This document shows, in pieces, positions 1 through 64,000 of a stretch of DNA of 64,000 nucleotides. Every line of letters begins with the position of its first letter. Position 1 is the stretch's first letter. Position numbers and translations under genes: made by a program. The notes beneath the pieces are model-generated. The model saw nothing but the letters and a program-made list of their open reading frames with translations. It did not search any database and was not told the DNA's origin. This DNA is from Vibrio sp. MedPE-SWchi (GTDB taxonomy: Bacteria; Pseudomonadota; Gammaproteobacteria; Enterobacterales; Vibrionaceae), in contig MPDB01000002.1 in the NCBI GenBank assembly GCA_001874155.1, positions 124,001 through 188,000 of the forward strand. The letters run 5' to 3'.

Positions 1-1
1 T

Positions 2-1486
2 CAACCACTTTACAGCCAAGATAAAAAACACATCCTAGCGGTCAATGGTGAGATTTATAACCACAAAGAGATCCGAGCTCGCTACGAAGATAAGTTCGAT
101 TTCAAAACGGACTCGGACTGTGAAGTCATCCTTGCACTGTATCAAGAGTATGGCTCTGATCTACTTGAAGAGCTTAATGGTATTTTTGCTTTCGTACTGT
201 ATGACGAAGAAAAAGACGAATACCTAGTTGGACGTGACCATATCGGAATCATCCCTCTTTACCAGGGCTACGATGAGCACGGTAACTACTATGTTGCTTC
301 TGAAATGAAAGCGCTAGTGCCAGTATGTAAAACAGTAAGTGAGTTCCCTCCTGGTAGCTTCTACAGCTCTTCGGATTCAGAGCCTCAACGCTATTACACT
401 CGTGATTGGAATGAGTATGCGGCCGTTCAAGGTAACTCAACAAGCAAGGCGGATCTAACAGAAGCGTTAGAGTCTGCTGTTAAACGTCAGCTAATGACAG
501 ATGTGCCATACGGCGTATTGCTTTCTGGTGGCTTAGATTCTTCAATTACATCAGCCGTAGCAAAACGCTTTGCTGCAATGCGTATCGAAGACGATGGTCA
601 ATCAGAAGCTTGGTGGCCTCAGCTACACTCATTTGCTGTTGGACTCGAGGGGGCGCCTGACCTCATCGCAGCACGTCAGGTTGCGGACCAAATTGGTACT
701 GTTCACCATGAAATGACATATACCATCCAAGAAGGTCTCGATGCTATTCGCGATGTGATTTACCACATCGAGACTTATGATGTGACAACCATTCGTGCTT
801 CAACCCCAATGTACCTGCTTGCTCGCAAAATCAAAGCAATGGGGATTAAAATGGTACTTTCTGGTGAAGGCGCAGATGAGATTTTTGGTGGCTACCTTTA
901 CTTCCACAAAGCACCGAATGCAAAAGAGTTCCATGAAGAGACCGTTCGTAAATTACTCGCTCTAAACATGTTTGATTGTGCTCGTGCAAACAAATCTCTA
1001 GCGGCATGGGGCGTTGAAGGACGTGTACCTTTCCTAGATAAAGAATTCATTGATGTGGCAATGCGCCTCAACCCTGAAGATAAAATGTGTGGCAACGGTA
1101 AGATGGAAAAACACATCTTACGCGAATGTTTTGAGCACTACCTGCCTGAGTCAATCGCATGGCGTCAAAAGGAGCAGTTCTCAGACGGTGTTGGTTATGA
1201 GTGGATTGATACGCTAAAAGCAACTGCCGATGCGAAGGTTACCGATCAACAAATGGAAACCGCTGCATTCCGCTTCCCTTACAACACACCGCAAACAAAA
1301 GAAGCTTACGCTTACCGTGAGATTTTTGAAGAGCTATTCCCACTAGAGTCAGCTGCAGAGTGTGTACCAGGTGGTCCATCGGTTGCGTGTTCTTCAGCTA
1401 AAGCTATCGAATGGGATGAGTCATTCCAAAACTGTGTAGACCCTTCGGGTCGAGCTGTACAAGCTGTCCACAATGATTCTTACTAA
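2..1486 (+). CDS. asnB: Asparagine synthase B, glutamine-hydrolysing (5' end missing)
   Basis: Makes asparagine from aspartate, ATP and glutamine-derived ammonia in the cytoplasm. The frame is already open at base 2 and reads class II amidotransferase sequence (ILAVNGEIYNH, then DSDCEVILALYQ), so the gene starts outside the window; the ORF-track start at 305 is an internal Met. About 494 codons are visible against roughly 554 in E. coli AsnB, so about 60 residues are lost, including the catalytic N-terminal Cys. The synthetase half shows the ATP-pyrophosphatase P-loop LLSGGLDSS near visible residue 155, plus SGEGADEIFGGY and GRVPFLDKEF. It ends at a terminator shared with the facing rfaH. The family call is secure; only the N-terminus cannot be inspected. 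Confidence 0.97.
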   Translation, partial: QPLYSQDKKHILAVNGEIYNHKEIRARYEDKFDFKTDSDCEVILALYQEYGSDLLEELNGIFAFVLYDEEKDEYLVGRDHIGIIPLYQGYDEHGNYYVASEMKALVPVCKTVSEFPPGSFYSSSDSEPQRYYTRDWNEYAAVQGNSTSKADLTEALESAVKRQLMTDVPYGVLLSGGLDSSITSAVAKRFAAMRIEDDGQSEAWWPQLHSFAVGLEGAPDLIAARQVADQIGTVHHEMTYTIQEGLDAIRDVIYHIETYDVTTIRASTPMYLLARKIKAMGIKMVLSGEGADEIFGGYLYFHKAPNAKEFHEETVRKLLALNMFDCARANKSLAAWGVEGRVPFLDKEFIDVAMRLNPEDKMCGNGKMEKHILRECFEHYLPESIAWRQKEQFSDGVGYEWIDTLKATADAKVTDQQMETAAFRFPYNTPQTKEAYAYREIFEELFPLESAAECVPGGPSVACSSAKAIEWDESFQNCVDPSGRAVQAVHNDSY

Positions 1487-1504
1487 TCATTAATAACGCA
1501 TAAT

Positions 1505-1531
1505 AAAAAGGCACCACTGGGTGCCTTTTTA
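1505..1531. terminator. Bidirectional terminator between asnB and rfaH
   Basis: The perfect stem aaaaaggcacc / ggtgccttttt has a 4-base loop and runs of A and T on its two sides, so it can stop transcripts from both strands. It sits in the short gap between the convergent asnB and rfaH genes. Confidence 0.85.
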
Positions 1532-1559
1532 TTTATATTCAAGACTGAATGACAAGGTT

Positions 1560-2057
1560 TTACTTCAATTCTAGGTCTTTATTATCAATACTAACTGGAA
1601 CAATGTTGCTGAGCATCTTGACCAAAAGTATCGAGCGCAGCTCGCCATCTGACTCTTGATAAATGGCTTCTATACCAGAGAATTGACCACCAATAACATT
1701 TATCGCTTCTCCCTTCTGTGGTAGTTCAACAACTTTAACTTGACTGCCCTCTTTCTCAATATTTTTAAGAGTAAAGATCAGGTCGCCTTGCACTTCTTGT
1801 GGCTGGCTCCCTAAGCGAACAAAGTCAACGACACCACGAGTAGACCTAACGGACGTAAATGAAGGACCAGATTCAAAATCAAAACGTACAAACATATAGG
1901 AAGGAAACAAGGGTTCTTTCTTTATATTCTTCTTGCCACGTGTGATTTTTTCGAACTCTACTTCTGGATAAAAGACCTCAACAGACTGATTCTCTAGGTG
2001 CAGCTTCGCCCTTTGCTGCTCTCCTCTTTTACAATATAAAAGATACCAACGTTTCAT
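1560..2057 (-). CDS. rfaH: Transcription antitermination protein RfaH
   Basis: NusG paralogue that binds RNA polymerase paused at ops sites and suppresses polarity in long envelope operons (LPS, capsule, pili). The N-terminal NGN domain (about residues 1-100) opens with KRWYLLYCKRGEQQRA, nearly identical to the RfaH start, followed by EPLFPSYMFVRFD and TRGVVDFVR. The C-terminal KOW-type domain carries GGQFSGIEAIYQESDGE. The ORF-track start at 2069 is a TTG with no clear ribosome site; I prefer the ATG at 2057, giving 165 residues against 162 in E. coli. Neither start has a good Shine-Dalgarno. It stands alone, and no ops element was seen in this window, so its targets lie elsewhere. Confidence 0.93.
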   Translation of the reverse strand: MKRWYLLYCKRGEQQRAKLHLENQSVEVFYPEVEFEKITRGKKNIKKEPLFPSYMFVRFDFESGPSFTSVRSTRGVVDFVRLGSQPQEVQGDLIFTLKNIEKEGSQVKVVELPQKGEAINVIGGQFSGIEAIYQESDGELRSILLVKMLSNIVPVSIDNKDLELK

Positions 2058-2297
2058 TTTACTAGCCAATTTCTATTTTTTTGTATCTTAACATATGCCT
2101 TAAATGGATCTAATCGAATTTAAGCCACAGAGCCTTTCATAAACACTTACTCGAAGATTAATGAGTAGTTACAGACTTAAATTAAGCAATCAAACCAGGG
2201 GAAAGCTGGAGTAGAAACCACATTCATTGAGCTGCTAAAACAAAAGTTGGGCGGTTCAATGAACAGCCCAATGCCTACTTGTTTAGATCTATCGCTG

Positions 2298-3260
2298 TTA
2301 GCGGTGGAGTGCGACGAGTTCAGCCATCATATCGATATGCGATTCTCGGTCGTTAAGGCACATAATGTAGCTAAATTCAGAACCACCAGCGTCAATGAAG
2401 GTTTCCTTACATTGATCGGAGATCTCTTCCAGCGTCTCTAGGCAATCGACTGAGAACGCAGGGGCCATGATATCTATCTTTTTGATGCCTTTGCCTGGCA
2501 GTGACTCAAGGGTTTCGTCTGTATAAGGCTTCAACCACTCCTCTCTGCCAAATCGTGACTGGTAGGTCATGGTGATGTCTTCTTCTGACAACCCTAGCTC
2601 TGCCGCGAGCAATTTAGTCGTGGCTTCGCAATGTTGAGGGTAAATATCGCCTTCATCCGCTAATCGTTTGGGAATGCCATGGAATGAACAGACCAAATGA
2701 TCAGCTCGACCATTCTTTTCCCAGTGGCTACGCACGCTATCAGCCAATGCTTTTGCATAACTAGGGTGTGAATAATAGTCTCGGATAAAGCGATAATTCG
2801 GGATAACAGGCATTTGTTTAAAGGCTTTGGTTAGACCATCGGAAACTGCTGCTGTGGTCGTGCCTGAATACTGAGGGTACAAGGGCAACACGATAATGTC
2901 TTCGACACCCTGTTCCATCAATTGCTCAACGCCTGTCTTAAGACTTGGGTTTCCATAGGTCATGCCCAGTGCAACAGGGATATCTAATTTCTTCTGCAGT
3001 TTTTCTACTTGTCTCTTGGAGTAAACCAGAAGTGGTGAGCCGTCATCCATCCAAACCGACTGATAAAGCTTCGCGACTTTAGGTGAGCGAATCGGAAGAA
3101 TTACACCGTGCAAAATTGGGCACCAAAGCCAACGAGTGAGGTTGACTACTCGTTTGTCGTGTAAAAACTCACTCAAAAATCGACGCACGCCAGCTGGGGT
3201 CGCTGAATCTGGAGTGCCTAAGTTCACCAGTAAAACGCCCTGCTTTTTATTATATTCCAT
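2298..3260 (-). CDS. hemH: Ferrochelatase
   Basis: Last step of haem synthesis: inserts ferrous iron into protoporphyrin IX, at the inner face of the cytoplasmic membrane. The 320 residues equal the E. coli length. The N-terminus [15 protein letters not shown] and the motif SFHGIPKR with its metal-binding His are hallmarks; downstream [21 protein letters not shown] and [13 protein letters not shown] (the conserved Glu region) also fit. The start ATG at 3260 begins MEYNKKQG. It lies between rfaH and adk on the same strand, separated from adk by about 275 bases that contain the adk terminator, so it is probably transcribed on its own. hemH next to adk and htpG is also the enterobacterial arrangement. 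Confidence 0.97.
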
Positions 3261-3470
3261 AGATACCTGAGACCAATATGTGATTTTCTGGAGAGTTATA
3301 TACGAACCAACATAAGTTTAAGATCAATCTTCCCCACTAAATGTCCGAATAATTGTTCATGACGTGAGAGGCACAACATCCACTCTCAATGACTCACCAC
3401 CCTGTATAAAAATGAATGGTTCTGAATCACGTTCAATCAGATTATCTGGATTGGTATCGTACTAAAAATT

Positions 3471-3501
3471 AAAACAAAAAAGCGACCACAAGGGTCGCTT
3501 T
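3471..3501 (-). terminator. Terminator of adk
   Basis: On the minus strand the stem agcgaccc / gggtcgct (loop ttgt) is followed by a run of six T. It lies 36 bases past the adk stop codon. Confidence 0.85.
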
Positions 3502-3536
3502 AAATATATCAAATTCTTAAACAAGAAGTTAACGTT

Positions 3537-4496
<960 letters not shown>

Positions 4497-4522
4497 GAAA
4501 AAAGCCCGCCAAAAGCGAGCTT
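4497..4522 (-). terminator. Terminator of htpG
   Basis: Minus-strand stem gctcgc / gcgggc (one G-U pair) with a 5-base loop, then a run of six T. It lies about 20 bases past the htpG stop. Confidence 0.75.
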
Positions 4523-4540
4523 CAATTTTCTATGGTGATA

Positions 4541-6445
4541 TTACACTTTAGTCAAAAGCTTGTTGATAGCGCCAACAAACTGAGACGGGTCTTCCATTGA
4601 GCCTTTCTCTGCAAGCATAGCTTGACCAAGAAGTACTTCAACCCAGCCGCCAAACGCTTGCTCATCCGCTTCATCAGCCATACGTTTAACGAGATCATGC
4701 TGTGGGTTTAGCTCAAAAATGTACTTAACTTGTGGAGCTTCTTGACCAGCGGCTTCCAAAAGTTTCGCCATTTGAGTGCCCATTTCGAAGTCATCGGTTA
4801 CCACAACTGCAGGCGTTGATGCCAGTTTAAAGGTAGTGCGTACTTCTTTAACTCGGTCACCAAGGTAAGCTTGTGTGCGCTCGACTACAGACTTGAACTC
4901 TTCTTCTGTCTCTTTTTGCTGTTCTTTCTCAGCTTCGTCTTCAAACTTACTCAGATCAAGACCCGCTTTCGTGATCGACTGGAACTGCTTACCATCAAAC
5001 TCGGTTAAGTAGTTCATTAGCCATTCATCGATACGGTCAGACATCAGAATAACCTCAATACCTTTGGCTTTAAATTGCTCTAGGTGAGGGCTATTCTTCG
5101 CAGCAACGTAGCTGTCTGCAGTTAGATAATAGATTTTGTCTTGCTCTTCTTTCATACGTTCAACGTAGGCAGCAAGACCGATCGTTTGCTCTGATGAGTC
5201 GACATGCGTAGAAGCAAAACGAAGAAGACCTGCAACTTTTTCTTTATTTGCATTGTCTTCTGCCGGTCCTTCTTTTAGCACTAAACCAAACTCTTTCCAG
5301 AAGCTTAGGTATTTTTCATCATCATTTTTCGCTAAACGCTCTAGCATAGTTAGAACACGCTTAGTACATGCGTTACGCAGCGACTGAGTCACTTTGTTGT
5401 CTTGCAGAATCTCACGAGAAACATTCAAAGGTAGATCGTTGGAATCAATCAGACCACGAGTAAAACGAAGGTATGAAGGCATAAACTGCTCTGCATCATC
5501 CATGATAAACACGCGCTGTACGTAAAGCTTTAGACCCGACTTGTGGTCACGATTCATCATATCCCAAGGGGCTTTCGCTGGAATATACAGAAGGCTAGTG
5601 TAATCATTTTTACCTTCAACTTTGTTGTGGCTCCACAACAAAGGATCAGCAAAATCATGCGACACATGCTTATAGAACTCTTGGTACTCTTCTTCTTTTA
5701 TATCAGATTTATTGCGAGTCCAAAGTGCTTGCGCCTTGTTAATCTGCTCCCACTTCGTCTCTTCCGTGTCCTTTCCTTCTTCGTCTTTCACCGTCGTCAG
5801 GATTGAGACTGGAATACCGATATGGTCAGAGTATTTACCAATAACTTCACGCAGACGCCATTCTGATAGGAACTCTTTACCCTCGTCACGCATATGCAGA
5901 ATAATATCAGTACCGCGAGTCTCTTTGGTTATATCTTCAATGGTGTAGTCACCCTCTCCAGCTGAATGCCATTGAACCGCTTCATCAGATTGAGAGCCTG
6001 CGCTACGTGTGCGAACAGTCACTGCATCAGCAACAATAAATGCAGAGTAGAAACCAACACCGAACTGACCAATCAGTTGCGAGTCTTTACTTTGATCTTC
6101 AGAAAGTTTGGAGAAGAAATCCGCTGTACCAGACTTGGCGATAGTACCTAGGTGCTCAATGACATCATCACGAGTCATACCAATGCCGTTATCCGACAGG
6201 GTGAGTGTATTGGCCTTTTCATCAAATGATAATTTAACGCCTAAATCAGCATCGCCAGCATACAAACTCGCATCTGAAAGCGCTTGAAAACGCAGCTTGT
6301 CGGATGCATCGGATGCATTTGAGATAAGCTCACGTAGAAAGATTTCTTTATTTGAATACAAAGAATGAATCATTAAATGAAGCAGTTGTTTTACTTCTGA
6401 TTGAAAGCCGCGCGTTTCTTTGTTGCTTGTTGCCGTATCACTCAT
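4541..6445 (-). CDS. htpG: Molecular chaperone HtpG (Hsp90 family)
   Basis: ATP-dependent cytoplasmic chaperone working with the DnaK system on late folding intermediates. The 634 residues fit bacterial Hsp90s. The N-terminal GHKL ATPase shows [17 protein letters not shown] (ATP-binding Glu/Asn), [21 protein letters not shown] and [11 protein letters not shown]. The middle domain has [21 protein letters not shown] and the catalytic-loop segment [18 protein letters not shown]. The C-terminal dimerisation domain follows. It is divergent from toxR across 250 bases, an arrangement known from V. cholerae, where heat-shock transcription of htpG was proposed to reduce toxR expression. A heat-shock-like -35 element is noted separately. 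Confidence 0.98.
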
Positions 6446-6695
6446 ATTAGCTCCGTGACTCTTACAATTTCATTGTTTGGTTTAAGGCCCATCAAGGGGC
6501 GATTGATAAATAACATGAGGATGAGGAATGTAAATTCAAGGTCAAAAACAATAAAAACACTGTTTTTTTTATCATTTTTGTTTATGCTACGGGCGAAAGT
6601 TATCAAAGAAGCTAAAATTACAGGTTTGAGAGTTTCAATAGGAACAGGAAAATCGATTGCTTTACCCCCCAATTCACACAATAAAGAAGAGTCCA
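6446..6695. promoter_or_regulatory. Shared htpG/toxR divergent promoter region
   Basis: This 250-base gap lies between two divergent starts. On the minus strand CCCCTTGATG (complement of 6491-6500) resembles the sigma-32 -35 consensus CCCTTGAA upstream of htpG, but I cannot place a good CCCCATNT -10 at the usual distance. The rest contains an AT-rich tract with a run of T at 6562-6569. Heat-shock control of the V. cholerae homologue is established; here it is inferred from position and a half-match only. Confidence 0.4.
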
Positions 6696-7550
6696 ATGAG
6701 CAATATAGGCACAAAGTTTATCCTCGCTAGCCGATTTACTTTTGACCCAAATAACAACTCATTAGTAGATCAAGAAAATGACACTGACCTTGTCCGTTTA
6801 GGTAGTAACGAAAGCCGTATTTTATTGCTGCTTTGTGAACGACCAAATGAAGTGATAACTCGAAATGAATTGCACGAGTTTGTCTGGCGAGATCAAGGCT
6901 TTGAGGTGGATGACTCAAGCTTAACTCAAGCGATTTCGACGCTGAGAAAACTGTTGAAGGACTCAACTAAATCACCATTATTTGTAAAGACGGTTCCGAA
7001 ACGTGGATACCAATTAATCTGCTCTGTGGAGTTAAGCTCTGCAATTGCTTCGGCAAAGGAAACTTTCTCTACTCCTGTAGAAGATACTTCGCCACAGGCG
7101 CTGAGCGACAATGATCAAAACGAAGAAATACCTAAAAATGTCGAAAAGTCTGACGTTAATGAAACGAAGATTGATGCGTCATCGGCGATTCAAACGCGAC
7201 TCGTAACGAACTTACTACTGGTTGCTGCTCTCCTTCTCCCTTTGGTGGTGACTTTATTTACAACGCCGAGTGAGTCTAAGTTTCGAGTCTTGGGTACCTA
7301 CCAAGAGGTGCCAGTTATGACACCGATTAACCATCCTGATTTAAGTCAGTGGCTGCCTTCTTTAGAAGCCTGTGTAAATAATTATTTAAACGTTCATAAC
7401 GGTGAGTTAGTGCCAACCAAGATCATTGCTACAGGTGGTCAAAATGAACAAATCATCTTGAACTATATTCACAGCATCGAAAACTCAGCCAACAATAAGA
7501 GCGTTCGAATCATCTGGAATAAACCAAGCATTAAGAAGGTGTGCAGATAA
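6696..7550 (+). CDS. toxR: Transmembrane transcription regulator ToxR
   Basis: Inner-membrane, one-component regulator that binds DNA directly from the membrane and controls porin, bile-response and, in pathogens, virulence genes. The N-terminal OmpR-type winged helix (about residues 15-110) includes GSNESRILLLLCERPNEVITR, VDDSSLTQAISTLRKLL and KTVPKRGYQLI. A variable acidic linker follows, then one membrane segment near 169-188 (LLLVAALLLPLVVTLF) and a periplasmic domain with two Cys (LEAC and the terminal KVC), the pair known to form a redox-sensitive disulfide in V. cholerae ToxR. I take ATG 6696 (MSNIGTKF) with aagaag upstream, giving 284 residues, not the track start 13 codons earlier. 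It overlaps toxS by one base. Confidence 0.97.
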   Translation: MSNIGTKFILASRFTFDPNNNSLVDQENDTDLVRLGSNESRILLLLCERPNEVITRNELHEFVWRDQGFEVDDSSLTQAISTLRKLLKDSTKSPLFVKTVPKRGYQLICSVELSSAIASAKETFSTPVEDTSPQALSDNDQNEEIPKNVEKSDVNETKIDASSAIQTRLVTNLLLVAALLLPLVVTLFTTPSESKFRVLGTYQEVPVMTPINHPDLSQWLPSLEACVNNYLNVHNGELVPTKIIATGGQNEQIILNYIHSIENSANNKSVRIIWNKPSIKKVCR

Positions 7551-8074
7551 TGGCTAAGCTTATTACTCAAAAAGTCGCAACCGTCATTCTCGCGACATCT
7601 GCATTATTCAGTGCATGGTTGTACTGGGGAAGTGATCTAAAAGTAGAACAAGTCCTCACATCGTATGAGTGGCAGTCTCGAATGATCACAGAGCTTTCCC
7701 ATATTGATGAAGACGCCATTGGCCCACTTAGAAAAGCGGAAGTTAACTCAAACGTAAAATATCTACCAAACGGCAGCTATATTCGAGTTTCGCAAGTCAG
7801 ACTCGTGGTAGAAAACAGCAACAACGAGGTGGTCATCAATATCTCAGAAACAGGAGAGTGGGATATTAGTGATAACTATTTATTAGTGTCACCTAAAGAG
7901 TTCAAAGATGTCTCGCAAGCGCAAACTAAAGACTTCACTGAAGAGCAGCTAAAGCTCATCACTCAGCTGTTTAAAATGGATGCGCAACAAAGCAGAAGAA
8001 TTGATGTTGTGAACGAGAAGACATTGTTGCTGACAAGCTTAAGCCACGGCTCAACGGTCCTGTTTACCAACTAA
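7550..8074 (+). CDS. toxS: ToxR-stabilising periplasmic effector ToxS
   Basis: Membrane-anchored periplasmic partner that binds the ToxR periplasmic domain, shields it from proteolysis and takes part in bile sensing. It has one N-terminal membrane segment (about residues 5-22, ATVILATSALFSAWLYWG) followed by family-typical stretches SDLKVEQVLTSYEWQS, VKYLPNGSYIRVS, GEWDISDNYLLV and KMDAQQSRRIDVVNEK. The start ATG overlaps the toxR stop as TAATG, implying translational coupling; a GTG three codons upstream is the track alternative. 174 residues, against about 173 in V. cholerae. It is followed by a terminator, so toxRS is a two-gene operon. Confidence 0.96.
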   Translation: MAKLITQKVATVILATSALFSAWLYWGSDLKVEQVLTSYEWQSRMITELSHIDEDAIGPLRKAEVNSNVKYLPNGSYIRVSQVRLVVENSNNEVVINISETGEWDISDNYLLVSPKEFKDVSQAQTKDFTEEQLKLITQLFKMDAQQSRRIDVVNEKTLLLTSLSHGSTVLFTN

Positions 8075-8107
8075 ACAATCCATTACAGACTGTCGAATAT
8101 ACAAACC

Positions 8108-8138
8108 AAGGGAGGCTCGCAGTCTCCCTTTTGTTTTC
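8108..8138 (+). terminator. Terminator of toxRS
   Basis: Perfect 7-base stem aagggag / ctccctt with a 9-base loop, followed by ttgtttt. It sits 34 bases after toxS. Confidence 0.8.
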
Positions 8139-8165
8139 TTTAGATTTTATGCTGAGAAGGAACTC

Positions 8166-8921
8166 ATGAGCATCTTAGACTCGTTAACTCTTTTTATTGG
8201 TTCTCTAATAGCGAATGTACTTGCGTCACTCTCTGGCGGAGGCGCTGGGCTATTGCAATTCCCATTGCTTATTTTTCTAGGCTTACCATTTTCTATCGCT
8301 CTCGGAACACATAAAGTTGCCAGTGTTGCCCTCGGTCTCGGCGCTGCGTATACACACCTAAAAAACAAGACATGCGAACTGCCTATGTTCGTTTATATAA
8401 CCCTTGTTGGATGTGTTGGTGTTGTTGTAGGGGCTAATATCGTTTTACTCATTCCCGAAGCTATTGCGACAAAAATGCTGGGGGGCATGATTTTAGGTCT
8501 TGGGATCTATTCTCGCCTAAAAAGAGCACTTGGTCAGGAAGAAATTCCCATCAACAGAACACGTTGGGGTTGGTCTTTAGGGGCCATCGGTTTATTTACC
8601 ATCGGTATCATTAATGGCTCACTAACCGCGGGCTCAGGGTTGCTCGTTACTCTATTTTTAGTTCGTTGGTTTGGTTTTAGTTATAAACAAGCTGTTGCCT
8701 ACACGATGTTATGCGTCGGAATCTTTTGGAATGGCATTGGGGGAATCAGTATTGCTGTCGCTGGCGCGCCCATCTATTGGCAGTGGATACCAATTTTACT
8801 CATCAGCTCCTTTTTAGGTGGAAGCCTTGGTGCTCACATCGCATTAAAAAAGAGCAATAAAACTATAAAAATCTGTTTTGAGCTCCTGACTTTCGCTGTT
8901 GGTATTAAGCTACTTTTCTAA
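8166..8921 (+). CDS. TSUP (TauE/SafE, DUF81) family membrane permease
   Basis: A 251-residue, strongly hydrophobic protein with about eight predicted membrane segments arranged as two similar halves, each opening with a Gly-rich motif: SLSGGGAGLLQFPLLIFLGLPFSIALGTHKVAS near residues 22-55 and IGIINGSLTAGSGLLVTLFLVRWFGFSYKQAVAYT in the second half. This is the TSUP pattern. Family members move sulfite, sulfoacetate or related organosulfur anions across the inner membrane; the substrate here cannot be read from sequence. The start ATG 8166 has an aagga site. It follows the toxRS terminator as a single gene and is convergent with yfcE across a long hairpin. Confidence 0.85.
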   Translation: MSILDSLTLFIGSLIANVLASLSGGGAGLLQFPLLIFLGLPFSIALGTHKVASVALGLGAAYTHLKNKTCELPMFVYITLVGCVGVVVGANIVLLIPEAIATKMLGGMILGLGIYSRLKRALGQEEIPINRTRWGWSLGAIGLFTIGIINGSLTAGSGLLVTLFLVRWFGFSYKQAVAYTMLCVGIFWNGIGGISIAVAGAPIYWQWIPILLISSFLGGSLGAHIALKKSNKTIKICFELLTFAVGIKLLF

Positions 8922-8942
8922 ACCAACATAACCAGAAAACAC

Positions 8943-8983
8943 TTCAAACGTTACCCAAATGGGAGTTTAGGGCAACGTTTGAA
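8943..8983. repeat. Long hairpin between the TSUP gene and yfcE
   Basis: 14-base arms TTCAAACGTTACCC / GGGCAACGTTTGAA with a single mismatch and a 13-base loop, in the gap between two convergent genes. No T run follows on either strand, so it may stabilise both 3' ends or act as a weak bidirectional terminator. Confidence 0.7.
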
Positions 8984-9002
8984 AAGGTGATTTAGCCCCT
9001 AA

Positions 9003-9548
9003 TTAGCATTGGTGCTCAGCTAGAACCTCACCTTCAAAACTTTGTACCTTCAATTTCCCTGCAGTGTACAAGCCAAAGCTCGCGGGGAACCCATCTCTTG
9101 GAAAAGTCACTGACCCTGGATTGAAGATAACAACGCCCTCTTCAATTTGTGCGACAGGAATGTGTGTATGCCCATGAGCAAGAATATCATTCTCTTTTAA
9201 GGCTGGACGCTTAGTTGAATTGTAAAGGTGGCCATGAGTGATAAACATTCTCTTACTTGATTCCAGTAAAACCCATGTATAGTCGGTCATCATTGGAAAA
9301 TCGAGCAACATTTGGTCGACTTCACTATCACAGTTACCTCTGACGGCAATGATAGAGTCTGCATATTGATTAAGCAGTGTTGCTACTTCAACTGGATCAT
9401 AGCCTTCTGGCACTGGGTTTCTTGGGCCATGATTTAAAACATCCCCAAGAAGAATGAGCGTCGTCGCCTTTGATTGTTCAAATTTCTCAAGCACTCGCTG
9501 TGTGGCTGGCAGGCTGCCATGCAAGTCAGATGCAAAAAATAATTCCAC
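9003..9548 (-). CDS. yfcE: YfcE-type metallophosphodiesterase
   Basis: Calcineurin-like metallophosphoesterase of the MJ0936/YfcE group; the E. coli enzyme is a manganese-dependent phosphodiesterase on artificial substrates with no settled physiological role. The metal-binding motifs are all present: FASDLHGS at the N-terminus, LGDVLNHGPR, VRGNCDSEVDQ, ITHGH and AHGHTHIPV, ending FNPGSVTFPRDG. 181 residues against 184 in E. coli. It follows the CBS gene by 32 bases on the same strand, so it may be the last gene of the DUF1538/PII/CBS transcript, although YfcE occurs independently elsewhere. Confidence 0.93.
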   Translation of the reverse strand: MELFFASDLHGSLPATQRVLEKFEQSKATTLILLGDVLNHGPRNPVPEGYDPVEVATLLNQYADSIIAVRGNCDSEVDQMLLDFPMMTDYTWVLLESSKRMFITHGHLYNSTKRPALKENDILAHGHTHIPVAQIEEGVVIFNPGSVTFPRDGFPASFGLYTAGKLKVQSFEGEVLAEHQC

Positions 9549-9580
9549 GAAATACCCCCTCAGTCATATTGAGGCGTATT

Positions 9581-10003
9581 CTAGAGCCTATTCAATTGCT
9601 CGTCATCTCTTGCCATGCCATTTACGACAATATTATTGTAACTCACCATGCCAATCACCTCTCCATTATCAATAACGGGGGCACGACTGATACCAAATCG
9701 TTCAAATAAGCGTGCACAATATTTAACATTCATATTCGGATCCACCGATAGGGCTGGCTTAGTCATAATTTCATAAACATTCGTTCTGTGTGGCGAGCGA
9801 TTTTTAGCCAGTACCTTCTTAGCGATATCGTTCATCAATATAATGCCAAACTCATCTTCATCATTGCGCTTATTTACAATTAATGCCTTAACCTCGTGTT
9901 TTCTGGCTAATGCAATGGCTTCATTAACTGTCGTTAATCCATCAACCATCACGTACGTATTAGCCATCACATCTCGTACACGAATTTTCTCATGAGCACT
10001 CAT
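9581..10003 (-). CDS. CBS-domain pair protein
   Basis: 140 residues made of two tandem CBS motifs (about 5-65 and 72-133), the module that usually binds adenosine nucleotides. Typical signatures are MVDGLTTVNEAIALARKHEVKALIV, then DVLRID-like FGIILMNDIAKKVLA in repeat 1, and IMTKPALSVDPNMNVKYCARLFERFGISRAPVIDNGEVIGMVSYNNIV in repeat 2. No membrane segment or catalytic domain is attached. Its start overlaps the PII-like stop by 4 bases (ATGA type), tying it to the two DUF1538 membrane genes. I infer that it is a cytoplasmic ligand sensor for that transport system; neither ligand nor partner is shown by the sequence. Confidence 0.85.
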   Translation of the reverse strand: MSAHEKIRVRDVMANTYVMVDGLTTVNEAIALARKHEVKALIVNKRNDEDEFGIILMNDIAKKVLAKNRSPHRTNVYEIMTKPALSVDPNMNVKYCARLFERFGISRAPVIDNGEVIGMVSYNNIVVNGMARDDEQLNRL

Positions 10004-10350
10004 AGTTCATCCTCAACCACTTTTGTTAGTGTTTCTACTTGATGGGCTACCCCAACAGCATCTTCAACATCAATCTGCACAGCGATACCTTGACCGGATT
10101 CTTCATCGAACTCTCCAACCTCGCTGATCGTTTCCAATATATGCCGAGATAAATGTTCTTCTACGACGAAGAGCAGCACATCTTTTTGTACCTCTAAAGT
10201 AAGACCAAAGAAGGTTTGTTTCTTATTCAACCCTTCTCCCCTCGCGTGATTGATCACCGTAGCCCCAGTCGCTCCAGCAGTACGAGCAGCATCGAGAACA
10301 ATATCGGTTTTACTATCCTCGACAAACGCCAATATCAATTTAAAGCGCAT
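10000..10350 (-). CDS. PII-like signalling protein, DUF1538 operon
   Basis: 116-residue protein with the ferredoxin-like PII pattern: N-terminal strand [25 protein letters not shown], a central GATVINHARGEGLNKK segment in place of a classical T-loop, and a C-terminal GQGIAVQIDVEDAVGV resembling the B/C-loop end of PII. The GlnB/GlnK uridylylation motif (RGAEY with Tyr51) is absent, so this is not a nitrogen PII but one of the transporter-linked PII-like groups. It overlaps the upstream DUF1538 gene by 11 bases and the CBS gene by 4, implying coupled translation. A role gating the two membrane proteins is inferred from context. Confidence 0.8.
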   Translation of the reverse strand: MRFKLILAFVEDSKTDIVLDAARTAGATGATVINHARGEGLNKKQTFFGLTLEVQKDVLLFVVEEHLSRHILETISEVGEFDEESGQGIAVQIDVEDAVGVAHQVETLTKVVEDEL

Positions 10351-11134
10351 TTGACTTCTCCTCTGACTTTTTTCTTTTGTTTAATGCCTGCGTGATCTGT
10401 GCGTAAGCCATGACAGATATAATGGGAAATAAGCTCGCAAACGCTATCAACCCAAAGCCATCGATGACGGGATTTCGTCCAGGGACAGTCGACGCTAACC
10501 CCAACCCAAGTGCAGCAACCAGCGGCACAGTCACGGTGGAAGTCGTTACTCCACCTGAATCATACGCAAGCGGTACAATTAACTTTGGAGCATAGAACGT
10601 CTGAATCACGACAATCACATAGCCACCAATAATGTAGTAATGGATAGGGTCCCCTACGACAATTCTATAGCTCCCTAAAGCAATGCCAAACGCGACGCCT
10701 AAAGCAACGGCAATTCTCAGGCCATTGACGCTAATACTGCCACCAGAGACTTGGTTTGCTTTGATAGCGACGGCAATCAGCGATGGCTCAGCAATCGTGG
10801 TGCTAAAACCGATGCAAAATGCAAACAGATAAACCCAGTAGTAATCAACCCAAGACAGTTTCTGCCCAATGGTTAGTTTCATTTCATTAAGAAAATCAGG
10901 TGCAGTGAGTTGTTGTGCCATCATTTCGCCCAGTGGAAATAATGCTAGCTCCAGCCCGATAAGAAATAGAGACAGCCCTAATAGCACATAAACAAAACCG
11001 GTGATGACTTGGACGATATTGTTAATAGGACGTCGAAGGATAGCCGCTTGGAAACCAAATAAAATTGTCACTATGGGGATGACATTAAGAATGGTATCAA
11101 CAAAGGTATCAATGAAATGAGAGACAGTGATCAT
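10340..11134 (-). CDS. DUF1538 membrane protein (second of the pair)
   Basis: 264-residue integral membrane protein of the DUF1538 family, with about six or seven hydrophobic segments. It is a paralogue of the adjacent upstream gene: both contain a PxLxxVAxxA motif after GF(S/G)TT(I/V)AEP and a near-identical block around [19 protein letters not shown] followed by [11 protein letters not shown]. The C-terminus is basic and cytoplasmic-looking ([11 protein letters not shown]). I recall a Halomonas DUF1538 pair (UmpA/UmpB) reported as a two-component Na+(Li+,K+)/H+ antiporter; that is the best functional lead and is not proven here. Its 3' end overlaps the PII-like gene by 11 bases and its start overlaps the upstream DUF1538 stop by 4. 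Confidence 0.85.
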
Positions 11135-11883
11135 CCAATTACCATCCCATAAACCATAACGAACATCATGGGTAGTAATGAAGCAAAAGCAATCAGTCCA
11201 AAGCCATCTAGCATAGGGCTTCTCCCTTTAATGGCAGACGCCAGCCCCACCCCAAGCGCGGTCACTAAAGGCACTGTGATTGTTGACGTCGTCACTCCTC
11301 CGGAATCATAAGCAATCCCTATAATATGAGCCGGAGCAAAACCAGTTAAAACAACGACGCCTATGTACCCGCCGATGATCATGTAATGGATCGGCCAACC
11401 CTTTAAGATCCTCAACACACCAATGAGGATTGCAACGCCAACAGAAAGTGCCACTGTGTATCTAAGCCCATTGGCATACGAGTCACGTTCCTCTATGGTG
11501 TTTGGAATAATTCCCCCTTCTGCAGCAACTTCAGCGGCTTCATTCGCAACAGCAGTCAATGCGGGTTCTGCGACTGTGGTTCCAAAGCCCAAGCAAAAAG
11601 CAAAGAGTAATAACCAGAACACACTCCCCTTTCGCGCAAAAGCCTGAGCCATAGACTCGCCAATAGGAAACAACCCCATTTCTAAGCCAAAGATAAAAAA
11701 AGTCAGCCCTAGCACCACCAAAGCTAACCCAAAAATAATGGACATTAGGTTAGGCAGCGGCTCTTGTAATACCACCAACTGGAAAAAGCTCACCACGATA
11801 ATAATGGGTAACAAGTCTCTGAAACTTGAGAGCAATGACTTTAACAATCCAATTAAACCGATAGTTCCATCTCCATGACACAA
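11131..11883 (-). CDS. DUF1538 membrane protein (first of the pair)
   Basis: First gene of the overlapping four-gene block; about 250 residues with six or seven membrane segments. It shares with its neighbour the motif [14 protein letters not shown], then [26 protein letters not shown] and [14 protein letters not shown], so the pair arose by duplication and probably forms a heteromer. Differences include a loop rich in Glu and Asn (near [18 protein letters not shown]) absent from the partner. The track start at 11883 is a TTG and no in-frame ATG lies nearby; alignment with the partner suggests that translation may begin up to a dozen codons later, so the N-terminus is uncertain. Transport of cations is a family-based suggestion only. 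Confidence 0.82.
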
Positions 11884-12052
11884 TCCACTTATATAATCAT
11901 GGCAAATAGATCATGAGTGTGATGTGATAAACGTAACGAGGAAGGAATAAAAGTGATATTTATTGGTGTGTTAAGTCACATAGGCGCTCTAAATATTCGA
12001 TTATTACTGTGTTTGTCGTAGCGTTACTATACTTATAGGAAAAGGAGGTCTA

Positions 12053-12967
12053 ATGAAGCTATTACTGACAGGCGGCACTGGTTTTATAGGGCAGGAGTTA
12101 CTTAAGAACCTAATTACTCATCAAATAGTTATATTAACTCGGAATATTTCTATCGCTAAAAACAAGTTGTCTCATATTGGCAGCAATAACATCACTTTTT
12201 TATCCACTCTGGATGACCTTCATGATTTAAACGATTTCGATGCGGTAATAAACTTGGCTGGCGAGCCGATTGCAGATAAACGATGGTCTGAGGGACAAAA
12301 AAAACGCATATGTGACAGTCGCTGGAAACTGACAGAACAGATCGTTGGACTCATCCATGCGAGTACAAGCCCACCGGCCGTTTTTATAAGCGGGTCTGCT
12401 GTCGGGTACTATGGCGATCAGCAATCTCACCCGTTCGATGAGTCTTTGCACGTCAATCAAGATAATTTTGCCCATAACGTCTGCCAGCAGTGGGAGTCCA
12501 TCGCAAAACGAGCGCGGTCAGAAAATACCCGAGTGTGTATTCTAAGAACAGGCATCGTTTTACATCCCAATGGTGGGGCGCTTTTAAAGATGCTTCCTAT
12601 TTATAAACTTGGGCTTGGAGGTCCTATCGGATCTGGCACTCAATACATGCCATGGATACACATGATAGATATGGTTAGAGCGATTGTTCATTTATTGGAT
12701 ACCACTCATGCCGATGGAGAATTCAACGTAACGGCGCCACACCCAGTAACCAATCAACACTTTAGCAAAACACTCGCCAGTACATTAAATCGCCCACATC
12801 TATTGTTTACACCAACATGGCTGATTAAGCTAATGCTTGGCGAGAGTGCCACTTTGTTGCTAGACAGCACGCGTTGTAAACCTAAGAAATTAACAGAGCT
12901 AGGGTTTAGATTTAACTATTCACGCATAGAGCCTGCATTCAAAAGCCTATTACAACATCACAGTTGA
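12053..12967 (+). CDS. yfcH: TIGR01777-family NAD-dependent epimerase/dehydratase-like protein
   Basis: 304 residues with an extended-SDR Rossmann start (LLTGGTGFIGQELLKNL, residues 3-19), the characteristic INLAGEPIADKRWSEGQKKRI and FISGSAVGYYGD segments, RTGIVLHPNGGALLKMLPIYK and PWIHMIDMVRAIVHLL, and the C-terminal DUF1731 domain. These are the YfcH/TIGR01777 signatures. The biochemical substrate is unknown for the E. coli homologue; the plant homologue is linked to chloroplast division. A strong aaaggaggt ribosome site precedes ATG 12053. It is 42 bases upstream of the SDR gene on the same strand, so the two may be co-transcribed. Confidence 0.92.
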   Translation: MKLLLTGGTGFIGQELLKNLITHQIVILTRNISIAKNKLSHIGSNNITFLSTLDDLHDLNDFDAVINLAGEPIADKRWSEGQKKRICDSRWKLTEQIVGLIHASTSPPAVFISGSAVGYYGDQQSHPFDESLHVNQDNFAHNVCQQWESIAKRARSENTRVCILRTGIVLHPNGGALLKMLPIYKLGLGGPIGSGTQYMPWIHMIDMVRAIVHLLDTTHADGEFNVTAPHPVTNQHFSKTLASTLNRPHLLFTPTWLIKLMLGESATLLLDSTRCKPKKLTELGFRFNYSRIEPAFKSLLQHHS

Positions 12968-13009
12968 TCGTTTATTCTAAGCCAACCTAATTACAATAGT
13001 GTCTTATAA

Positions 13010-13837
13010 ATGAAACGATGGATTTTGATCACTGGCTGCTCGTCCGGAATAGGTCTTAAAGCCGCACAATGCCTAAAAGAACGAGGTTATAATGTCATAG
13101 CCTCTTGCCGAAAAACAGACGATGTTGAAAAGCTAAAACGTCAAGGGTTCACTTCAATTTTACTGGATCTAGCCAGTACAGAAAGCATCGACCAGGCGGT
13201 AGAGTCGGTACTCACCCTATCAAACAATCAATTGTACGCTGTCTTCAATAACGGTGCTTATGGCCAACCAGGCGCGCTAGAAGATCTCCCCACTCAAGCA
13301 TTGAAAGAACAGTTTGAGACCAATTTTTTCGGTTGGCATCATCTTACCACTCAGTTAATTCCCACCATGCGTAATAATGGCGAGGGCCGCATTGTTCAAA
13401 ACAGTTCGGTACTTGGGTTTGCGGCCATGAAGTATCGAGGCGCCTATAACGCCTCCAAGTTTGCGATTGAGGGGTGGAGCGATACCTTACGTCTCGAGTT
13501 AAAAGGGACCAATATTCATGTCTCTATGATTGAGCCCGGACCCATTGAAACCCAATTTAGATCCAATGCATTGCTAGCGTTTGAAAAATGGATCGACGCT
13601 AAAAATAGTGTCCATAAAAAAGCGTACAGTGAGCAGAAAGAACGTTTGAACAGTAATGAGTCAAATAATGCTTTTGCATTAGAACCAGAATCTTGCATCC
13701 CACCACTTATTCACGCGTTGGAAGCCCGTAAACCCAAATTACGATATCGTGTCACAACGCCAACCAAAGTGTTCGCCATACTTAAGCGTATTCTTCCTAG
13801 CCGTTGGTTAGATAAGATTCTGGAAAAAGCAGCTTAA
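13010..13837 (+). CDS. ybbO: Short-chain dehydrogenase, YbbO-like
   Basis: Classical SDR of 275 residues: cofactor motif TGCSSGIG (residues 8-15), NNGAYGQPG (the NNAG position), catalytic Ser in QNSSVLG and the YNASK active-site Tyr/Lys near residue 149, then IEPGPIET. The Cys-Arg-Lys stretch after the second strand (ASCRKTDDVEKL) favours NADP(H). The next conserved gene is ybbN, and E. coli carries ybbO beside ybbN; the E. coli enzyme is an NADP-dependent aldehyde reductase with broad specificity. The symbol therefore rests on sequence style plus neighbourhood. A strong ribosome site is not obvious; the start ATG begins MKRWILITG. Confidence 0.85.
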   Translation: MKRWILITGCSSGIGLKAAQCLKERGYNVIASCRKTDDVEKLKRQGFTSILLDLASTESIDQAVESVLTLSNNQLYAVFNNGAYGQPGALEDLPTQALKEQFETNFFGWHHLTTQLIPTMRNNGEGRIVQNSSVLGFAAMKYRGAYNASKFAIEGWSDTLRLELKGTNIHVSMIEPGPIETQFRSNALLAFEKWIDAKNSVHKKAYSEQKERLNSNESNNAFALEPESCIPPLIHALEARKPKLRYRVTTPTKVFAILKRILPSRWLDKILEKAA

Positions 13838-13933
13838 AAGTCACTTTGTAATCAAATCGTCATAGATCCCTGTCATATTGTTTGTGAAATATACAAAAGT
13901 GTTACTTAAAATACTCGATCAGGTGCTTATTTA

Positions 13934-13999
13934 ATGACATTAACTCAATTAAACATTCTTGGCGTTTGCGTTACGCTAACCTTGTTTATTTTGTTTTAG
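13934..13999 (+). CDS. Candidate 21-residue hydrophobic peptide
   Basis: An ATG-to-TAG frame too short for the ORF track. It encodes a 21-residue peptide beginning MTLTQLNILGV and continuing with a Thr/Leu/Phe/Ile-rich tail, so nearly the whole chain could form one membrane span. An aggtg Shine-Dalgarno-like site sits 8 bases upstream, a TAAAAT box about 20 bases before that, and a strong terminator begins 50 bases downstream. I know of no named homologue. It may be a true small membrane protein, or a chance frame in a small RNA. Confidence 0.4.
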   Translation: MTLTQLNILGVCVTLTLFILF

Positions 14000-14049
14000 C
14001 TTGCTAGCAATGACAAATTACGCAACAACTCATCCAAAGATAACAATCT

Positions 14050-14077
14050 AAAAGCCGCCACTAGAGCGGCTTTTTTA
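14050..14077 (+). terminator. Terminator after the small frame, before ybbN
   Basis: Perfect stem aaagccgc / gcggcttt with a 7-base loop and a run of T. It is 50 bases after the candidate peptide and 73 bases before ybbN, so it isolates the two. Confidence 0.85.
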
Positions 14078-14149
14078 TTTGCCCCTTGATAAATAAGCAA
14101 TCAGCCCCTATTTCTTATAGCAATCAAGCTGTTTACTAGGATACGCAAA

Positions 14150-15004
14150 ATGCAATCTCCATATATTGTTGAAATGACGGAACAAAACTTTCGAGAGATC
14201 CTTGAAGGATCAACATCTTCTCCCGTTCTTATTCATTTCTGGGCTCCAATGAGCCAAGAAAGTGCAGATATCATTCCTCAACTTCAATCGCTAACACAGC
14301 AATATAATGGGGCTTTCACCCTCGCACTACTCAACTGTGAACAGCAACAAGCGATTGCCGCCCAGTTTGGTGTCCAAGCGTTGCCAACCATTGCCCTATT
14401 TGTAAACGGCCAAGCTGTGGATGGGCTTGGTGGTCCTCAAGAAATAGCCGCCATTGAACAAATGCTCTCAAAGCATTTGCCAAGCCAAGACGAGCTTAAC
14501 TTGAATAAAGCAATCGAATTGATGCAAGCGAAACAATACGAACAAGCATTGGCACTATTTAACGAGCTACCAGAAGATCTAAAAACTAAACCAGAAGTCA
14601 AACTCGCTATCGCTGAAAGTTCGCTTGAAACTCAGCACTTTGATTCAGCCGAACTGCAATTAGCTTCAATCCCACTTGAGTATCAAGACAACTACTACAA
14701 GACATTGATAGCTAAATTAGAATTACATAAGCAGGCCGCTGATAGCCCTGAAATCAAAGCCTTAGAAACAGCTCTAGCTGAAAATGAAAAAGATTACTCA
14801 ACCGTCTGTGAGCTAGCGCTTCAATATCATCAGGTAAATCGTTCAGAAGAAGCCTTGGAGCTTTTGTGGGGACATTTGAAATCCGATCTTAATGTCCACG
14901 AAGGGGAACTAAAAAAATCCATAATGGATATTCTCAGTGCTCTAGGTCAATCAAGCCCCGTTGCTGGCAAGTACAGACGCCAACTATACTCGCTTCTATA
15001 TTAA
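14150..15004 (+). CDS. ybbN: Thioredoxin-fold co-chaperone YbbN (CnoX)
   Basis: 284 residues: a thioredoxin-like domain (about 1-110) followed by a helical TPR region (about 115-284, e.g. AIELMQAKQYEQALALFNELPED). The E. coli protein is a holdase that binds GroEL and, after chlorination, unfolded clients. The usual active-site position reads FWAPMSQESADIIPQL, with no Cys, so redox activity through a CXXC is impossible here; even the single SxxC Cys of the E. coli protein is missing. The cis-Pro loop ALPTIALFVNG is kept. The qmcA/NfeD genes follow after 155 bases. Start ATG 14150 is preceded by aggatac. Confidence 0.92.
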   Translation: MQSPYIVEMTEQNFREILEGSTSSPVLIHFWAPMSQESADIIPQLQSLTQQYNGAFTLALLNCEQQQAIAAQFGVQALPTIALFVNGQAVDGLGGPQEIAAIEQMLSKHLPSQDELNLNKAIELMQAKQYEQALALFNELPEDLKTKPEVKLAIAESSLETQHFDSAELQLASIPLEYQDNYYKTLIAKLELHKQAADSPEIKALETALAENEKDYSTVCELALQYHQVNRSEEALELLWGHLKSDLNVHEGELKKSIMDILSALGQSSPVAGKYRRQLYSLLY

Positions 15005-15035
15005 TTAATCTATCAGAAAATTAACGCCTCGATAA

Positions 15036-15071
15036 AATGACTTAAGGACGAGACCTTGACCTTAAGTCATT
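15036..15071. repeat. Perfect 12-base inverted repeat between ybbN and qmcA
   Basis: AATGACTTAAGG and CCTTAAGTCATT flank a 12-base loop. No T run follows on the plus strand. It may be an mRNA 3'-end stabiliser for ybbN, a weak terminator or a protein-binding palindrome. Confidence 0.75.
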
Positions 15072-15159
15072 AAAAAACATAGACTCTATTCACATTTAAG
15101 TTCCGAAACTAAGCTACTATAGTCAACAAAGCATACAACTAACCACATAAGGATTCGTT

Positions 15160-16083
15160 ATGCCTATTGACTCTCTAATTACCATTGTTTTTTTTATATT
15201 GGTCATAATCGCGGTGATCGCCTCTGCCGTTAAAACTGTACCCCAAGGCAGTAACTGGACCGTCGAGCGATTTGGTCGCTATACCCAAACACTTCAACCT
15301 GGCTTAAATATCATCATTCCGTTTATTGATCGTATCGGACAGAAGATCAATATGATGGAGCGCGTACTCGACATTCCCGCACAAGAAGTTATTTCCAAAG
15401 ACAACGCCAATGTTGTCATTGATGCCGTCTGCTTCATTCAAGCGATAGATGCAGCGAAAGCCGCCTATGAAGTCACCGACCTCGCCCATGCAATTCGCAA
15501 TCTAACATTGACCAACATCCGTACCGTATTAGGCTCAATGGAGCTTGACGAGATGCTCAGTCAGAGAGACATGATTAACACAAAACTTCTAACTATTGTT
15601 GATGAAGCCACCAACCCATGGGGCGTTAAAGTCACACGTATTGAAATCAAGGATGTTCAACCACCGGCTGACTTGACCGCAGCAATGAATGCCCAAATGA
15701 AGGCGGAACGAAATAAGCGTGCAGATATTTTAGAGGCAGAAGGGGTTAGACAAGCGGAAATCCTAAAAGCAGAAGGCCATAAACAGTCTGAAATACTGAA
15801 GGCAGAAGGTGATAAACAAGCAGCGATTTTGCAAGCCGAGGCGCGAGAGCGTGCTGCAGAAGCAGAAGCCAAAGCGACCGAAATGGTATCGACAGCAATT
15901 GCCCAAGGGGATGTAAAAGCGATCAATTACTTTGTTGCGCAAGGCTATACTGAAGCTCTTAAATCCATTGGTCAGGCGGAAAATGGAAAGATCATTATGC
16001 TGCCTCTAGAAGCCACTGGTTTGATGGGCTCAGTCGCGGGTATAGCAGAAATGTTCAAGGCAGATAATCCAATTGAAAAGTAG
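15160..16083 (+). CDS. qmcA: SPFH/stomatin-family membrane protein QmcA
   Basis: 307-residue SPFH (band 7) protein. One N-terminal membrane anchor (about 4-25, [19 protein letters not shown]) is followed by the band-7 core [24 protein letters not shown] and [14 protein letters not shown], then a long charged coiled coil with repeated ILKAEGxKQxxILKAEG units (about 185-245). Family members form membrane rings and associate with proteases such as FtsH and with NfeD partners. The NfeD-like gene starts directly after the stop codon. This pairing and the nearby ybbN match the E. coli ybbN/ybbK/ybbJ neighbourhood. Confidence 0.93.
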
Positions 16084-16551
16084 GTGATTATAGTGTTTGA
16101 ATTACTGGATTCGATAAACCACTGGCATTGGCTTGCTTTTGGTTTGGCGCTACTCGCAGTAGAACTACTTGGTACCGCGGGCTATTTCCTATGGCTTGGT
16201 ATTTCCGCACTGCTCGTCGGTGTGATTTTCCTCGCTTTACCAATGAGCTGGCAACTGCAATGGGTCTGTTTCGGCGTATTTTCATTAATCACGACTTGGA
16301 TTTGGTGGCGCAGGCAGTACAAAATCGATGTTAAAAATGATAAAAGCCGAGACTTGAACCAGAAACATAAGCAGTTGATTGGCGAGATTGTCACCTTAAC
16401 AGAAGACTTACCCATTGAAGGAGGGAGAATCAAGCTTTACGACACAACATGGAAAGCTAAAGGTTCAGAAAGTATTTCAAAAGGAACCGAAGTTACTATA
16501 ATTGATATTCAAGGTATAACCCTAATCGTCAAAAAAATAAGAAGTGTATAG
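16084..16551 (+). CDS. ybbJ: NfeD-like membrane protein YbbJ
   Basis: 155 residues: two or three membrane segments in the first 80 (LAFGLALLAVELLGTAGYFLW and VGVIFLALPM), then a soluble OB-fold domain (about 95-155) with IGEIVTLTEDLPIEGGRIKLYDTTWKAKG and a terminal GITLIVKKI, the NfeD1b pattern. It is the usual partner of QmcA and is thought to help assemble or modulate the SPFH ring. The start is a GTG at 16084, immediately after the qmcA stop; a second GTG three codons on is an alternative. No separate promoter seen, so it is co-transcribed with qmcA. Confidence 0.9.
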   Translation: MIIVFELLDSINHWHWLAFGLALLAVELLGTAGYFLWLGISALLVGVIFLALPMSWQLQWVCFGVFSLITTWIWWRRQYKIDVKNDKSRDLNQKHKQLIGEIVTLTEDLPIEGGRIKLYDTTWKAKGSESISKGTEVTIIDIQGITLIVKKIRSV

Positions 16552-16968
16552 TTTAAATGACGCTAAATTAAACTAGGAATCATTATAATAGAACCATCAC
16601 TCATCGTGCTACTTAGCTGCATATCAATCTTTGGTGTTTATGCCCAGTCATAGGAGGTAGAAGTATAGTGCCAATGTTTGAGTGCAAGATAAAGGATGAT
16701 ACATAGTTTATACGAAATTGAAGTATGCCGAATGAAAGGTACTCCTAAAGTAAATAGCAATTTAACACCGCTTTACTCTTATTCTAAGTACATATTGTCT
16801 AACATCCTTATCTCATTCTATCAATTGTATTAGTAATGCAGATTTTTAATACCCTACTTAAGTCTCAACTTATCATCCATTATATGTTTTTTTATGAAAA
16901 TATATTTATTATTGACACTGAAGTTCTATATAAATATGTTAATAGGCTACTTTTATCACGGAGTGATT
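16552..16968 (+). other. AT-rich gap with short coding remnants
   Basis: 417 bases with no full gene. Two short plus-strand stretches look coding-like. One frame, ending TAG at about 16652, reads a signal-peptide-like LIVLLSCISIFGVYAQS with no good start. A consensus taggaggt at 16651-16658 precedes GTG 16668, which opens only a 12-codon frame. They may be decayed remnants of a small gene. The yccT promoter must lie in the right half. Confidence 0.4.
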
Positions 16969-17613
16969 ATGTACTTAAAAAAATCATGGGCATCAGTATT
17001 GATTTTAGCCCCTTCACTATCATTTGCTTCTGTATCTATTGATATACCAAGAGGAGTTCAACTCCTTACGGTAAATGGAGAGGATGCAGGATATTCCAGT
17101 TTAGGTTTTGATTATAGAGATAACCTAACCTTAAATAATGGTGTAAATCAAGTTGTCTTTCGTATATCAAAAATAGTTCGCGAATCTGGTAGCGACAAGA
17201 CAAAGTATAAATCTACGCCTTTAGTTGCTACATTCAATGAATCTGATACCAAGCTATTCATGAAAGTACCTAAGATAGATACTTTTGATCAGGGAATGAC
17301 TTTTGATTCAAAGCCGGAATTCACTTTAGCTATTGAGGGGAGTGATTTTGAGCCAGATAGTCTAGTAAAGGATTCGTTAAACATAGGCTTCAAACTAATG
17401 CCGGATATGGTGCAAGAAGTTTCTAAATATAATCAAAGTAATGAAATCGCTAGTTTAAAGCGATTTGAAAACAACACTAATAACATCCAGGCTTCAACCT
17501 CATCAAAATTAAGTGCGAATAGCAATTACGAAGCATTAAAAGAAGCCTATCTGGAAGTCGAAGATAAAGATAAGAAAAGATTCCTTACTTGGGCAATCAG
17601 CAACTTTGAGTAG
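16969..17613 (+). CDS. YccT-like DUF2057 periplasmic protein
   Basis: 214 residues with a Sec signal peptide (YLKKSWASVLILAPSLSFAS, cleavage expected after SFA), then the DUF2057 pattern: VSIDIPRGVQLLTVNGEDA, NGVNQVVFRISKIV, and the C-terminal LKEAYLEVEDKDKKRFLTWAI, which mirrors YccT [20 protein letters not shown]. No cysteine for lipid attachment, so a soluble periplasmic location is expected. E. coli YccT has been tied to curli control; the Vibrio function is unknown. ATG 16969 has ggag five bases upstream; the track start 25 codons earlier is an artefact. Base composition is clearly more AT-rich than its neighbours, a hint of separate ancestry. Confidence 0.82.
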   Translation: MYLKKSWASVLILAPSLSFASVSIDIPRGVQLLTVNGEDAGYSSLGFDYRDNLTLNNGVNQVVFRISKIVRESGSDKTKYKSTPLVATFNESDTKLFMKVPKIDTFDQGMTFDSKPEFTLAIEGSDFEPDSLVKDSLNIGFKLMPDMVQEVSKYNQSNEIASLKRFENNTNNIQASTSSKLSANSNYEALKEAYLEVEDKDKKRFLTWAISNFE

Positions 17614-17628
17614 GAAGCATTAATATTA

Positions 17629-17662
17629 AAAAAATAGCCAGATAATACCTGGCTATTTTTTA
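17629..17662 (+). terminator. Terminator of the yccT-like gene
   Basis: Perfect 11-base stem aaaatagccag / ctggctatttt with a 7-base loop and a T run, directly after the gene. Confidence 0.85.
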
Positions 17663-17710
17663 TGCTAAATTTCATATCAAATAAATAGAAACTATCAATC
17701 AGATATCTAT

Positions 17711-17737
17711 AAAAAAACCAGCAATGCTGGTTTTTTT
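17711..17737 (-). terminator. Terminator of the porin gene
   Basis: Stem aaaaaaaccagc / gctggttttttt with a 3-base loop. It works on both strands; it lies 24 bases past the porin stop on the minus strand. Confidence 0.85.
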
Positions 17738-17760
17738 ATCAACTATTCTTTATGTTTAGC

Positions 17761-18906
17761 TTAGAAATAGTACTCAAGACCTGCACCCCAACCAAATTCA
17801 GCGTCTGAATTATCCTTGGAGATAGTGTACGGACGAACATATACTAAAGCAGAATCATCTAGGAAGTACATTGCTTGTGCGGAAATGATGTAATCATCTC
17901 GTTCTGATACCTTAGCGCCATTTAATTCTGGATCTAAGTTTGCGGCATAATTAACTTTGAAATTCCAATTTTCTACACCACTGTAGTAATAACCAACTGA
18001 GTAGCTACGTTGTTCCAGTTTTGTACCATCAGGAACTGATACTGACGTACCATCTATATCAATAGAAAGGTCTTTATAGCTGGCTTCTTCTAGCTTGTAA
18101 GCGCCGTTTAAACCCCAAGTATCAAAATGTAGCTCAAAACCAAGGATTCCAGCCATAGTATCTGATAAACCTGATGCGGTGTGATCTTCATTGTCTGTGT
18201 CAAGCGATGGACCAGCACCTGGGTTTTGATTTAAGTAATCATTATAAGCTGTAGCAAAATTAGATACAGTGCGATCATCACCTGATTCAACTGCTGCATG
18301 TAGAGTCAAAACACCTGTGGTGTAGTGAGCACCGGCGCCATAAAAGTTTGAATCTTTATTACTTTCTGTACCACGACCAGCCGCTAAATCAAAAGTAAAG
18401 CCACTATAGTTTGCAGAGTCGTATCGAACCATATTTGATTGACGATCGTAACGGGCTCCACCAACAACATCACCACCCCAGTCAAAAATAGCACCGGCAC
18501 GTTGACCTGAATACGGCCAATCAACTACTTGGTACAATGGAGTCAGCATACGACCAGCTCTAAACTTACCGCCATCCTCAAACTCAAAACCTACATATGT
18601 GTCACGTACACCTAAACCGCTGTTTGAACCAGCATCACCTACATTACCACCTTCAAGTTGCCAAATTAGCATAGGGCCACGCGCAAGATCTTTAGAACCG
18701 CGCAAACCAAAGCGTGATTCATTCTCGAATTTAATCGGTGCGTCCCCACCACCAATTTTATCTTCGCCGTATTGCCAAATAGATAAAGCTACTTGACCAT
18801 ATAGATCGACAGTATCTGTTGCTGGTTTAGCTTGAACTGCACCGGCAAATGAAAGTGAAGCAATCGCAGCACCTAGTAGAGTGCGTTTAAACATTTTGTT
18901 GTCCAT
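17761..18906 (-). CDS. General (Gram-negative type) outer-membrane porin
   Basis: 381 residues with a signal peptide (MFKRTLLGAAIASLSFAGAVQA), first strand VDLYGQVALSIWQY and the loop-3 type constriction DWPYSGQRAGAIFDWGGD, ending in the aromatic beta-barrel signal WGAGLEYYF. Porin-4 features such as ENESRFGLRGSKDLARG and YVGFEFEDGGKFRAGRM are clear. It forms a trimeric diffusion channel. It lies beside ligA; in V. cholerae a porin reported as chitin-induced occupies this position (VC0972 from memory), so a sugar-linked role is possible but not shown. GTG/ATG choice: I keep ATG 18906 (MDNKMFK) with aggag upstream. A CRP-like site lies about 240 bases upstream. Confidence 0.92.
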   Translation of the reverse strand: MDNKMFKRTLLGAAIASLSFAGAVQAKPATDTVDLYGQVALSIWQYGEDKIGGGDAPIKFENESRFGLRGSKDLARGPMLIWQLEGGNVGDAGSNSGLGVRDTYVGFEFEDGGKFRAGRMLTPLYQVVDWPYSGQRAGAIFDWGGDVVGGARYDRQSNMVRYDSANYSGFTFDLAAGRGTESNKDSNFYGAGAHYTTGVLTLHAAVESGDDRTVSNFATAYNDYLNQNPGAGPSLDTDNEDHTASGLSDTMAGILGFELHFDTWGLNGAYKLEEASYKDLSIDIDGTSVSVPDGTKLEQRSYSVGYYYSGVENWNFKVNYAANLDPELNGAKVSERDDYIISAQAMYFLDDSALVYVRPYTISKDNSDAEFGWGAGLEYYF

Positions 18907-19358
18907 GGAAAAACTCCTAAAAAATGGATATATAGCTGTTTTATATTTCTCACCTTAAGTTGGCCGCCGAAGGGAGAAAACAATTCCTATGTCGAAAACC
19001 TAAATTAGTCATTAATTTTTGGTTTTCTTATTTCCTGCATACACACCGTGCATCCATGAAATACAGACTAACTTTGCATCAAAAAATATCAACGAGAACT
19101 TTATTTTTATCTAAAAAAATATGACTCAACCCAAAGTTTTATCAAGATAGTGATCGAGATCTTATAAATAAAGTGAACTATCAACAATTAATTAAATTTA
19201 CATAAAAAACAATACCTTAAATTAAATTCGCATTTTAATTAACTTGAAGTCGATCGCATTGATCTACTCATTACAGGTTCTTTAATTGAGAATTTGAAGA
19301 TCGTCACTCTATTTATTTACTACATATGCAGATATTCCAGGAACTATATTTAGCACGT
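18907..19358 (-). promoter_or_regulatory. Long AT-rich upstream region of the porin gene
   Basis: About 450 bases with no gene between the porin start and the ligA terminator. It is very AT-rich, with several A/T tracts. Long regulated leaders are usual for Vibrio porins (OmpR, ToxR and CRP inputs are known in the genus). I see one CRP-like site, listed separately, and cannot fix the promoter. Confidence 0.45.
19144..19165. promoter_or_regulatory. CRP-like binding site upstream of the porin
   Basis: The centre GTGATCGAGATC at 19150-19161 matches the CRP consensus GTGATCTAGATC at 11 of 12 positions, but the right outer arm (TTAT instead of ACAT) is weaker. It lies about 240 bases before the porin start, far for direct activation, so it remains tentative. 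Confidence 0.3.
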
Positions 19359-19397
19359 AAAAAAAGAGCCTCGTACGCAATGTACAAGGCTCTTTTT
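19359..19397 (-). terminator. Terminator of zipA-ligA
   Basis: Stem gagcct(c)gtac / gtac(a)aggctc with one internal mismatch, flanked by A and T runs, so usable in both directions. It is 29 bases past the ligA stop. Confidence 0.85.
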
Positions 19398-19425
19398 ATG
19401 TCATTTACCTTTTTTTATGCTCTGT

Positions 19426-21516
<2,091 letters not shown>

Positions 21517-21540
21517 TTAGCATCTTTGCTTATTTTAGCA

Positions 21541-22473
21541 CTAAGCAGGCATAGCTGTTTTAAAATCTTGAATCTGACGGCGATATGCAGACAGTCTGTC
21601 CGGTGTCATCAGGTTTCGACCATCATCCAGAACATTGCCACCAAGGTCATCAGCGATCTGCTGAGCCGTTCTGAGTAGCAAGTTAAAATTCTGCTCAGCA
21701 TCGCCAAAACACGGCAATGTCATAAAGAAAGAGATGCCTTTGGTCGAAAATTCAGCGGGGTCAACATGCTTTAATGTACCTGGCTGCATCATATTGGCAA
21801 CGCTAAATAAAACCTTGCTGCTTGAGCCCGAGTCCACATGGTAATGAAAGATATCCATTTCACCATACTTCAGATCGTTCTTTTCCATACTTTGGAAGAG
21901 TTTAGTGCCTACAAAAGGCACTTCTCCCGCACAATGCACGTTAAGTACGATCACTTCCATTTCTGGTTCAGGTGCGCTCTCAACTGGTGTTGCCGACTCA
22001 GTTGAAACAGTGTTTTCCGTCTGTAATGGTTGGGATTCTTCAACCATTGGCGCTGGCTCTACATCCGTTTCAAATGAAGGCGAGAACTTGTTCGTCTCGG
22101 GCTCTTTTTCGCTATCGATCGCCGAGAAAGAAGGAATATCGTCCGTTAAGGATTCATCAGCCTCACTCAACGGCTCGGAATCATAGTTGTCGATGAGTGG
22201 ATCAGCGTCCGTTAGCGGGTCAACATCAAGGTCATGCTGCGCTTGCATGCTTGGCGTTTTTCGCGTTTTACGAACAATCTCAAAATCATCTTCAGGCGCA
22301 AAACCGCGCTCTGGAGTGGACTCCTCCTCCGCTTTTTCTGCATTCAATTTGCCAAGTGGCTTATCACCAAATTTGGTTTTCCCTTCCTTCTTACTTGTCC
22401 ATAGACCATGAAACAGTAACGCTGCTATTGCTAGTGCGCCGACAACAATAAGTACGAATCGCAGTTCCTGCAT
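21541..22473 (-). CDS. zipA: Cell division protein ZipA
   Basis: Inner-membrane protein that tethers FtsZ protofilaments to the membrane at the septum. 310 residues in the ZipA order: a short N-terminal anchor ([24 protein letters not shown], about 4-27), a basic patch, a long acidic Pro/Glu/Ser-rich linker (about 40-170), and a globular FtsZ-binding domain (about 175-310) with [32 protein letters not shown] and a terminal [17 protein letters not shown]. It is the first gene of zipA-ligA and divergent from cysZ across 226 bases, the same arrangement as in E. coli. Confidence 0.97.
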
Positions 22474-22699
22474 ACTTAAACTCTCAATGACTTGATGATA
22501 AATTTATTGAACGAGAGGTACATTTACCGCTCGCATCAAGGAAAACTCTTTGAATACTAGTGTTACTCTACCAAAACTCTCTACTAATTTAGAACAACTT
22601 AATGCAATAAGTTCAACCTATATTAGACTTTCACTCTCTTTTCTTATTGAAAAAGTTAAGTAAAATGGTGCTTACGACTTACAGAAGGTAAATTTTCGA

Positions 22700-23446
22700 A
22701 TGGATTCTAACACTGGCTCTCGCTCAGGCTTCGGCTACTTTTTCTACGGTATCACGCTTGCCTCTACTCCTGGTATCCGCAAATTTGTGTTATTACCTCT
22801 ACTGGCCAATATCATACTCGTTGGCGGCGCGCTGTTTTATCTGTTCTCCAATATGGATTCATGGATTACTCAATGGATGGGGAGATTACCTGAATTCCTC
22901 TCCTGGCTAAGCTATCTACTCTGGCCTCTAATCGTCATTACCATCCTTGCGACCTTTTCCTACTTCTTTAGTACATTAGCTAATTTTATAGCCGCTCCTT
23001 TCAATGGGCTTTTAGCTCAGAAGGTTGAAGAGCATTTAATTGGTAACCCGATAAATGATGACGGCATATTGTCACTCGTTAAAGACCTCCCTCGAATTTT
23101 CGCACGAGAATGGCGCAAACTTTTATATATAGCGCCGAAAGCTATCGGATTATTTATATTGCTTCTTATTCCAGCATTAGGACAAACCGTCGGGCCATTT
23201 TTATGGTTTATTTTCACCGCTTGGATGCTTTCAATTCAATATTGCGATTACCCTTTTGACAACCATAAAATTGAATTCCACCAAATGCGTAATAACTTGA
23301 AACAAAATCAAACTAAGACGTATGGCTTTGGTGCTCTAGTGAGTGTCTTCACCACTATTCCCATTTTGAACCTTATTGTGATGCCTATTGCCGTGTGTGG
23401 CGCAACCGCTATGTGGGTCTCGGAATATAAACAACAAAATCAATAG
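22700..23446 (+). CDS. cysZ: Sulfate transporter CysZ
   Basis: 248-residue inner-membrane protein (EI24/CysZ family) that imports sulfate for cysteine synthesis. About four long hydrophobic segments: PLLANIILVGGALFYLF, LSYLLWPLIVITILATFSYF, IAPKAIGLFILLLIPALG and a C-terminal VFTTIPILNLIVMPIAVCGATAM. Family motifs include FAREWRKLLY and QYCDYPFDNHKIEF, and the N-terminal GFGYFFYGITLASTPGIRKFVLLPL. ATG 22700 begins MDSNTGSRSG; the nearest Shine-Dalgarno-like site is agaagg 11 bases upstream. The next gene, cysK, uses the sulfide made from the imported sulfate. Confidence 0.95.
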   Translation: MDSNTGSRSGFGYFFYGITLASTPGIRKFVLLPLLANIILVGGALFYLFSNMDSWITQWMGRLPEFLSWLSYLLWPLIVITILATFSYFFSTLANFIAAPFNGLLAQKVEEHLIGNPINDDGILSLVKDLPRIFAREWRKLLYIAPKAIGLFILLLIPALGQTVGPFLWFIFTAWMLSIQYCDYPFDNHKIEFHQMRNNLKQNQTKTYGFGALVSVFTTIPILNLIVMPIAVCGATAMWVSEYKQQNQ

Positions 23447-23603
23447 TCTCGAATTGCGCTGGTGAAGCTCTCTTTTAGCCAGCGCTCTTTCTAAGAACCT
23501 AGCTTGCCTCTATATGTTATAACTTTTTAATCCTTTTCCGTTTTTTGCTTAGCGCATATTCTTCTAAACGTATTCACAAAACGTGTAATGAAGGAACATC
23601 GAC

Positions 23604-24572
23604 ATGAGCAAGATCTACGAAGACAATTCACAAACGATTGGTAACACCCCACTTGTACGCTTGAACAAAGTAAGTAACGGTAAAGTTCTTGCAAAAGTTG
23701 AAGCTCGTAACCCTAGCTTCAGTGTTAAATGCCGAATTGGCGCTAACATGATCTGGGAAGCAGAAAAAGCCGGAACACTAAAAGAAGGTGTTGAACTCGT
23801 AGAGCCAACCAGTGGTAATACTGGTATTGCTTTAGCATTTGTAGCCGCTGCTCGTGGATACAAACTCACGCTAACGATGCCTGAATCCATGAGCCTTGAG
23901 CGCCGTAAACTTCTTAAAGCCTTAGGCGCAAACCTAGAGCTAACTGAAGCAGCAAAAGGTATGAAAGGTGCTATCGCTAAAGCTGAAGAAATCGTCGCAG
24001 GCAACCCAGACAAGTACCTACTTCTGCAACAATTCAACAACCCAGCAAACCCTCAGATCCACGAAAAGACAACGGGCCCTGAAATTTGGGAAGCGACAGA
24101 CGGTGAGATTGATGTATTTGTAGCGGGCGTTGGTACTGGTGGTACGATTACAGGTACTAGCCGCTATATTAAAGGCGAAAAAGGCAAAGCGATTACTTCT
24201 GTTGCCGTAGAACCTGCTGAATCCCCTGTCATTGCACAAGTGCTCGCTGGCGAAGAAGTTAAACCCGCTCCTCACAAAATCCAAGGTATTGGTGCAGGTT
24301 TCATCCCTGAAAACTTAGACCTAGAGCTTCTAGACCGAGTAGAGGCCGTCACTTCTGACGAAGCGATTGAGATGGCACAACGTCTAATGGAAGAAGAAGG
24401 AATCCTCGCTGGTATTTCATCTGGCGCAGCAGTAGTAGCAGCAAACAGACTCGCTGAACTACCTGAATTTGCAGGAAAAACCATCGTAACAGTACTACCA
24501 AGCTCTGGTGAGCGTTACCTAAGTACAGCACTATTTGCTGGCATCTTTGGAGAGAAAGAGAACCAACAATAA
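23604..24572 (+). CDS. cysK: Cysteine synthase A (O-acetylserine sulfhydrylase)
   Basis: PLP enzyme making cysteine from O-acetylserine and sulfide. 322 residues. The PLP lysine is in [18 protein letters not shown] near residue 42; the substrate loop is [20 protein letters not shown]; the phosphate-binding loop is [16 protein letters not shown]; and [15 protein letters not shown] fits CysK. The C-terminus after [14 protein letters not shown] is short. ATG 23604 has a gaagga site. It is 157 bases after cysZ with a likely promoter between them, and is closed by its own terminator before the pts operon. Confidence 0.97.
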
Positions 24573-24600
24573 TATGTGGTCAAATCAATTTTTAAGATGA

Positions 24601-24625
24601 AAAAGCCCCTTTTAGGGGCTTTTTT
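24601..24625 (+). terminator. Terminator of cysK
   Basis: Stem aaagcccc / ggggcttt with a 5-base loop, then a run of T; 28 bases past cysK. Confidence 0.88.
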
Positions 24626-24873
24626 TGTTGATCCCTGCCGCACCTTTGGTACTATCAGGTCTGTTTTATTTTTAGCTTCAAAATAAAGAAGCAATAAACA
24701 AATTTTAGCGTTGATGATTTCCAACATAGATTGGAATCGTGATTGCATAACTTTAATCTAGTATCAGTTCTGACACGGAAACGGCGTTACTCAGGTAGCA
24801 GAAAACCGTTTAAAGGGTTAAGCTAAATTTAGATTAATAAACTAACAAAAAATAAATCAATTGGGGTAATAAC
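24626..24873 (+). promoter_or_regulatory. Upstream region of the pts operon
   Basis: With the cysK tail this makes a 301-base gap. It contains two small palindromes (gcttc..gaagc near 24673-24690 and ttccaa..ttggaa at 24719-24736) and an agaaaaccgttt stretch that loosely resembles a Cra half-site. None is good enough for a firm operator call. A gggg-containing ribosome site precedes ptsH. Confidence 0.35.
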
Positions 24874-25131
24874 ATGTACGAGAAGCAAGTAGAAATCACT
24901 GCAGAAAATGGCCTTCACACTCGTCCGGCTGCACAGTTCGTAAAAGAAGCGAAAAGCTTTGATGCGGATATCACTGTGACTTCTAACGGAAAAAGCGCTA
25001 GCGCAAAAAGCCTTTTCAAGCTACAAACTCTTGGCCTAGTTAAAGGCACAAAAGTAACGATTTCAGCTGAAGGCCCTCAAGCTCAAAAAGCTGTCGACCA
25101 CCTAGTTGCACTGATGGACCAACTGCACTAA
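24874..25131 (+). CDS. ptsH: PTS phosphocarrier protein HPr
   Basis: 85-residue cytoplasmic phosphocarrier that takes phosphate from enzyme I and passes it to sugar-specific EIIA domains. The active-site His-15 lies in [16 protein letters not shown]; the regulatory serine region reads [17 protein letters not shown]. Length and sequence match enterobacterial HPr. ATG 24874 follows ttggggtaataac. First gene of ptsH-ptsI-crr; the 139-base gap to ptsI carries a 13-base hairpin that may set unequal expression of HPr and enzyme I. Confidence 0.98.
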
Positions 25132-25148
25132 TTTCGGTCTTCTATTTT

Positions 25149-25180
25149 TAAAGCCATTTTGTGAAAGCAAAATGGCTTTA
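25149..25180 (+). repeat. 13-base intercistronic hairpin between ptsH and ptsI
   Basis: TAAAGCCATTTTG and CAAAATGGCTTTA are perfect reverse complements around a 6-base tgaaag loop, 18 bases after the ptsH stop. The following bases are ttgg, not a T run, so full termination is doubtful. Likely roles are 3'-end protection of ptsH mRNA or partial attenuation. Confidence 0.75.
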
Positions 25181-25270
25181 TTGGAAATAGAGCATGATAT
25201 GAGCTACAACTTATCGTTAGCACTTTAGTTACACTCTCCCTTTTTCAGTTGACCAATTTAAGGTAAGGCT

Positions 25271-26995
25271 ATGATTTCAGGCATCCTAGCATCTCCAGGT
25301 ATTGCTTTTGGTAAAGCACTACTTCTTCAAGAAGATGAAATTGTCCTAAACACTCACACGATTTCAGACGACCAAATCGACGCTCAAGTTCAATGTTTCT
25401 TTGACGCGCGTAATAAATCTGCAGCCCAGTTAGAAACCATCAAGCAAAAAGCGCTTGAGACGTTCGGCGAAGAAAAAGAAGCGATCTTTGAAGGTCACAT
25501 TATGCTTCTTGAAGATGAAGAGCTAGAAGAAGAAATCCTAGCACTCATCAAGAAAGAAAAAATGCACGCTGATAACGCAATTCACACGGTTATCGAAGAG
25601 CAAGCATGCGCTCTAGAATCTCTAGACGACGAATACCTAAAAGAACGTGCAACAGATATCCGTGATATCGGTACACGTTTTGTAAAAAATGCACTAGGCA
25701 TCAACATTGTTTCACTCAGTGATATCGATGAGCAAGTAATCCTAGTGGCTTACGACCTAACACCATCAGAAACAGCACAAATTAACCTGGACTACGTTCT
25801 TGGTTTTGCATGTGATATCGGCGGTCGTACTTCTCATACTTCAATCATGGCACGTTCACTTGAGCTTCCAGCTATCGTTGGTACTAACGATATCACTAAG
25901 CAAGTGAAGAACGGTGACATGCTTGTGCTAGACGCGATGAATAACCAAATCATCATCAATCCTTCTAACGCTGAACTAGACGCAGCGAAGAAAATCAAAT
26001 CTGATTTTGAAGCAGAAGCGGCTGAGCTAGCAAAACTTAAAGATTTACATGCTGAAACTCTAGACGGACACCGTGTAGAAGTTTGTGGCAACATCGGTAC
26101 AGTAAAAGACTGTGATGGTATTTTGCGCAACGGTGGTGAAGGTGTTGGTCTGTACCGTACTGAGTTCCTATTTATGGACCGTACCGCGCTTCCTACTGAA
26201 GAAGAGCAATACGTTGCTTACAAAGAAGTAGCCGAAGCAATGGAAGGCGAGTCAGTGATTATCCGTACTATGGATATCGGTGGCGATAAAGATCTTCCAT
26301 ACATGGACCTTCCGCAAGAGATGAACCCGTTCCTAGGTTGGCGTGCAGTACGTATCAGCTTAGATCGTCGTGAAATACTACGTGACCAGCTACGCGGTAT
26401 CCTACGTGCATCAGCGCATGGAAAACTTCGTATCATGTTCCCAATGATCATCTCTGTTGAAGAGATTCGTGAGCTTAAAAAAGCAATCGAGGAATACAAG
26501 CTTGAGCTACGCGCTGAAGGTTTGGCATTCGACGAAGACATCGAAATTGGTGTTATGGTTGAAACACCAGCGGCGGCAGCGATTGCACACCACCTTGCTA
26601 AAGAAGTGTCATTCTTCTCTATCGGTACTAACGACCTAACGCAATACACACTAGCCGTTGACCGTGGTAACGAGATGATTTCTCACCTATACAACCCACT
26701 ATCTCCAGCGGTTCTACTTGTTATCAAACAAGTGATCGATGCTTCTCACAAAGAAGGCAAATGGACAGGTATGTGTGGTGAGCTAGCAGGTGACGAACGC
26801 GCAACACTGCTTCTTCTTGGTATGGGTCTAGATGAGTTTTCAATGAGCGGTATCTCTATCCCTAAAGTTAAGAAAGTTATCCGTAACTCTAACTTCGCCG
26901 AAGTTAAAGCAATGGCTGACGAAGCTCTTTCACTAGCAACCGCTGCTGAAATTGAAGCTTGCGTAGAAAAGTTTATTGCAGAAAAAACTCAATAA
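25271..26995 (+). CDS. ptsI: Enzyme I of the PTS (PEP-protein phosphotransferase)
   Basis: 574-residue cytoplasmic kinase that autophosphorylates from PEP and charges HPr. The N-terminal HPr-binding domain is followed by the phospho-His motif [21 protein letters not shown] (His near residue 189). The C-terminal TIM barrel contains [14 protein letters not shown], the PEP-binding [14 protein letters not shown] and the [17 protein letters not shown] and GMCGELAGD motifs. Length equals E. coli EI within one residue. ATG 25271 has an aaggtaagg site. It is separated from ptsH and from crr by gaps that each carry a perfect hairpin. Confidence 0.98.
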
Positions 26996-27013
26996 TCTGC
27001 TGATACCACATAG

Positions 27014-27039
27014 ATAGACGACTAAAAGTAGTCGTCTAT
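27014..27039 (+). repeat. 10-base intercistronic hairpin between ptsI and crr
   Basis: ATAGACGACT and AGTCGTCTAT pair perfectly around an aaaagt loop, 18 bases after the ptsI stop and 61 bases before crr. No T run follows. Its placement closely mirrors the ptsH-ptsI hairpin. Confidence 0.72.
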
Positions 27040-27100
27040 TCACTATGATTGGTATACTATATTTCGACAGAATAAAACTAAACGTTAGGAGCATGACACA

Positions 27101-27610
27101 ATGGGTCTGTTTGATAAACTTAAGAAGCTTGTATCTGATGACAGCGCTGAAGCTGGTGCAATTGAAATCATCGCACCTCTTTCAGGTGAAATCGTAAATA
27201 TCGAAGATGTGCCAGATGTGGTTTTCGCTGAGAAAATCGTTGGTGACGGTATTGCGATCAAGCCAGCTGGCGACAAAATGGTAGCTCCTGTAAACGGTAC
27301 TATCGGTAAGATCTTCGAAACTAACCACGCATTCTCAATTGAGTCTGACGACGGTGTTGAGCTATTTGTTCACTTTGGTATCGATACTGTCGAGCTAAAA
27401 GGCGAAGGCTTCAAGCGCATCGCTGAAGAAGGTCAATCTGTTAAAGCTGGTGACACTGTCATCGAATTTGATCTTGCTCTTCTAGAAGAAAAAGCAAAAT
27501 CAACTCTAACACCTGTTGTTATCTCTAACATGGATGAAATCAAAGAGCTGAACAAGCTTTCTGGTTCTGTTACTGTTGGTGAATCTGCGGTTCTACGTGT
27601 AACTAAGTAA
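27101..27610 (+). CDS. crr: PTS glucose-specific EIIA component (EIIA-Glc)
   Basis: 169-residue cytoplasmic EIIA that phosphorylates EIIBC proteins and, by its phosphorylation state, controls adenylate cyclase and inducer exclusion. The catalytic His-91 motif is [18 protein letters not shown]; the first conserved His is in [11 protein letters not shown] near residue 76; [18 protein letters not shown] and the amphipathic N-terminal [14 protein letters not shown] (membrane-binding in E. coli) are present. It is the expected phosphate donor for TreB in this window, which lacks an EIIA. ATG 27101 has taggagc upstream. Closed by a strong terminator. Confidence 0.98.
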
Positions 27611-27645
27611 TCCATTCTTTATTGAAGATTATATAGTTAGATGAG

Positions 27646-27677
27646 AAAAAAACGCTGCCATTGAGCAGCGTTTTTTG
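27646..27677. terminator. Bidirectional terminator between crr and ubiF
   Basis: Perfect stem aaaaaacgctgc / gcagcgtttttt with a 6-base loop, usable by crr on the plus strand and ubiF on the minus strand. Confidence 0.9.
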
Positions 27678-27702
27678 TGCCTAATGCTAAATCGTCGCAA
27701 GG

Positions 27703-28854
27703 CTACTTTAGTCCAACAGCGTACTTCAATACCTCTTGCTTCAACCTTCCAGAACGATCTGCCGCCTTAAGTGCGCTATTTCGAACAAATCTAACCAACG
27801 TGTTCGATGAACGAAAGCCTTTGTAGAAAAAATCCATGCCCGTTTGCATCACAAGATTATCTCTACGACGACTCTTTTCATAAACAGACAAATTCTCTTT
27901 GTTTATTTCTTTTCCATCGGTTTCATCCAAAAGAGAGACCACATCTTTAAATCCAAGGTTAACGCCCTGACCTGCCAATGGGTTAATGGTATGCGCAGCG
28001 TCACCCAATAAAATGCACCGGTTCTTCACATACTGCTGAGCATGACGTCGGGTCAAAGGAAATGCCCCTTTATCAATAACTTCAACCTCGCCTAGCTCCG
28101 CTGGAAAATGCGTCAGTATTTGCTCTTTTAATGAATGATTATCCATTGCTTGCAATTGACGGATGCGCTTTGGCGTGTCGTACCACACTAACGAAGCATG
28201 ATGACCACCTAATGGTAGAAAAGAACGGGGGCCAGACGGGAAGAATTGCTGCCAGGTAATATCTTGTTGAGCTTTTTCAGTCTCGACATTAATCAACATA
28301 CAATGCTGGCGATAATCCCAAGCGGTAATACCAATTCCGGCCATCTGTCTTACTTGAGAGTTCGCTCCATCAGCGCCAATCACCCAATCCACTTCCACTG
28401 TTTCACCAGATTCAAGCGTAATACGATTAAGTGAATCAAACTCAATCGCTTTCACTTGCTCGGGGCAACGAAGATCTAAATTAGGGTACTTCTCAAACTC
28501 CTGCCATAACCCAAGCTGTATCAGTCTATTCTCTACGATGTACCCCAATTCATTGAGGCCAAGCGAGTCAGAATGAAAACGGGTGCGGCATTCCGGATGC
28601 TCCCATGTCTCTAGTCGACGATAAGGACACACTCGCATAGCCACCGTATGCTTCCATCCACCTAAACGCTCCAACAACGAGACTGAGGCATGAGAAATCG
28701 CAGAAACACGGATATCACGAGGTTGATCCGCTTGATAAGTGTTCGGTGATCTATTTTCAATGACAACCACCTTTCGGCCTTGTTTAGCAAATCCAACTGC
28801 AATGGCTGCGCCAACCATTCCACCACCAACTACGGCTATCTCATACTTTTTCAT
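27703..28854 (-). CDS. ubiF: UbiF-type ubiquinone biosynthesis FAD monooxygenase
   Basis: Flavoprotein hydroxylase of the UbiH/UbiF/UbiI family, acting on the ring of the ubiquinone precursor (C6 hydroxylation for UbiF) with the Ubi complex. 383 residues from ATG 28854 (MKKYEIAVVGGGMVGAAIAV, the FAD dinucleotide motif). The second FAD motif is WVIGADGANSQVRQMAGI and the third RCILLGDAAHTINPLAGQGVNLGFKD. Which family member it is rests on the neighbourhood: ubiF is divergent from miaB in E. coli, as here. The track start six codons upstream is less likely. Confidence 0.9.
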   Translation of the reverse strand: MKKYEIAVVGGGMVGAAIAVGFAKQGRKVVVIENRSPNTYQADQPRDIRVSAISHASVSLLERLGGWKHTVAMRVCPYRRLETWEHPECRTRFHSDSLGLNELGYIVENRLIQLGLWQEFEKYPNLDLRCPEQVKAIEFDSLNRITLESGETVEVDWVIGADGANSQVRQMAGIGITAWDYRQHCMLINVETEKAQQDITWQQFFPSGPRSFLPLGGHHASLVWYDTPKRIRQLQAMDNHSLKEQILTHFPAELGEVEVIDKGAFPLTRRHAQQYVKNRCILLGDAAHTINPLAGQGVNLGFKDVVSLLDETDGKEINKENLSVYEKSRRRDNLVMQTGMDFFYKGFRSSNTLVRFVRNSALKAADRSGRLKQEVLKYAVGLK

Positions 28855-29106
28855 CGTTATTAACCAAAGCAATATTTCTAAAATTTATTGTACGTTTTCA
28901 TGGCGATATTGGAAGCCCATATCCAACCACATAGATGTGTTATTTATGTCTATATGTGCCGACCATCACGAATGTTGCTAACTAGCAGCCACCCCAGTAC
29001 AATACGCGGCTTGCTGCTCCAGAGTTGCTAAAATAGAAAGACTCTAAGCAGAGAAGTACTGGGCGATTTGCTCCCTTAATTTAAACTAACGATCGAGCGA
29101 ACAGAG

Positions 29107-30531
29107 ATGAGTAAGAAACTACTAATTAAAACTTGGGGTTGTCAGATGAACGAATACGATTCATCAAAAATGGCCGACCTCATGAACGCTGCCAATGGCT
29201 ACGAATTAACTGAAGATCCAGAAGAGGCAGATGTACTTCTACTCAATACCTGTTCTATTCGCGAAAAAGCGCAAGAAAAGGTATTCCACCAGCTTGGTCG
29301 TTGGAAAACGCTGAAAGATAAAAAAGAAGGCGTTGTCATTGGTGTAGGCGGCTGTGTCGCGACCCAAGAGGGTGATCATATTCGCCGACGTGCTCCTTTT
29401 GTTGATGTAATTTTTGGCCCGCAAACACTGCACCGCTTGCCACAAATGATTCAATCATCTCTATCTGACGATGCGCCAGTCATGGACATTTCTTTCCCAG
29501 AGATTGAAAAATTCGATAACCTGCCGGAACCAAAGGCAGATGGGGCAACCGCATTCGTTTCAATCATGGAAGGCTGCTCTAAGTACTGTACATACTGCGT
29601 TGTACCGTATACTCGCGGTGAAGAAGTCAGCCGTCCTATGGATGACGTTCTATTTGAAATCGCACAGCTTGCCGATCAAGGTGTACGTGAAGTTAACCTG
29701 CTTGGACAAAACGTGAACGCTTACCGTGGTCCAATGCACGATGGCGACATCTGCTCGTTTGCCGATCTGCTTCGTTTAGTGGCCTCTATCGATGGTATCG
29801 ATCGTATCCGATTCACAACAAGCCACCCGCTAGAATTTACTGATGATATTGTTGCCGTTTATGAGGACACTCCAGAGTTAGTGAGCTTCCTACATCTGCC
29901 AGTACAAAGCGGCAGTGACCGTATTCTAACGATGATGAAGCGCCCGCACACCGCAATTGAATACAAATCTATCATTCGAAAATTACGCAAAGCGCGCCCT
30001 GACATCCAAATCAGCTCGGATTTTATCGTGGCCTTCCCTGGCGAAAGCGATCAGGACTTCCAAGACACAATGAAGCTTATCAAAGCCGTCGATTTTGATA
30101 TGAGCTTTAGCTTTATCTTCTCGCCACGACCTGGCACACCAGCGGCTGATTACCCTTGTGACCTACCAGAACAAACGAAGAAAGAGCGTCTATACGAACT
30201 TCAGCAAACAGTAAATGCTCAAGCCATGCGTTACTCTCGTTTAATGCTTGGCACTGAGCAGCGTGTACTCGTTGAAGGTCCATCGAAGAAAAATCTAATG
30301 GAGCTGCGTGGCCGTACTGAAAATAGCCGTGTTGTGAATTTTGAAGGGTCTGCCGACCTGATTGGTCAGTTTGTCGATGTGAAGATTGTTGACGTATTCG
30401 CGAACTCTTTACGTGGTGAACTTGTACGTACAGAAAAAGACATGGACCTTCGCTCTGTGATCTCACCAACTCAGATGATGGCTCAAACCAAGCGTGAAGA
30501 TGAATTAGGTGTCGCTACATTTACGCCATAA
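29107..30531 (+). CDS. miaB: tRNA-2-methylthio-N6-dimethylallyladenosine synthase MiaB
   Basis: Radical-SAM methylthiotransferase that adds the 2-methylthio group to i6A37 in tRNAs reading UNN codons. 474 residues, the E. coli length. N-terminal UPF0004 domain with [25 protein letters not shown] and VGGCVA (three Cys for the auxiliary cluster); radical-SAM motif [18 protein letters not shown] near residue 157; C-terminal TRAM domain from about 375. It acts on tRNA-Tyr-type tRNAs among others, and two such tRNA genes are in this window. ATG 29107 follows aacagag. Divergent from ubiF. Confidence 0.98.
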
Positions 30532-30565
30532 GGTTTATCTCTTAAAGATCCAACACAAAGCTTGA

Positions 30566-30604
30566 ATTTCCCTAATTCAGTGACCATCTTAGAGTTAGGG
30601 AAAT
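30566..30604. repeat. 10-base inverted repeat in the miaB 3' region
   Basis: ATTTCCCTAA at 30566-30575 and TTAGGGAAAT at 30595-30604 are perfect reverse complements with a 19-base loop. It lies between the miaB stop and the terminator, so it would form an extra hairpin at the mRNA end. Confidence 0.6.
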
Positions 30605-30610
30605 CGCCAA

Positions 30611-30639
30611 ATAAAGCCCGGTTTCGATCGGGCTTTTTG
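30611..30639 (+). terminator. Terminator of miaB
   Basis: Stem aaagcccg / cgggcttt with an 8-base loop and a T run, 80 bases past miaB and 27 bases before ybeZ. Confidence 0.85.
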
Positions 30640-30665
30640 CTATTGGCACACTATGAGAGGCCACT

Positions 30666-31760
30666 TTGAGCACTAAAATTGTCACTTTAGAAATTAATTT
30701 AGAACCATCAGATAATCGTCGTCTCGCCAGTTTGTGTGGCCCTTTCGATGATAATATCAAGCATTTAGAACGTCGTCTGGGCGTTGAAATTAATCATCGA
30801 AATAATTTTTTCACTATTGTTGGAAAACCCCATACTGCGGCAGCCGCTCTAGATATTGTCAAAAGACTTTATGTTGATACCGCCCCAGTGAGAGGGAACA
30901 TCCCTGATATCGAACCAGAGCAGGTTCACCTGAATGTGAAAGAATCAGGCGTACTAGAGCAAGCAGAAGAAACAACGCTCGAGCACGGTAAAGAAGTGTT
31001 CATCAAAACGAAAAAAGGTGTTATCAAACCTAGAACACCGAATCAAGGTCAGTACCTTGTCAATATGGTGACTCACGACATCAGTTTCGGCATTGGCCCT
31101 GCTGGTACAGGTAAAACCTATTTAGCCGTAGCTGCTGCTGTTGATGCCCTTGAGCGACAAGAGATTCGCCGTATTCTATTGACTAGACCAGCTGTTGAAG
31201 CCGGAGAGAAGCTCGGCTTTCTCCCTGGAGATTTGAGTCAGAAAGTCGACCCTTACCTTCGCCCTCTTTACGATGCACTGTTTGAAATGCTTGGCTTTGA
31301 AAAAGTCGAGAAACTCATAGAGCGCAACGTTATCGAAGTGGCGCCTTTAGCTTACATGCGCGGCCGCACGCTTAACGATGCATTCATTATTCTCGATGAA
31401 AGCCAAAACACAACCGTTGAGCAAATGAAGATGTTCTTAACGCGTATCGGCTTTAACTCACGCGCGGTGATTACTGGTGATGTAACGCAGATCGACCTAC
31501 CTCGTGGTGCTCGATCTGGCCTCCGTCATGCAATTGAAGTCCTCAGTGACGTGGAAGAAATCAGCTTTAATTTCTTCCTCTCTGACGACGTTGTGCGTCA
31601 CCCTGTCGTTGCTCGCATTGTCAATGCCTACGAAAAATGGGAAACGCAAGATCAGAAAGAGCGCAAAGAGTATGAAAAACGTCGACGTGAAGAACGAGAA
31701 GCGAAGTCCATTGAACAGGATCTAACTTCAGCTCCTCCAGTGCAAGAGCAGAACAAATAA
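30666..31760 (+). CDS. ybeZ: PhoH-like NTPase YbeZ
   Basis: 364-residue PhoH-family P-loop NTPase. Walker [20 protein letters not shown] near residue 150, a Walker [13 protein letters not shown], and the family blocks [17 protein letters not shown] and [18 protein letters not shown]-like N-terminal domain and a strongly charged C-terminal tail ([18 protein letters not shown]) suggest RNA contact. It is linked to the RNase YbeY, which starts on its last base; YbeZ is thought to assist YbeY in rRNA handling. The start is a TTG at 30666 with gagagg 5 bases upstream; the protein [12 protein letters not shown] aligns well with that choice. Confidence 0.94.
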
Positions 31761-32224
31761 TGACAATCGAACTTGATCTCCAACTTGCTGTAGAAGATGA
31801 CAGCGGCCTACCAACAGAAGCCGATATTCATCTCTGGTTAAGCAAGGCTGTGACAAACTTCCAAGCACATGCGGAAGTAACCGTTCGAATCGTCGATACT
31901 CAAGAGAGTCATAATCTAAACCTTCAGTACAGAGGAAAAGACAAGCCGACAAATGTGCTGTCTTTCCCGTTTGAGGCGCCACCAGGTGTGGAACTTGATC
32001 TCCTTGGAGATTTGATTATCTGTCGCCAAGTTGTTGAGCAAGAGGCAAAAGAGCAACAGAAACCGGTCTTAGCACACTGGGCGCATATGGTTGTACATGG
32101 TAGCTTGCATCTGCTAGGTTATGATCATATAGACGATAATGAAGCTGAAGAAATGGAATCTCTAGAGAGCGAATTTCTGATGTCTATGGGCTTTCAAGAC
32201 CCATATATCGATGAAAAACTTTAG
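31760..32224 (+). CDS. ybeY: Endoribonuclease YbeY
   Basis: 154-residue metalloprotein RNase acting on 16S rRNA 3'-end maturation and ribosome quality control. The metal site is [12 protein letters not shown] near residue 111 (three His), and the RNA-binding part has [19 protein letters not shown]. The start ATG overlaps the ybeZ stop (TAATG), implying coupled translation. Together with ybeZ and corC it forms the conserved ybeZYX-lnt string. Confidence 0.97.
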
Positions 32225-32350
32225 TCGATAAGCTTTACTTCCTAATAATAGCGGAGTAAAAGTGACCAATATACTGTGTCTTCGAGTTCTACTTTTGAAG
32301 GCATTATGTGCGCTATCACACATTTGATAGTTTTTTAGATATGAGAAGCA

Positions 32351-33250
32351 ATGAACGACGAAAATCCTCCCCCTTCGCCGGAAGGTAAAAAAGAAAAGGC
32401 TGAAGGTCCGAGTAGAAAGTCCTTATTAGGACGTCTAGGACAACTATTTCAAACTGAACCTAAGGACCGCCAAGAATTGGTTGATGTCATAAGGGACTCA
32501 GAAGAGAATGATTTAATCGACCATGACACCCGAGATATGCTTGAAGGCGTCATGGAGATATCTGAAATGCGCATTCGTGACATCATGATACCGCGTTCTC
32601 AGATGGTCACCGTAGAGAGAAGTGATGATCTTGATGCACTTATCTCCCTCATCACTGATGCGCAGCACTCTCGCTACCCAGTTATTAGCGAAGACAAAGA
32701 TCACGTTGAAGGTATTTTGCTTGCTAAAGACTTGCTCAAGTATTTAGGCTCTGGCAGTGCACCTTTCACCATTGAGCAGGTTATTCGTCCTGCGGTTGTT
32801 GTACCTGAGAGTAAACGCGTTGATCGACTACTCAAAGAATTCCGTGAAGAACGCTACCATATGGCGATTGTGGTCGATGAATTTGGAGGCGTGTCTGGAT
32901 TGGTAACCATTGAAGACATTCTAGAAGAAATAGTTGGAGAGATTGAAGACGAGTTTGACGACGAGGAAGAAATCGATATTCGTAAGCTCAGCAAGCATAC
33001 CTTTGCTGTAAAAGCGCTAACGACCATTGAAGAATTCAACGACACATTCAAAACAAGCTTCAGTGACGATGAAGTTGATACCGTCGGTGGCCTAGTAATG
33101 AGTGCATTGGGACACCTACCTTCACGCGGTGAAGTCGTAGAGATCCATCAGTATGTGTTCAAGGTTGCTGCGGCTGATAACCGTCGAGTATTACAGCTCC
33201 AAGTAACGGTACCAGACGAAGAACCGCTACCCCAACCATTAGAAGAGTAA
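32351..33250 (+). CDS. corC: CorC/YbeX, CBS-domain magnesium/cobalt homeostasis protein
   Basis: 299 residues: N-terminal charged region, a CBS pair (about 70-190; [18 protein letters not shown] and [21 protein letters not shown]), an [30 protein letters not shown] acidic hinge, quoted here only as the conserved [17 protein letters not shown] pattern, and a C-terminal CorC_HlyC domain. No membrane part is present, unlike the CNNM type. E. coli YbeX is linked to Mg/Co efflux and to ribosome function. It is 126 bases after ybeY and 58 before lnt. Confidence 0.94.
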
Positions 33251-33308
33251 GATTTCGTAATTGAAATACTTTTACTCAATCGAGATGAGTTTTTTCGAGA
33301 AAATATAG

Positions 33309-34850
33309 ATGACAAACACCATTGCTCATCGCCTAATACGGCCTCTAGGGGCCGTTTTTGTTGGCGCATTAACTACCCTATCTTTCGCCCCTTTTTCCAT
33401 TTGGCCCTTAGCCATCATCAGCCCGCTTATTCTATTGCTACTGCTCCAAGGGCAAACAGCTAAACGCGGCTTCTTTATTGGCTATGCATGGGGCATTGGT
33501 CTCTTTGCAACCGGCATTAGTTGGGTTCATATCAGTATCGATGTCTTCGGTGGTATGCCGAAAATAGCGGGCCTTTTCTTAATGGCGTTGCTTGTGGGTT
33601 ACTTAGCCTTGTACAGCGGACTGTTTGCTTGGTCTTTGAACCGTTTTTTCCCAACTCTAAGCCGCCATCGATTTTTCCTTGCTGCACCCGCCTTATGGTT
33701 AATCACAGACTGGTTACGAGGTTGGGTTATGACTGGCTTTCCATGGCTATGGCTTGGATACAGTCAAATAGACTCCCCGCTCGTAAACTTTGCGCCTATT
33801 GGTGGTGTGGAACTGATCACGTTAGCTTTGATTCTTTGTACTTCTGCCATAGCCTTCGCCATTTTAAAGCGCTCATGGTCAGTACTCATCATCCCAAGTG
33901 TCATACTCACAGCTGGATTCAGCCTTAGAAATATAGACTGGGTAACACCTAATCAGGATGAGCCAACAAAGGTCGCTTTAATACAGGGTAATGTTGACCA
34001 AGCAAGTAAATGGATGCCAAACCAGCGCTGGCCAACGATCATGAAATACGTTGATTTCAGCAAAGACAACTGGGATTCAGATATCATCATCTGGCCAGAA
34101 GCGGCGATTCCTGCTTTTGAGTTTGAGATTCCTTCCTTTTTACGAAACCTCGATGAAACAGCGAAAATGAATCAAACCTCAATTATCACAGGGGTGGTCA
34201 ACAAAGGTGATGACAATGATTTCTACAACAGCGTTTTAGCCATAGGGGCGACGCCATATGGTGAATACAACTACGACCCGAATGAGCGCTACCATAAACA
34301 CCACCTACTCCCTTTCGGAGAGTTTGTCCCTTTTGAGGACATACTGAGGCCACTTGCACCGTTCTTCAACTTGCCAATGTCATCATTTAGCCGGGGAAAT
34401 TTTGTTCAACCCAACATTATCGCAAATGGCCGACATATGGCCCCTGCACTTTGCTATGAGATCATTTTTAATGAGCAGGTAAGACAAAATATCACTGATG
34501 ACACGGACTTTATTTTGACGCTCTCAAATGATGCTTGGTTTGGTGACTCAATTGGGCCATTACAGCATATGGAAATAGCACGGATGCGGGCTCGTGAATT
34601 AGGAAAACCGTTAATCCGTTCAACGAACAATGGCGTAACGGCCGTCACGGACTATAAAGGTAATATCATCAAGCAAGTGCCCCAATTTGAGACAGCGGTG
34701 CTCAATGCAACGTTACATTCAACTACGGGACATACACCATATCGATATGTTGGTACATGGCCGCTCTATATATGGGTGTTACTCAGCCTGTCTCTATCTG
34801 TGTTCTTCACACGTAGCCAGAGACAATACACAAGTATAGAGAAAGAGTAG
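33309..34850 (+). CDS. lnt: Apolipoprotein N-acyltransferase
   Basis: Adds the third acyl chain to the N-terminal Cys of lipoproteins at the outer face of the inner membrane. 513 residues: about six N-terminal membrane segments (first 200 residues), a nitrilase domain (about 220-470) with the catalytic Glu in [12 protein letters not shown], Lys in the [15 protein letters not shown] region and Cys in [10 protein letters not shown], and a final membrane segment [15 protein letters not shown]. It serves the many lipoproteins nearby (LptE, RlpA and MetQ among them). Last gene of ybeZ-ybeY-corC-lnt, with a terminator after it. Confidence 0.96.
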
Positions 34851-34865
34851 ACACTTCTTTACTGG

Positions 34866-34904
34866 TAAAAAGGCACCTAGTCGTCATGCAACTGGTGCCT
34901 TTGT
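34866..34904. terminator. Bidirectional terminator between lnt and ybeL
   Basis: Stem aaaggcacc / ggtgccttt with a 16-base loop and flanking A and T runs, between convergent lnt and ybeL. Confidence 0.75.
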
Positions 34905-34927
34905 TAGCCATATGCTGATAAGAAAAT

Positions 34928-35398
34928 CTAAGGCTTAAGCGCTTGCCGCGTAAACCCCGCATGCCCACATTTAGTACATGGAATGACTTTCGTCGGATGA
35001 TTGTATTGAACCTTGTGACCACATTCATCGCAGATAAGAACCCCCAAGCCAATCATGTCACCAACTTGGTACAAGCCTTGATGCTCTAAATCCTGAAACA
35101 GCTCAACCCACTCAACTTTGGTTCTATCAGTAATATCTAGAAGCCCTTGCCAGATAGAGTTTGAAATCATCAAGGAAAACGGGCTGCCTTTACTCTCCTC
35201 ATAATTATCGGCAAATTCCTTAAAATCATATTTAAGATAGGCACTTATGAGTGATAACTCATCTTTTGTCATGTCATTAGCAGCACTCACGACTTTCGCC
35301 GATGTTTCAAAGACATGGTTAATTTCTTCTGGGCTACTTTTCAACGTGTCGACAACTTCATCAAACATATCTTCATAACCAGCTTTATGTTTTGGCAT
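34928..35398 (-). CDS. ybeL: Zinc-ribbon protein, YbeL-like (DUF1451)
   Basis: 156 residues: a mostly helical acidic N-terminal part ([20 protein letters not shown]) and a C-terminal zinc ribbon with two CxxC pairs ([10 protein letters not shown] and [11 protein letters not shown]). This is the DUF1451/YbeL pattern; function is unknown. ATG 35398 (MPKHKAGYE) has a consensus aggaggt 7 bases upstream on its strand, so the track start five codons before is rejected. Divergent from leuS, and ybeL also neighbours leuS in E. coli. Confidence 0.9.
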
Positions 35399-35519
35399 AA
35401 CATACCTCCTCAAGACAGATTGGCTATTGTTGTACTTCGCTCCTTTAGGTATTCTATGTCGATCTACTCGAATCTGTTCTAACCGAACTCACAAATTCCA
35501 AGATAACCGGATATCATCG

Positions 35520-38096
35520 ATGCAAGAGCAATATAACCCGCAAGATATTGAACAAAAAGTTCAACAGCACTGGGACAACAATGAAACCTTTGTTGTAAGT
35601 GAAGACCCAAACAAAGAAAAATTCTACTGTCTATCTATGTTCCCTTACCCAAGTGGCCGACTGCACATGGGTCACGTGCGTAACTACACCATCGGTGATG
35701 TGGTATCTCGTTTCCAACGTCTACAAGGCAAAAACGTAATGCAGCCAATTGGTTGGGATGCATTCGGCCTACCTGCAGAGAACGCAGCTGTTAAAAACAA
35801 CACAGCGCCTGCACCATGGACTTACGAAAACATTGAGTACATGAAGAACCAACTTAAGCTTCTAGGCTTTGGTTACGACTGGAACCGTGAATTCGCAACG
35901 TGTACGCCTGAGTACTACCGTTGGGAACAAGAGTTCTTCACTAAGCTTTACGAAAAAGGTCTAGTTTACAAGAAGACTTCTTCAGTGAACTGGTGTCCAA
36001 ACGACCAAACAGTACTGGCAAACGAGCAAGTAGAAGATGGTTGCTGCTGGCGTTGTGATACTCCAGTAGAACAAAAGAAGATCCCACAGTGGTTTATTAA
36101 AATCACTGAGTACGCTCAAGAACTACTAGACGATCTAGATAACCTTGAAGGTTGGCCTGAAATGGTTAAGACCATGCAGCGTAACTGGATCGGTCGCTCT
36201 GAAGGTGTTGAGCTATCTTTCGCTGTTAACGGCGAAGAAGCACCATTAGAAGTGTACACAACGCGTCCAGATACACTAATGGGTGTTTCTTACGTTGGTA
36301 TCGCTGCAGGTCACCCTCTTGCAGAGAAAGCATCGAAGAACAACCCTGAGCTTGCTGCATTCGTTGAAGAGTGTCGTAACACTAAAGTTGCTGAAGCTGA
36401 ACTCGCAACGATGGAAAAGAAAGGTATGGATACTGGCCTAACGGCTATCCACCCTCTTAACGGTCGTGTTGTTCCGGTATACGTAGCAAACTTCGTACTT
36501 ATGGATTACGGCACGGGGGCGGTAATGGCGGTTCCTGCTCACGATCAACGTGACTACGAGTTCGCAACTAAGTACGGCATCGATATCATCCCAGTAATCA
36601 AACCTGAAGATGGTTCTGAACTAGACGTGTCTGAAGCGGCTTACACTGAAAAAGGTGTCCTGTTCGACTCTGGTGAATTCGATGGTCTTGCGTTCCAAGA
36701 AGCATTCGATGCAATTGCTGCGAAGCTTGAAGCTGAAGGCAAAGGTAAGAAGACAGTAAACTTCCGTCTACGTGACTGGGGTGTATCTCGTCAACGTTAC
36801 TGGGGTGCTCCAATCCCAATGGTAACCACTGAAGACGGTGAAGTTCACCCAGTACCAGCAGACCAACTACCAGTCATTCTTCCTGAAGATGTAGTAATGG
36901 ATGGCGTAACTAGCCCAATCAAGGCTGACAAGTCTTGGGCTGAAACAACATTCAACGGCGAACCAGCTCTACGTGAGACTGACACGTTCGATACGTTTAT
37001 GGAGTCTTCTTGGTACTACGCACGTTACTGTTCTCCACAGGCAGACGACATTCTAGATCCAGAGAAAGCAAACTACTGGCTACCCGTTGACCAATACGTT
37101 GGTGGTATCGAGCACGCTTGTATGCACCTGCTTTACTCTCGTTTCTTCCATAAGCTTCTACGTGATGCGGGTTACGTGACGTCTGATGAACCGTTCAAGC
37201 AACTGCTATGTCAAGGCATGGTTCTGGCTGACGCGTTCTATCACGAAAACGAAAAAGGCACCAAAGAGTGGATTGCACCGACTGACGTAACGGTTGAACG
37301 TGACGGTAAAGGTCGCATCGAAAAAGCAGTCGACGATCAAGGCCGTGAAGTTGAACACTCAGGCATGATCAAAATGTCTAAGTCTAAGAACAACGGTATC
37401 GACCCACAAGAGATGGTAGACAAGTACGGCGCTGATACAGTACGTCTATTCATGATGTTTGCATCGCCTGCAGACATGACACTTGAGTGGCAAGAATCTG
37501 GCGTTGAAGGTGCAAACCGTTTCCTTAAACGTGTTTGGAAATTGGTTCACGCCCACTCTTCTAAGGGTGCAACAGAATCTGTTGATGCTTCTGCGCTATC
37601 TGGCGACCAAAAAGCACTTCGCCGTGATGTTCATAAGACGATTGCGAAAGTGACAGACGATATCGATCGCCGCCAAACGTTCAATACGGCTATCGCGGCA
37701 ATCATGGAACTGATGAACAAGCTAGCAAAAGCGCCACAAGAGTCTGTACAAGATCGTGCAATTCTTGATGAAGCGCTAAAAGCAGTGGTTCGCATGCTTT
37801 ACCCTATGACACCACACATCTCTTACGAAATGTGGATTGCGCTTGGTGAATCAAACGTAGACTCAGCAACATGGCCAACGTTTGACGAGCAAGCACTGGT
37901 TGAAGACGAGAAGACTATTGTTGTGATGATCAACGGTAAGCTACGTGCGAAACTGCAGGTTCCGGCGGATATCACAGAAGATGCAGTGAAAGAACTGGGG
38001 CTTAATGATGAGAACGCGATTAAATTCTTAGACGGTCTGACAATTCGTAAAGTAATATACGTGCCAGGTAAGCTACTGAATATTGTTGCTAACTAA
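35520..38096 (+). CDS. leuS: Leucyl-tRNA synthetase
   Basis: Charges tRNA-Leu and edits mischarged products. ATG 35520 ([15 protein letters not shown]) gives 858 residues against 860 in E. coli; the track start adds 31 unrelated codons. Class I signatures: the HIGH motif [15 protein letters not shown] near residue 42 and [12 protein letters not shown] near 620. The CP1 editing domain contains [20 protein letters not shown] and the editing Asp region [19 protein letters not shown]. It heads the leuS-lptE-holA string; a terminator-like hairpin follows before lptE. Confidence 0.98.
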
Positions 38097-38158
38097 TCAT
38101 TTGTTAGAACTATTCCTTCCAGCATCAAGCTAGGATTAGTTTATACAATATGTAAATC

Positions 38159-38188
38159 AAGCAGGGCCTTCACCCGCCCTGCTTATTT
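38159..38188 (+). terminator. Terminator of leuS
   Basis: Stem gcagggc / gccctgc with an 8-base loop and a T-rich tail (ttattta), 65 bases after leuS. It may be partial, since lptE follows without a clear strong promoter. Confidence 0.65.
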
Positions 38189-38260
38189 ATCTAATCGTTC
38201 CCTCAATTCATAGAACAGAACCATTAGATAAGTATTTTAATTAATGAGAGCCTCCTACAA

Positions 38261-38938
38261 ATGCGCCTGACGTCTAACTCATTTAAACTCGCTTGTGTTG
38301 TATTAACCGCCAGCCTTCTTTCCGCGTGTGGATTTCAATTGCGTGGTGACTATTCCGTTCCCGATGAGCTTTCAACCTTATCTCTTACTAGCTACGACCA
38401 ATACAGTACCTTCACCCGTGTTGTAAAAAACCAACTACGCCTTAACGATGTTAAACTTGTGATTCCAAGTGATGATGTTGCCAATATTCACCTTCTTGGT
38501 GAGGGGGTCGGTGAACGAACACTTTCTTTGTATCAAAATACTCGAGCTGCAGAAAAAGAGCTAACTTTCCGCGCTTCTTATCGAGTAACCATTCCAGAAT
38601 TAGGCACAAAAGTATTTTCAACCAGCGTAACCCGTAGTTACCTTGATAACCCACTCACTGCTTTAGCTAAATCTGTAGAACGAGACATGATTGAAGACGA
38701 AATGCGCAAGCTAGCTTCAACTCAAATAATTCGTCAGATGGGTAGATTGAGAGCAGATATTGAACTTCATGAAATGTGCCTAGAAGAAAAATTTATTCCA
38801 GGAAGTACAATGTATGAAGAGAAATGCCTTTCTGAAGTTTTCAATAGTAATATACAAATGTCAGACTATTCGACCGTCACAATTGAGGAACAAAGTCCTG
38901 AGCAAACTATTAATTTCGATTCTGAAATAGAACAGTAG
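38261..38938 (+). CDS. lptE: LPS-assembly lipoprotein LptE
   Basis: Outer-membrane lipoprotein that plugs LptD and delivers LPS to the surface. Signal peptide with lipobox LTASLLSACGFQLRG (Cys near residue 22). The core matches LptE, ending with the shared RKLASTQIIRQMGRLRADIE. At 225 residues it is longer than E. coli LptE (193) because of an acidic C-terminal tail (from HEMCLEEKF) with two Cys spaced by 17 residues. It is a few bases before holA and, as in E. coli, follows leuS. Start ATG 38261 begins MRLTSNSFK. Confidence 0.93.
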   Translation: MRLTSNSFKLACVVLTASLLSACGFQLRGDYSVPDELSTLSLTSYDQYSTFTRVVKNQLRLNDVKLVIPSDDVANIHLLGEGVGERTLSLYQNTRAAEKELTFRASYRVTIPELGTKVFSTSVTRSYLDNPLTALAKSVERDMIEDEMRKLASTQIIRQMGRLRADIELHEMCLEEKFIPGSTMYEEKCLSEVFNSNIQMSDYSTVTIEEQSPEQTINFDSEIEQ

Positions 38939-38943
38939 AATTA

Positions 38944-39972
38944 GTGATGCGCATCTACGCCGATAAATTAGCCGAACAACTCAATAGACAACTACACAGT
39001 GTCTATTTATTGTTTGGTAATGAGCCATTGCTCATTCAAGAATCCTATCAAGCAATTCGAAACAAGGCACGCACGCAAGGTTTCGATGAGCATCACAGGT
39101 TCACTCTAGATAGCAGTATTAACTGGAATGATATCTATGACTGTTGCAATGCATTAAGCCTTTTCTCATCGAAGCAGATTATCGAATTAGAGGTTCCTGA
39201 AGCGGGTATCAACGCTGCTCACGCCAAAGAACTGGTCGCACTCATGCCCTCTTTGCATTCTGATATTCTTCTGATTGTGGTCGGCAGTAAGCTCACCAAG
39301 GCTCAAGAAAACGCTAAGTGGTTTAAGGCCTACAATAAACTAGGTGGCTGGGTTAGCTGCCTAACGCCTGATATACAGAGACTGCCACAGTTCGTTCATT
39401 CTCGCTGCTTAGCATTAGGGTTAAATGCCGATCTGGAAGCTAGACAGATGTTGGCTCAATGGCATGAAGGCAATTTACTTGCCCTGACGCAAAGCCTAGA
39501 GAAGCTAGCCTTGCTCTACCCTGACGGACAATTAACGGCAGTCCGAGTTGAAGAGTCTTTGAGTCGCCACAACCACTTCACCACTTTTCACTGGATTGAT
39601 GCGCTTTTAGCAGGCAAAGCTAAGCGTGCTCAACGGATACTGCGTCAACTTGAAGCCGAATCAGTCGAACCGGTCATTCTGATACGCTCAATCCAGAAAG
39701 AGCTATTACTGCTTTTAAAACTTCAAGATGAACTAAAAAGTGATCCAGCAGGGATGGTATTTGATCGAAACCGGATTTGGCAATCTAAGCGCCCACTCTA
39801 CAACAACGCACTATCTAGATTGTCGACTTCTGCTATTCATCAGCGACTCAGTATTTTGGCTCGCTGTGAGATACTCACAAAAACACAATACGATGTATCA
39901 ACTTGGCCAACATTGCACCAACTGAGCTTGGAGTTGTGTCAGCCTTCTATCAACTTAACCGTCATGCACTAA
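38944..39972 (+). CDS. holA: DNA polymerase III delta subunit
   Basis: Clamp-loader subunit that opens the beta sliding clamp. 342 residues against 343 in E. coli. Family blocks: [74 protein letters not shown] and [23 protein letters not shown]. The start can be GTG 38944 or ATG 38947; GTG gives an N-terminus aligned with E. coli MIRLY. In E. coli nadD follows holA; here the next gene is rsfS. Confidence 0.95.
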
Positions 39973-40031
39973 AAGCGTGCTATAATTCTCGGTTGAAAAA
40001 ACTTCTACTTACTATTTTTGAGGGCATCCTT

Positions 40032-40349
40032 TTGCTACGCGAAGAACTGAACAACTTTCTTACTGATAAAGCAGATGATATGAAAGCATTGAACATCAAA
40101 ACTATTGATGTTCAGGGAAAATCGAGCATCACTGACTACATGATCATCTGTACTGGTACCTCTAAGACACACGTATCCTCTATCGCAGGCCATGTCGCGA
40201 ACGAAGTAAAACTCGCGGGCTTAGAAACATTGGGAATGGATGGTGAAAAAGAAGGAGAATGGGTTGTGGTCGACATGGGTTCTACAATGCTTCATGTCAT
40301 GCAAGAAGAGCATAGAGAGTTATACCAATTAGAAAAACTCTGGGGCTAA
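40032..40349 (+). CDS. rsfS: Ribosome silencing factor RsfS
   Basis: Binds uL14 of the large subunit and blocks joining in stationary phase. The track ORF starts at 39903 inside holA, but the true start is a TTG at 40032 with gaggg 7 bases upstream: this gives exactly 105 residues, the E. coli length, with [19 protein letters not shown] then the conserved [18 protein letters not shown] and VHVMQEE-like [18 protein letters not shown]. rlmH begins three bases after its stop. The 59-base holA-rsfS gap leaves no room for nadD. Confidence 0.94.
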
Positions 40350-40352
40350 TTT

Positions 40353-40823
40353 GTGAAAATACAACTGATTGCCGTTGGGACAAAAATGCCTAAATGGGTA
40401 GAGGAAGGTTTTCAAGAATATCGCCGACGCTTTCCCCACGACATGCCTCTAGAGTTAATCGAAATAACCGCAGGTAAACGTGGAAAAAATGCCGATATTG
40501 CACGCATCCTACAAAAGGAAGGCGAAGCAATGCTAGCGGCTGTACCCAAAGGCAATCGGATTGTGACACTAGATATACCAGGCAAACGTTGGGATACAGA
40601 GCAATTGTCTCAACAGCTTGAAGCGTGGAAGCTAGATGCACGTGATGTATCGATTCTCATTGGCGGGCCAGAAGGTCTGGCGCCAGCATGTAAGGCGGCT
40701 GCAGAGCAAAGCTGGTCACTCTCTCCTTTAACACTGCCTCACCCTCTGGTACGAGTGTTAATGGCAGAAAGCCTGTATCGAGCGTGGAGCATTACCGCTA
40801 ATCACCCTTACCACCGAGAATAA
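40353..40823 (+). CDS. rlmH: 23S rRNA pseudouridine-1915 methyltransferase RlmH
   Basis: SPOUT methyltransferase that methylates N3 of pseudouridine 1915 of 23S rRNA in the assembled 70S ribosome. 156 residues with the N-terminal [22 protein letters not shown], the SAM-binding knot [13 protein letters not shown] and the C-terminal [32 protein letters not shown]. The start is GTG 40353. It is coupled to rsfS by a 3-base gap, the same pairing as in E. coli, joining two late ribosome factors in one transcript. Confidence 0.96.
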
Positions 40824-40882
40824 GCCCTTTATACCAAACACACGGTTTATCGACTGTAGCATTATTATCGAGAACAACATCT

Positions 40883-42769
40883 ATGTTGCGTAAGCGTAGC
40901 CAAATACGAGATCACCATGAAGAGTCACGACTGTTTAAAAGCCGGGCTCTTATTTCATTTGTTGGCATCATTTTGTTGATGGGCATTTTGCTCGCTAATT
41001 TGTACAACATTCAGGTAAACCAATTTCAAGACTATAAAACACGCTCTAACGATAACCGGATCAAAATTGTTCCAATCGCGCCTAATCGTGGTCTCATTTA
41101 TGATCGAAATGGAAGTCTTTTAGCTGAAAATCGCCCAGTCTTCAACCTCGAAATCACACTAGAAAAAGTTCGCAGCATTGATCAAACCATTGCTGATCTG
41201 CAACTTCTATTGCCAGAAATAACACCTGAACGCGTTGAAGCATTCACACGCGAAAGACGTCAGACACGCCGTTTTAAATCCGTGCCAATACTGACTCAAC
41301 TCTCCCAAGAACAAGTGGCTAAGTTTTCTGTTAATCAACACAAATACCCCGGTGTCTCTGTCACTGCGAACTTAAAGCGCTATTACCCTTACGACGACGT
41401 ACTGACACATGTGATCGGTTATGTTTCTCGCATCAATGATCGAGATATGAAACGCCTCGTTAGAGAAGAGAAAGCGGCAAACTATCAGGCGACCCGAGAT
41501 ATTGGGAAACTGGGCATAGAACGATTCTATGAAGATACGTTACATGGCACCGCGGGCTACCAAGAAGTGGAAGTGAACAGCCGCGGCCGTATCATCAGAA
41601 CACTAAAATACGTTCCTCCTGTTCCAGGAAAGGATATCGTTCTAAACCTAGATATCGACTTACAACTATACGTTCATAAGCTTTTAGATAACCGCCGTGG
41701 ATCGGCAATCGTATTAGACCCTGAAGATAATGGGGTTCTCGCGATGGTTTCTAGCCCAAGCTATGACCCGAATGCCTTTGTTCACGGTATTTCAAGTAAG
41801 GCTTACAACGCACTACTAAATGATATTAATCGCCCACTTGTAAACCGGGCGACCTTAGGTATTTACCCACCAGCATCGACGGTCAAACCTTTCATCGCTG
41901 TCGCGGCTTTGCAGGAAGGTGTAGTCACGACCAAAACCACTCGGAATGATCCTGGGTATTGGAAGATACCAAATTCGAAAACAAGACCGTTTCGTGATTG
42001 GTTACGTTGGGGCCACGGTGTTGTCGATATCACCAAATCCATCGAAGAGTCCGTGGATACGTTCTTTTACCAGATCGCGTACGACATGGGGATAGACAGA
42101 ATATCAAGTTGGATGTCGATGTTTGGGTTCGGCGAATACACAGGTATTGATATCCACGAAGAAAGCAAGGCCAATATGCCCACTCGAGACTGGAAAATGG
42201 CGCGTCATCGCACCCCGTGGTATCAAGGCGATACTATTCCAGTCGGTATTGGACAGGGCTACTGGACAGCGACACCGATGCAAATTGCTAAAGCGACATC
42301 TGTCTTGGTCAATCATGGTGAAGTCTCAGCTCCTCATCTGCTACGTTCAACAATAGAAAACGGTGAGCAGTTTGAGTTACAGCAACTTGAAGATTTTGAA
42401 ACGTATCCACCGATTACAGGCGTACCTGAAAAGTACTGGAACATCGCCACCGACGGTATGCGCTTAGTAAACCATGGTAAAAAAGGAACGGCTCGACGCG
42501 CCTTTACTAATCTCGAGTATGTTAGTGCTGGGAAATCAGGGACTGCGCAAGTTTTCGGCCTGGCTGAAGACCAAGAATATAATGCCGATGAATTGGAAGA
42601 GCATCTGCGAGATCATGCTCTGTACACTGGTTTTGCTCCCTTCGAAGAACCAGAATTTGTCGTTACCGTGGTATTGGAAAATGCAGGTGGCGGTTCAAGC
42701 AATGGCGGCCCTGTTGTTAGACGTATATTTGACCACGCCATACTTGGTGCTCAAGAGGAAAACGAGTAA
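40883..42769 (+). CDS. mrdA: Penicillin-binding protein 2 (elongasome transpeptidase)
   Basis: Bitopic inner-membrane transpeptidase of rod-type wall growth, working with RodA. 628 residues: an N-terminal cytoplasmic tail, one membrane span ([21 protein letters not shown]), a pedestal domain, and a transpeptidase domain with the active-site STVKPFIA (SxxK) near residue 326, an SxD-type SVD in [12 protein letters not shown], and KSGTAQV (KTG box). Length fits E. coli PBP2 (633). ATG 40883. It overlaps the mrdB start by one base. Confidence 0.97.
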
Positions 42770-43890
42770 TGTTATTTGATCCTGCTACGGGGCAAAATCG
42801 AGCCTTTTTTCAGCGTTTTCATATCGACCTCCCATTGCTATTGGGGTTGCTGGTCTTAATGGCGTTCGGCTTGATCGTCATGTATAGCGCTAGCGGACAA
42901 AGCTATGCCATGATGGATCGACAAGCGATGCGTATGGCAATTTCACTTGTCGTGATGGCGATCTTAGCGCAAATCTCACCGCGAACCTATGAATCACTTG
43001 CACCGTTTTTATTCTTTTGTGGCATTGTTTTATTGTTTGGCGTGCTCTTTTTCGGCGAAGCTTCAAAAGGCGCCCAACGTTGGTTAAACCTCGGCTTCAT
43101 ACGATTTCAACCGTCAGAACTTCTTAAACTCGCCGTGCCACTTATGATCGCCCGCTATATCGGAAAGCGCTCTCTTCCGCCAAGCTTTAGAACCATAATC
43201 ATTGCATTAGTCATGCTGTTCGTACCCACTATACTGATCGCTAAACAGCCCGACCTCGGCACCTCAATACTGATCGCGGCCTCTGGAATTTTCGTTATCT
43301 TTTTAGCAGGAATCAGCTGGAAGATCATTTTTGCCGCCGTCATGGCTGTCAGTGCGTTCGCTCCCGTTCTTTGGTTTTACATTATGCGTGAATACCAGAA
43401 AGTTCGTGTTAGAACGCTGTTTAATCCAGAATCGGATCCATTGGGCGCAGGTTACCACATCATTCAGAGTAAAATAGCCATAGGATCGGGTGGTATATCC
43501 GGTAAAGGCTGGCTCCAAGGTACCCAATCTCAACTGGAATTTTTGCCAGAGCGCCATACTGACTTTATCTTCGCCGTTATCGCTGAAGAGTGGGGAATGA
43601 TAGGCATACTCGCCCTGCTTAGTATCTACCTATTCATCATTGGTAGAGGGTTGTATTTAGCCAGCCAAGCGCAAACGTCATTTGGCCGAATGATGGCCGG
43701 TAGTATCATATTGAGCTTCTTTGTTTATATCTTTGTAAACATAGGTATGGTGAGTGGAATTTTACCTGTCGTTGGCGTTCCTCTGCCATTAATCAGCTAT
43801 GGTGGTACTTCAATGGTTACCCTAATGGCGGGTTTCGGCATGTTAATGTCTATTCATACTCATAGAAATGCATTCTCAAAGGCAACATAA
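42769..43890 (+). CDS. mrdB: Rod-shape SEDS glycosyltransferase RodA
   Basis: Polymerises lipid II during side-wall elongation with PBP2. 373 residues, about ten membrane segments, with SEDS blocks [62 protein letters not shown]-like [31 protein letters not shown] and [18 protein letters not shown]. The [14 protein letters not shown] segment holds the catalytic-loop Asp region. ATG 42769 overlaps the mrdA stop (TAATG), so translation is coupled, and rlpA follows after 3 bases. Confidence 0.97.
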
Positions 43891-43893
43891 TTA

Positions 43894-44679
43894 ATGAACC
43901 TTAAGCACTTTATATTGGCCATAGCCAGCACTGCCATCTTAGCAGGCTGTTCCTCTTCAGGACGCTATAATATCGACGATGACGTTGCGCCTAATACGCC
44001 TATATCTGTAGAGCATATTGAAGATGCTGTACCTCAATATGAACCCTATAGCCTTGGTGGCAACGGAAACTACACGTTGCGTGGCAATGACTACACCATC
44101 ATCAAGGACGCGAAAGGGTTTACAGAAGCAGGAAAAGCTTCCTGGTACGGGAAGAAGTTCCATGGCCATTTGACTTCGAACGGTGAAATCTATGACATGT
44201 ATTCTATGACGGCGGCACATAAAACCCTGCCCATACCGAGCTATGTCAAAGTCACCAATACAGATAATGGAAAGTCGACCGTTGTTCGAGTCAATGATAG
44301 AGGCCCATTCCATGAAGGTCGAATCATTGACCTCAGCTATGCCGCCGCGTATAAATTAGAGGTAATCAAAACAGGCACTGCAAACGTAAAGATCGAAGTA
44401 ATCACAGTAGAACGACCAGATTCAGCACACAAGAAAAATGCATTCCCGAGCTACATCGTCCAAGTTGCCACATCTCAGCACCTAGATCGCTCACAGGCGC
44501 TTGCCAACGACCTTTCCAATAAGCTCTCTGTTGATAGCTTTATTGATACCAATAAGTCCATGCATCGCATTCTACTTGGACCATTTACCGATTATGTCCT
44601 GACCCAAGAGGCTCTCGAACAAGTAAAAGCGCTAGGGTACTCCTCAGCATTCATTAGAAAGCAAGCTGCCGCTCAGTAA
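43894..44679 (+). CDS. rlpA: Rare lipoprotein A (septal-ring lytic transglycosylase)
   Basis: Outer-membrane lipoprotein that, in Pseudomonas, cleaves naked glycan strands at the septum. 261 residues: lipobox LASTAILAGCSSSG (Cys near 19), a double-psi beta-barrel (about 75-165) with GKASWYGKKFHGHLTSNGEIYD, AAHKTLPIPSYVKVTN and RVNDRGPFHEGRIIDLSY, and a C-terminal SPOR domain (about 185-260) that binds denuded peptidoglycan. It is 3 bases after mrdB and followed by a GC-rich hairpin before dacA. Confidence 0.95.
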   Translation: MNLKHFILAIASTAILAGCSSSGRYNIDDDVAPNTPISVEHIEDAVPQYEPYSLGGNGNYTLRGNDYTIIKDAKGFTEAGKASWYGKKFHGHLTSNGEIYDMYSMTAAHKTLPIPSYVKVTNTDNGKSTVVRVNDRGPFHEGRIIDLSYAAAYKLEVIKTGTANVKIEVITVERPDSAHKKNAFPSYIVQVATSQHLDRSQALANDLSNKLSVDSFIDTNKSMHRILLGPFTDYVLTQEALEQVKALGYSSAFIRKQAAAQ

Positions 44680-44691
44680 TTCACCCAATAA

Positions 44692-44715
44692 CCGGCGCTG
44701 TGAACGCAGCGCTGG
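44692..44715. repeat. GC-rich hairpin between rlpA and dacA
   Basis: CCGGCGCTG and CAGCGCTGG pair (one G-U) around a 6-base loop. No T run follows, so it is probably a 3'-end stabiliser more than a terminator; a TATAAT at 44750-44755 after it could start dacA transcription. Confidence 0.55.
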
Positions 44716-44773
44716 CTTGCAAGGTGGTTTCTGTTAAGATACGGACAGTTATAATAGAAATTTTATATTCATC

Positions 44774-45952
44774 ATGAAAAAAACATCACTACTTAGCACC
44801 ATTCTTACTGGCTCTATCGCGCTTTCTTCAGCAGCAGTCACAACGGTGTCAGCCTCACCTATCGTTGTTCCCGATGCACCTCAAATAGCAGCAAAAGGCT
44901 TTGTTTTACTCGATTTCCATTCCGGTAAAGTCTTGGCAGAAAAGGAGATGAACACAAAGCTATCTCCAGCAAGCTTAACCAAAATGATGACCAGCTACGT
45001 TATTGGCCAAGAAGTCGAACGAGGTAATATTTCACTTCAAGACGAAGTAACGATCAGTGAAAATGCTTGGGCTAAAAACTTCCCAGACTCTTCTAAGATG
45101 TTTATTGAAGTCGGCACAACCGTCACCGTTGAAGACCTAAATCGCGGCATTATTGTTCAATCAGGCAACGACGCCTGTGTCGCGATGGCAGAACACATCG
45201 CGGGCTCAGAGGACGCTTTTGTCGATCTTATGAACGCTTGGGCCAGCTCTATCGGCATGACCAATACACACTTTGCCAATGTCCATGGTCTCGATAACGA
45301 CAGCCTATATTCAACACCTTACGATATGGCATTGCTTGGATCGGCTCTGATTCGCGATGTCCCTGATGAATACCGCATTTATTCAGAGAAAAAATACACC
45401 TACAACGGCATCACTCAATACAACCGTAATGGCTTGTTATGGGATAAAAGCATGAACGTTGATGGCATCAAAACCGGCCATACGAGTAACGCAGGATACA
45501 GCTTAGTCAGCTCGGCTACCGAAGGAAAAATGCGTTTGGTTGCCGTCGTAATGGGAACGAAAAATGCCAATGCACGTAAGTCTGAGAGCAAAAAGCTCCT
45601 CAGCTACGGGTTCCGATTCTTTGAAACTGTCGCACCGCATACAGCGGGTGAAACTTTCGTCGAAGAAAAAATCTGGATGGGTAACAAAGATAAAGTCGCT
45701 TTAGGCGTTGATGTCGATACCTACGTGACGCTGCCTCGTGGACAAGCCAAAAATCTAACCGCGAGTTTTGTTCTAGAAAATGAACTTGAAGCACCGATTA
45801 TGAAAGGGGATGTTGTCGGCAAGCTGTTCTATCAGTTGGAAGGCGATGATGTTGCAGAATACCCACTGCTTGCTCTCGAAGATGTTGAGCAAGGTGGCAT
45901 ATTTAGCCGACTTTGGGACTATTTAGTTCTTCTCTTCAAAGGCTTATTCTAG
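44774..45952 (+). CDS. dacA: D-alanyl-D-alanine carboxypeptidase DacA (PBP5)
   Basis: Trims the terminal D-Ala of stem peptides in the periplasm, maintaining cell shape. 392 residues: signal peptide (LLSTILTGSIALSSAAVTTVSA), active-site SLTKMM (SxxK) near residue 67, SGNDA (SxN) near 130 and KTGHT near 233, then a PBP5 C-terminal beta domain and an amphipathic C-terminal anchor (FSRLWDYLVLLFKGLF). It is preceded by a TATAAT at 44750-44755, so it may have its own promoter as well as read-through from mrdAB-rlpA. Confidence 0.97.
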   Translation: MKKTSLLSTILTGSIALSSAAVTTVSASPIVVPDAPQIAAKGFVLLDFHSGKVLAEKEMNTKLSPASLTKMMTSYVIGQEVERGNISLQDEVTISENAWAKNFPDSSKMFIEVGTTVTVEDLNRGIIVQSGNDACVAMAEHIAGSEDAFVDLMNAWASSIGMTNTHFANVHGLDNDSLYSTPYDMALLGSALIRDVPDEYRIYSEKKYTYNGITQYNRNGLLWDKSMNVDGIKTGHTSNAGYSLVSSATEGKMRLVAVVMGTKNANARKSESKKLLSYGFRFFETVAPHTAGETFVEEKIWMGNKDKVALGVDVDTYVTLPRGQAKNLTASFVLENELEAPIMKGDVVGKLFYQLEGDDVAEYPLLALEDVEQGGIFSRLWDYLVLLFKGLF

Positions 45953-45972
45953 AAATAAATTCACCCCATACT

Positions 45973-45998
45973 AAAAAGCTGCTTAATGCAGCTTTTTT
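45973..45998 (+). terminator. Terminator of dacA
   Basis: Stem aaaagctgc / gcagctttt with a 5-base loop and a T run, 20 bases past dacA. Confidence 0.85.
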
Positions 45999-46093
45999 CA
46001 TTTTTGACGTTCTGCGACTGATCTTGAGATCCCTTACAATTGGCAGTAATATGCCTGCCATAAACGATATACAACCTTGGAGTCTCCACGATT

Positions 46094-46369
46094 ATGAACA
46101 TTAATTCAGATGCAAAACTGAAAGACTTGCTTGAATTCCCATGTTCTTTCACTTTTAAAGTGATGGGTTATGCGAAGCCTGAACTACCAGAATTGGTATT
46201 GGAAGTTATTCAACGCCATGCTCCAGGTAACTACAGCCCAGATGTTAAGCCAAGCGCCAAAGGAACATACAACTCCGTTTCGGTAAACATCACGGCTACC
46301 TCTATTGAGCAGGTAGAAACGCTATACAAAGAACTGGGCGAAATCGATATTGTTCGCATGGTTCTATAA
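46094..46369 (+). CDS. ybeD: YbeD/UPF0250 family protein
   Basis: 91-residue ferredoxin-like ACT-type protein of the UPF0250 family. It matches E. coli YbeD across its length: [61 protein letters not shown]. Function is unsettled; conserved linkage to lipB and dacA has prompted suggestions of a role in lipoate metabolism. ATG 46094. It lies between terminators and so may be a unit of its own. Confidence 0.94.
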
Positions 46370-46395
46370 TAAAGTTTAAACTTTAAAATAATATT

Positions 46396-46420
46396 GAAAG
46401 CAGCGCAGGCTGCTTTTTTG
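46396..46420 (+). terminator. Terminator of ybeD
   Basis: Stem aaagcagc / gctgcttt with a 4-base loop and a T run, 27 bases past ybeD. Confidence 0.85.
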
Positions 46421-46545
46421 TTATTTATCAGAAAGATAGTGGAATCATCCCTTTCCACTGGTTAATTTGTGGTTATCAATTTGTAGTCCGCACTAATGAA
46501 TGTGTTTATAATGCAATAACTTTATAAATCACTACGGAACTTGGA

Positions 46546-47199
46546 ATGTCAAACCAATTAGTCGTAAAGCAACTCGGTCGACAAGACTATCATCCTGTAT
46601 GGCAGGCGATGCACGAGTTTACCGACAGTCGAACCGATGACAGTAGCGATGAAATTTGGCTCGTGGAACATAACCCTGTTTTCACACAAGGCCAAGCAGG
46701 TAAAGCTGAACACATTCTAGCTGCGGGTGATATCCCTGTAGTACAAAGTGACCGCGGCGGCCAAGTGACTTACCATGGTCCTGGCCAATTAGTGGCTTAC
46801 TTTTTGATAAACTTAAGACGCAAGAAATTGGGTGTTAGAGAGCTCGTTACGCATATCGAAAACCTCGTAATAAACACTCTTAAAGCATACAATATCGACG
46901 CTGCGGCAAGACCCGATGCACCTGGTGTCTATGTCGAGAATAAAAAAATCTGCTCCCTTGGTTTGAGAATCCGTAAAGGCTGCTCTTTCCATGGCTTAGC
47001 ACTCAATGTCGATATGGATTTATCTCCATTTCTGAGAATCAACCCATGTGGTTATCAAGGGATGGAAATGGCGCAAGTCAGCCAACTTGGCGGTCCCAAG
47101 GAACTAAAGCAAGTCGAACAACAGTTAATAGAAGAACTCGTAGCATTACTTGACTATGAGCACGTTGAATTTTGCACTGAAGCCCTTAACGAGAAGTAG
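46546..47199 (+). CDS. lipB: Octanoyltransferase LipB
   Basis: Moves octanoyl from acyl carrier protein to the lipoyl domains of 2-oxoacid dehydrogenases and GcvH. 217 residues. Signatures: [35 protein letters not shown] (the RGGxxTxHGPGQ block), and the catalytic Cys/Lys pair region in [20 protein letters not shown] and [14 protein letters not shown] 46546 follows gaacttgga. lipA begins 7 bases after its stop. Confidence 0.97.
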
Positions 47200-47206
47200 T
47201 AAAAAC

Positions 47207-48172
47207 ATGAGCAAACCAATCCAAATGGAAAAAGGCGTTAAGTACAGAGACGCCGACAAAATGGCGTTAATTCCAGTAAAAAACATGCCAACCGAGCAAA
47301 AAGAGATTTTACGTAAACCTGAGTGGATGAAGATCAAGCTTCCTTCAGACAGCCAACGTATTCAAGACATAAAATCGGCTTTACGTAAGAACAATCTTAG
47401 CTCCGTTTGTGAAGAAGCCTCTTGTCCAAACCTTGCGGAATGTTTTAACCACGGTACCGCCACTTTCATGATTCTAGGTGCTATATGTACTCGCCGCTGT
47501 CCATTTTGTGATGTTGCTCATGGCCGTCCACTGACACCTGAAGCTGGTGAACCAGAGAAGCTCGCTCAAACCATCAAAGACATGAAGCTGAGATATGTAG
47601 TCGTCACTTCTGTTGACCGTGATGACCTTCGCGATGGTGGCGCTCAACACTTCGCAGATTGTAATAAAGCGATTCGAGAGAAGAACCCTGATATTCATAT
47701 TGAAACCCTCGTTCCTGATTTCCGTGGTCGTATGGACATCGCATTAGAGTTGCTTAAAGACAATCCGCCAGATGTCTTCAACCACAACCTAGAAACGGCA
47801 CCTCGTCTGTATCGTAAAGCGCGTCCTGGCGCGAACTACAAGTGGTCTTTGCAACTGCTTCAGAAGTTTAAAGAACAGCATCCTAACGTTCCGACGAAAT
47901 CAGGTGTCATGATGGGACTTGGCGAAACGAAAGAAGAGATCGTCCAGGTACTGAAAGATCTACGCGAGCACGGTGTGACAATGCTAACCCTAGGTCAATA
48001 CCTAGCACCAAGCCGCCACCACCTGCCTGTAGAACGTTACGTACCACCATCTGAGTTTGATGAGCTAAAAGAGATCGCATTAGATCTTGGTTTTACTCAC
48101 GCAGCTTGTGGCCCATTCGTACGTTCTTCTTACCACGCAGATATGCAAGCGCAAGGTAAAGAAGTGAAGTAA
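47207..48172 (+). CDS. lipA: Lipoyl synthase LipA
   Basis: Radical-SAM enzyme that inserts two sulfurs into octanoyl-lysine. ATG 47207 ([15 protein letters not shown]) gives 321 residues, exactly the E. coli length; the track start 19 codons earlier lies inside lipB. The radical-SAM motif is [15 protein letters not shown] and the auxiliary cluster motif [15 protein letters not shown] (CX4CX5C). Also [16 protein letters not shown] and [18 protein letters not shown] are typical. Co-transcribed with lipB, ended by a terminator. Confidence 0.98.
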
Positions 48173-48213
48173 CACGTACTTTATTAAACGTACACATTTC
48201 TGGAATACCGAAT

Positions 48214-48241
48214 TAAGCCGATGATCTCATCGGCTTTTTTA
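48214..48241 (+). terminator. Terminator of lipBA
   Basis: Stem agccgatga / tcatcggct with a very short loop and a run of T, about 40 bases past lipA. Confidence 0.85.
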
Positions 48242-48356
48242 TTGCCTATAAGCAAATTAATCAGCTTGAAGATTGAAACCACCTCGTTTAATCGATAGGC
48301 TTAATAAACTAGAGGAATACATTGTACCTATCAGCGAAGATAGTTAAGGGACAGTC

Positions 48357-48683
48357 ATGAATAGATTTGGATTATTGGCACTATTGATTGCAGCAGTCAC
48401 CGCTGGCTGTAGCTCAAACACAAAACAAGATAACTTTAGAGAAGCGTCTTTCGAGCTTTGTAATACCGAAGTAGACCTCTATTCTGTCAGTGATGATGGT
48501 CGTGTTCGCATAGTCTGCTCTGACGGGTCAAAATTTGCGCTGACTTCAGAGAAAACACTCGATGTGATGCGTGACATCAACATCGACTACTGCGATGGCG
48601 AAGGGCTGGGGAAATTCAACGAAAGCCGAAAATATTACTCATTCCGTTGTAAGTCAGGCACGTTATTGAGCATCTCTAAGTAA
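48357..48683 (+). CDS. Small Cys-rich predicted lipoprotein, unknown
   Basis: 108 residues with a lipoprotein signal peptide (LLALLIAAVTAGCSSN, lipid Cys near residue 18). After Ser at +2, which favours outer-membrane sorting, the mature part contains four further Cys (in FELCNTE, RIVCSDG, DYCDGE and SFRCKSG), enough for two disulfides, and a short beta-rich repeat-like pattern with a C-terminal SFRCKSGTLLSISK. I do not recognise the family. aaggga precedes ATG 48357 by about 6 bases. A single gene between the lipBA terminator and its own terminator. Confidence 0.75.
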   Translation: MNRFGLLALLIAAVTAGCSSNTKQDNFREASFELCNTEVDLYSVSDDGRVRIVCSDGSKFALTSEKTLDVMRDINIDYCDGEGLGKFNESRKYYSFRCKSGTLLSISK

Positions 48684-48711
48684 AACCCTAGAAAGCATCC
48701 ACCACAAACAA

Positions 48712-48746
48712 TAAAGCCCCGCTCTCAAACAAGAGCGGGGCTTTTC
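48712..48746 (+). terminator. Terminator of the small lipoprotein gene
   Basis: Perfect 12-base stem aagccccgctct / agagcggggctt with a 6-base loop, then tttcg; usable on both strands. Confidence 0.85.
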
Positions 48747-48761
48747 GTATCTGCGACATAC

Positions 48762-48790
48762 AAAAAGAGCTCCCTTTATAGAAGCTCTTG
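48762..48790 (-). terminator. Terminator of glyA
   Basis: Minus-strand stem aagagct / agctctt with an 11-base loop followed by a T run, about 105 bases past the glyA stop. Confidence 0.65.
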
Positions 48791-48894
48791 ATTCTAATTT
48801 CTAACTAAGCGATTTCTAGTTCTAGGAAAAGGCGCGGAGTTTACGCGAGTAAATGAGCACCTTTGACACAGAAATAGAAACGCTTAAGACGAAA

Positions 48895-50145
48895 TTATGC
48901 GTAAACAGGCAGACGCTTACAAATTTCTAATACTTTTGCTTTCGTTGCTTCAACAACAGACTCATCACCCATGTTATCTAGGATGTCACACATCCAACCC
49001 GCTAGTGCTTTCGCGTCAGCTTCCGAGAAACCGCGGCGAGTAATTGAAGGTGAACCAACACGGATACCAGAAGTAACGAATGGGCTACGTGGATCGTTTG
49101 GTACTGAGTTCTTGTTCACTGTGATGTTAGCTGAACCAAGTGCTGCATCAGCTTCTTTACCAGTAATGTCTTTGTCGATTAGGTCAACGAGGAACAGGTG
49201 GTTTTCAGTAGAACCTGAAACGATGTTGTAGCCGCGTGCTAGGAATTCAGCAACCATTGCTTTTGCGTTAGCAACAACGCGCGCTTGGTACTCTTTGAAT
49301 TCTGGTTCAAGTGCTTCTTTAAACGCGACCGCTTTACCCGCGATAACGTGCATTAGAGGGCCACCTTGACCGCCAGGGAATACGGCTGAATTCAGTTTCT
49401 TGTACAGATCTTCACCTTCGCATGAAAGGATAAGACCACCACGAGGACCCGCTAGCGTTTTGTGCGTTGTCGTTGTAACAACGTGCGCGTGTGGTACTGG
49501 GTTAGGGTAAACTCCAGCCGCGATTAGACCAGCAACGTGCGCCATATCTACGAAGAAGTAAGCCCCCACTTTGTCAGCGATTTCACGCATGCGCGCCCAA
49601 TCACACACTTGAGAGTAAGCAGAGAAACCACCGATGATCATCTTAGGCTTATGTTCTACCGCAAGCGCTTCCATCTCTTCGTAGTTGATTTGACCTTTCT
49701 CATCAATGCCGTAAGGAATGATGTCGTAAAGCTTACCTGAGAAGTTTACAGGAGAACCGTGAGTCAGGTGACCACCGTGAGCTAGGCTCATACCCAGTAC
49801 TTTATCGCCTGGGTTAAGCAGTGCCATGTAAACAGCGTTGTTTGCTTGAGAACCCGAGTGAGGCTGTACGTTTGCGTATTCCGCGCCAAACAGTTCACAT
49901 GCACGCTCGATTGCTAGAGTCTCAACCTTGTCTACGTACTCACAACCACCGTAGTAACGCTTACCAGGGTAACCTTCAGCGTACTTGTTTGTAAGCTGAG
50001 AGCCTTGAGCTTCCATTACACGTGGGCTAGTGTAGTTTTCAGATGCGATAAGCTCAATATGTTCTTCTTGGCGTACCGTCTCCTCTTGGATCGCTTCAAA
50101 TAGGTCTGCATCATAATCTGCAATGTTCATGTCACGTGTTAGCAT
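48895..50145 (-). CDS. glyA: Serine hydroxymethyltransferase
   Basis: PLP enzyme converting serine and tetrahydrofolate to glycine and methylene-THF, the main one-carbon source for purines and methionine. 416 residues against 417 in E. coli, with [18 protein letters not shown] at the N-terminus, [30 protein letters not shown], the PLP-lysine motif [17 protein letters not shown] near residue 229 and [15 protein letters not shown] near the end. ATG 50145 follows aggagat on its strand. A PurR-type operator sits 58 bases upstream, matching purine control of E. coli glyA. Confidence 0.98.
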
Positions 50146-50493
50146 CTGTATCTCCTGACTCAGATTGTACTGAAAGTTTCAAAAAAACCACACATCAACC
50201 TTACGCAAACGTTTACGTGGGTCGAATTCATGAAATGCATTCTACATAATTTGATCTATATCATAAAGAGCAAAATTACTTTTTATCATGCAGTTTATTC
50301 ATAATGGCTTACAAGGTTTATCATACATAGGCGTGTAAAGTTATTGATTCGCTCACGAGCTGTCAAATTTCCGTTTTACACTCTGTAAAATGTCGATTAC
50401 ATAGGTTTACCCTAAATAACCAGCTCTATCTACCGAAAAGATCATCTTTTCTCTACTATTCGCCCCAATATCCCCTTGAAGAAAATAAAGTTG
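50146..50493. other. Divergent gap between glyA and the YitT-family gene
   Basis: 348 bases with no gene. It holds the PurR-type operator, listed separately, near glyA. The right half contains only AT-rich sequence leading to the YitT gene start. Confidence 0.55.
50203..50218. promoter_or_regulatory. PurR-type operator upstream of glyA
   Basis: ACGCAAACGTTTACGT matches the PurR consensus ACGCAAACGTTTTCGT at 15 of 16 positions and is palindromic about the central CG. It lies 58 bases before the glyA start. glyA is a known PurR target in E. coli. Confidence 0.8.
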
Positions 50494-51093
50494 ATGGAAA
50501 AACACACACGTAAAGAAGATTGGATCGCAATTTTAACTGGGACTTTCTTAGTCGCTCAGGGTGTCTTCTTCTTGCAATCAGCCCACCTACTCACTGGTGG
50601 CACAACGGGACTGGCGCTTCTTCTAAGCCAAATCGTTTCAGTTTCGTTTGGTACGCTCTATTTTCTGATCAATTGCCCTTTCTACTTATTGGCTTGGCAA
50701 CGTTTTGGTAAACGGTTTGCTATTAATAGTGCGATTTCTGGCGCGCTTGTGTCTGTGTTTGCCGATCACCTTTACCTGGTGATCACACTGGACACCATAA
50801 ACGATACGTATTGCGCTATCGCAGGTGGACTACTGATGGGGTTAGGTATGCTGATTCTCTTTAGGCACCGCTCTAGCCTTGGTGGCTTTAATGTTCTTTG
50901 CTTAGTGATTCAAGATAGATTTGGTATTTCAGTGGGTAAAACTCAGATGGCGATTGACGTTACTATTCTGTTTGCCTCGGTATTCTTTGTTTCGCCTATG
51001 GTTATCGCTTTATCACTGCTTGGCGCTGTTGCTCTAAACATCGTGTTAGGTATGAACCATAAGCCCACTCGATATACCGTTACTTATGGCTAA
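50494..51093 (+). CDS. YitT-family membrane protein
   Basis: About 199 residues with five hydrophobic segments, in the YitT/DUF161 style: an early WIAILTGTFLVAQGVFFLQSAHLLTGGTTGLALLL with the GGTTGLAL motif, SFGTLYFLINCPFYLLA, CAIAGGLLMGLGMLILFRHRSSLGGFNVL (SSxGGxNVL), and FFVSPMVIALSLLGAVAL. It is shorter than Bacillus YitT because it lacks the C-terminal DUF2179 domain. Function unknown; a transport role is often assumed. The track start is a TTG at 50476; I prefer ATG 50494. A bidirectional terminator separates it from the RND gene. Confidence 0.85.
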   Translation: MEKHTRKEDWIAILTGTFLVAQGVFFLQSAHLLTGGTTGLALLLSQIVSVSFGTLYFLINCPFYLLAWQRFGKRFAINSAISGALVSVFADHLYLVITLDTINDTYCAIAGGLLMGLGMLILFRHRSSLGGFNVLCLVIQDRFGISVGKTQMAIDVTILFASVFFVSPMVIALSLLGAVALNIVLGMNHKPTRYTVTYG

Positions 51094-51117
51094 AAGGTTT
51101 GAACCATTGAAATAATA

Positions 51118-51146
51118 AAGGGCTCGCATATTAGCGAGCCCTTTTT
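51118..51146. terminator. Bidirectional terminator between the YitT gene and the RND pump
   Basis: Perfect stem aagggctcgc / gcgagccctt with a 6-base loop and T run, between convergent genes. Confidence 0.88.
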
Positions 51147-51173
51147 CGTTGAGTCTTCAGCTAAAGAACTCAG

Positions 51174-54100
51174 TTAGTGCGCACTTCGTGCTTTGACATC
51201 GTGTTGCAGTGCTTTGTTTAGTTCTGCTTCTACGTGACCTGGAGAGTGCGTAGTAATCGAAATTAATCGGTACATCGCTGGAATCACGAACAAAGTGACC
51301 AAGGTAGCGAAGCCCATACCAAAGAAGATGACCGTGCCCACCGCGACTCGGCTCTCATACCCTGCCCCGGTAGACAGAATCAGTGGAATGGCACCCGCTA
51401 GAGTCGTAAATGCCGTCATCATAATTGGGCGTAAACGTCGAGCTGACGCATCAATGATCGCCTTCTCAAACTCAATGCCTCGGTCACGCAGTTGGTTGGC
51501 AAACTCGACAATCAATATGCCGTTTTTCGTCACCATACCAATGAGCATGATCATACCGATTTGGCTATAGATGTTCAGGCCTTGTGACATAAGCACCAGC
51601 CCTAGGAAGCCACCAAATACCCCCATAGGGACAGTAAACATCACCACTAACGGGTTAATAAAGCTCTCAAACTGTGCAGCAAGAACGAGATACGCCACCA
51701 ACATGGCCAAACCAAACACAATCAAGGTACTCGATTGATTCTCTTTGTAATCCTTCGACTCACCCGAGTAACTGACAGAGACATCGGATGGTAAAAGCTC
51801 AATCGCTTTTTCATCTAGGAAGTCTAGCGCATCACCTAAGGTGTATCCGTCTTCTACGTTAGCCGTAATGGTGATCGACTTTTGCTTGTTATAGTGAGAA
51901 AGGCGAATCGAAGAGGCCACCTCTTCTATCGAGGTAACCGTATCCAGGGTGATCAACTCACCGCTGTTGGTACGCAAATAGATTTGGCTGAGATCCGCTG
52001 CATTGTTGAAGTTGTTTTCGTCACCACGAAGGTACACATCATACTCTTCGCCACGATCGACAAACGTTGTCTCAGATTTACCACCTAGCATGATTTCTAG
52101 GGTTTCCGATATTTCAGAAACACTGATGCCGAGTTCGGCTGCTCTCTGCTTATCAACATTGACGACCAACTCAGGTGTCTTCTCTGAATAGTTAATGTTG
52201 GTACCATTCATCATTGGCGAATCTTCAGCAAGATCTTTCAGCTTATTCGCCCACTCTTGAAGTTCGTCATAATCCGCGCCCCCCAAGACAAATTGGACGG
52301 GTTCACTAGAACCGCCTCGGAACCCCGGCATAAATGGGAAAACTCGCACATCTGGAATACCCGCTAATGCTTGTCGAATTTTGCCTAGCGCTTCTGTTGC
52401 CGTGATATCACGCTCATTCCAGTCCTCAAGGACCATCACGACAAAGCCGGTTTGATCACCTGCGTTACCACCAAATGCCGGTGTCTCAGCACTGAACGAC
52501 TTTAGGAAGTTCTCTTCAAGCAGCGGCATTAAACGCTCTTCCACAATGTCCATATTGGCCGACATGCGGTTATAACTGGTTGCATCAGCACCACGAACAA
52601 AGGCAAAGACCACGCCTCTATCCTCTGTGGGTGCAAGTTGAGCTGGAACCTGCTGCATCAACGTGAAGCTACCACCAATACAGGCAACGATAACAATTGG
52701 TGCTATCCAACGGAAACGAATCACTCGCTGTAAAATAGCGCGATACTTCCCTTCTAAAAAGGCAAATGCACGGTTTACAACCAAGGTAAAACGGGTCGGT
52801 TTTACGTTCGCTTTTAGTATCTTACTGCCTAGCACTGGCGTTAAGGTCAGGGCGATGATCGATGAGAAAATCACGGACATGGCCAGTAAAACAGAGAACT
52901 CGGTAAATAGCAGGCCGACCATGCCATCCATAAAGGAAATAGGCAGAAATACCATGACCAAAACGAGCGTTGTTGCGACGACCGCGAAGCCAACTTCACG
53001 AGCCCCTTTATAGGCCGCTAACAGTGGTGTTTCACCTTGTTCAATATGGTGGTAAATATTCTCTATCACCACAATGGCATCATCCACCACTAGCCCGATA
53101 GAGAGTATCAACGCCATCAAGGTGATAAGGTTAATTGAGAACCCAAAGTAGTAAGCGGCAATGAATGACGAGATCAAGGATATTGGAACGGTGATCGCAG
53201 GGATCAATGTTGCCCTTGCTTGACCGATAAAGATGTAAAGAATGAGGACAACTAGCCCGCCAGTAATAAACAGCGTGGTGTAAACCTCAGAGATAGAGCG
53301 TTCAATAAAGATCGTGGCATCGTAGTCAATCACAAGGCTGGTTGCCTTAGGTAAAAACTGCTGGATGTCTTCGACTTCCTGACGAACTAATTTTGCTACG
53401 TCCAGTGGGTTAGCATCCGACTGAGGCACGATACCAATACTGAGATTAACAATACCATTGGCTTTAAAGGAAGCATTCTCGTTACGTGCACCAAGATACA
53501 CATCGGCAACGTCTTTTAAGTAGATCGGCGAGTTATCTGAGGCTCGTTTTACCACAAGGTACTCAAAATCTTCAGCTTCGCTGTAAGCGCGAACAGTACG
53601 CACCGACATTGTGATTGAATCGTTACGTACTTCACCGCCTGGGCTTTCAATATTTTCACGGCGAAGTGCGGTCGTAATATCGCTGGTACTGACCCCACGA
53701 CCCGCCATAACTTCAGGCTTTAACTTAACGTACATCACTTTGTACAAGCCGCCAGACAAGTTCGATGAACTCACTCCTGAAATCAAGCTGAAACGGTCAA
53801 TCAGCACGCGCTCGGCGTAATCGGTGAGCTGAGTTCTGTCCATCTCCGATGAGCTAAGGTTGATATAGATTGAGGGCTCACCAGACCCATTGTTTTTATA
53901 AACAAGAGGGTCATCTGCCTCATCCGGCAAAGAGCGCTGCGCTCTTGCTACTGCATCACGAACATCACTGATCCCCGAATTTAAGTCGTAACCCAATTCA
54001 AAGGTGATCGTGATACGAGAGAACCCGTTTCGAGTGGTAGAAACGATCTCGTCAATCCCACTGATACCAGAAAGCTGATCCTCGAGTATCGTGGTGATTT

Positions 54101-54284
54101 GGCTTTCGACAATGGTCGCCGAGGCCCCACTGTAAGTGGTATTGATGGAGACCACTGGATACTCAATGTCCGGCATCTCTCTGACTGACAGCTTCGAAAA
54201 CGAAACGATGCCAAAGACACACAGCAACATACTGAGAACAAGGGCAGCGACTGGGCGTTTTACGGAAATATCAGATAACAACAT
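51174..54284 (-). CDS. RND (HAE1) family multidrug efflux transporter
   Basis: 1036-residue inner-membrane proton-driven pump. Twelve membrane segments with two large periplasmic loops; N-terminal LSDISVKRPVAALVLSMLLCVFG is the RND start. The proton-relay Asp pair is in LSIGLVVDDAIVVIENIYHH of TM4, and TM10 contains GMVTKNGILIVEFANQLRDRG with the Lys partner. It overlaps the adaptor gene by one base and is translated after it. No outer-membrane channel gene is attached, so a TolC-type protein from elsewhere is assumed. It corresponds in position to the V. cholerae VexH gene (vexGH, by memory) beside the treCBR locus; the symbol is left empty. Confidence 0.93.
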   Translation of the reverse strand: MLLSDISVKRPVAALVLSMLLCVFGIVSFSKLSVREMPDIEYPVVSINTTYSGASATIVESQITTILEDQLSGISGIDEIVSTTRNGFSRITITFELGYDLNSGISDVRDAVARAQRSLPDEADDPLVYKNNGSGEPSIYINLSSSEMDRTQLTDYAERVLIDRFSLISGVSSSNLSGGLYKVMYVKLKPEVMAGRGVSTSDITTALRRENIESPGGEVRNDSITMSVRTVRAYSEAEDFEYLVVKRASDNSPIYLKDVADVYLGARNENASFKANGIVNLSIGIVPQSDANPLDVAKLVRQEVEDIQQFLPKATSLVIDYDATIFIERSISEVYTTLFITGGLVVLILYIFIGQARATLIPAITVPISLISSFIAAYYFGFSINLITLMALILSIGLVVDDAIVVIENIYHHIEQGETPLLAAYKGAREVGFAVVATTLVLVMVFLPISFMDGMVGLLFTEFSVLLAMSVIFSSIIALTLTPVLGSKILKANVKPTRFTLVVNRAFAFLEGKYRAILQRVIRFRWIAPIVIVACIGGSFTLMQQVPAQLAPTEDRGVVFAFVRGADATSYNRMSANMDIVEERLMPLLEENFLKSFSAETPAFGGNAGDQTGFVVMVLEDWNERDITATEALGKIRQALAGIPDVRVFPFMPGFRGGSSEPVQFVLGGADYDELQEWANKLKDLAEDSPMMNGTNINYSEKTPELVVNVDKQRAAELGISVSEISETLEIMLGGKSETTFVDRGEEYDVYLRGDENNFNNAADLSQIYLRTNSGELITLDTVTSIEEVASSIRLSHYNKQKSITITANVEDGYTLGDALDFLDEKAIELLPSDVSVSYSGESKDYKENQSSTLIVFGLAMLVAYLVLAAQFESFINPLVVMFTVPMGVFGGFLGLVLMSQGLNIYSQIGMIMLIGMVTKNGILIVEFANQLRDRGIEFEKAIIDASARRLRPIMMTAFTTLAGAIPLILSTGAGYESRVAVGTVIFFGMGFATLVTLFVIPAMYRLISITTHSPGHVEAELNKALQHDVKARSAH

Positions 54285-55342
54285 CAGTTATTTTCCTTTT
54301 CCAGCGCACTTTGCTCAATGTTAAGCTCAGTGACAGAAACACCATCACGCATGTTCACAATGCCTTGCACAACAATCTTTTCGCCAACTTCAACGCCTTC
54401 AGCAATGACAACTTGGTTTTCAACACGCTCAGCAAGTATGACTTCTGTTCTCTTCGCCACGTTGTCGTCACCAATGATATAGACATAGCGCTTGGTACCA
54501 GAGTACTCCAATGCTTGCGCAGGGATGATAGGTGCCTCAATCGTTGGGAACGCCATATTTGCAGAGGCCAGCATGCCCGGTTTTAATAGCCCCTCAGGGT
54601 TCTCAAAATGAACACGTACACGAAGGTTGAGGGTTTCCATGTTCACTCGAGAATCAATTCCGACCAATTCGCCATCAAAGGTGCGGTTGCCCCACGCAGA
54701 GGTAGAAATCACCACCTTCATGCCCTGACTCAAACGAGAGAGGTAGCGTTCAGGCACCAATAAATCGAGCTGCATTACAGACAGATCATCCAGAGTCACC
54801 AGTTGACTGCCTGCTGTCACCAATTCACCAGGGCTCAAATCAATAAAGCCAATGGTGCCGGAGAATGGTGCGGTGATGTGTAAGTCTTTAAGGCTCGCGT
54901 GAGCAGAATCAAGACGAGCCTGGGCAATTTCAACGCTCGCTTTCTGCCCATCAATTTGAGTCTGAGTGATGGCATTACGCTTAGCGAGGCGCTCAAACTC
55001 TCTCAGCTTACGTTGTTCATCATTTAGATACGCTTTCGCCTCTTTTTGAGCGGCCTGCGCTTTATCATCATTTAGCTGAATCAACAGTTGGCCATAATCA
55101 ACCTTCTGATTTGGACTTACTGGAATTTGAATGACCTTTCCCGCGACCTCCGGAGAGATAACCACCGCCTGCTTGGCTTCGAGCTTTCCAACCAGCGTAA
55201 GGGATTGAGATATTTGGTGAACTTGCACTTGTTCTGTAATAACAGTTACCGCCTGTGGACCTGACGGTCTCTTTGCCTGAGCAAGCGGTGCTGACGTGAG
55301 AATAGACAATGCTAACAATTTTATGATTATTTTATTTTTCAT
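54284..55342 (-). CDS. RND efflux periplasmic adaptor (membrane-fusion protein)
   Basis: 352 residues: signal sequence (KNKIIIKLLALSILTSAPLAQA), barrel-sandwich halves VGKLEAKQAVVISPEVAGKVIQIPV and ITAPFSGTIGFIDLSPGELV around an alpha-hairpin (about 95-160, AYLNDEQRKLREFERLAKRN), a beta-barrel domain and a C-terminal membrane-proximal domain. It has no lipobox Cys, so the N-terminal signal may be cleaved or act as an anchor. It bridges the RND pump to an outer-membrane duct. First gene of a two-gene operon; the 302-base gap before the tRNA genes contains its promoter on the minus strand. Confidence 0.93.
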   Translation of the reverse strand: MKNKIIIKLLALSILTSAPLAQAKRPSGPQAVTVITEQVQVHQISQSLTLVGKLEAKQAVVISPEVAGKVIQIPVSPNQKVDYGQLLIQLNDDKAQAAQKEAKAYLNDEQRKLREFERLAKRNAITQTQIDGQKASVEIAQARLDSAHASLKDLHITAPFSGTIGFIDLSPGELVTAGSQLVTLDDLSVMQLDLLVPERYLSRLSQGMKVVISTSAWGNRTFDGELVGIDSRVNMETLNLRVRVHFENPEGLLKPGMLASANMAFPTIEAPIIPAQALEYSGTKRYVYIIGDDNVAKRTEVILAERVENQVVIAEGVEVGEKIVVQGIVNMRDGVSVTELNIEQSALEKENN

Positions 55343-55525
55343 GATTCGAATCTACAAAATAGGAACTATCAATATAGTACCTCGACTTCGCTATGGGTAA
55401 CGTCAAGGAGTGTAAATAATAGAAAACAAACCAGACATTTAGATAACACCTTTATGAGAAAGTGGTTATTTATCGGCACCTTTGCCCAAAAAGGCAGCAT
55501 TCAATCTAAATTCCCAAGAAAACTC

Positions 55526-55553
55526 TTTACAGCTTTTACGAGTTTGCTATGAT
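55526..55553 (+). promoter_or_regulatory. Promoter of the tRNA-Tyr pair
   Basis: -35 TTTACA (55526-55531) and -10 TATGAT (55548-55553), both 5 of 6 to consensus, with a 16-base spacer. A GC-rich discriminator (gcgcaccgc) follows the -10, as is usual for stringently controlled stable-RNA promoters. The rest of the 302-base gap back to the adaptor start shows no gene and must hold that gene's minus-strand promoter. Confidence 0.7.
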
Positions 55554-55598
55554 GCGCACCGCACTTGAGTGACGCGTTGGGAAAGCATTACTTAAGTT

Positions 55599-55629
55599 TA
55601 TTTCTTAAATCTATTGAGATTAAGAAATA
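55599..55629 (+). repeat. 10-base hairpin in the leader of the first tRNA-Tyr
   Basis: TATTTCTTAA and TTAAGAAATA pair perfectly around an 11-base loop, 16 bases before the first tRNA. The leader of the second copy lacks it. Confidence 0.65.
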
Positions 55630-55644
55630 CCAAAGTGCACCCCT

Positions 55645-55729
<85 letters not shown>

Positions 55730-55823
55730 TATAACTCTCGGCGCTTTAATTAGCGATGAGAACAACTTGAAAAGCGTGTTGGGAAAACATTTCAAGTTTT
55801 GCTTGTGAAAGCATAAAACCCCT

Positions 55824-55908
<85 letters not shown>

Positions 55909-55928
55909 TATTCTTTAATAAGAATCGA

Positions 55929-55955
55929 AAGCCAACTCATTGAGTTGGCTTTTTT
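55929..55955 (+). terminator. Terminator of the tRNA-Tyr operon
   Basis: Stem aagccaactca / tgagttggctt with a tiny loop and a T run, 21 bases after the second CCA. Confidence 0.85.
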
Positions 55956-56032
55956 CGTTTTAGGGTTAATCCCATCCTCAGTGATAACTTTGAAGCCCAT
56001 CTCCTCTAGAACTAAAACTCACACCTAAAACC

Positions 56033-56062
56033 AAAAAAGACCTCGACGATACGAGGTCCAAA
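56033..56062 (-). terminator. Terminator of treBC
   Basis: Minus-strand stem gacctcg / cgaggtc with a 6-base loop followed by a T run; usable on both strands. About 50 bases past the treC stop. Confidence 0.82.
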
Positions 56063-56110
56063 AACGATTGATTCAATGTAAGCAATGCCAACTATAGGGG
56101 GGCGTGGGCA

Positions 56111-57796
56111 TTATGATTCAATCAAAACAATTTTCGTTTCATAGGGTTTAAGCACTTGATGCCGAGTCACCACTTGCTCCTCAAGACCTTCATAGTTACC
56201 AAGTAAGTATCGCCCACCTTCAATATCAAGATCGTCCGGCAGCACGTACTCGACTTCCTGATCATAATAGTTATTCAAGCAGAGCAAGGTTTGAGATTCT
56301 GAAGTTCTTTGATAAGCAAAAACTGACGAGTGTTGAGGGAATAAATCGACGTAGTTCCCTGTAGTAATGACGTCGACGTCTTTACGTAACTGAATCAGCT
56401 TCTGATAGAAATAAAACACGGAGTCCGAGTCTGCAACGGCGTGATTTGCATTGATCTCTCGATAGTTAGCAGCAACATCAAGCCACGGAGTCCCCTTAGA
56501 GAAACCAGCAAACTCTGAGCTATCCCATTGCATAGGCGTTCGTGAGTTGTCGCGTGATTTTTGCGCCAGAATCGCCATCATATCGGCATGCTTCACAGCA
56601 CCCTGGTTCACCATGATGTCGTACATATTGGTACTTTCAACATCACGATATTGCGCTATCTCTGTGTATCCTGGGTTGGTCATGCCAATCTCTTCACCCT
56701 GATAGATATAGGGTGTGCCTTGCATCATATGGATGGAAGCGGCGAGCATTTTTGCAGACTCTACTCGATATTTCGTATCGTTACCTAAGCGGCTCACCAC
56801 CCGAGGTTGATCATGGTTACACCAAAAGAGCGCACCCCACCCCTGGCTATTTAAACCGGTTTGCCAATGATTAAAGATCTGCTTCAATTGAAGGAAATCA
56901 AACGGCGCTTTGGTCCACTTTTCCCCATTCTCATAGTCAGCCTTGAGGTGATGAAAATTAAACACCATCGACAACTCTTTCCCGTCAGGAGATGAGTACT
57001 GCTGACAATGCTCTAATGTCGTGGAAGACATTTCTCCAACCGTCACGCTACCGTATTGCTGAAAGACAGCCTCGCTGATCTCTTGCAGGTATTCATGAAC
57101 ACGTGGGCCGTCGGTGTAGAATCGTCTGCCGTCCCCAATGTCATCATTCGCATAATCTTGCTGTTTTGAGATTAGATTAATCACATCCAGCCTAAAGCCA
57201 TCCACGCCCTTTTCTGCCCAATATTCGATGACGCCTTTTACCTCTTGACGAACTTTTGGGTTCTCCCAATTCAAATCCGCCTGCTCTTCAGCAAAGAGGT
57301 GCAAATAATACTGATTGGTCTCTTCATCAAGCTGCCAAGCACTGCCGCCAAATTTGGATTGCCAATTATTCGGAACACCACCATTCACGGGGTCTTTCCA
57401 AATGTAGTAATCACGATAGTGGCTATTCACATCGCCCAATGCTGACTGAAACCATTGATGGGCTGTTGAGGTATGGTTGACGACAATATCCATGATAATG
57501 CGAATGCCACGTTGATGCGATTTGGTTAATAATTCATCAAAGTCGGCCATGGTGCCGAAATCGGGGTTCACCGCAAAATAATCGGCAATGTCATAGCCAT
57601 TGTCGATCATGGGTGATTCGTAGATAGGCGTTAACCAAATGGCATCAATACCCAATAGCTTCAGGTAATCCAGTTTGGAGATAATGCCTTGAATATCCCC
57701 TGTTCCTTTATCACCACTATCGCAAAAACTTTTTGGATAAATTTGATAAATGGTCGCTTTTTTCCACCACTCTTTATCCACATTAATCATCGTCAT
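56111..57796 (-). CDS. treC: Trehalose-6-phosphate hydrolase
   Basis: Glycoside hydrolase family 13 enzyme that splits trehalose-6-phosphate, delivered by TreB, into glucose and glucose-6-phosphate. 561 residues: WWKKATIYQIYPKSFCDSGDKG at the start, IMDIVVNHTSTAHQWF (region I), DGFRLDVINLISKQ (catalytic Asp, region II), VGEMSSTTLEHC (catalytic Glu) and FWCNHDQPRVVSRLG (region IV). The neighbouring treB and treR fix the substrate among GH13 glucosidases. ATG is 57796 or the MINVDKEWW Met two codons later. It follows treB by 80 bases. Confidence 0.96.
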   Translation of the reverse strand: MTMINVDKEWWKKATIYQIYPKSFCDSGDKGTGDIQGIISKLDYLKLLGIDAIWLTPIYESPMIDNGYDIADYFAVNPDFGTMADFDELLTKSHQRGIRIIMDIVVNHTSTAHQWFQSALGDVNSHYRDYYIWKDPVNGGVPNNWQSKFGGSAWQLDEETNQYYLHLFAEEQADLNWENPKVRQEVKGVIEYWAEKGVDGFRLDVINLISKQQDYANDDIGDGRRFYTDGPRVHEYLQEISEAVFQQYGSVTVGEMSSTTLEHCQQYSSPDGKELSMVFNFHHLKADYENGEKWTKAPFDFLQLKQIFNHWQTGLNSQGWGALFWCNHDQPRVVSRLGNDTKYRVESAKMLAASIHMMQGTPYIYQGEEIGMTNPGYTEIAQYRDVESTNMYDIMVNQGAVKHADMMAILAQKSRDNSRTPMQWDSSEFAGFSKGTPWLDVAANYREINANHAVADSDSVFYFYQKLIQLRKDVDVITTGNYVDLFPQHSSVFAYQRTSESQTLLCLNNYYDQEVEYVLPDDLDIEGGRYLLGNYEGLEEQVVTRHQVLKPYETKIVLIES

Positions 57797-57876
57797 CTAA
57801 GAACTCACTTACCAAAAATAAAAAATAGGGAGTGGCAACCCACCACTCCACATACAACTGCGGCGCGATTTAATCT

Positions 57877-59301
57877 TTACGCGCTTGCGGGCTCTAACTC
57901 ACCCTTTAACTGTGCACGTTTATAGAAAAAGAGCGTCAACGCAGCAGGAATCAGCATTGCCACTAACATTGCAATGGCATAGATGCCCCAGAACTGTGGC
58001 TGTATCGACAAGATACCCGGCAGGCCACCAACACCAATACCGTTTGCCATCACACCAGCACTCCCACATACAGCAGCAGCGATCGCGCTGCCCACCATGG
58101 CGCTTAACATTGGAAATTTGTATTTCAGGTTGATGCCGTACATAGCCGGTTCTGTCACACCAAGATAAGCAGAAATAGCGGCAGGAACGGAGATATCACG
58201 TTCACCATGTTTTTTACTAATAATGATGATGCCCACAACAGCAGAAGCTTGAGCAATGTTCGATAGCGCAATCAGAGGCCAGATTGGCGTTCCACCAAGC
58301 TCTTGCATCAACTGTAGATCAACAGCGTTGGTTGTGTGGTGAATGCCCGTGATAACCAAAGGTGCATAAAGAAAACCGAATACCATGGAACCAATAACCG
58401 CAAAATCCCCCGTCATGGCTATCTTCGCGGCAAACGCCACACCGTCGCCAAGTACTCGACCAAATGGGCCAATTAACGCATGAGCAAGGATCACCGAAAC
58501 AATGATGGATACAAACGGTACAACGACTAAGTAAAGATATGACGGAACTATGCGTTTTAAATTTGTCTCTATAAACGCTAATGCGACACCAGCAAGCATG
58601 GCTGGAATAACCTGAGCCTGATATCCCACCTTCTCAATCACGAAGAGACCAAAGTCCCACACTTCGGGTACTTCTTTACCAATCAAGTACGCATTCATTA
58701 ACTGTGGGGATACGAGAGTAACACCCAGCGTGATGCCCAGAATCGGCGTTCCTCCGAGTTTTTTGACGGTTGCCCAACAAACACCAACGGGTAGGAAAAA
58801 GAAGATGGCTTCACCAATAAGCCAAAGGAAAGAGTGTACCGTTGCCCAAAACTGACTGATTTGAGTGAGGGACTGGCCATCAAACATCTTGATGTCACCA
58901 ATCACGTTGCGGAAGCCTAAGATCAAACCGCCGGTAATGATAGCCGGTAACAGAGGGACGAAAATTTCAGCCAGATGAGAAATGCCACGCTCTAGGATAT
59001 TCATGTTCTGGCGAGCTGCGAGTTTAGATTCATCTTTAGACGCTTCAGATTTACCTGACAACTCAATCAGAATGGCGTATACCTCATCGACCTCTGTCCC
59101 AATCACGACCTGAAACTGCCCCGCATTGGTGAAGCAACCTTTAACTAGGCTCAATGCTTCCAACGCTGACGTATCAGCTTTCTCTGTATCGTTTAACACA
59201 AAGCGAAGTCGTGTTAAGCAGTGACTTACGCTGGCGATGTTGTCATTCCCACCGACCAGCTCTATAAGACGCGCTACGTCTTGTCTCGCTATCTTGCTCA
59301 T
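57877..59301 (-). CDS. treB: Trehalose-specific PTS permease, EIIBC
   Basis: Imports trehalose as trehalose-6-phosphate. ATG 59301 (MSKIARQDVARLIELVGG) gives 474 residues against 473 in E. coli. EIIB domain (about 1-90) with the phospho-Cys in NIASVSHCLTRLRFVLND (Cys near 29) and CFTNAGQFQVVIG; EIIC domain (about 105-470) with about ten membrane segments, LILGFRNVIGD, GVGGLPGILSIQPQ and VTEPAMYGINLKYKFP. There is no EIIA domain, so phosphate should come from EIIA-Glc (crr, also in this window). The EIIBC is under two TreR-type operators. Confidence 0.96.
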   Translation of the reverse strand: MSKIARQDVARLIELVGGNDNIASVSHCLTRLRFVLNDTEKADTSALEALSLVKGCFTNAGQFQVVIGTEVDEVYAILIELSGKSEASKDESKLAARQNMNILERGISHLAEIFVPLLPAIITGGLILGFRNVIGDIKMFDGQSLTQISQFWATVHSFLWLIGEAIFFFLPVGVCWATVKKLGGTPILGITLGVTLVSPQLMNAYLIGKEVPEVWDFGLFVIEKVGYQAQVIPAMLAGVALAFIETNLKRIVPSYLYLVVVPFVSIIVSVILAHALIGPFGRVLGDGVAFAAKIAMTGDFAVIGSMVFGFLYAPLVITGIHHTTNAVDLQLMQELGGTPIWPLIALSNIAQASAVVGIIIISKKHGERDISVPAAISAYLGVTEPAMYGINLKYKFPMLSAMVGSAIAAAVCGSAGVMANGIGVGGLPGILSIQPQFWGIYAIAMLVAMLIPAALTLFFYKRAQLKGELEPASA

Positions 59302-59361
59302 ATCCTTGTCCACCCTTTTGGAGTCTCACTCGAGTTTGTTTCTATCTATAAAAACAACAAA

Positions 59362-59375
59362 TGGGAACATTCCCA
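59362..59375. promoter_or_regulatory. TreR-type operator 1
   Basis: TGGGAACATTCCCA, a perfect 6-base inverted repeat with a 2-base AT-type centre, fits the GGGAACGTTCCC pattern known for TreR. It lies 61 bases before the treB start, just downstream of the -10 box. Confidence 0.8.
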
Positions 59376-59385
59376 CCAATTGATA

Positions 59386-59391
59386 ATTATA
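59386..59391 (-). promoter_or_regulatory. Likely treB -10 box
   Basis: A perfect TATAAT on the minus strand lies between the two operators, so TreR bound at either site could block it. The -35 region (AT-rich, near 59409-59414) is weak, suggesting that an activator such as CRP may be needed. Confidence 0.5.
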
Positions 59392-59417
59392 CTGCCAGAG
59401 CGATAACAAAATAAAAA

Positions 59418-59431
59418 TGGGAACAGTCCCA
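59418..59431. promoter_or_regulatory. TreR-type operator 2
   Basis: TGGGAACAGTCCCA, an inverted repeat with one centre mismatch, 56 bases centre-to-centre from operator 1. It overlaps or lies just upstream of the treB -35 region. Confidence 0.75.
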
Positions 59432-59482
59432 TTAATTGAGAGTGATCACAGTATAATTTTAATTCAAATAGAAATTAATGGG

Positions 59483-60430
59483 TTAGGAAATAACCGGTGA
59501 TTGGGTGATATGAACAGGCTCAGAATCGCCATTTATATGGGATATCAAAAGGTTAGCAGCCTGCTGCCCAGCTTGAATGTAACCTGGGTCAATACTGTGA
59601 ACTTTTGGGAATAGGAAAGAGAGCAGCTCATTGCCTCCCACTCCAGTCACGGTCACATCCTCGCGCCCGAGCTCTTGCAGCTTCTTTATCACGCCTAGCG
59701 CGAGAGTATCACTGGCACAAACAATCGCTTGGGTCGATTCCGTAAGCACCGTATCTGTCAGATGGTAAGCGCTCTCATGGTGAAGCTGCCCAGTTTGATA
59801 GTTGGGCTGTAACTGGCGTTGCTGACACCAAGACAGATAGGTGTCGAGGCGAAGTTTTCCCGTGGTTTTATCACTCGGATCCACCCCAATGAATGCGATA
59901 TCGTCCAAGCCCATATCGGCTAAATGCTGTAAAGCGTGTTCAATGACGCCCCGGTTATCGTAATTAATCGACGAGGTGATTTCGGTGTCCATGGCGATCA
60001 CAACCGACTTTCCTTGCCAAACAGCGAGCTTCTCAGTGTCTAAGTCAGAAAACCCAAACACAATCACGCCATCAACATTACGTTTCTTCAGTACATCCAG
60101 ATGTTCATTGGTTTTTTGTCTGTCGAACTGACTCTCCATAATCACCGCATCATAGCCTGCTGCGTAAATCGTGTTGAGCATACTGCCTACCGCTCTATTT
60201 TCCGATGGGGAATCAAGACGAGAGATAATCACCCCAATCACCTTCTGGCTACCACCACGCATGGACTGGGCAGACTTGGAGGGCACATACCCTGACTCAC
60301 GAATGATCTGCTCCACTTTTTCTCGTGTTGCAGGTTTTACTTTGGGATCATTGGTGAGTACGCGTGAAACGGTCGATTTACCGACTCCCGAGAGTTTTGC
60401 GATATCATGAATGGTGAGTTTTTTGGTCAT
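59483..60430 (-). CDS. treR: Trehalose operon repressor TreR
   Basis: LacI-family repressor. ATG 60430 (MTKKLTIHDIAKLSGVGKSTVS) gives 315 residues, the E. coli length, with agagaag upstream; the track start 18 codons earlier is rejected. DNA-binding helix-turn-helix at about 5-27 with hinge YVPSKSAQSMRGGSQKVIGVIIS; the effector-binding core has DGVIVFGFSDLD, GVDPSDKTTGKLRL and ASDTLALGVIKKL. Trehalose-6-phosphate is the inducer in E. coli. It is transcribed in the same direction as treBC and precedes the operators. Confidence 0.95.
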   Translation of the reverse strand: MTKKLTIHDIAKLSGVGKSTVSRVLTNDPKVKPATREKVEQIIRESGYVPSKSAQSMRGGSQKVIGVIISRLDSPSENRAVGSMLNTIYAAGYDAVIMESQFDRQKTNEHLDVLKKRNVDGVIVFGFSDLDTEKLAVWQGKSVVIAMDTEITSSINYDNRGVIEHALQHLADMGLDDIAFIGVDPSDKTTGKLRLDTYLSWCQQRQLQPNYQTGQLHHESAYHLTDTVLTESTQAIVCASDTLALGVIKKLQELGREDVTVTGVGGNELLSFLFPKVHSIDPGYIQAGQQAANLLISHINGDSEPVHITQSPVIS

Positions 60431-60506
60431 ACTTCTCTGAAGATGCAGGCAATAGTAAAGCGTATCGGTAGACTCTACAGCCAACCGATACCATAAGGCT
60501 TATAAC

Positions 60507-60851
60507 TTATTGTGTTTTACAGTTTTTGTAAACTTGTTGATGGTACTCTAAACGGGCATCATCGCCCTTGGTTCGCAATGTGATCGGATTCTCGACGTCT
60601 GCGGTACCATCATTAAGGATATACCTGGTGCCAGAGCCTGAGCGAATACGAATTAGAGCGTATTCCTTGCCTTCAACCCGTAATATTGCAATCTCACTGT
60701 CTGGTATATAAGCAACATCAAAGTGCTGATCAGACTCGCATTGATACGCGTGGAACAAACTCTCATCCACCTTCATATCACTGTGTGTCGATTGAGAACA
60801 CCCTACCAAAACAAAGCCTAACGTTATCAAAACAGTCAGTCGCTTTAGCAT
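60507..60851 (-). CDS. MliC-type inhibitor of c-type lysozyme (lipoprotein)
   Basis: 114 residues with a lipoprotein signal (LTVLITLGFVLVGCSQST, lipid Cys near 18) and one MliC domain: FHAYQCESDQHFDVAYIPDSE, the inhibitory-loop motif SGSGTRYILNDG near residue 75, TLRTKGDDARLE and a closing KNCKTQ. The Cys pair (YQC and KNC) matches the disulfide of MliC. Members insert the Ser-Gly-x-Arg-Tyr loop into the lysozyme active site and protect the wall. The SGTRY motif and the spacing to the terminal Cys support the family; activity is inferred. A single gene between treR and gmhB on the same strand. Confidence 0.82.
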   Translation of the reverse strand: MLKRLTVLITLGFVLVGCSQSTHSDMKVDESLFHAYQCESDQHFDVAYIPDSEIAILRVEGKEYALIRIRSGSGTRYILNDGTADVENPITLRTKGDDARLEYHQQVYKNCKTQ

Positions 60852-60917
60852 ATTACCCTCCTATCGTTTACTTGCTTGTCTCGCTGTTACTTTTCGTACA
60901 AAAAACATTGCAGGACA

Positions 60918-60942
60918 AACAAAAAAGGCCGCTAGGCGACCT
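60918..60942 (-). terminator. Terminator of gmhB
   Basis: Minus-strand stem aggtcgc / gcggcct (one G-U pair) with a 3-base loop and a T run, immediately past the gmhB stop. Confidence 0.8.
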
Positions 60943-60943
60943 C

Positions 60944-61495
60944 TTATTTCGATAGATAGGCAGGAACATCTCTTATACTATCGAGCACAGCCGTTGCTAA
61001 GGCTTCACCTTTGTCCGTCACAGGCTTTCCTGTACGCACTAGAATTTTAGTGCCAACTTCCGCCGCCTCGGCAGCCATCATATCTTCGGCCTTATCTCCA
61101 ACCATAACGGACTTCGCCATATCAATCTTCAAGAAGTCACGGGCAGAGATAAACATACCAGGCTTAGGTTTTCGGCAATCACACTCTTCTTTGTATTTCC
61201 CAACACCGTGCTCAGCATGATGCGGGCAATAATAGAAGCCATCAAACTCTACGCCATGGTCAACAAAGTTCCAGTCCATCCACTGTGTCAGTGAAAGGAA
61301 ACGTTCTTCATCAAACATGCCACGTGCAATGCCTGATTGGTTAGTGACTAATACAAGCATATACCCCATGTCTTGAAGTTGCTTAGTCGCTTCAAATACG
61401 CCTTCTACAAATTCAAAGGAATGCTCATCATGGACATAGCCATGATCAACGTTAATCACGCCATCTCGGTCTAAAAACACTGCAGGTTTGGCCAA
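60944..61495 (-). CDS. gmhB: D-glycero-beta-D-manno-heptose-1,7-bisphosphate 7-phosphatase
   Basis: HAD-family phosphatase for LPS inner-core heptose synthesis. 183 residues: motif [17 protein letters not shown] at 7-22 (nucleophile Asp and acid Asp), [13 protein letters not shown] (motif II), zinc-binding [10 protein letters not shown] with [11 protein letters not shown] (CPHH and CDC), and motif [19 protein letters not shown]. The Zn loop and DHGYV separate GmhB from histidinol phosphatases. It is divergent from metN, sharing the MetJ-box region, which does not prove regulation of gmhB by methionine. Confidence 0.96.
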
Positions 61496-61587
61496 AGTAA
61501 ATACTCAATCTTCTTAATATTGTGAAGAATTATCGCACGCTTTATTTCTTTCATCACTATCTAATTACTTTTGATACTAGAACAAAC

Positions 61588-61619
61588 GAACGTTTAGACG
61601 TCTAGACGTAAAAATATCT
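61588..61619. promoter_or_regulatory. MetJ box array upstream of metN
   Basis: Four adjacent 8-base units GAACGTTT, AGACGTCT, AGACGTAA and AAATATCT; the second is a perfect MetJ box (AGACGTCT) and the third matches 6 of 8. MetJ with SAM binds such tandem arrays cooperatively. They end immediately before the likely metN -35, so repression of the methionine importer is expected. Confidence 0.85.
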
Positions 61620-61620
61620 A

Positions 61621-61649
61621 TTGACTTGATTCATTGAACACCATAGCAT
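61621..61649 (+). promoter_or_regulatory. Likely metN promoter
   Basis: -35 TTGACT (61621-61626), a 17-base spacer and -10 TAGCAT (61644-61649, 4 of 6). It lies right beside the MetJ boxes and 60 bases before metN. Confidence 0.55.
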
Positions 61650-61709
61650 CCACTACTAAATGAGATACAGTTCAAAATATTATTCTGTTGTCCCTGCACA
61701 GGAAAGAAA

Positions 61710-62744
61710 ATGATTGAGATAAATCAAGTAAATAAGGTTTTTTATCAAGGCACTAAAGAGATAGTTGCCCTAAAAGACATCGACCTACACATTGCTCAAG
61801 GCACCATTTTTGGTGTGATTGGCTCGTCAGGTGCAGGGAAAAGCACCCTGATTCGTTGCGTAAACATGCTTTCCGCACCAACAACGGGCTCTATTGTTGT
61901 CGATGGTGTCGACTTAACCCAGCTAAGCAAATCTGAGCTGAGTGAAGCGCGTCGTAACATCGGTATGATCTTTCAGCACTTCAACTTGCTCTCTTCTCGT
62001 ACCGTGTTTGACAACATTGCGTTGCCTCTTGAATTGGCAGGAAAAAGCAAAGAACACATTGAAAGCAAAATCAGTGAGCTACTGACGCTTGTTGGCTTAA
62101 CGGATAAGCGCGACACCTACCCTGCGAACCTAAGTGGTGGTCAAAAGCAGCGTGTTGCGATCGCTCGTGCTCTAGCTTCCGATCCAAAGGTGTTGCTTTG
62201 TGATGAAGCCACCAGTGCACTTGACCCAGCAACTACTCAGTCAATCTTAGAGCTGCTGCGCGAAATCAACAACAAGCTAAAAATCACGATTCTACTGATC
62301 ACTCACGAAATGGATGTAGTGAAAGGCATCTGTCATGAAGTGGCGATCATCGGTGATGGAGAGTTGGTTGAGAAAGGCACCGTTGGGGAGATTTTTGCTC
62401 ACCCGAAAACAGAGCTAGCACACCAGTTTATCCGTTCAACGCTCGATCTCACCATTCCAGAAGATTACCAAGCTCGCCTTCAACAAACGCGAGTCAACAG
62501 CAGTTACCCGCTTGTGCGTTTAGAGTTTACTGGCGAAACAGTGGATGCACCTTTGATGTCTCAAATCTCACGTAAGTTCAACATTGATGTCAGTATTCTA
62601 AGCTCTGATCTTGATTACGCAGGCGGTGTTAAATTCGGCATGATGGTCGCTGAGCTATTTGGTAACGAACAAGACGACAATGCAGCAATTGAATTTTTAC
62701 GCGAACACAAAGTAAAAGTAGAGGTACTTGGTTATGTCCTTTAA
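61710..62744 (+). CDS. metN: Methionine ABC importer ATPase MetN
   Basis: Cytoplasmic ATPase powering D/L-methionine uptake. 344 residues: Walker [14 protein letters not shown] (about 38-50), Q-loop [15 protein letters not shown], signature [16 protein letters not shown], Walker [19 protein letters not shown]-loop ITHEMDVV, and a C-terminal ACT-like NIL domain (about 265-344) that binds methionine for trans-inhibition. ATG 61710 follows caggaaag. Its 3' end overlaps metI by 11 bases, and MetJ boxes lie upstream. Confidence 0.97.
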
Positions 62745-63411
62745 TACCGTAATGGAATGGCTTAGCCTAAACGGCAACCTGTTACTTGGTGCCACATGGG
62801 AAACCATCTACATGGTGGGTGTTGCGGGTATCGTAGGTTTTGGCATCGGTATCCCACTAGGGGTTATTCTGCACACAACGAAGAAAGGCGGTTTACTCGA
62901 GAATACCAAACTTAACGCTGTCTTAGGTGCAATCGTCAATATCGGCCGTTCGGTTCCTTTCTTAGTATTAATGGTTGCGATTATTCCAGTCACTAAGCTA
63001 CTGGTCGGCACTTTCATCGGCACCACTGCGGCTATCGTACCGCTGACCATTGGTGCGATACCCTTCGTGGCTCGCTTGATTGAAGGGGCGCTTTTAGAAG
63101 TCCCTACCGGGCTTGTAGAGGCTGCGCAATCGATGGGTGCAACACCAACACAAATTATAACTAAAGTTTTATTACCTGAAGCTCTACCAACCATCATCAA
63201 TGCGGTCACGATTACACTGGTCACTCTAGTCAGTTACTCAGCAATGGCAGGCACGGTTGGCGGTGGCGGTTTAGGCGATGTCGCCATTCGTTATGGCTTT
63301 CACCGATATGATGTTGTGATCATGGGCGTGACGGTCGTTATGTTAATCGTACTGGTACAAATTATTCAATCGATTGGCGATACGATCGTACGTCGCGTCG
63401 ATCATCGATAA
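62734..63411 (+). CDS. metI: Methionine ABC importer permease MetI
   Basis: 225-residue permease with five membrane segments; two copies pair with two MetN. The EAA coupling loop reads [24 protein letters not shown], and [29 protein letters not shown] is the C-terminal family block (shown here only by its [13 protein letters not shown] core). ATG 62734 (MSFNTVMEW) has gaggt 8 bases upstream; the track start TTG 62728 adds two codons. It overlaps metN and is followed by metQ after 100 bases. Confidence 0.96.
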
Positions 63412-63511
63412 AAGCTAGTCATCAATAAATATGTCACAGATATAAGCTCAATGAGCTCGCTGGTTAACGCAGCGCATTACACAAAATTCGTTTTTTGATA
63501 AGGAGATAATC

Positions 63512-64000
63512 ATGAAATTTAACCTTAAAGGTTTACTAACTATCGCAGCAGCAGCTTCTGCTCTTGTTCTTTCAGGTTGCGGCGATAAAGCAGCGGATAG
63601 CAGCAAAATTAAAGTCGGCGTAATGGCGGGTGCGGAAGCTCAAGTAGCGGAAGTAGCAGCAAAGATCGCTAAAGAGCAGTACGACCTTGATGTTGAATTA
63701 GTGACGTTCACAGACTACGTAACGCCAAACGCAGCACTCGATGATGGTTCTATCGATATTAATGCATTCCAACACAAGCCATACCTAGATCAGCAAGTAA
63801 CAGACCGTGGCTACAAGATCACGATTGCTGGTAACACATTTGTTTACCCAATAGCAGGTTACTCAAAAGAAGTGGATTCTGTTGAACAAATCGCAGAAGG
63901 CGCTCGCATTGCCGTACCAAACGATCCAACAAACCTAGGTCGCTCTCTTCTTCTTCTAGAGCAACAAGGTCTAATCACTCTTCGCGAAGGTGCAGGTCTA
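63512..64000 (+). CDS. metQ: Methionine-binding lipoprotein MetQ (3' end missing)
   Basis: Periplasmic methionine receptor of the MetNIQ importer, cut by the window end after about 163 residues and therefore missing from the ORF track. A strong aaggaga site precedes ATG 63512. Signal with lipobox LLTIAAAASALVLSGCGDK (lipid Cys near 23), then the NlpA/MetQ pattern KIKVGVMAGAEAQVAEVAA, ELVTFTDYVTPNAALDDGSID, NAFQHKPYLDQQV and RIAVPNDPTNLGRSLLLLEQ. Full-length homologues have about 270 residues. Confidence 0.97.
   Translation, partial: MKFNLKGLLTIAAAASALVLSGCGDKAADSSKIKVGVMAGAEAQVAEVAAKIAKEQYDLDVELVTFTDYVTPNAALDDGSIDINAFQHKPYLDQQVTDRGYKITIAGNTFVYPIAGYSKEVDSVEQIAEGARIAVPNDPTNLGRSLLLLEQQGLITLREGAGL

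Follow-up and report, generated by a model that had tools for sequence, protein, structure and literature searches.

This locus raises the question of what two soluble proteins, one of the PII superfamily and the other a CBS pair, do beside two DUF1538 membrane proteins. The window, that is, the whole stretch of 64,000 nucleotides that was analysed, contains the following four genes, in the order of transcription:

11131-11883, minus strand: UmpA-like DUF1538 membrane subunit (250 amino acids, TTG start)
10340-11134, minus strand: UmpB-like DUF1538 membrane subunit (264 amino acids)
10000-10350, minus strand: PII-domain protein with a short T-loop (116 amino acids)
9581-10003, minus strand: CBS-pair protein (140 amino acids), an optional fourth component

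The genes and their junctions are as the initial annotation had described them: Pfam identifies the products as DUF1538, DUF1538, P-II and CBS-pair proteins, and the successive overlaps between umpA, umpB, the PII gene and the CBS gene are 4 (ATGA), 11 and 4 (ATGA) bases. The start of the UmpA-like protein is uncertain; its longest form begins with the TTG at 11883, about six codons ahead of the start of most orthologues. A gene for a YfcE-like phosphodiesterase (9003-9548) follows on the same strand, 32 bases past the CBS gene, and could be co-transcribed here. We rejected it as a fifth member of the system, since it is found behind the operon in the same genus only. Elsewhere in the window, positions 6657-8074 carry a plus-strand pair that we take, by sequence recognition, to be toxR/toxS-like, and positions 4541-6445 a minus-strand gene that is presumably htpG-like on the same grounds; these neighbours point to a Vibrio as the likely host. 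A comparison of loci shows that the identical four genes recur in the same order in most gammaproteobacterial families that have DUF1538, and this recurrence is far beyond chance.

Both membrane subunits are members of the DUF1538 family (PF07556), with E-values of 3.6e-70 (236 bits) for the UmpA-like protein and 7e-68 (228.5 bits) for the UmpB-like protein, against a gathering threshold of 22.6 bits. A homologous pair from Halomonas zhaodongensis, UmpAB, is reported to be a heterodimer whose Na+(Li+,K+)/H+ antiport in E. coli depends on pH (PMC5484666); it is the two-component antiporter that the initial annotation had named. The window pair is similar in that its two homologous membrane proteins are encoded in tandem by genes that overlap by 4 bases, the arrangement of a two-component UmpAB, and in that its best NCBIfam models are UmpA and UmpB (NF041627, NF041628). 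It differs in falling below the equivalog cut-offs of these models (383.8 bits, E 2.6e-115, against 490 for UmpA; 360 bits, E 6e-108, against 500 for UmpB), so that its substrate may differ. The UmpA cut-off is passed by no genome of our class sample.

The UmpA-like protein has an AEP motif with E106 and a YDSGG motif with D193; among 88 orthologues E106, R158, D193, R221 and D226 are all conserved at a frequency of 1.00. In the UmpB-like protein, the corresponding motifs contain E116 and D192, also conserved at a frequency of 1.00, and arginines are conserved in both subunits as well. On the evidence of the alignments, these acidic and basic residues would suit cation/H+ exchange. By analogy with the one homologous pair that has been characterised, from Halomonas, UmpA and UmpB most likely form a single heterodimeric unit that would exchange monovalent cations for protons. 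DUF1538 is also among the genes used by a machine-learning model that predicts growth pH (PMC13255231), and this listing weakly supports a pH or ion role.

The fold of the transporter gives no hint of the ion, since no solved transporter matches it. The AlphaFold2 model of a fused clostridial homologue (L099) is confident (pLDDT 85.3, pTM 0.84) and has helix breaks in each half, near the AEP and D-x-G-G motifs. A Foldseek comparison of this model with the PDB gave no match at E <= 0.001 and TM-scores of about 0.1-0.2, and searching the PDB sequences with a profile of DUF1538 gave nothing credible. That no likeness to a known transporter was found for one model of one clostridial fused homologue is not proof of a new fold. 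The N-terminal extensions of the DUF1538 reading frames at two loci (L090, L096) are over-extended starts and not domains.

We consider it rather unlikely that, in the lineage of the window, UmpAB carries another substrate (bicarbonate, ammonium or a metabolite, for example), the reported antiport being either a secondary activity or peculiar to Halomonas, and that the PII protein gates uptake in the way that the PII-like regulator SbtB gates the cyanobacterial bicarbonate transporter SbtA. Ammonium, urea, nitrate and bicarbonate are indeed the substrates whose uptake is controlled by the known transporter-regulating PII proteins (PMC10710835 and general background), and both the scores below the equivalog cut-offs and a modelled fold unlike that of any solved transporter are consistent with another substrate. 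Against this, Na+(Li+,K+)/H+ antiport is what the family's only experiments found (PMC5484666), and the use of DUF1538 in the growth-pH predictor points, weakly, in the same direction.

The third protein matches the Pfam P-II profile (PF00543; E 1.7e-10, 41.6 bits against a cut-off of 25), and the best PDB folds for its AlphaFold2 model (pLDDT 83.5) are GlnK, SbtB and CPII (E 5e-6 to 1.5e-4), which confirms the PII fold. In canonical PII proteins, K90, R101 and R103 bind the phosphates of ATP and Y51 is the residue that is modified. The genome contains two canonical GlnB/GlnK genes besides the PII gene of the operon, and alignment of the latter with these shows that K90 is replaced by I89, R101 by G100 and Q39 by N42, that R103 and Y51 are lost, and that the T-loop is about 5 residues shorter. 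The canonical 2-oxoglutarate residues are missing too, while the glycine turn (G-x-G) and the R-G-x-G start of the T-loop are retained. The protein thus has the PII fold and a T-loop without being a canonical sensor of ATP and 2-oxoglutarate.

In the fourth protein, Pfam finds two CBS stretches (E 5.5e-19, 68.7 bits against 24), that is, a tandem CBS pair, whose closest solved structure by sequence is CBS-CP12 (5nmu, E 1.4e-22). Each domain was searched for the ribose motif G-h-h-(T/S)-x-x-D: the first has D59, which is kept in most orthologues, and L56 where T or S is expected; the second keeps S121 and has N124 instead of D, at a position where many orthologues retain the aspartate. Judging from these motifs, it is possible that the CBS protein binds nucleotides. 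As in CBS-CP12, MgtE and MtCorB/MpfA, the CBS pair is likely to be a small-molecule sensor; in contrast to these, it is free-standing, with 140 residues, and shares an operon with a transporter and a PII protein. The initial annotation had read the operon as one unit of translation for a cation transport system with two stacked nucleotide sensors. That the genes belong together is supported, whereas the two nucleotide sensors are not: the PII protein lacks equivalents of K90, R101, R103, Q39 and Y51, and the ribose-type aspartate of the CBS protein is found in its first domain only.

That the genes form one unit is borne out by comparison across genomes: the co-occurrence does extend beyond this lineage, so that the first of the grounds on which the initial annotation could have been refuted did not materialise. 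A PII-like gene is adjacent (on the same strand, within 1.5 kb, as detected with profiles built from these loci) at 191 of 195 DUF1538-pair loci from Pseudomonadota, Bacillota and Chloroflexota, and PII is fused to the transporter in four proteins; such linkage between a transporter and a PII gene of its own is what is expected of a PII-gated transporter. The CBS gene is present at part of these loci. The set consists of 82 loci from a scan of named genomes and two plasmids, nearly all from Bacillota, 49 from samples of orders and phyla (two alphaproteobacterial plasmids among them), 39 from the class sample, which covers many gammaproteobacterial families, 20 from further Bacillota with unfused pairs, and 5 from Chloroflexota. 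Of the four loci with no adjacent PII gene, two (L142, L258) run into the end of the contig; the remaining two (L090, L095) have no PII gene in the 4.8 kb downstream, and a PII of the same type lies elsewhere in the genome. The idea that the unfused DUF1538 pairs of Bacillota are a PII-free subfamily was rejected, since the PII gene is found at 20 of 20 such loci.

The association also holds for whole genomes, in samples that include drafts. DUF1538 occurs, almost always paired, in 126 of 399 sampled Pseudomonadota, and in 52 of 150 genomes of a Bacillota sample. A profile of the operon-type PII, applied to the same 399 genomes with a threshold of E 1e-12 that canonical GlnB and GlnK fall short of, matched 125. 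Both are present in 120 genomes, DUF1538 only in 6, this type of PII only in 5 and neither in 268, so that presence agrees in 388 of 399 genomes (Fisher p 2.6e-87, a value that is uncorrected for relatedness and hence inflated). The 11 discordant genomes are mostly incomplete drafts. One genome (G080) has a PII of the same subfamily and no detected DUF1538.

The linkage is more than the simple inheritance of a frozen operon: the genes stay together through fusion, altered order and insertions. Most Proteobacteria encode UmpA and UmpB separately, many Bacillota and some Proteobacteria as a single chain, and PII occurs as a single domain, as two domains in one chain, or as two genes. At four Bacillota loci (L129, L138, L147 and L148), a double PII is encoded upstream of the transporter, which is itself a single UmpA-UmpB-PII chain whose PII domain follows a linker. 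These fused tails match the profiles of the separate PII genes with E-values of 3.9e-17 to 6.8e-28; the Pfam P-II profile detects the tail in L147 only, below its cut-off, and misses the others because the family is divergent. At another locus (L242), the PII and CBS genes are upstream of the transporter, and at L249 (G562, 3883-5272) an insertion sets umpB and the PII gene about 1.4 kb apart, the PII-CBS pair being kept.

Other arrangements were observed. The double PII protein and the fused PII of the four fusion loci add up to three PII domains per UmpAB, as is also the case at L131, which could mean that there is one PII-like trimer per transporter unit. In L280 (G837, 2342-6268), umpA is seemingly split by an insert of about 2.4 kb, with umpB and two PII genes behind it. 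L061 (G193, 596-4787) has two UmpAB systems in tandem, of which only one is fused; one CBS gene and two PII genes lie in between.

The CBS gene is distributed differently: it is adjacent at 64 of 88 proteobacterial loci and at 4 of 5 loci from Chloroflexota, and the Bacillota set lacks it at all of its 102 loci. This absence, together with that at the other 24 proteobacterial loci, led us to reject it as an obligatory component. Among the loci examined, DUF1538 was never found fused to CBS. The CBS gene is thus optional, while the PII gene is close to obligatory.

A few genomes contain additional members of this PII subfamily away from DUF1538 (L179-L184, from families f53, f63, f76 and f85), which suggests that this PII may have other partners; in L181, L182 and L184 the extra gene adjoins a gene for a protein with an SH3-like domain. 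No relatives of the operon PII were found in viral contigs. The extra genes are in line with the idea that the PII and CBS proteins are merely co-expressed with the transporter and act elsewhere, in transcription or metabolism, for example. We hold this to be highly improbable, since the linkage persists through reordered genes in three phyla and the fusions put PII on the transporter itself.

Near-obligatory linkage, the natural fusion of PII to UmpAB and the loss of canonical ligand residues from PII could also be explained if PII and CBS were obligatory structural or activating subunits, the working transporter being an UmpA-UmpB-PII(-CBS) complex. We find this improbable: the CBS gene is missing from many loci, and the fragment that gives Halomonas UmpAB activity in E. 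coli has no PII gene and no CBS gene among its listed ORFs, although E. coli has GlnB and GlnK of its own (PMC5484666). The activity obtained with this fragment suggests that transport probably does not require PII and CBS, which fits a regulatory role instead; and since UmpAB works without PII, PII is more likely to be inhibitory.

Precedents exist for such regulation. In the AmtB-GlnK system, the ammonium channel is plugged by a PII trimer. As in the window, the transporter gene is followed by a gene for a PII-fold protein, and the fold of the window PII is close to that of GlnK; the differences are that the transporter families are unrelated and that the window PII has neither the uridylylated Tyr51 nor the ATP residues of GlnK. 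SbtA-SbtB likewise consists of a secondary transporter with a dedicated PII-like partner, SbtB being among the structural matches of the window PII, and differs in that SbtA is from another transporter family. Both regulators, GlnK and SbtB, act by direct binding to the transporter, which they inhibit (PMC10710835).

We propose, with a probability of roughly 0.6, that the operon encodes an UmpAB cation/proton antiporter that is gated by a dedicated PII switch, with the CBS protein as a second input. By analogy with the two systems above, the PII protein would dock via its T-loop on the cytosolic face of UmpAB and block or slow transport, and would be released upon a change in a small ligand or in the state of the cell. 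The CBS pair would usually add the second input in Proteobacteria and Chloroflexota, and a second PII domain may often take its place in Bacillota. Several observations argue against this proposal: according to a recent review (PMC10710835), the transporters that PII is known to regulate work as trimers, whereas UmpAB is reported to be a heterodimer; the window pair is under the equivalog cut-offs; its PII lacks the residues for ATP and 2-oxoglutarate; and the related PII genes found apart from DUF1538 leave room for other partners.

More tentatively, and with somewhat less confidence than even odds would imply, the proposal may be extended to the DUF1538 transporters of all these phyla, as PII-gated cation/proton antiporters whose fold is unmatched in the PDB. 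Their PII would sense another signal (an ion, pH or an unknown metabolite), and their second input, a CBS pair or a second PII domain, would be interchangeable.

The initial annotation had considered the part played by the sensors undescribed, and we found no link between PII or CBS proteins and DUF1538 or UmpAB in the literature searched, which included few subscription journals. In the UmpAB paper, a CBS or P-II partner is not mentioned under the terms searched, nor is such a gene or such regulation described (PMC5484666), and the DUF1538 passages of the growth-pH study describe no such partner either (PMC13255231). A DUF1538 transporter regulated in this way would be widespread and is apparently undescribed.

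PII proteins are the classical switches of nitrogen and carbon metabolism, and the transporters known to be under their control are few. The system is open to direct testing, since the regulators are small and soluble and an E. coli assay strain (KNabc, which lacks nhaA, nhaB and chaA) and vesicle assays exist. If our proposal is true, PII is the standing partner of a family of cation/proton antiporters present in about one third of the sampled Pseudomonadota and of the Bacillota sample, which would connect PII signalling with the homeostasis of ions and pH and would explain the real role of many PII genes that are annotated as nitrogen regulators.
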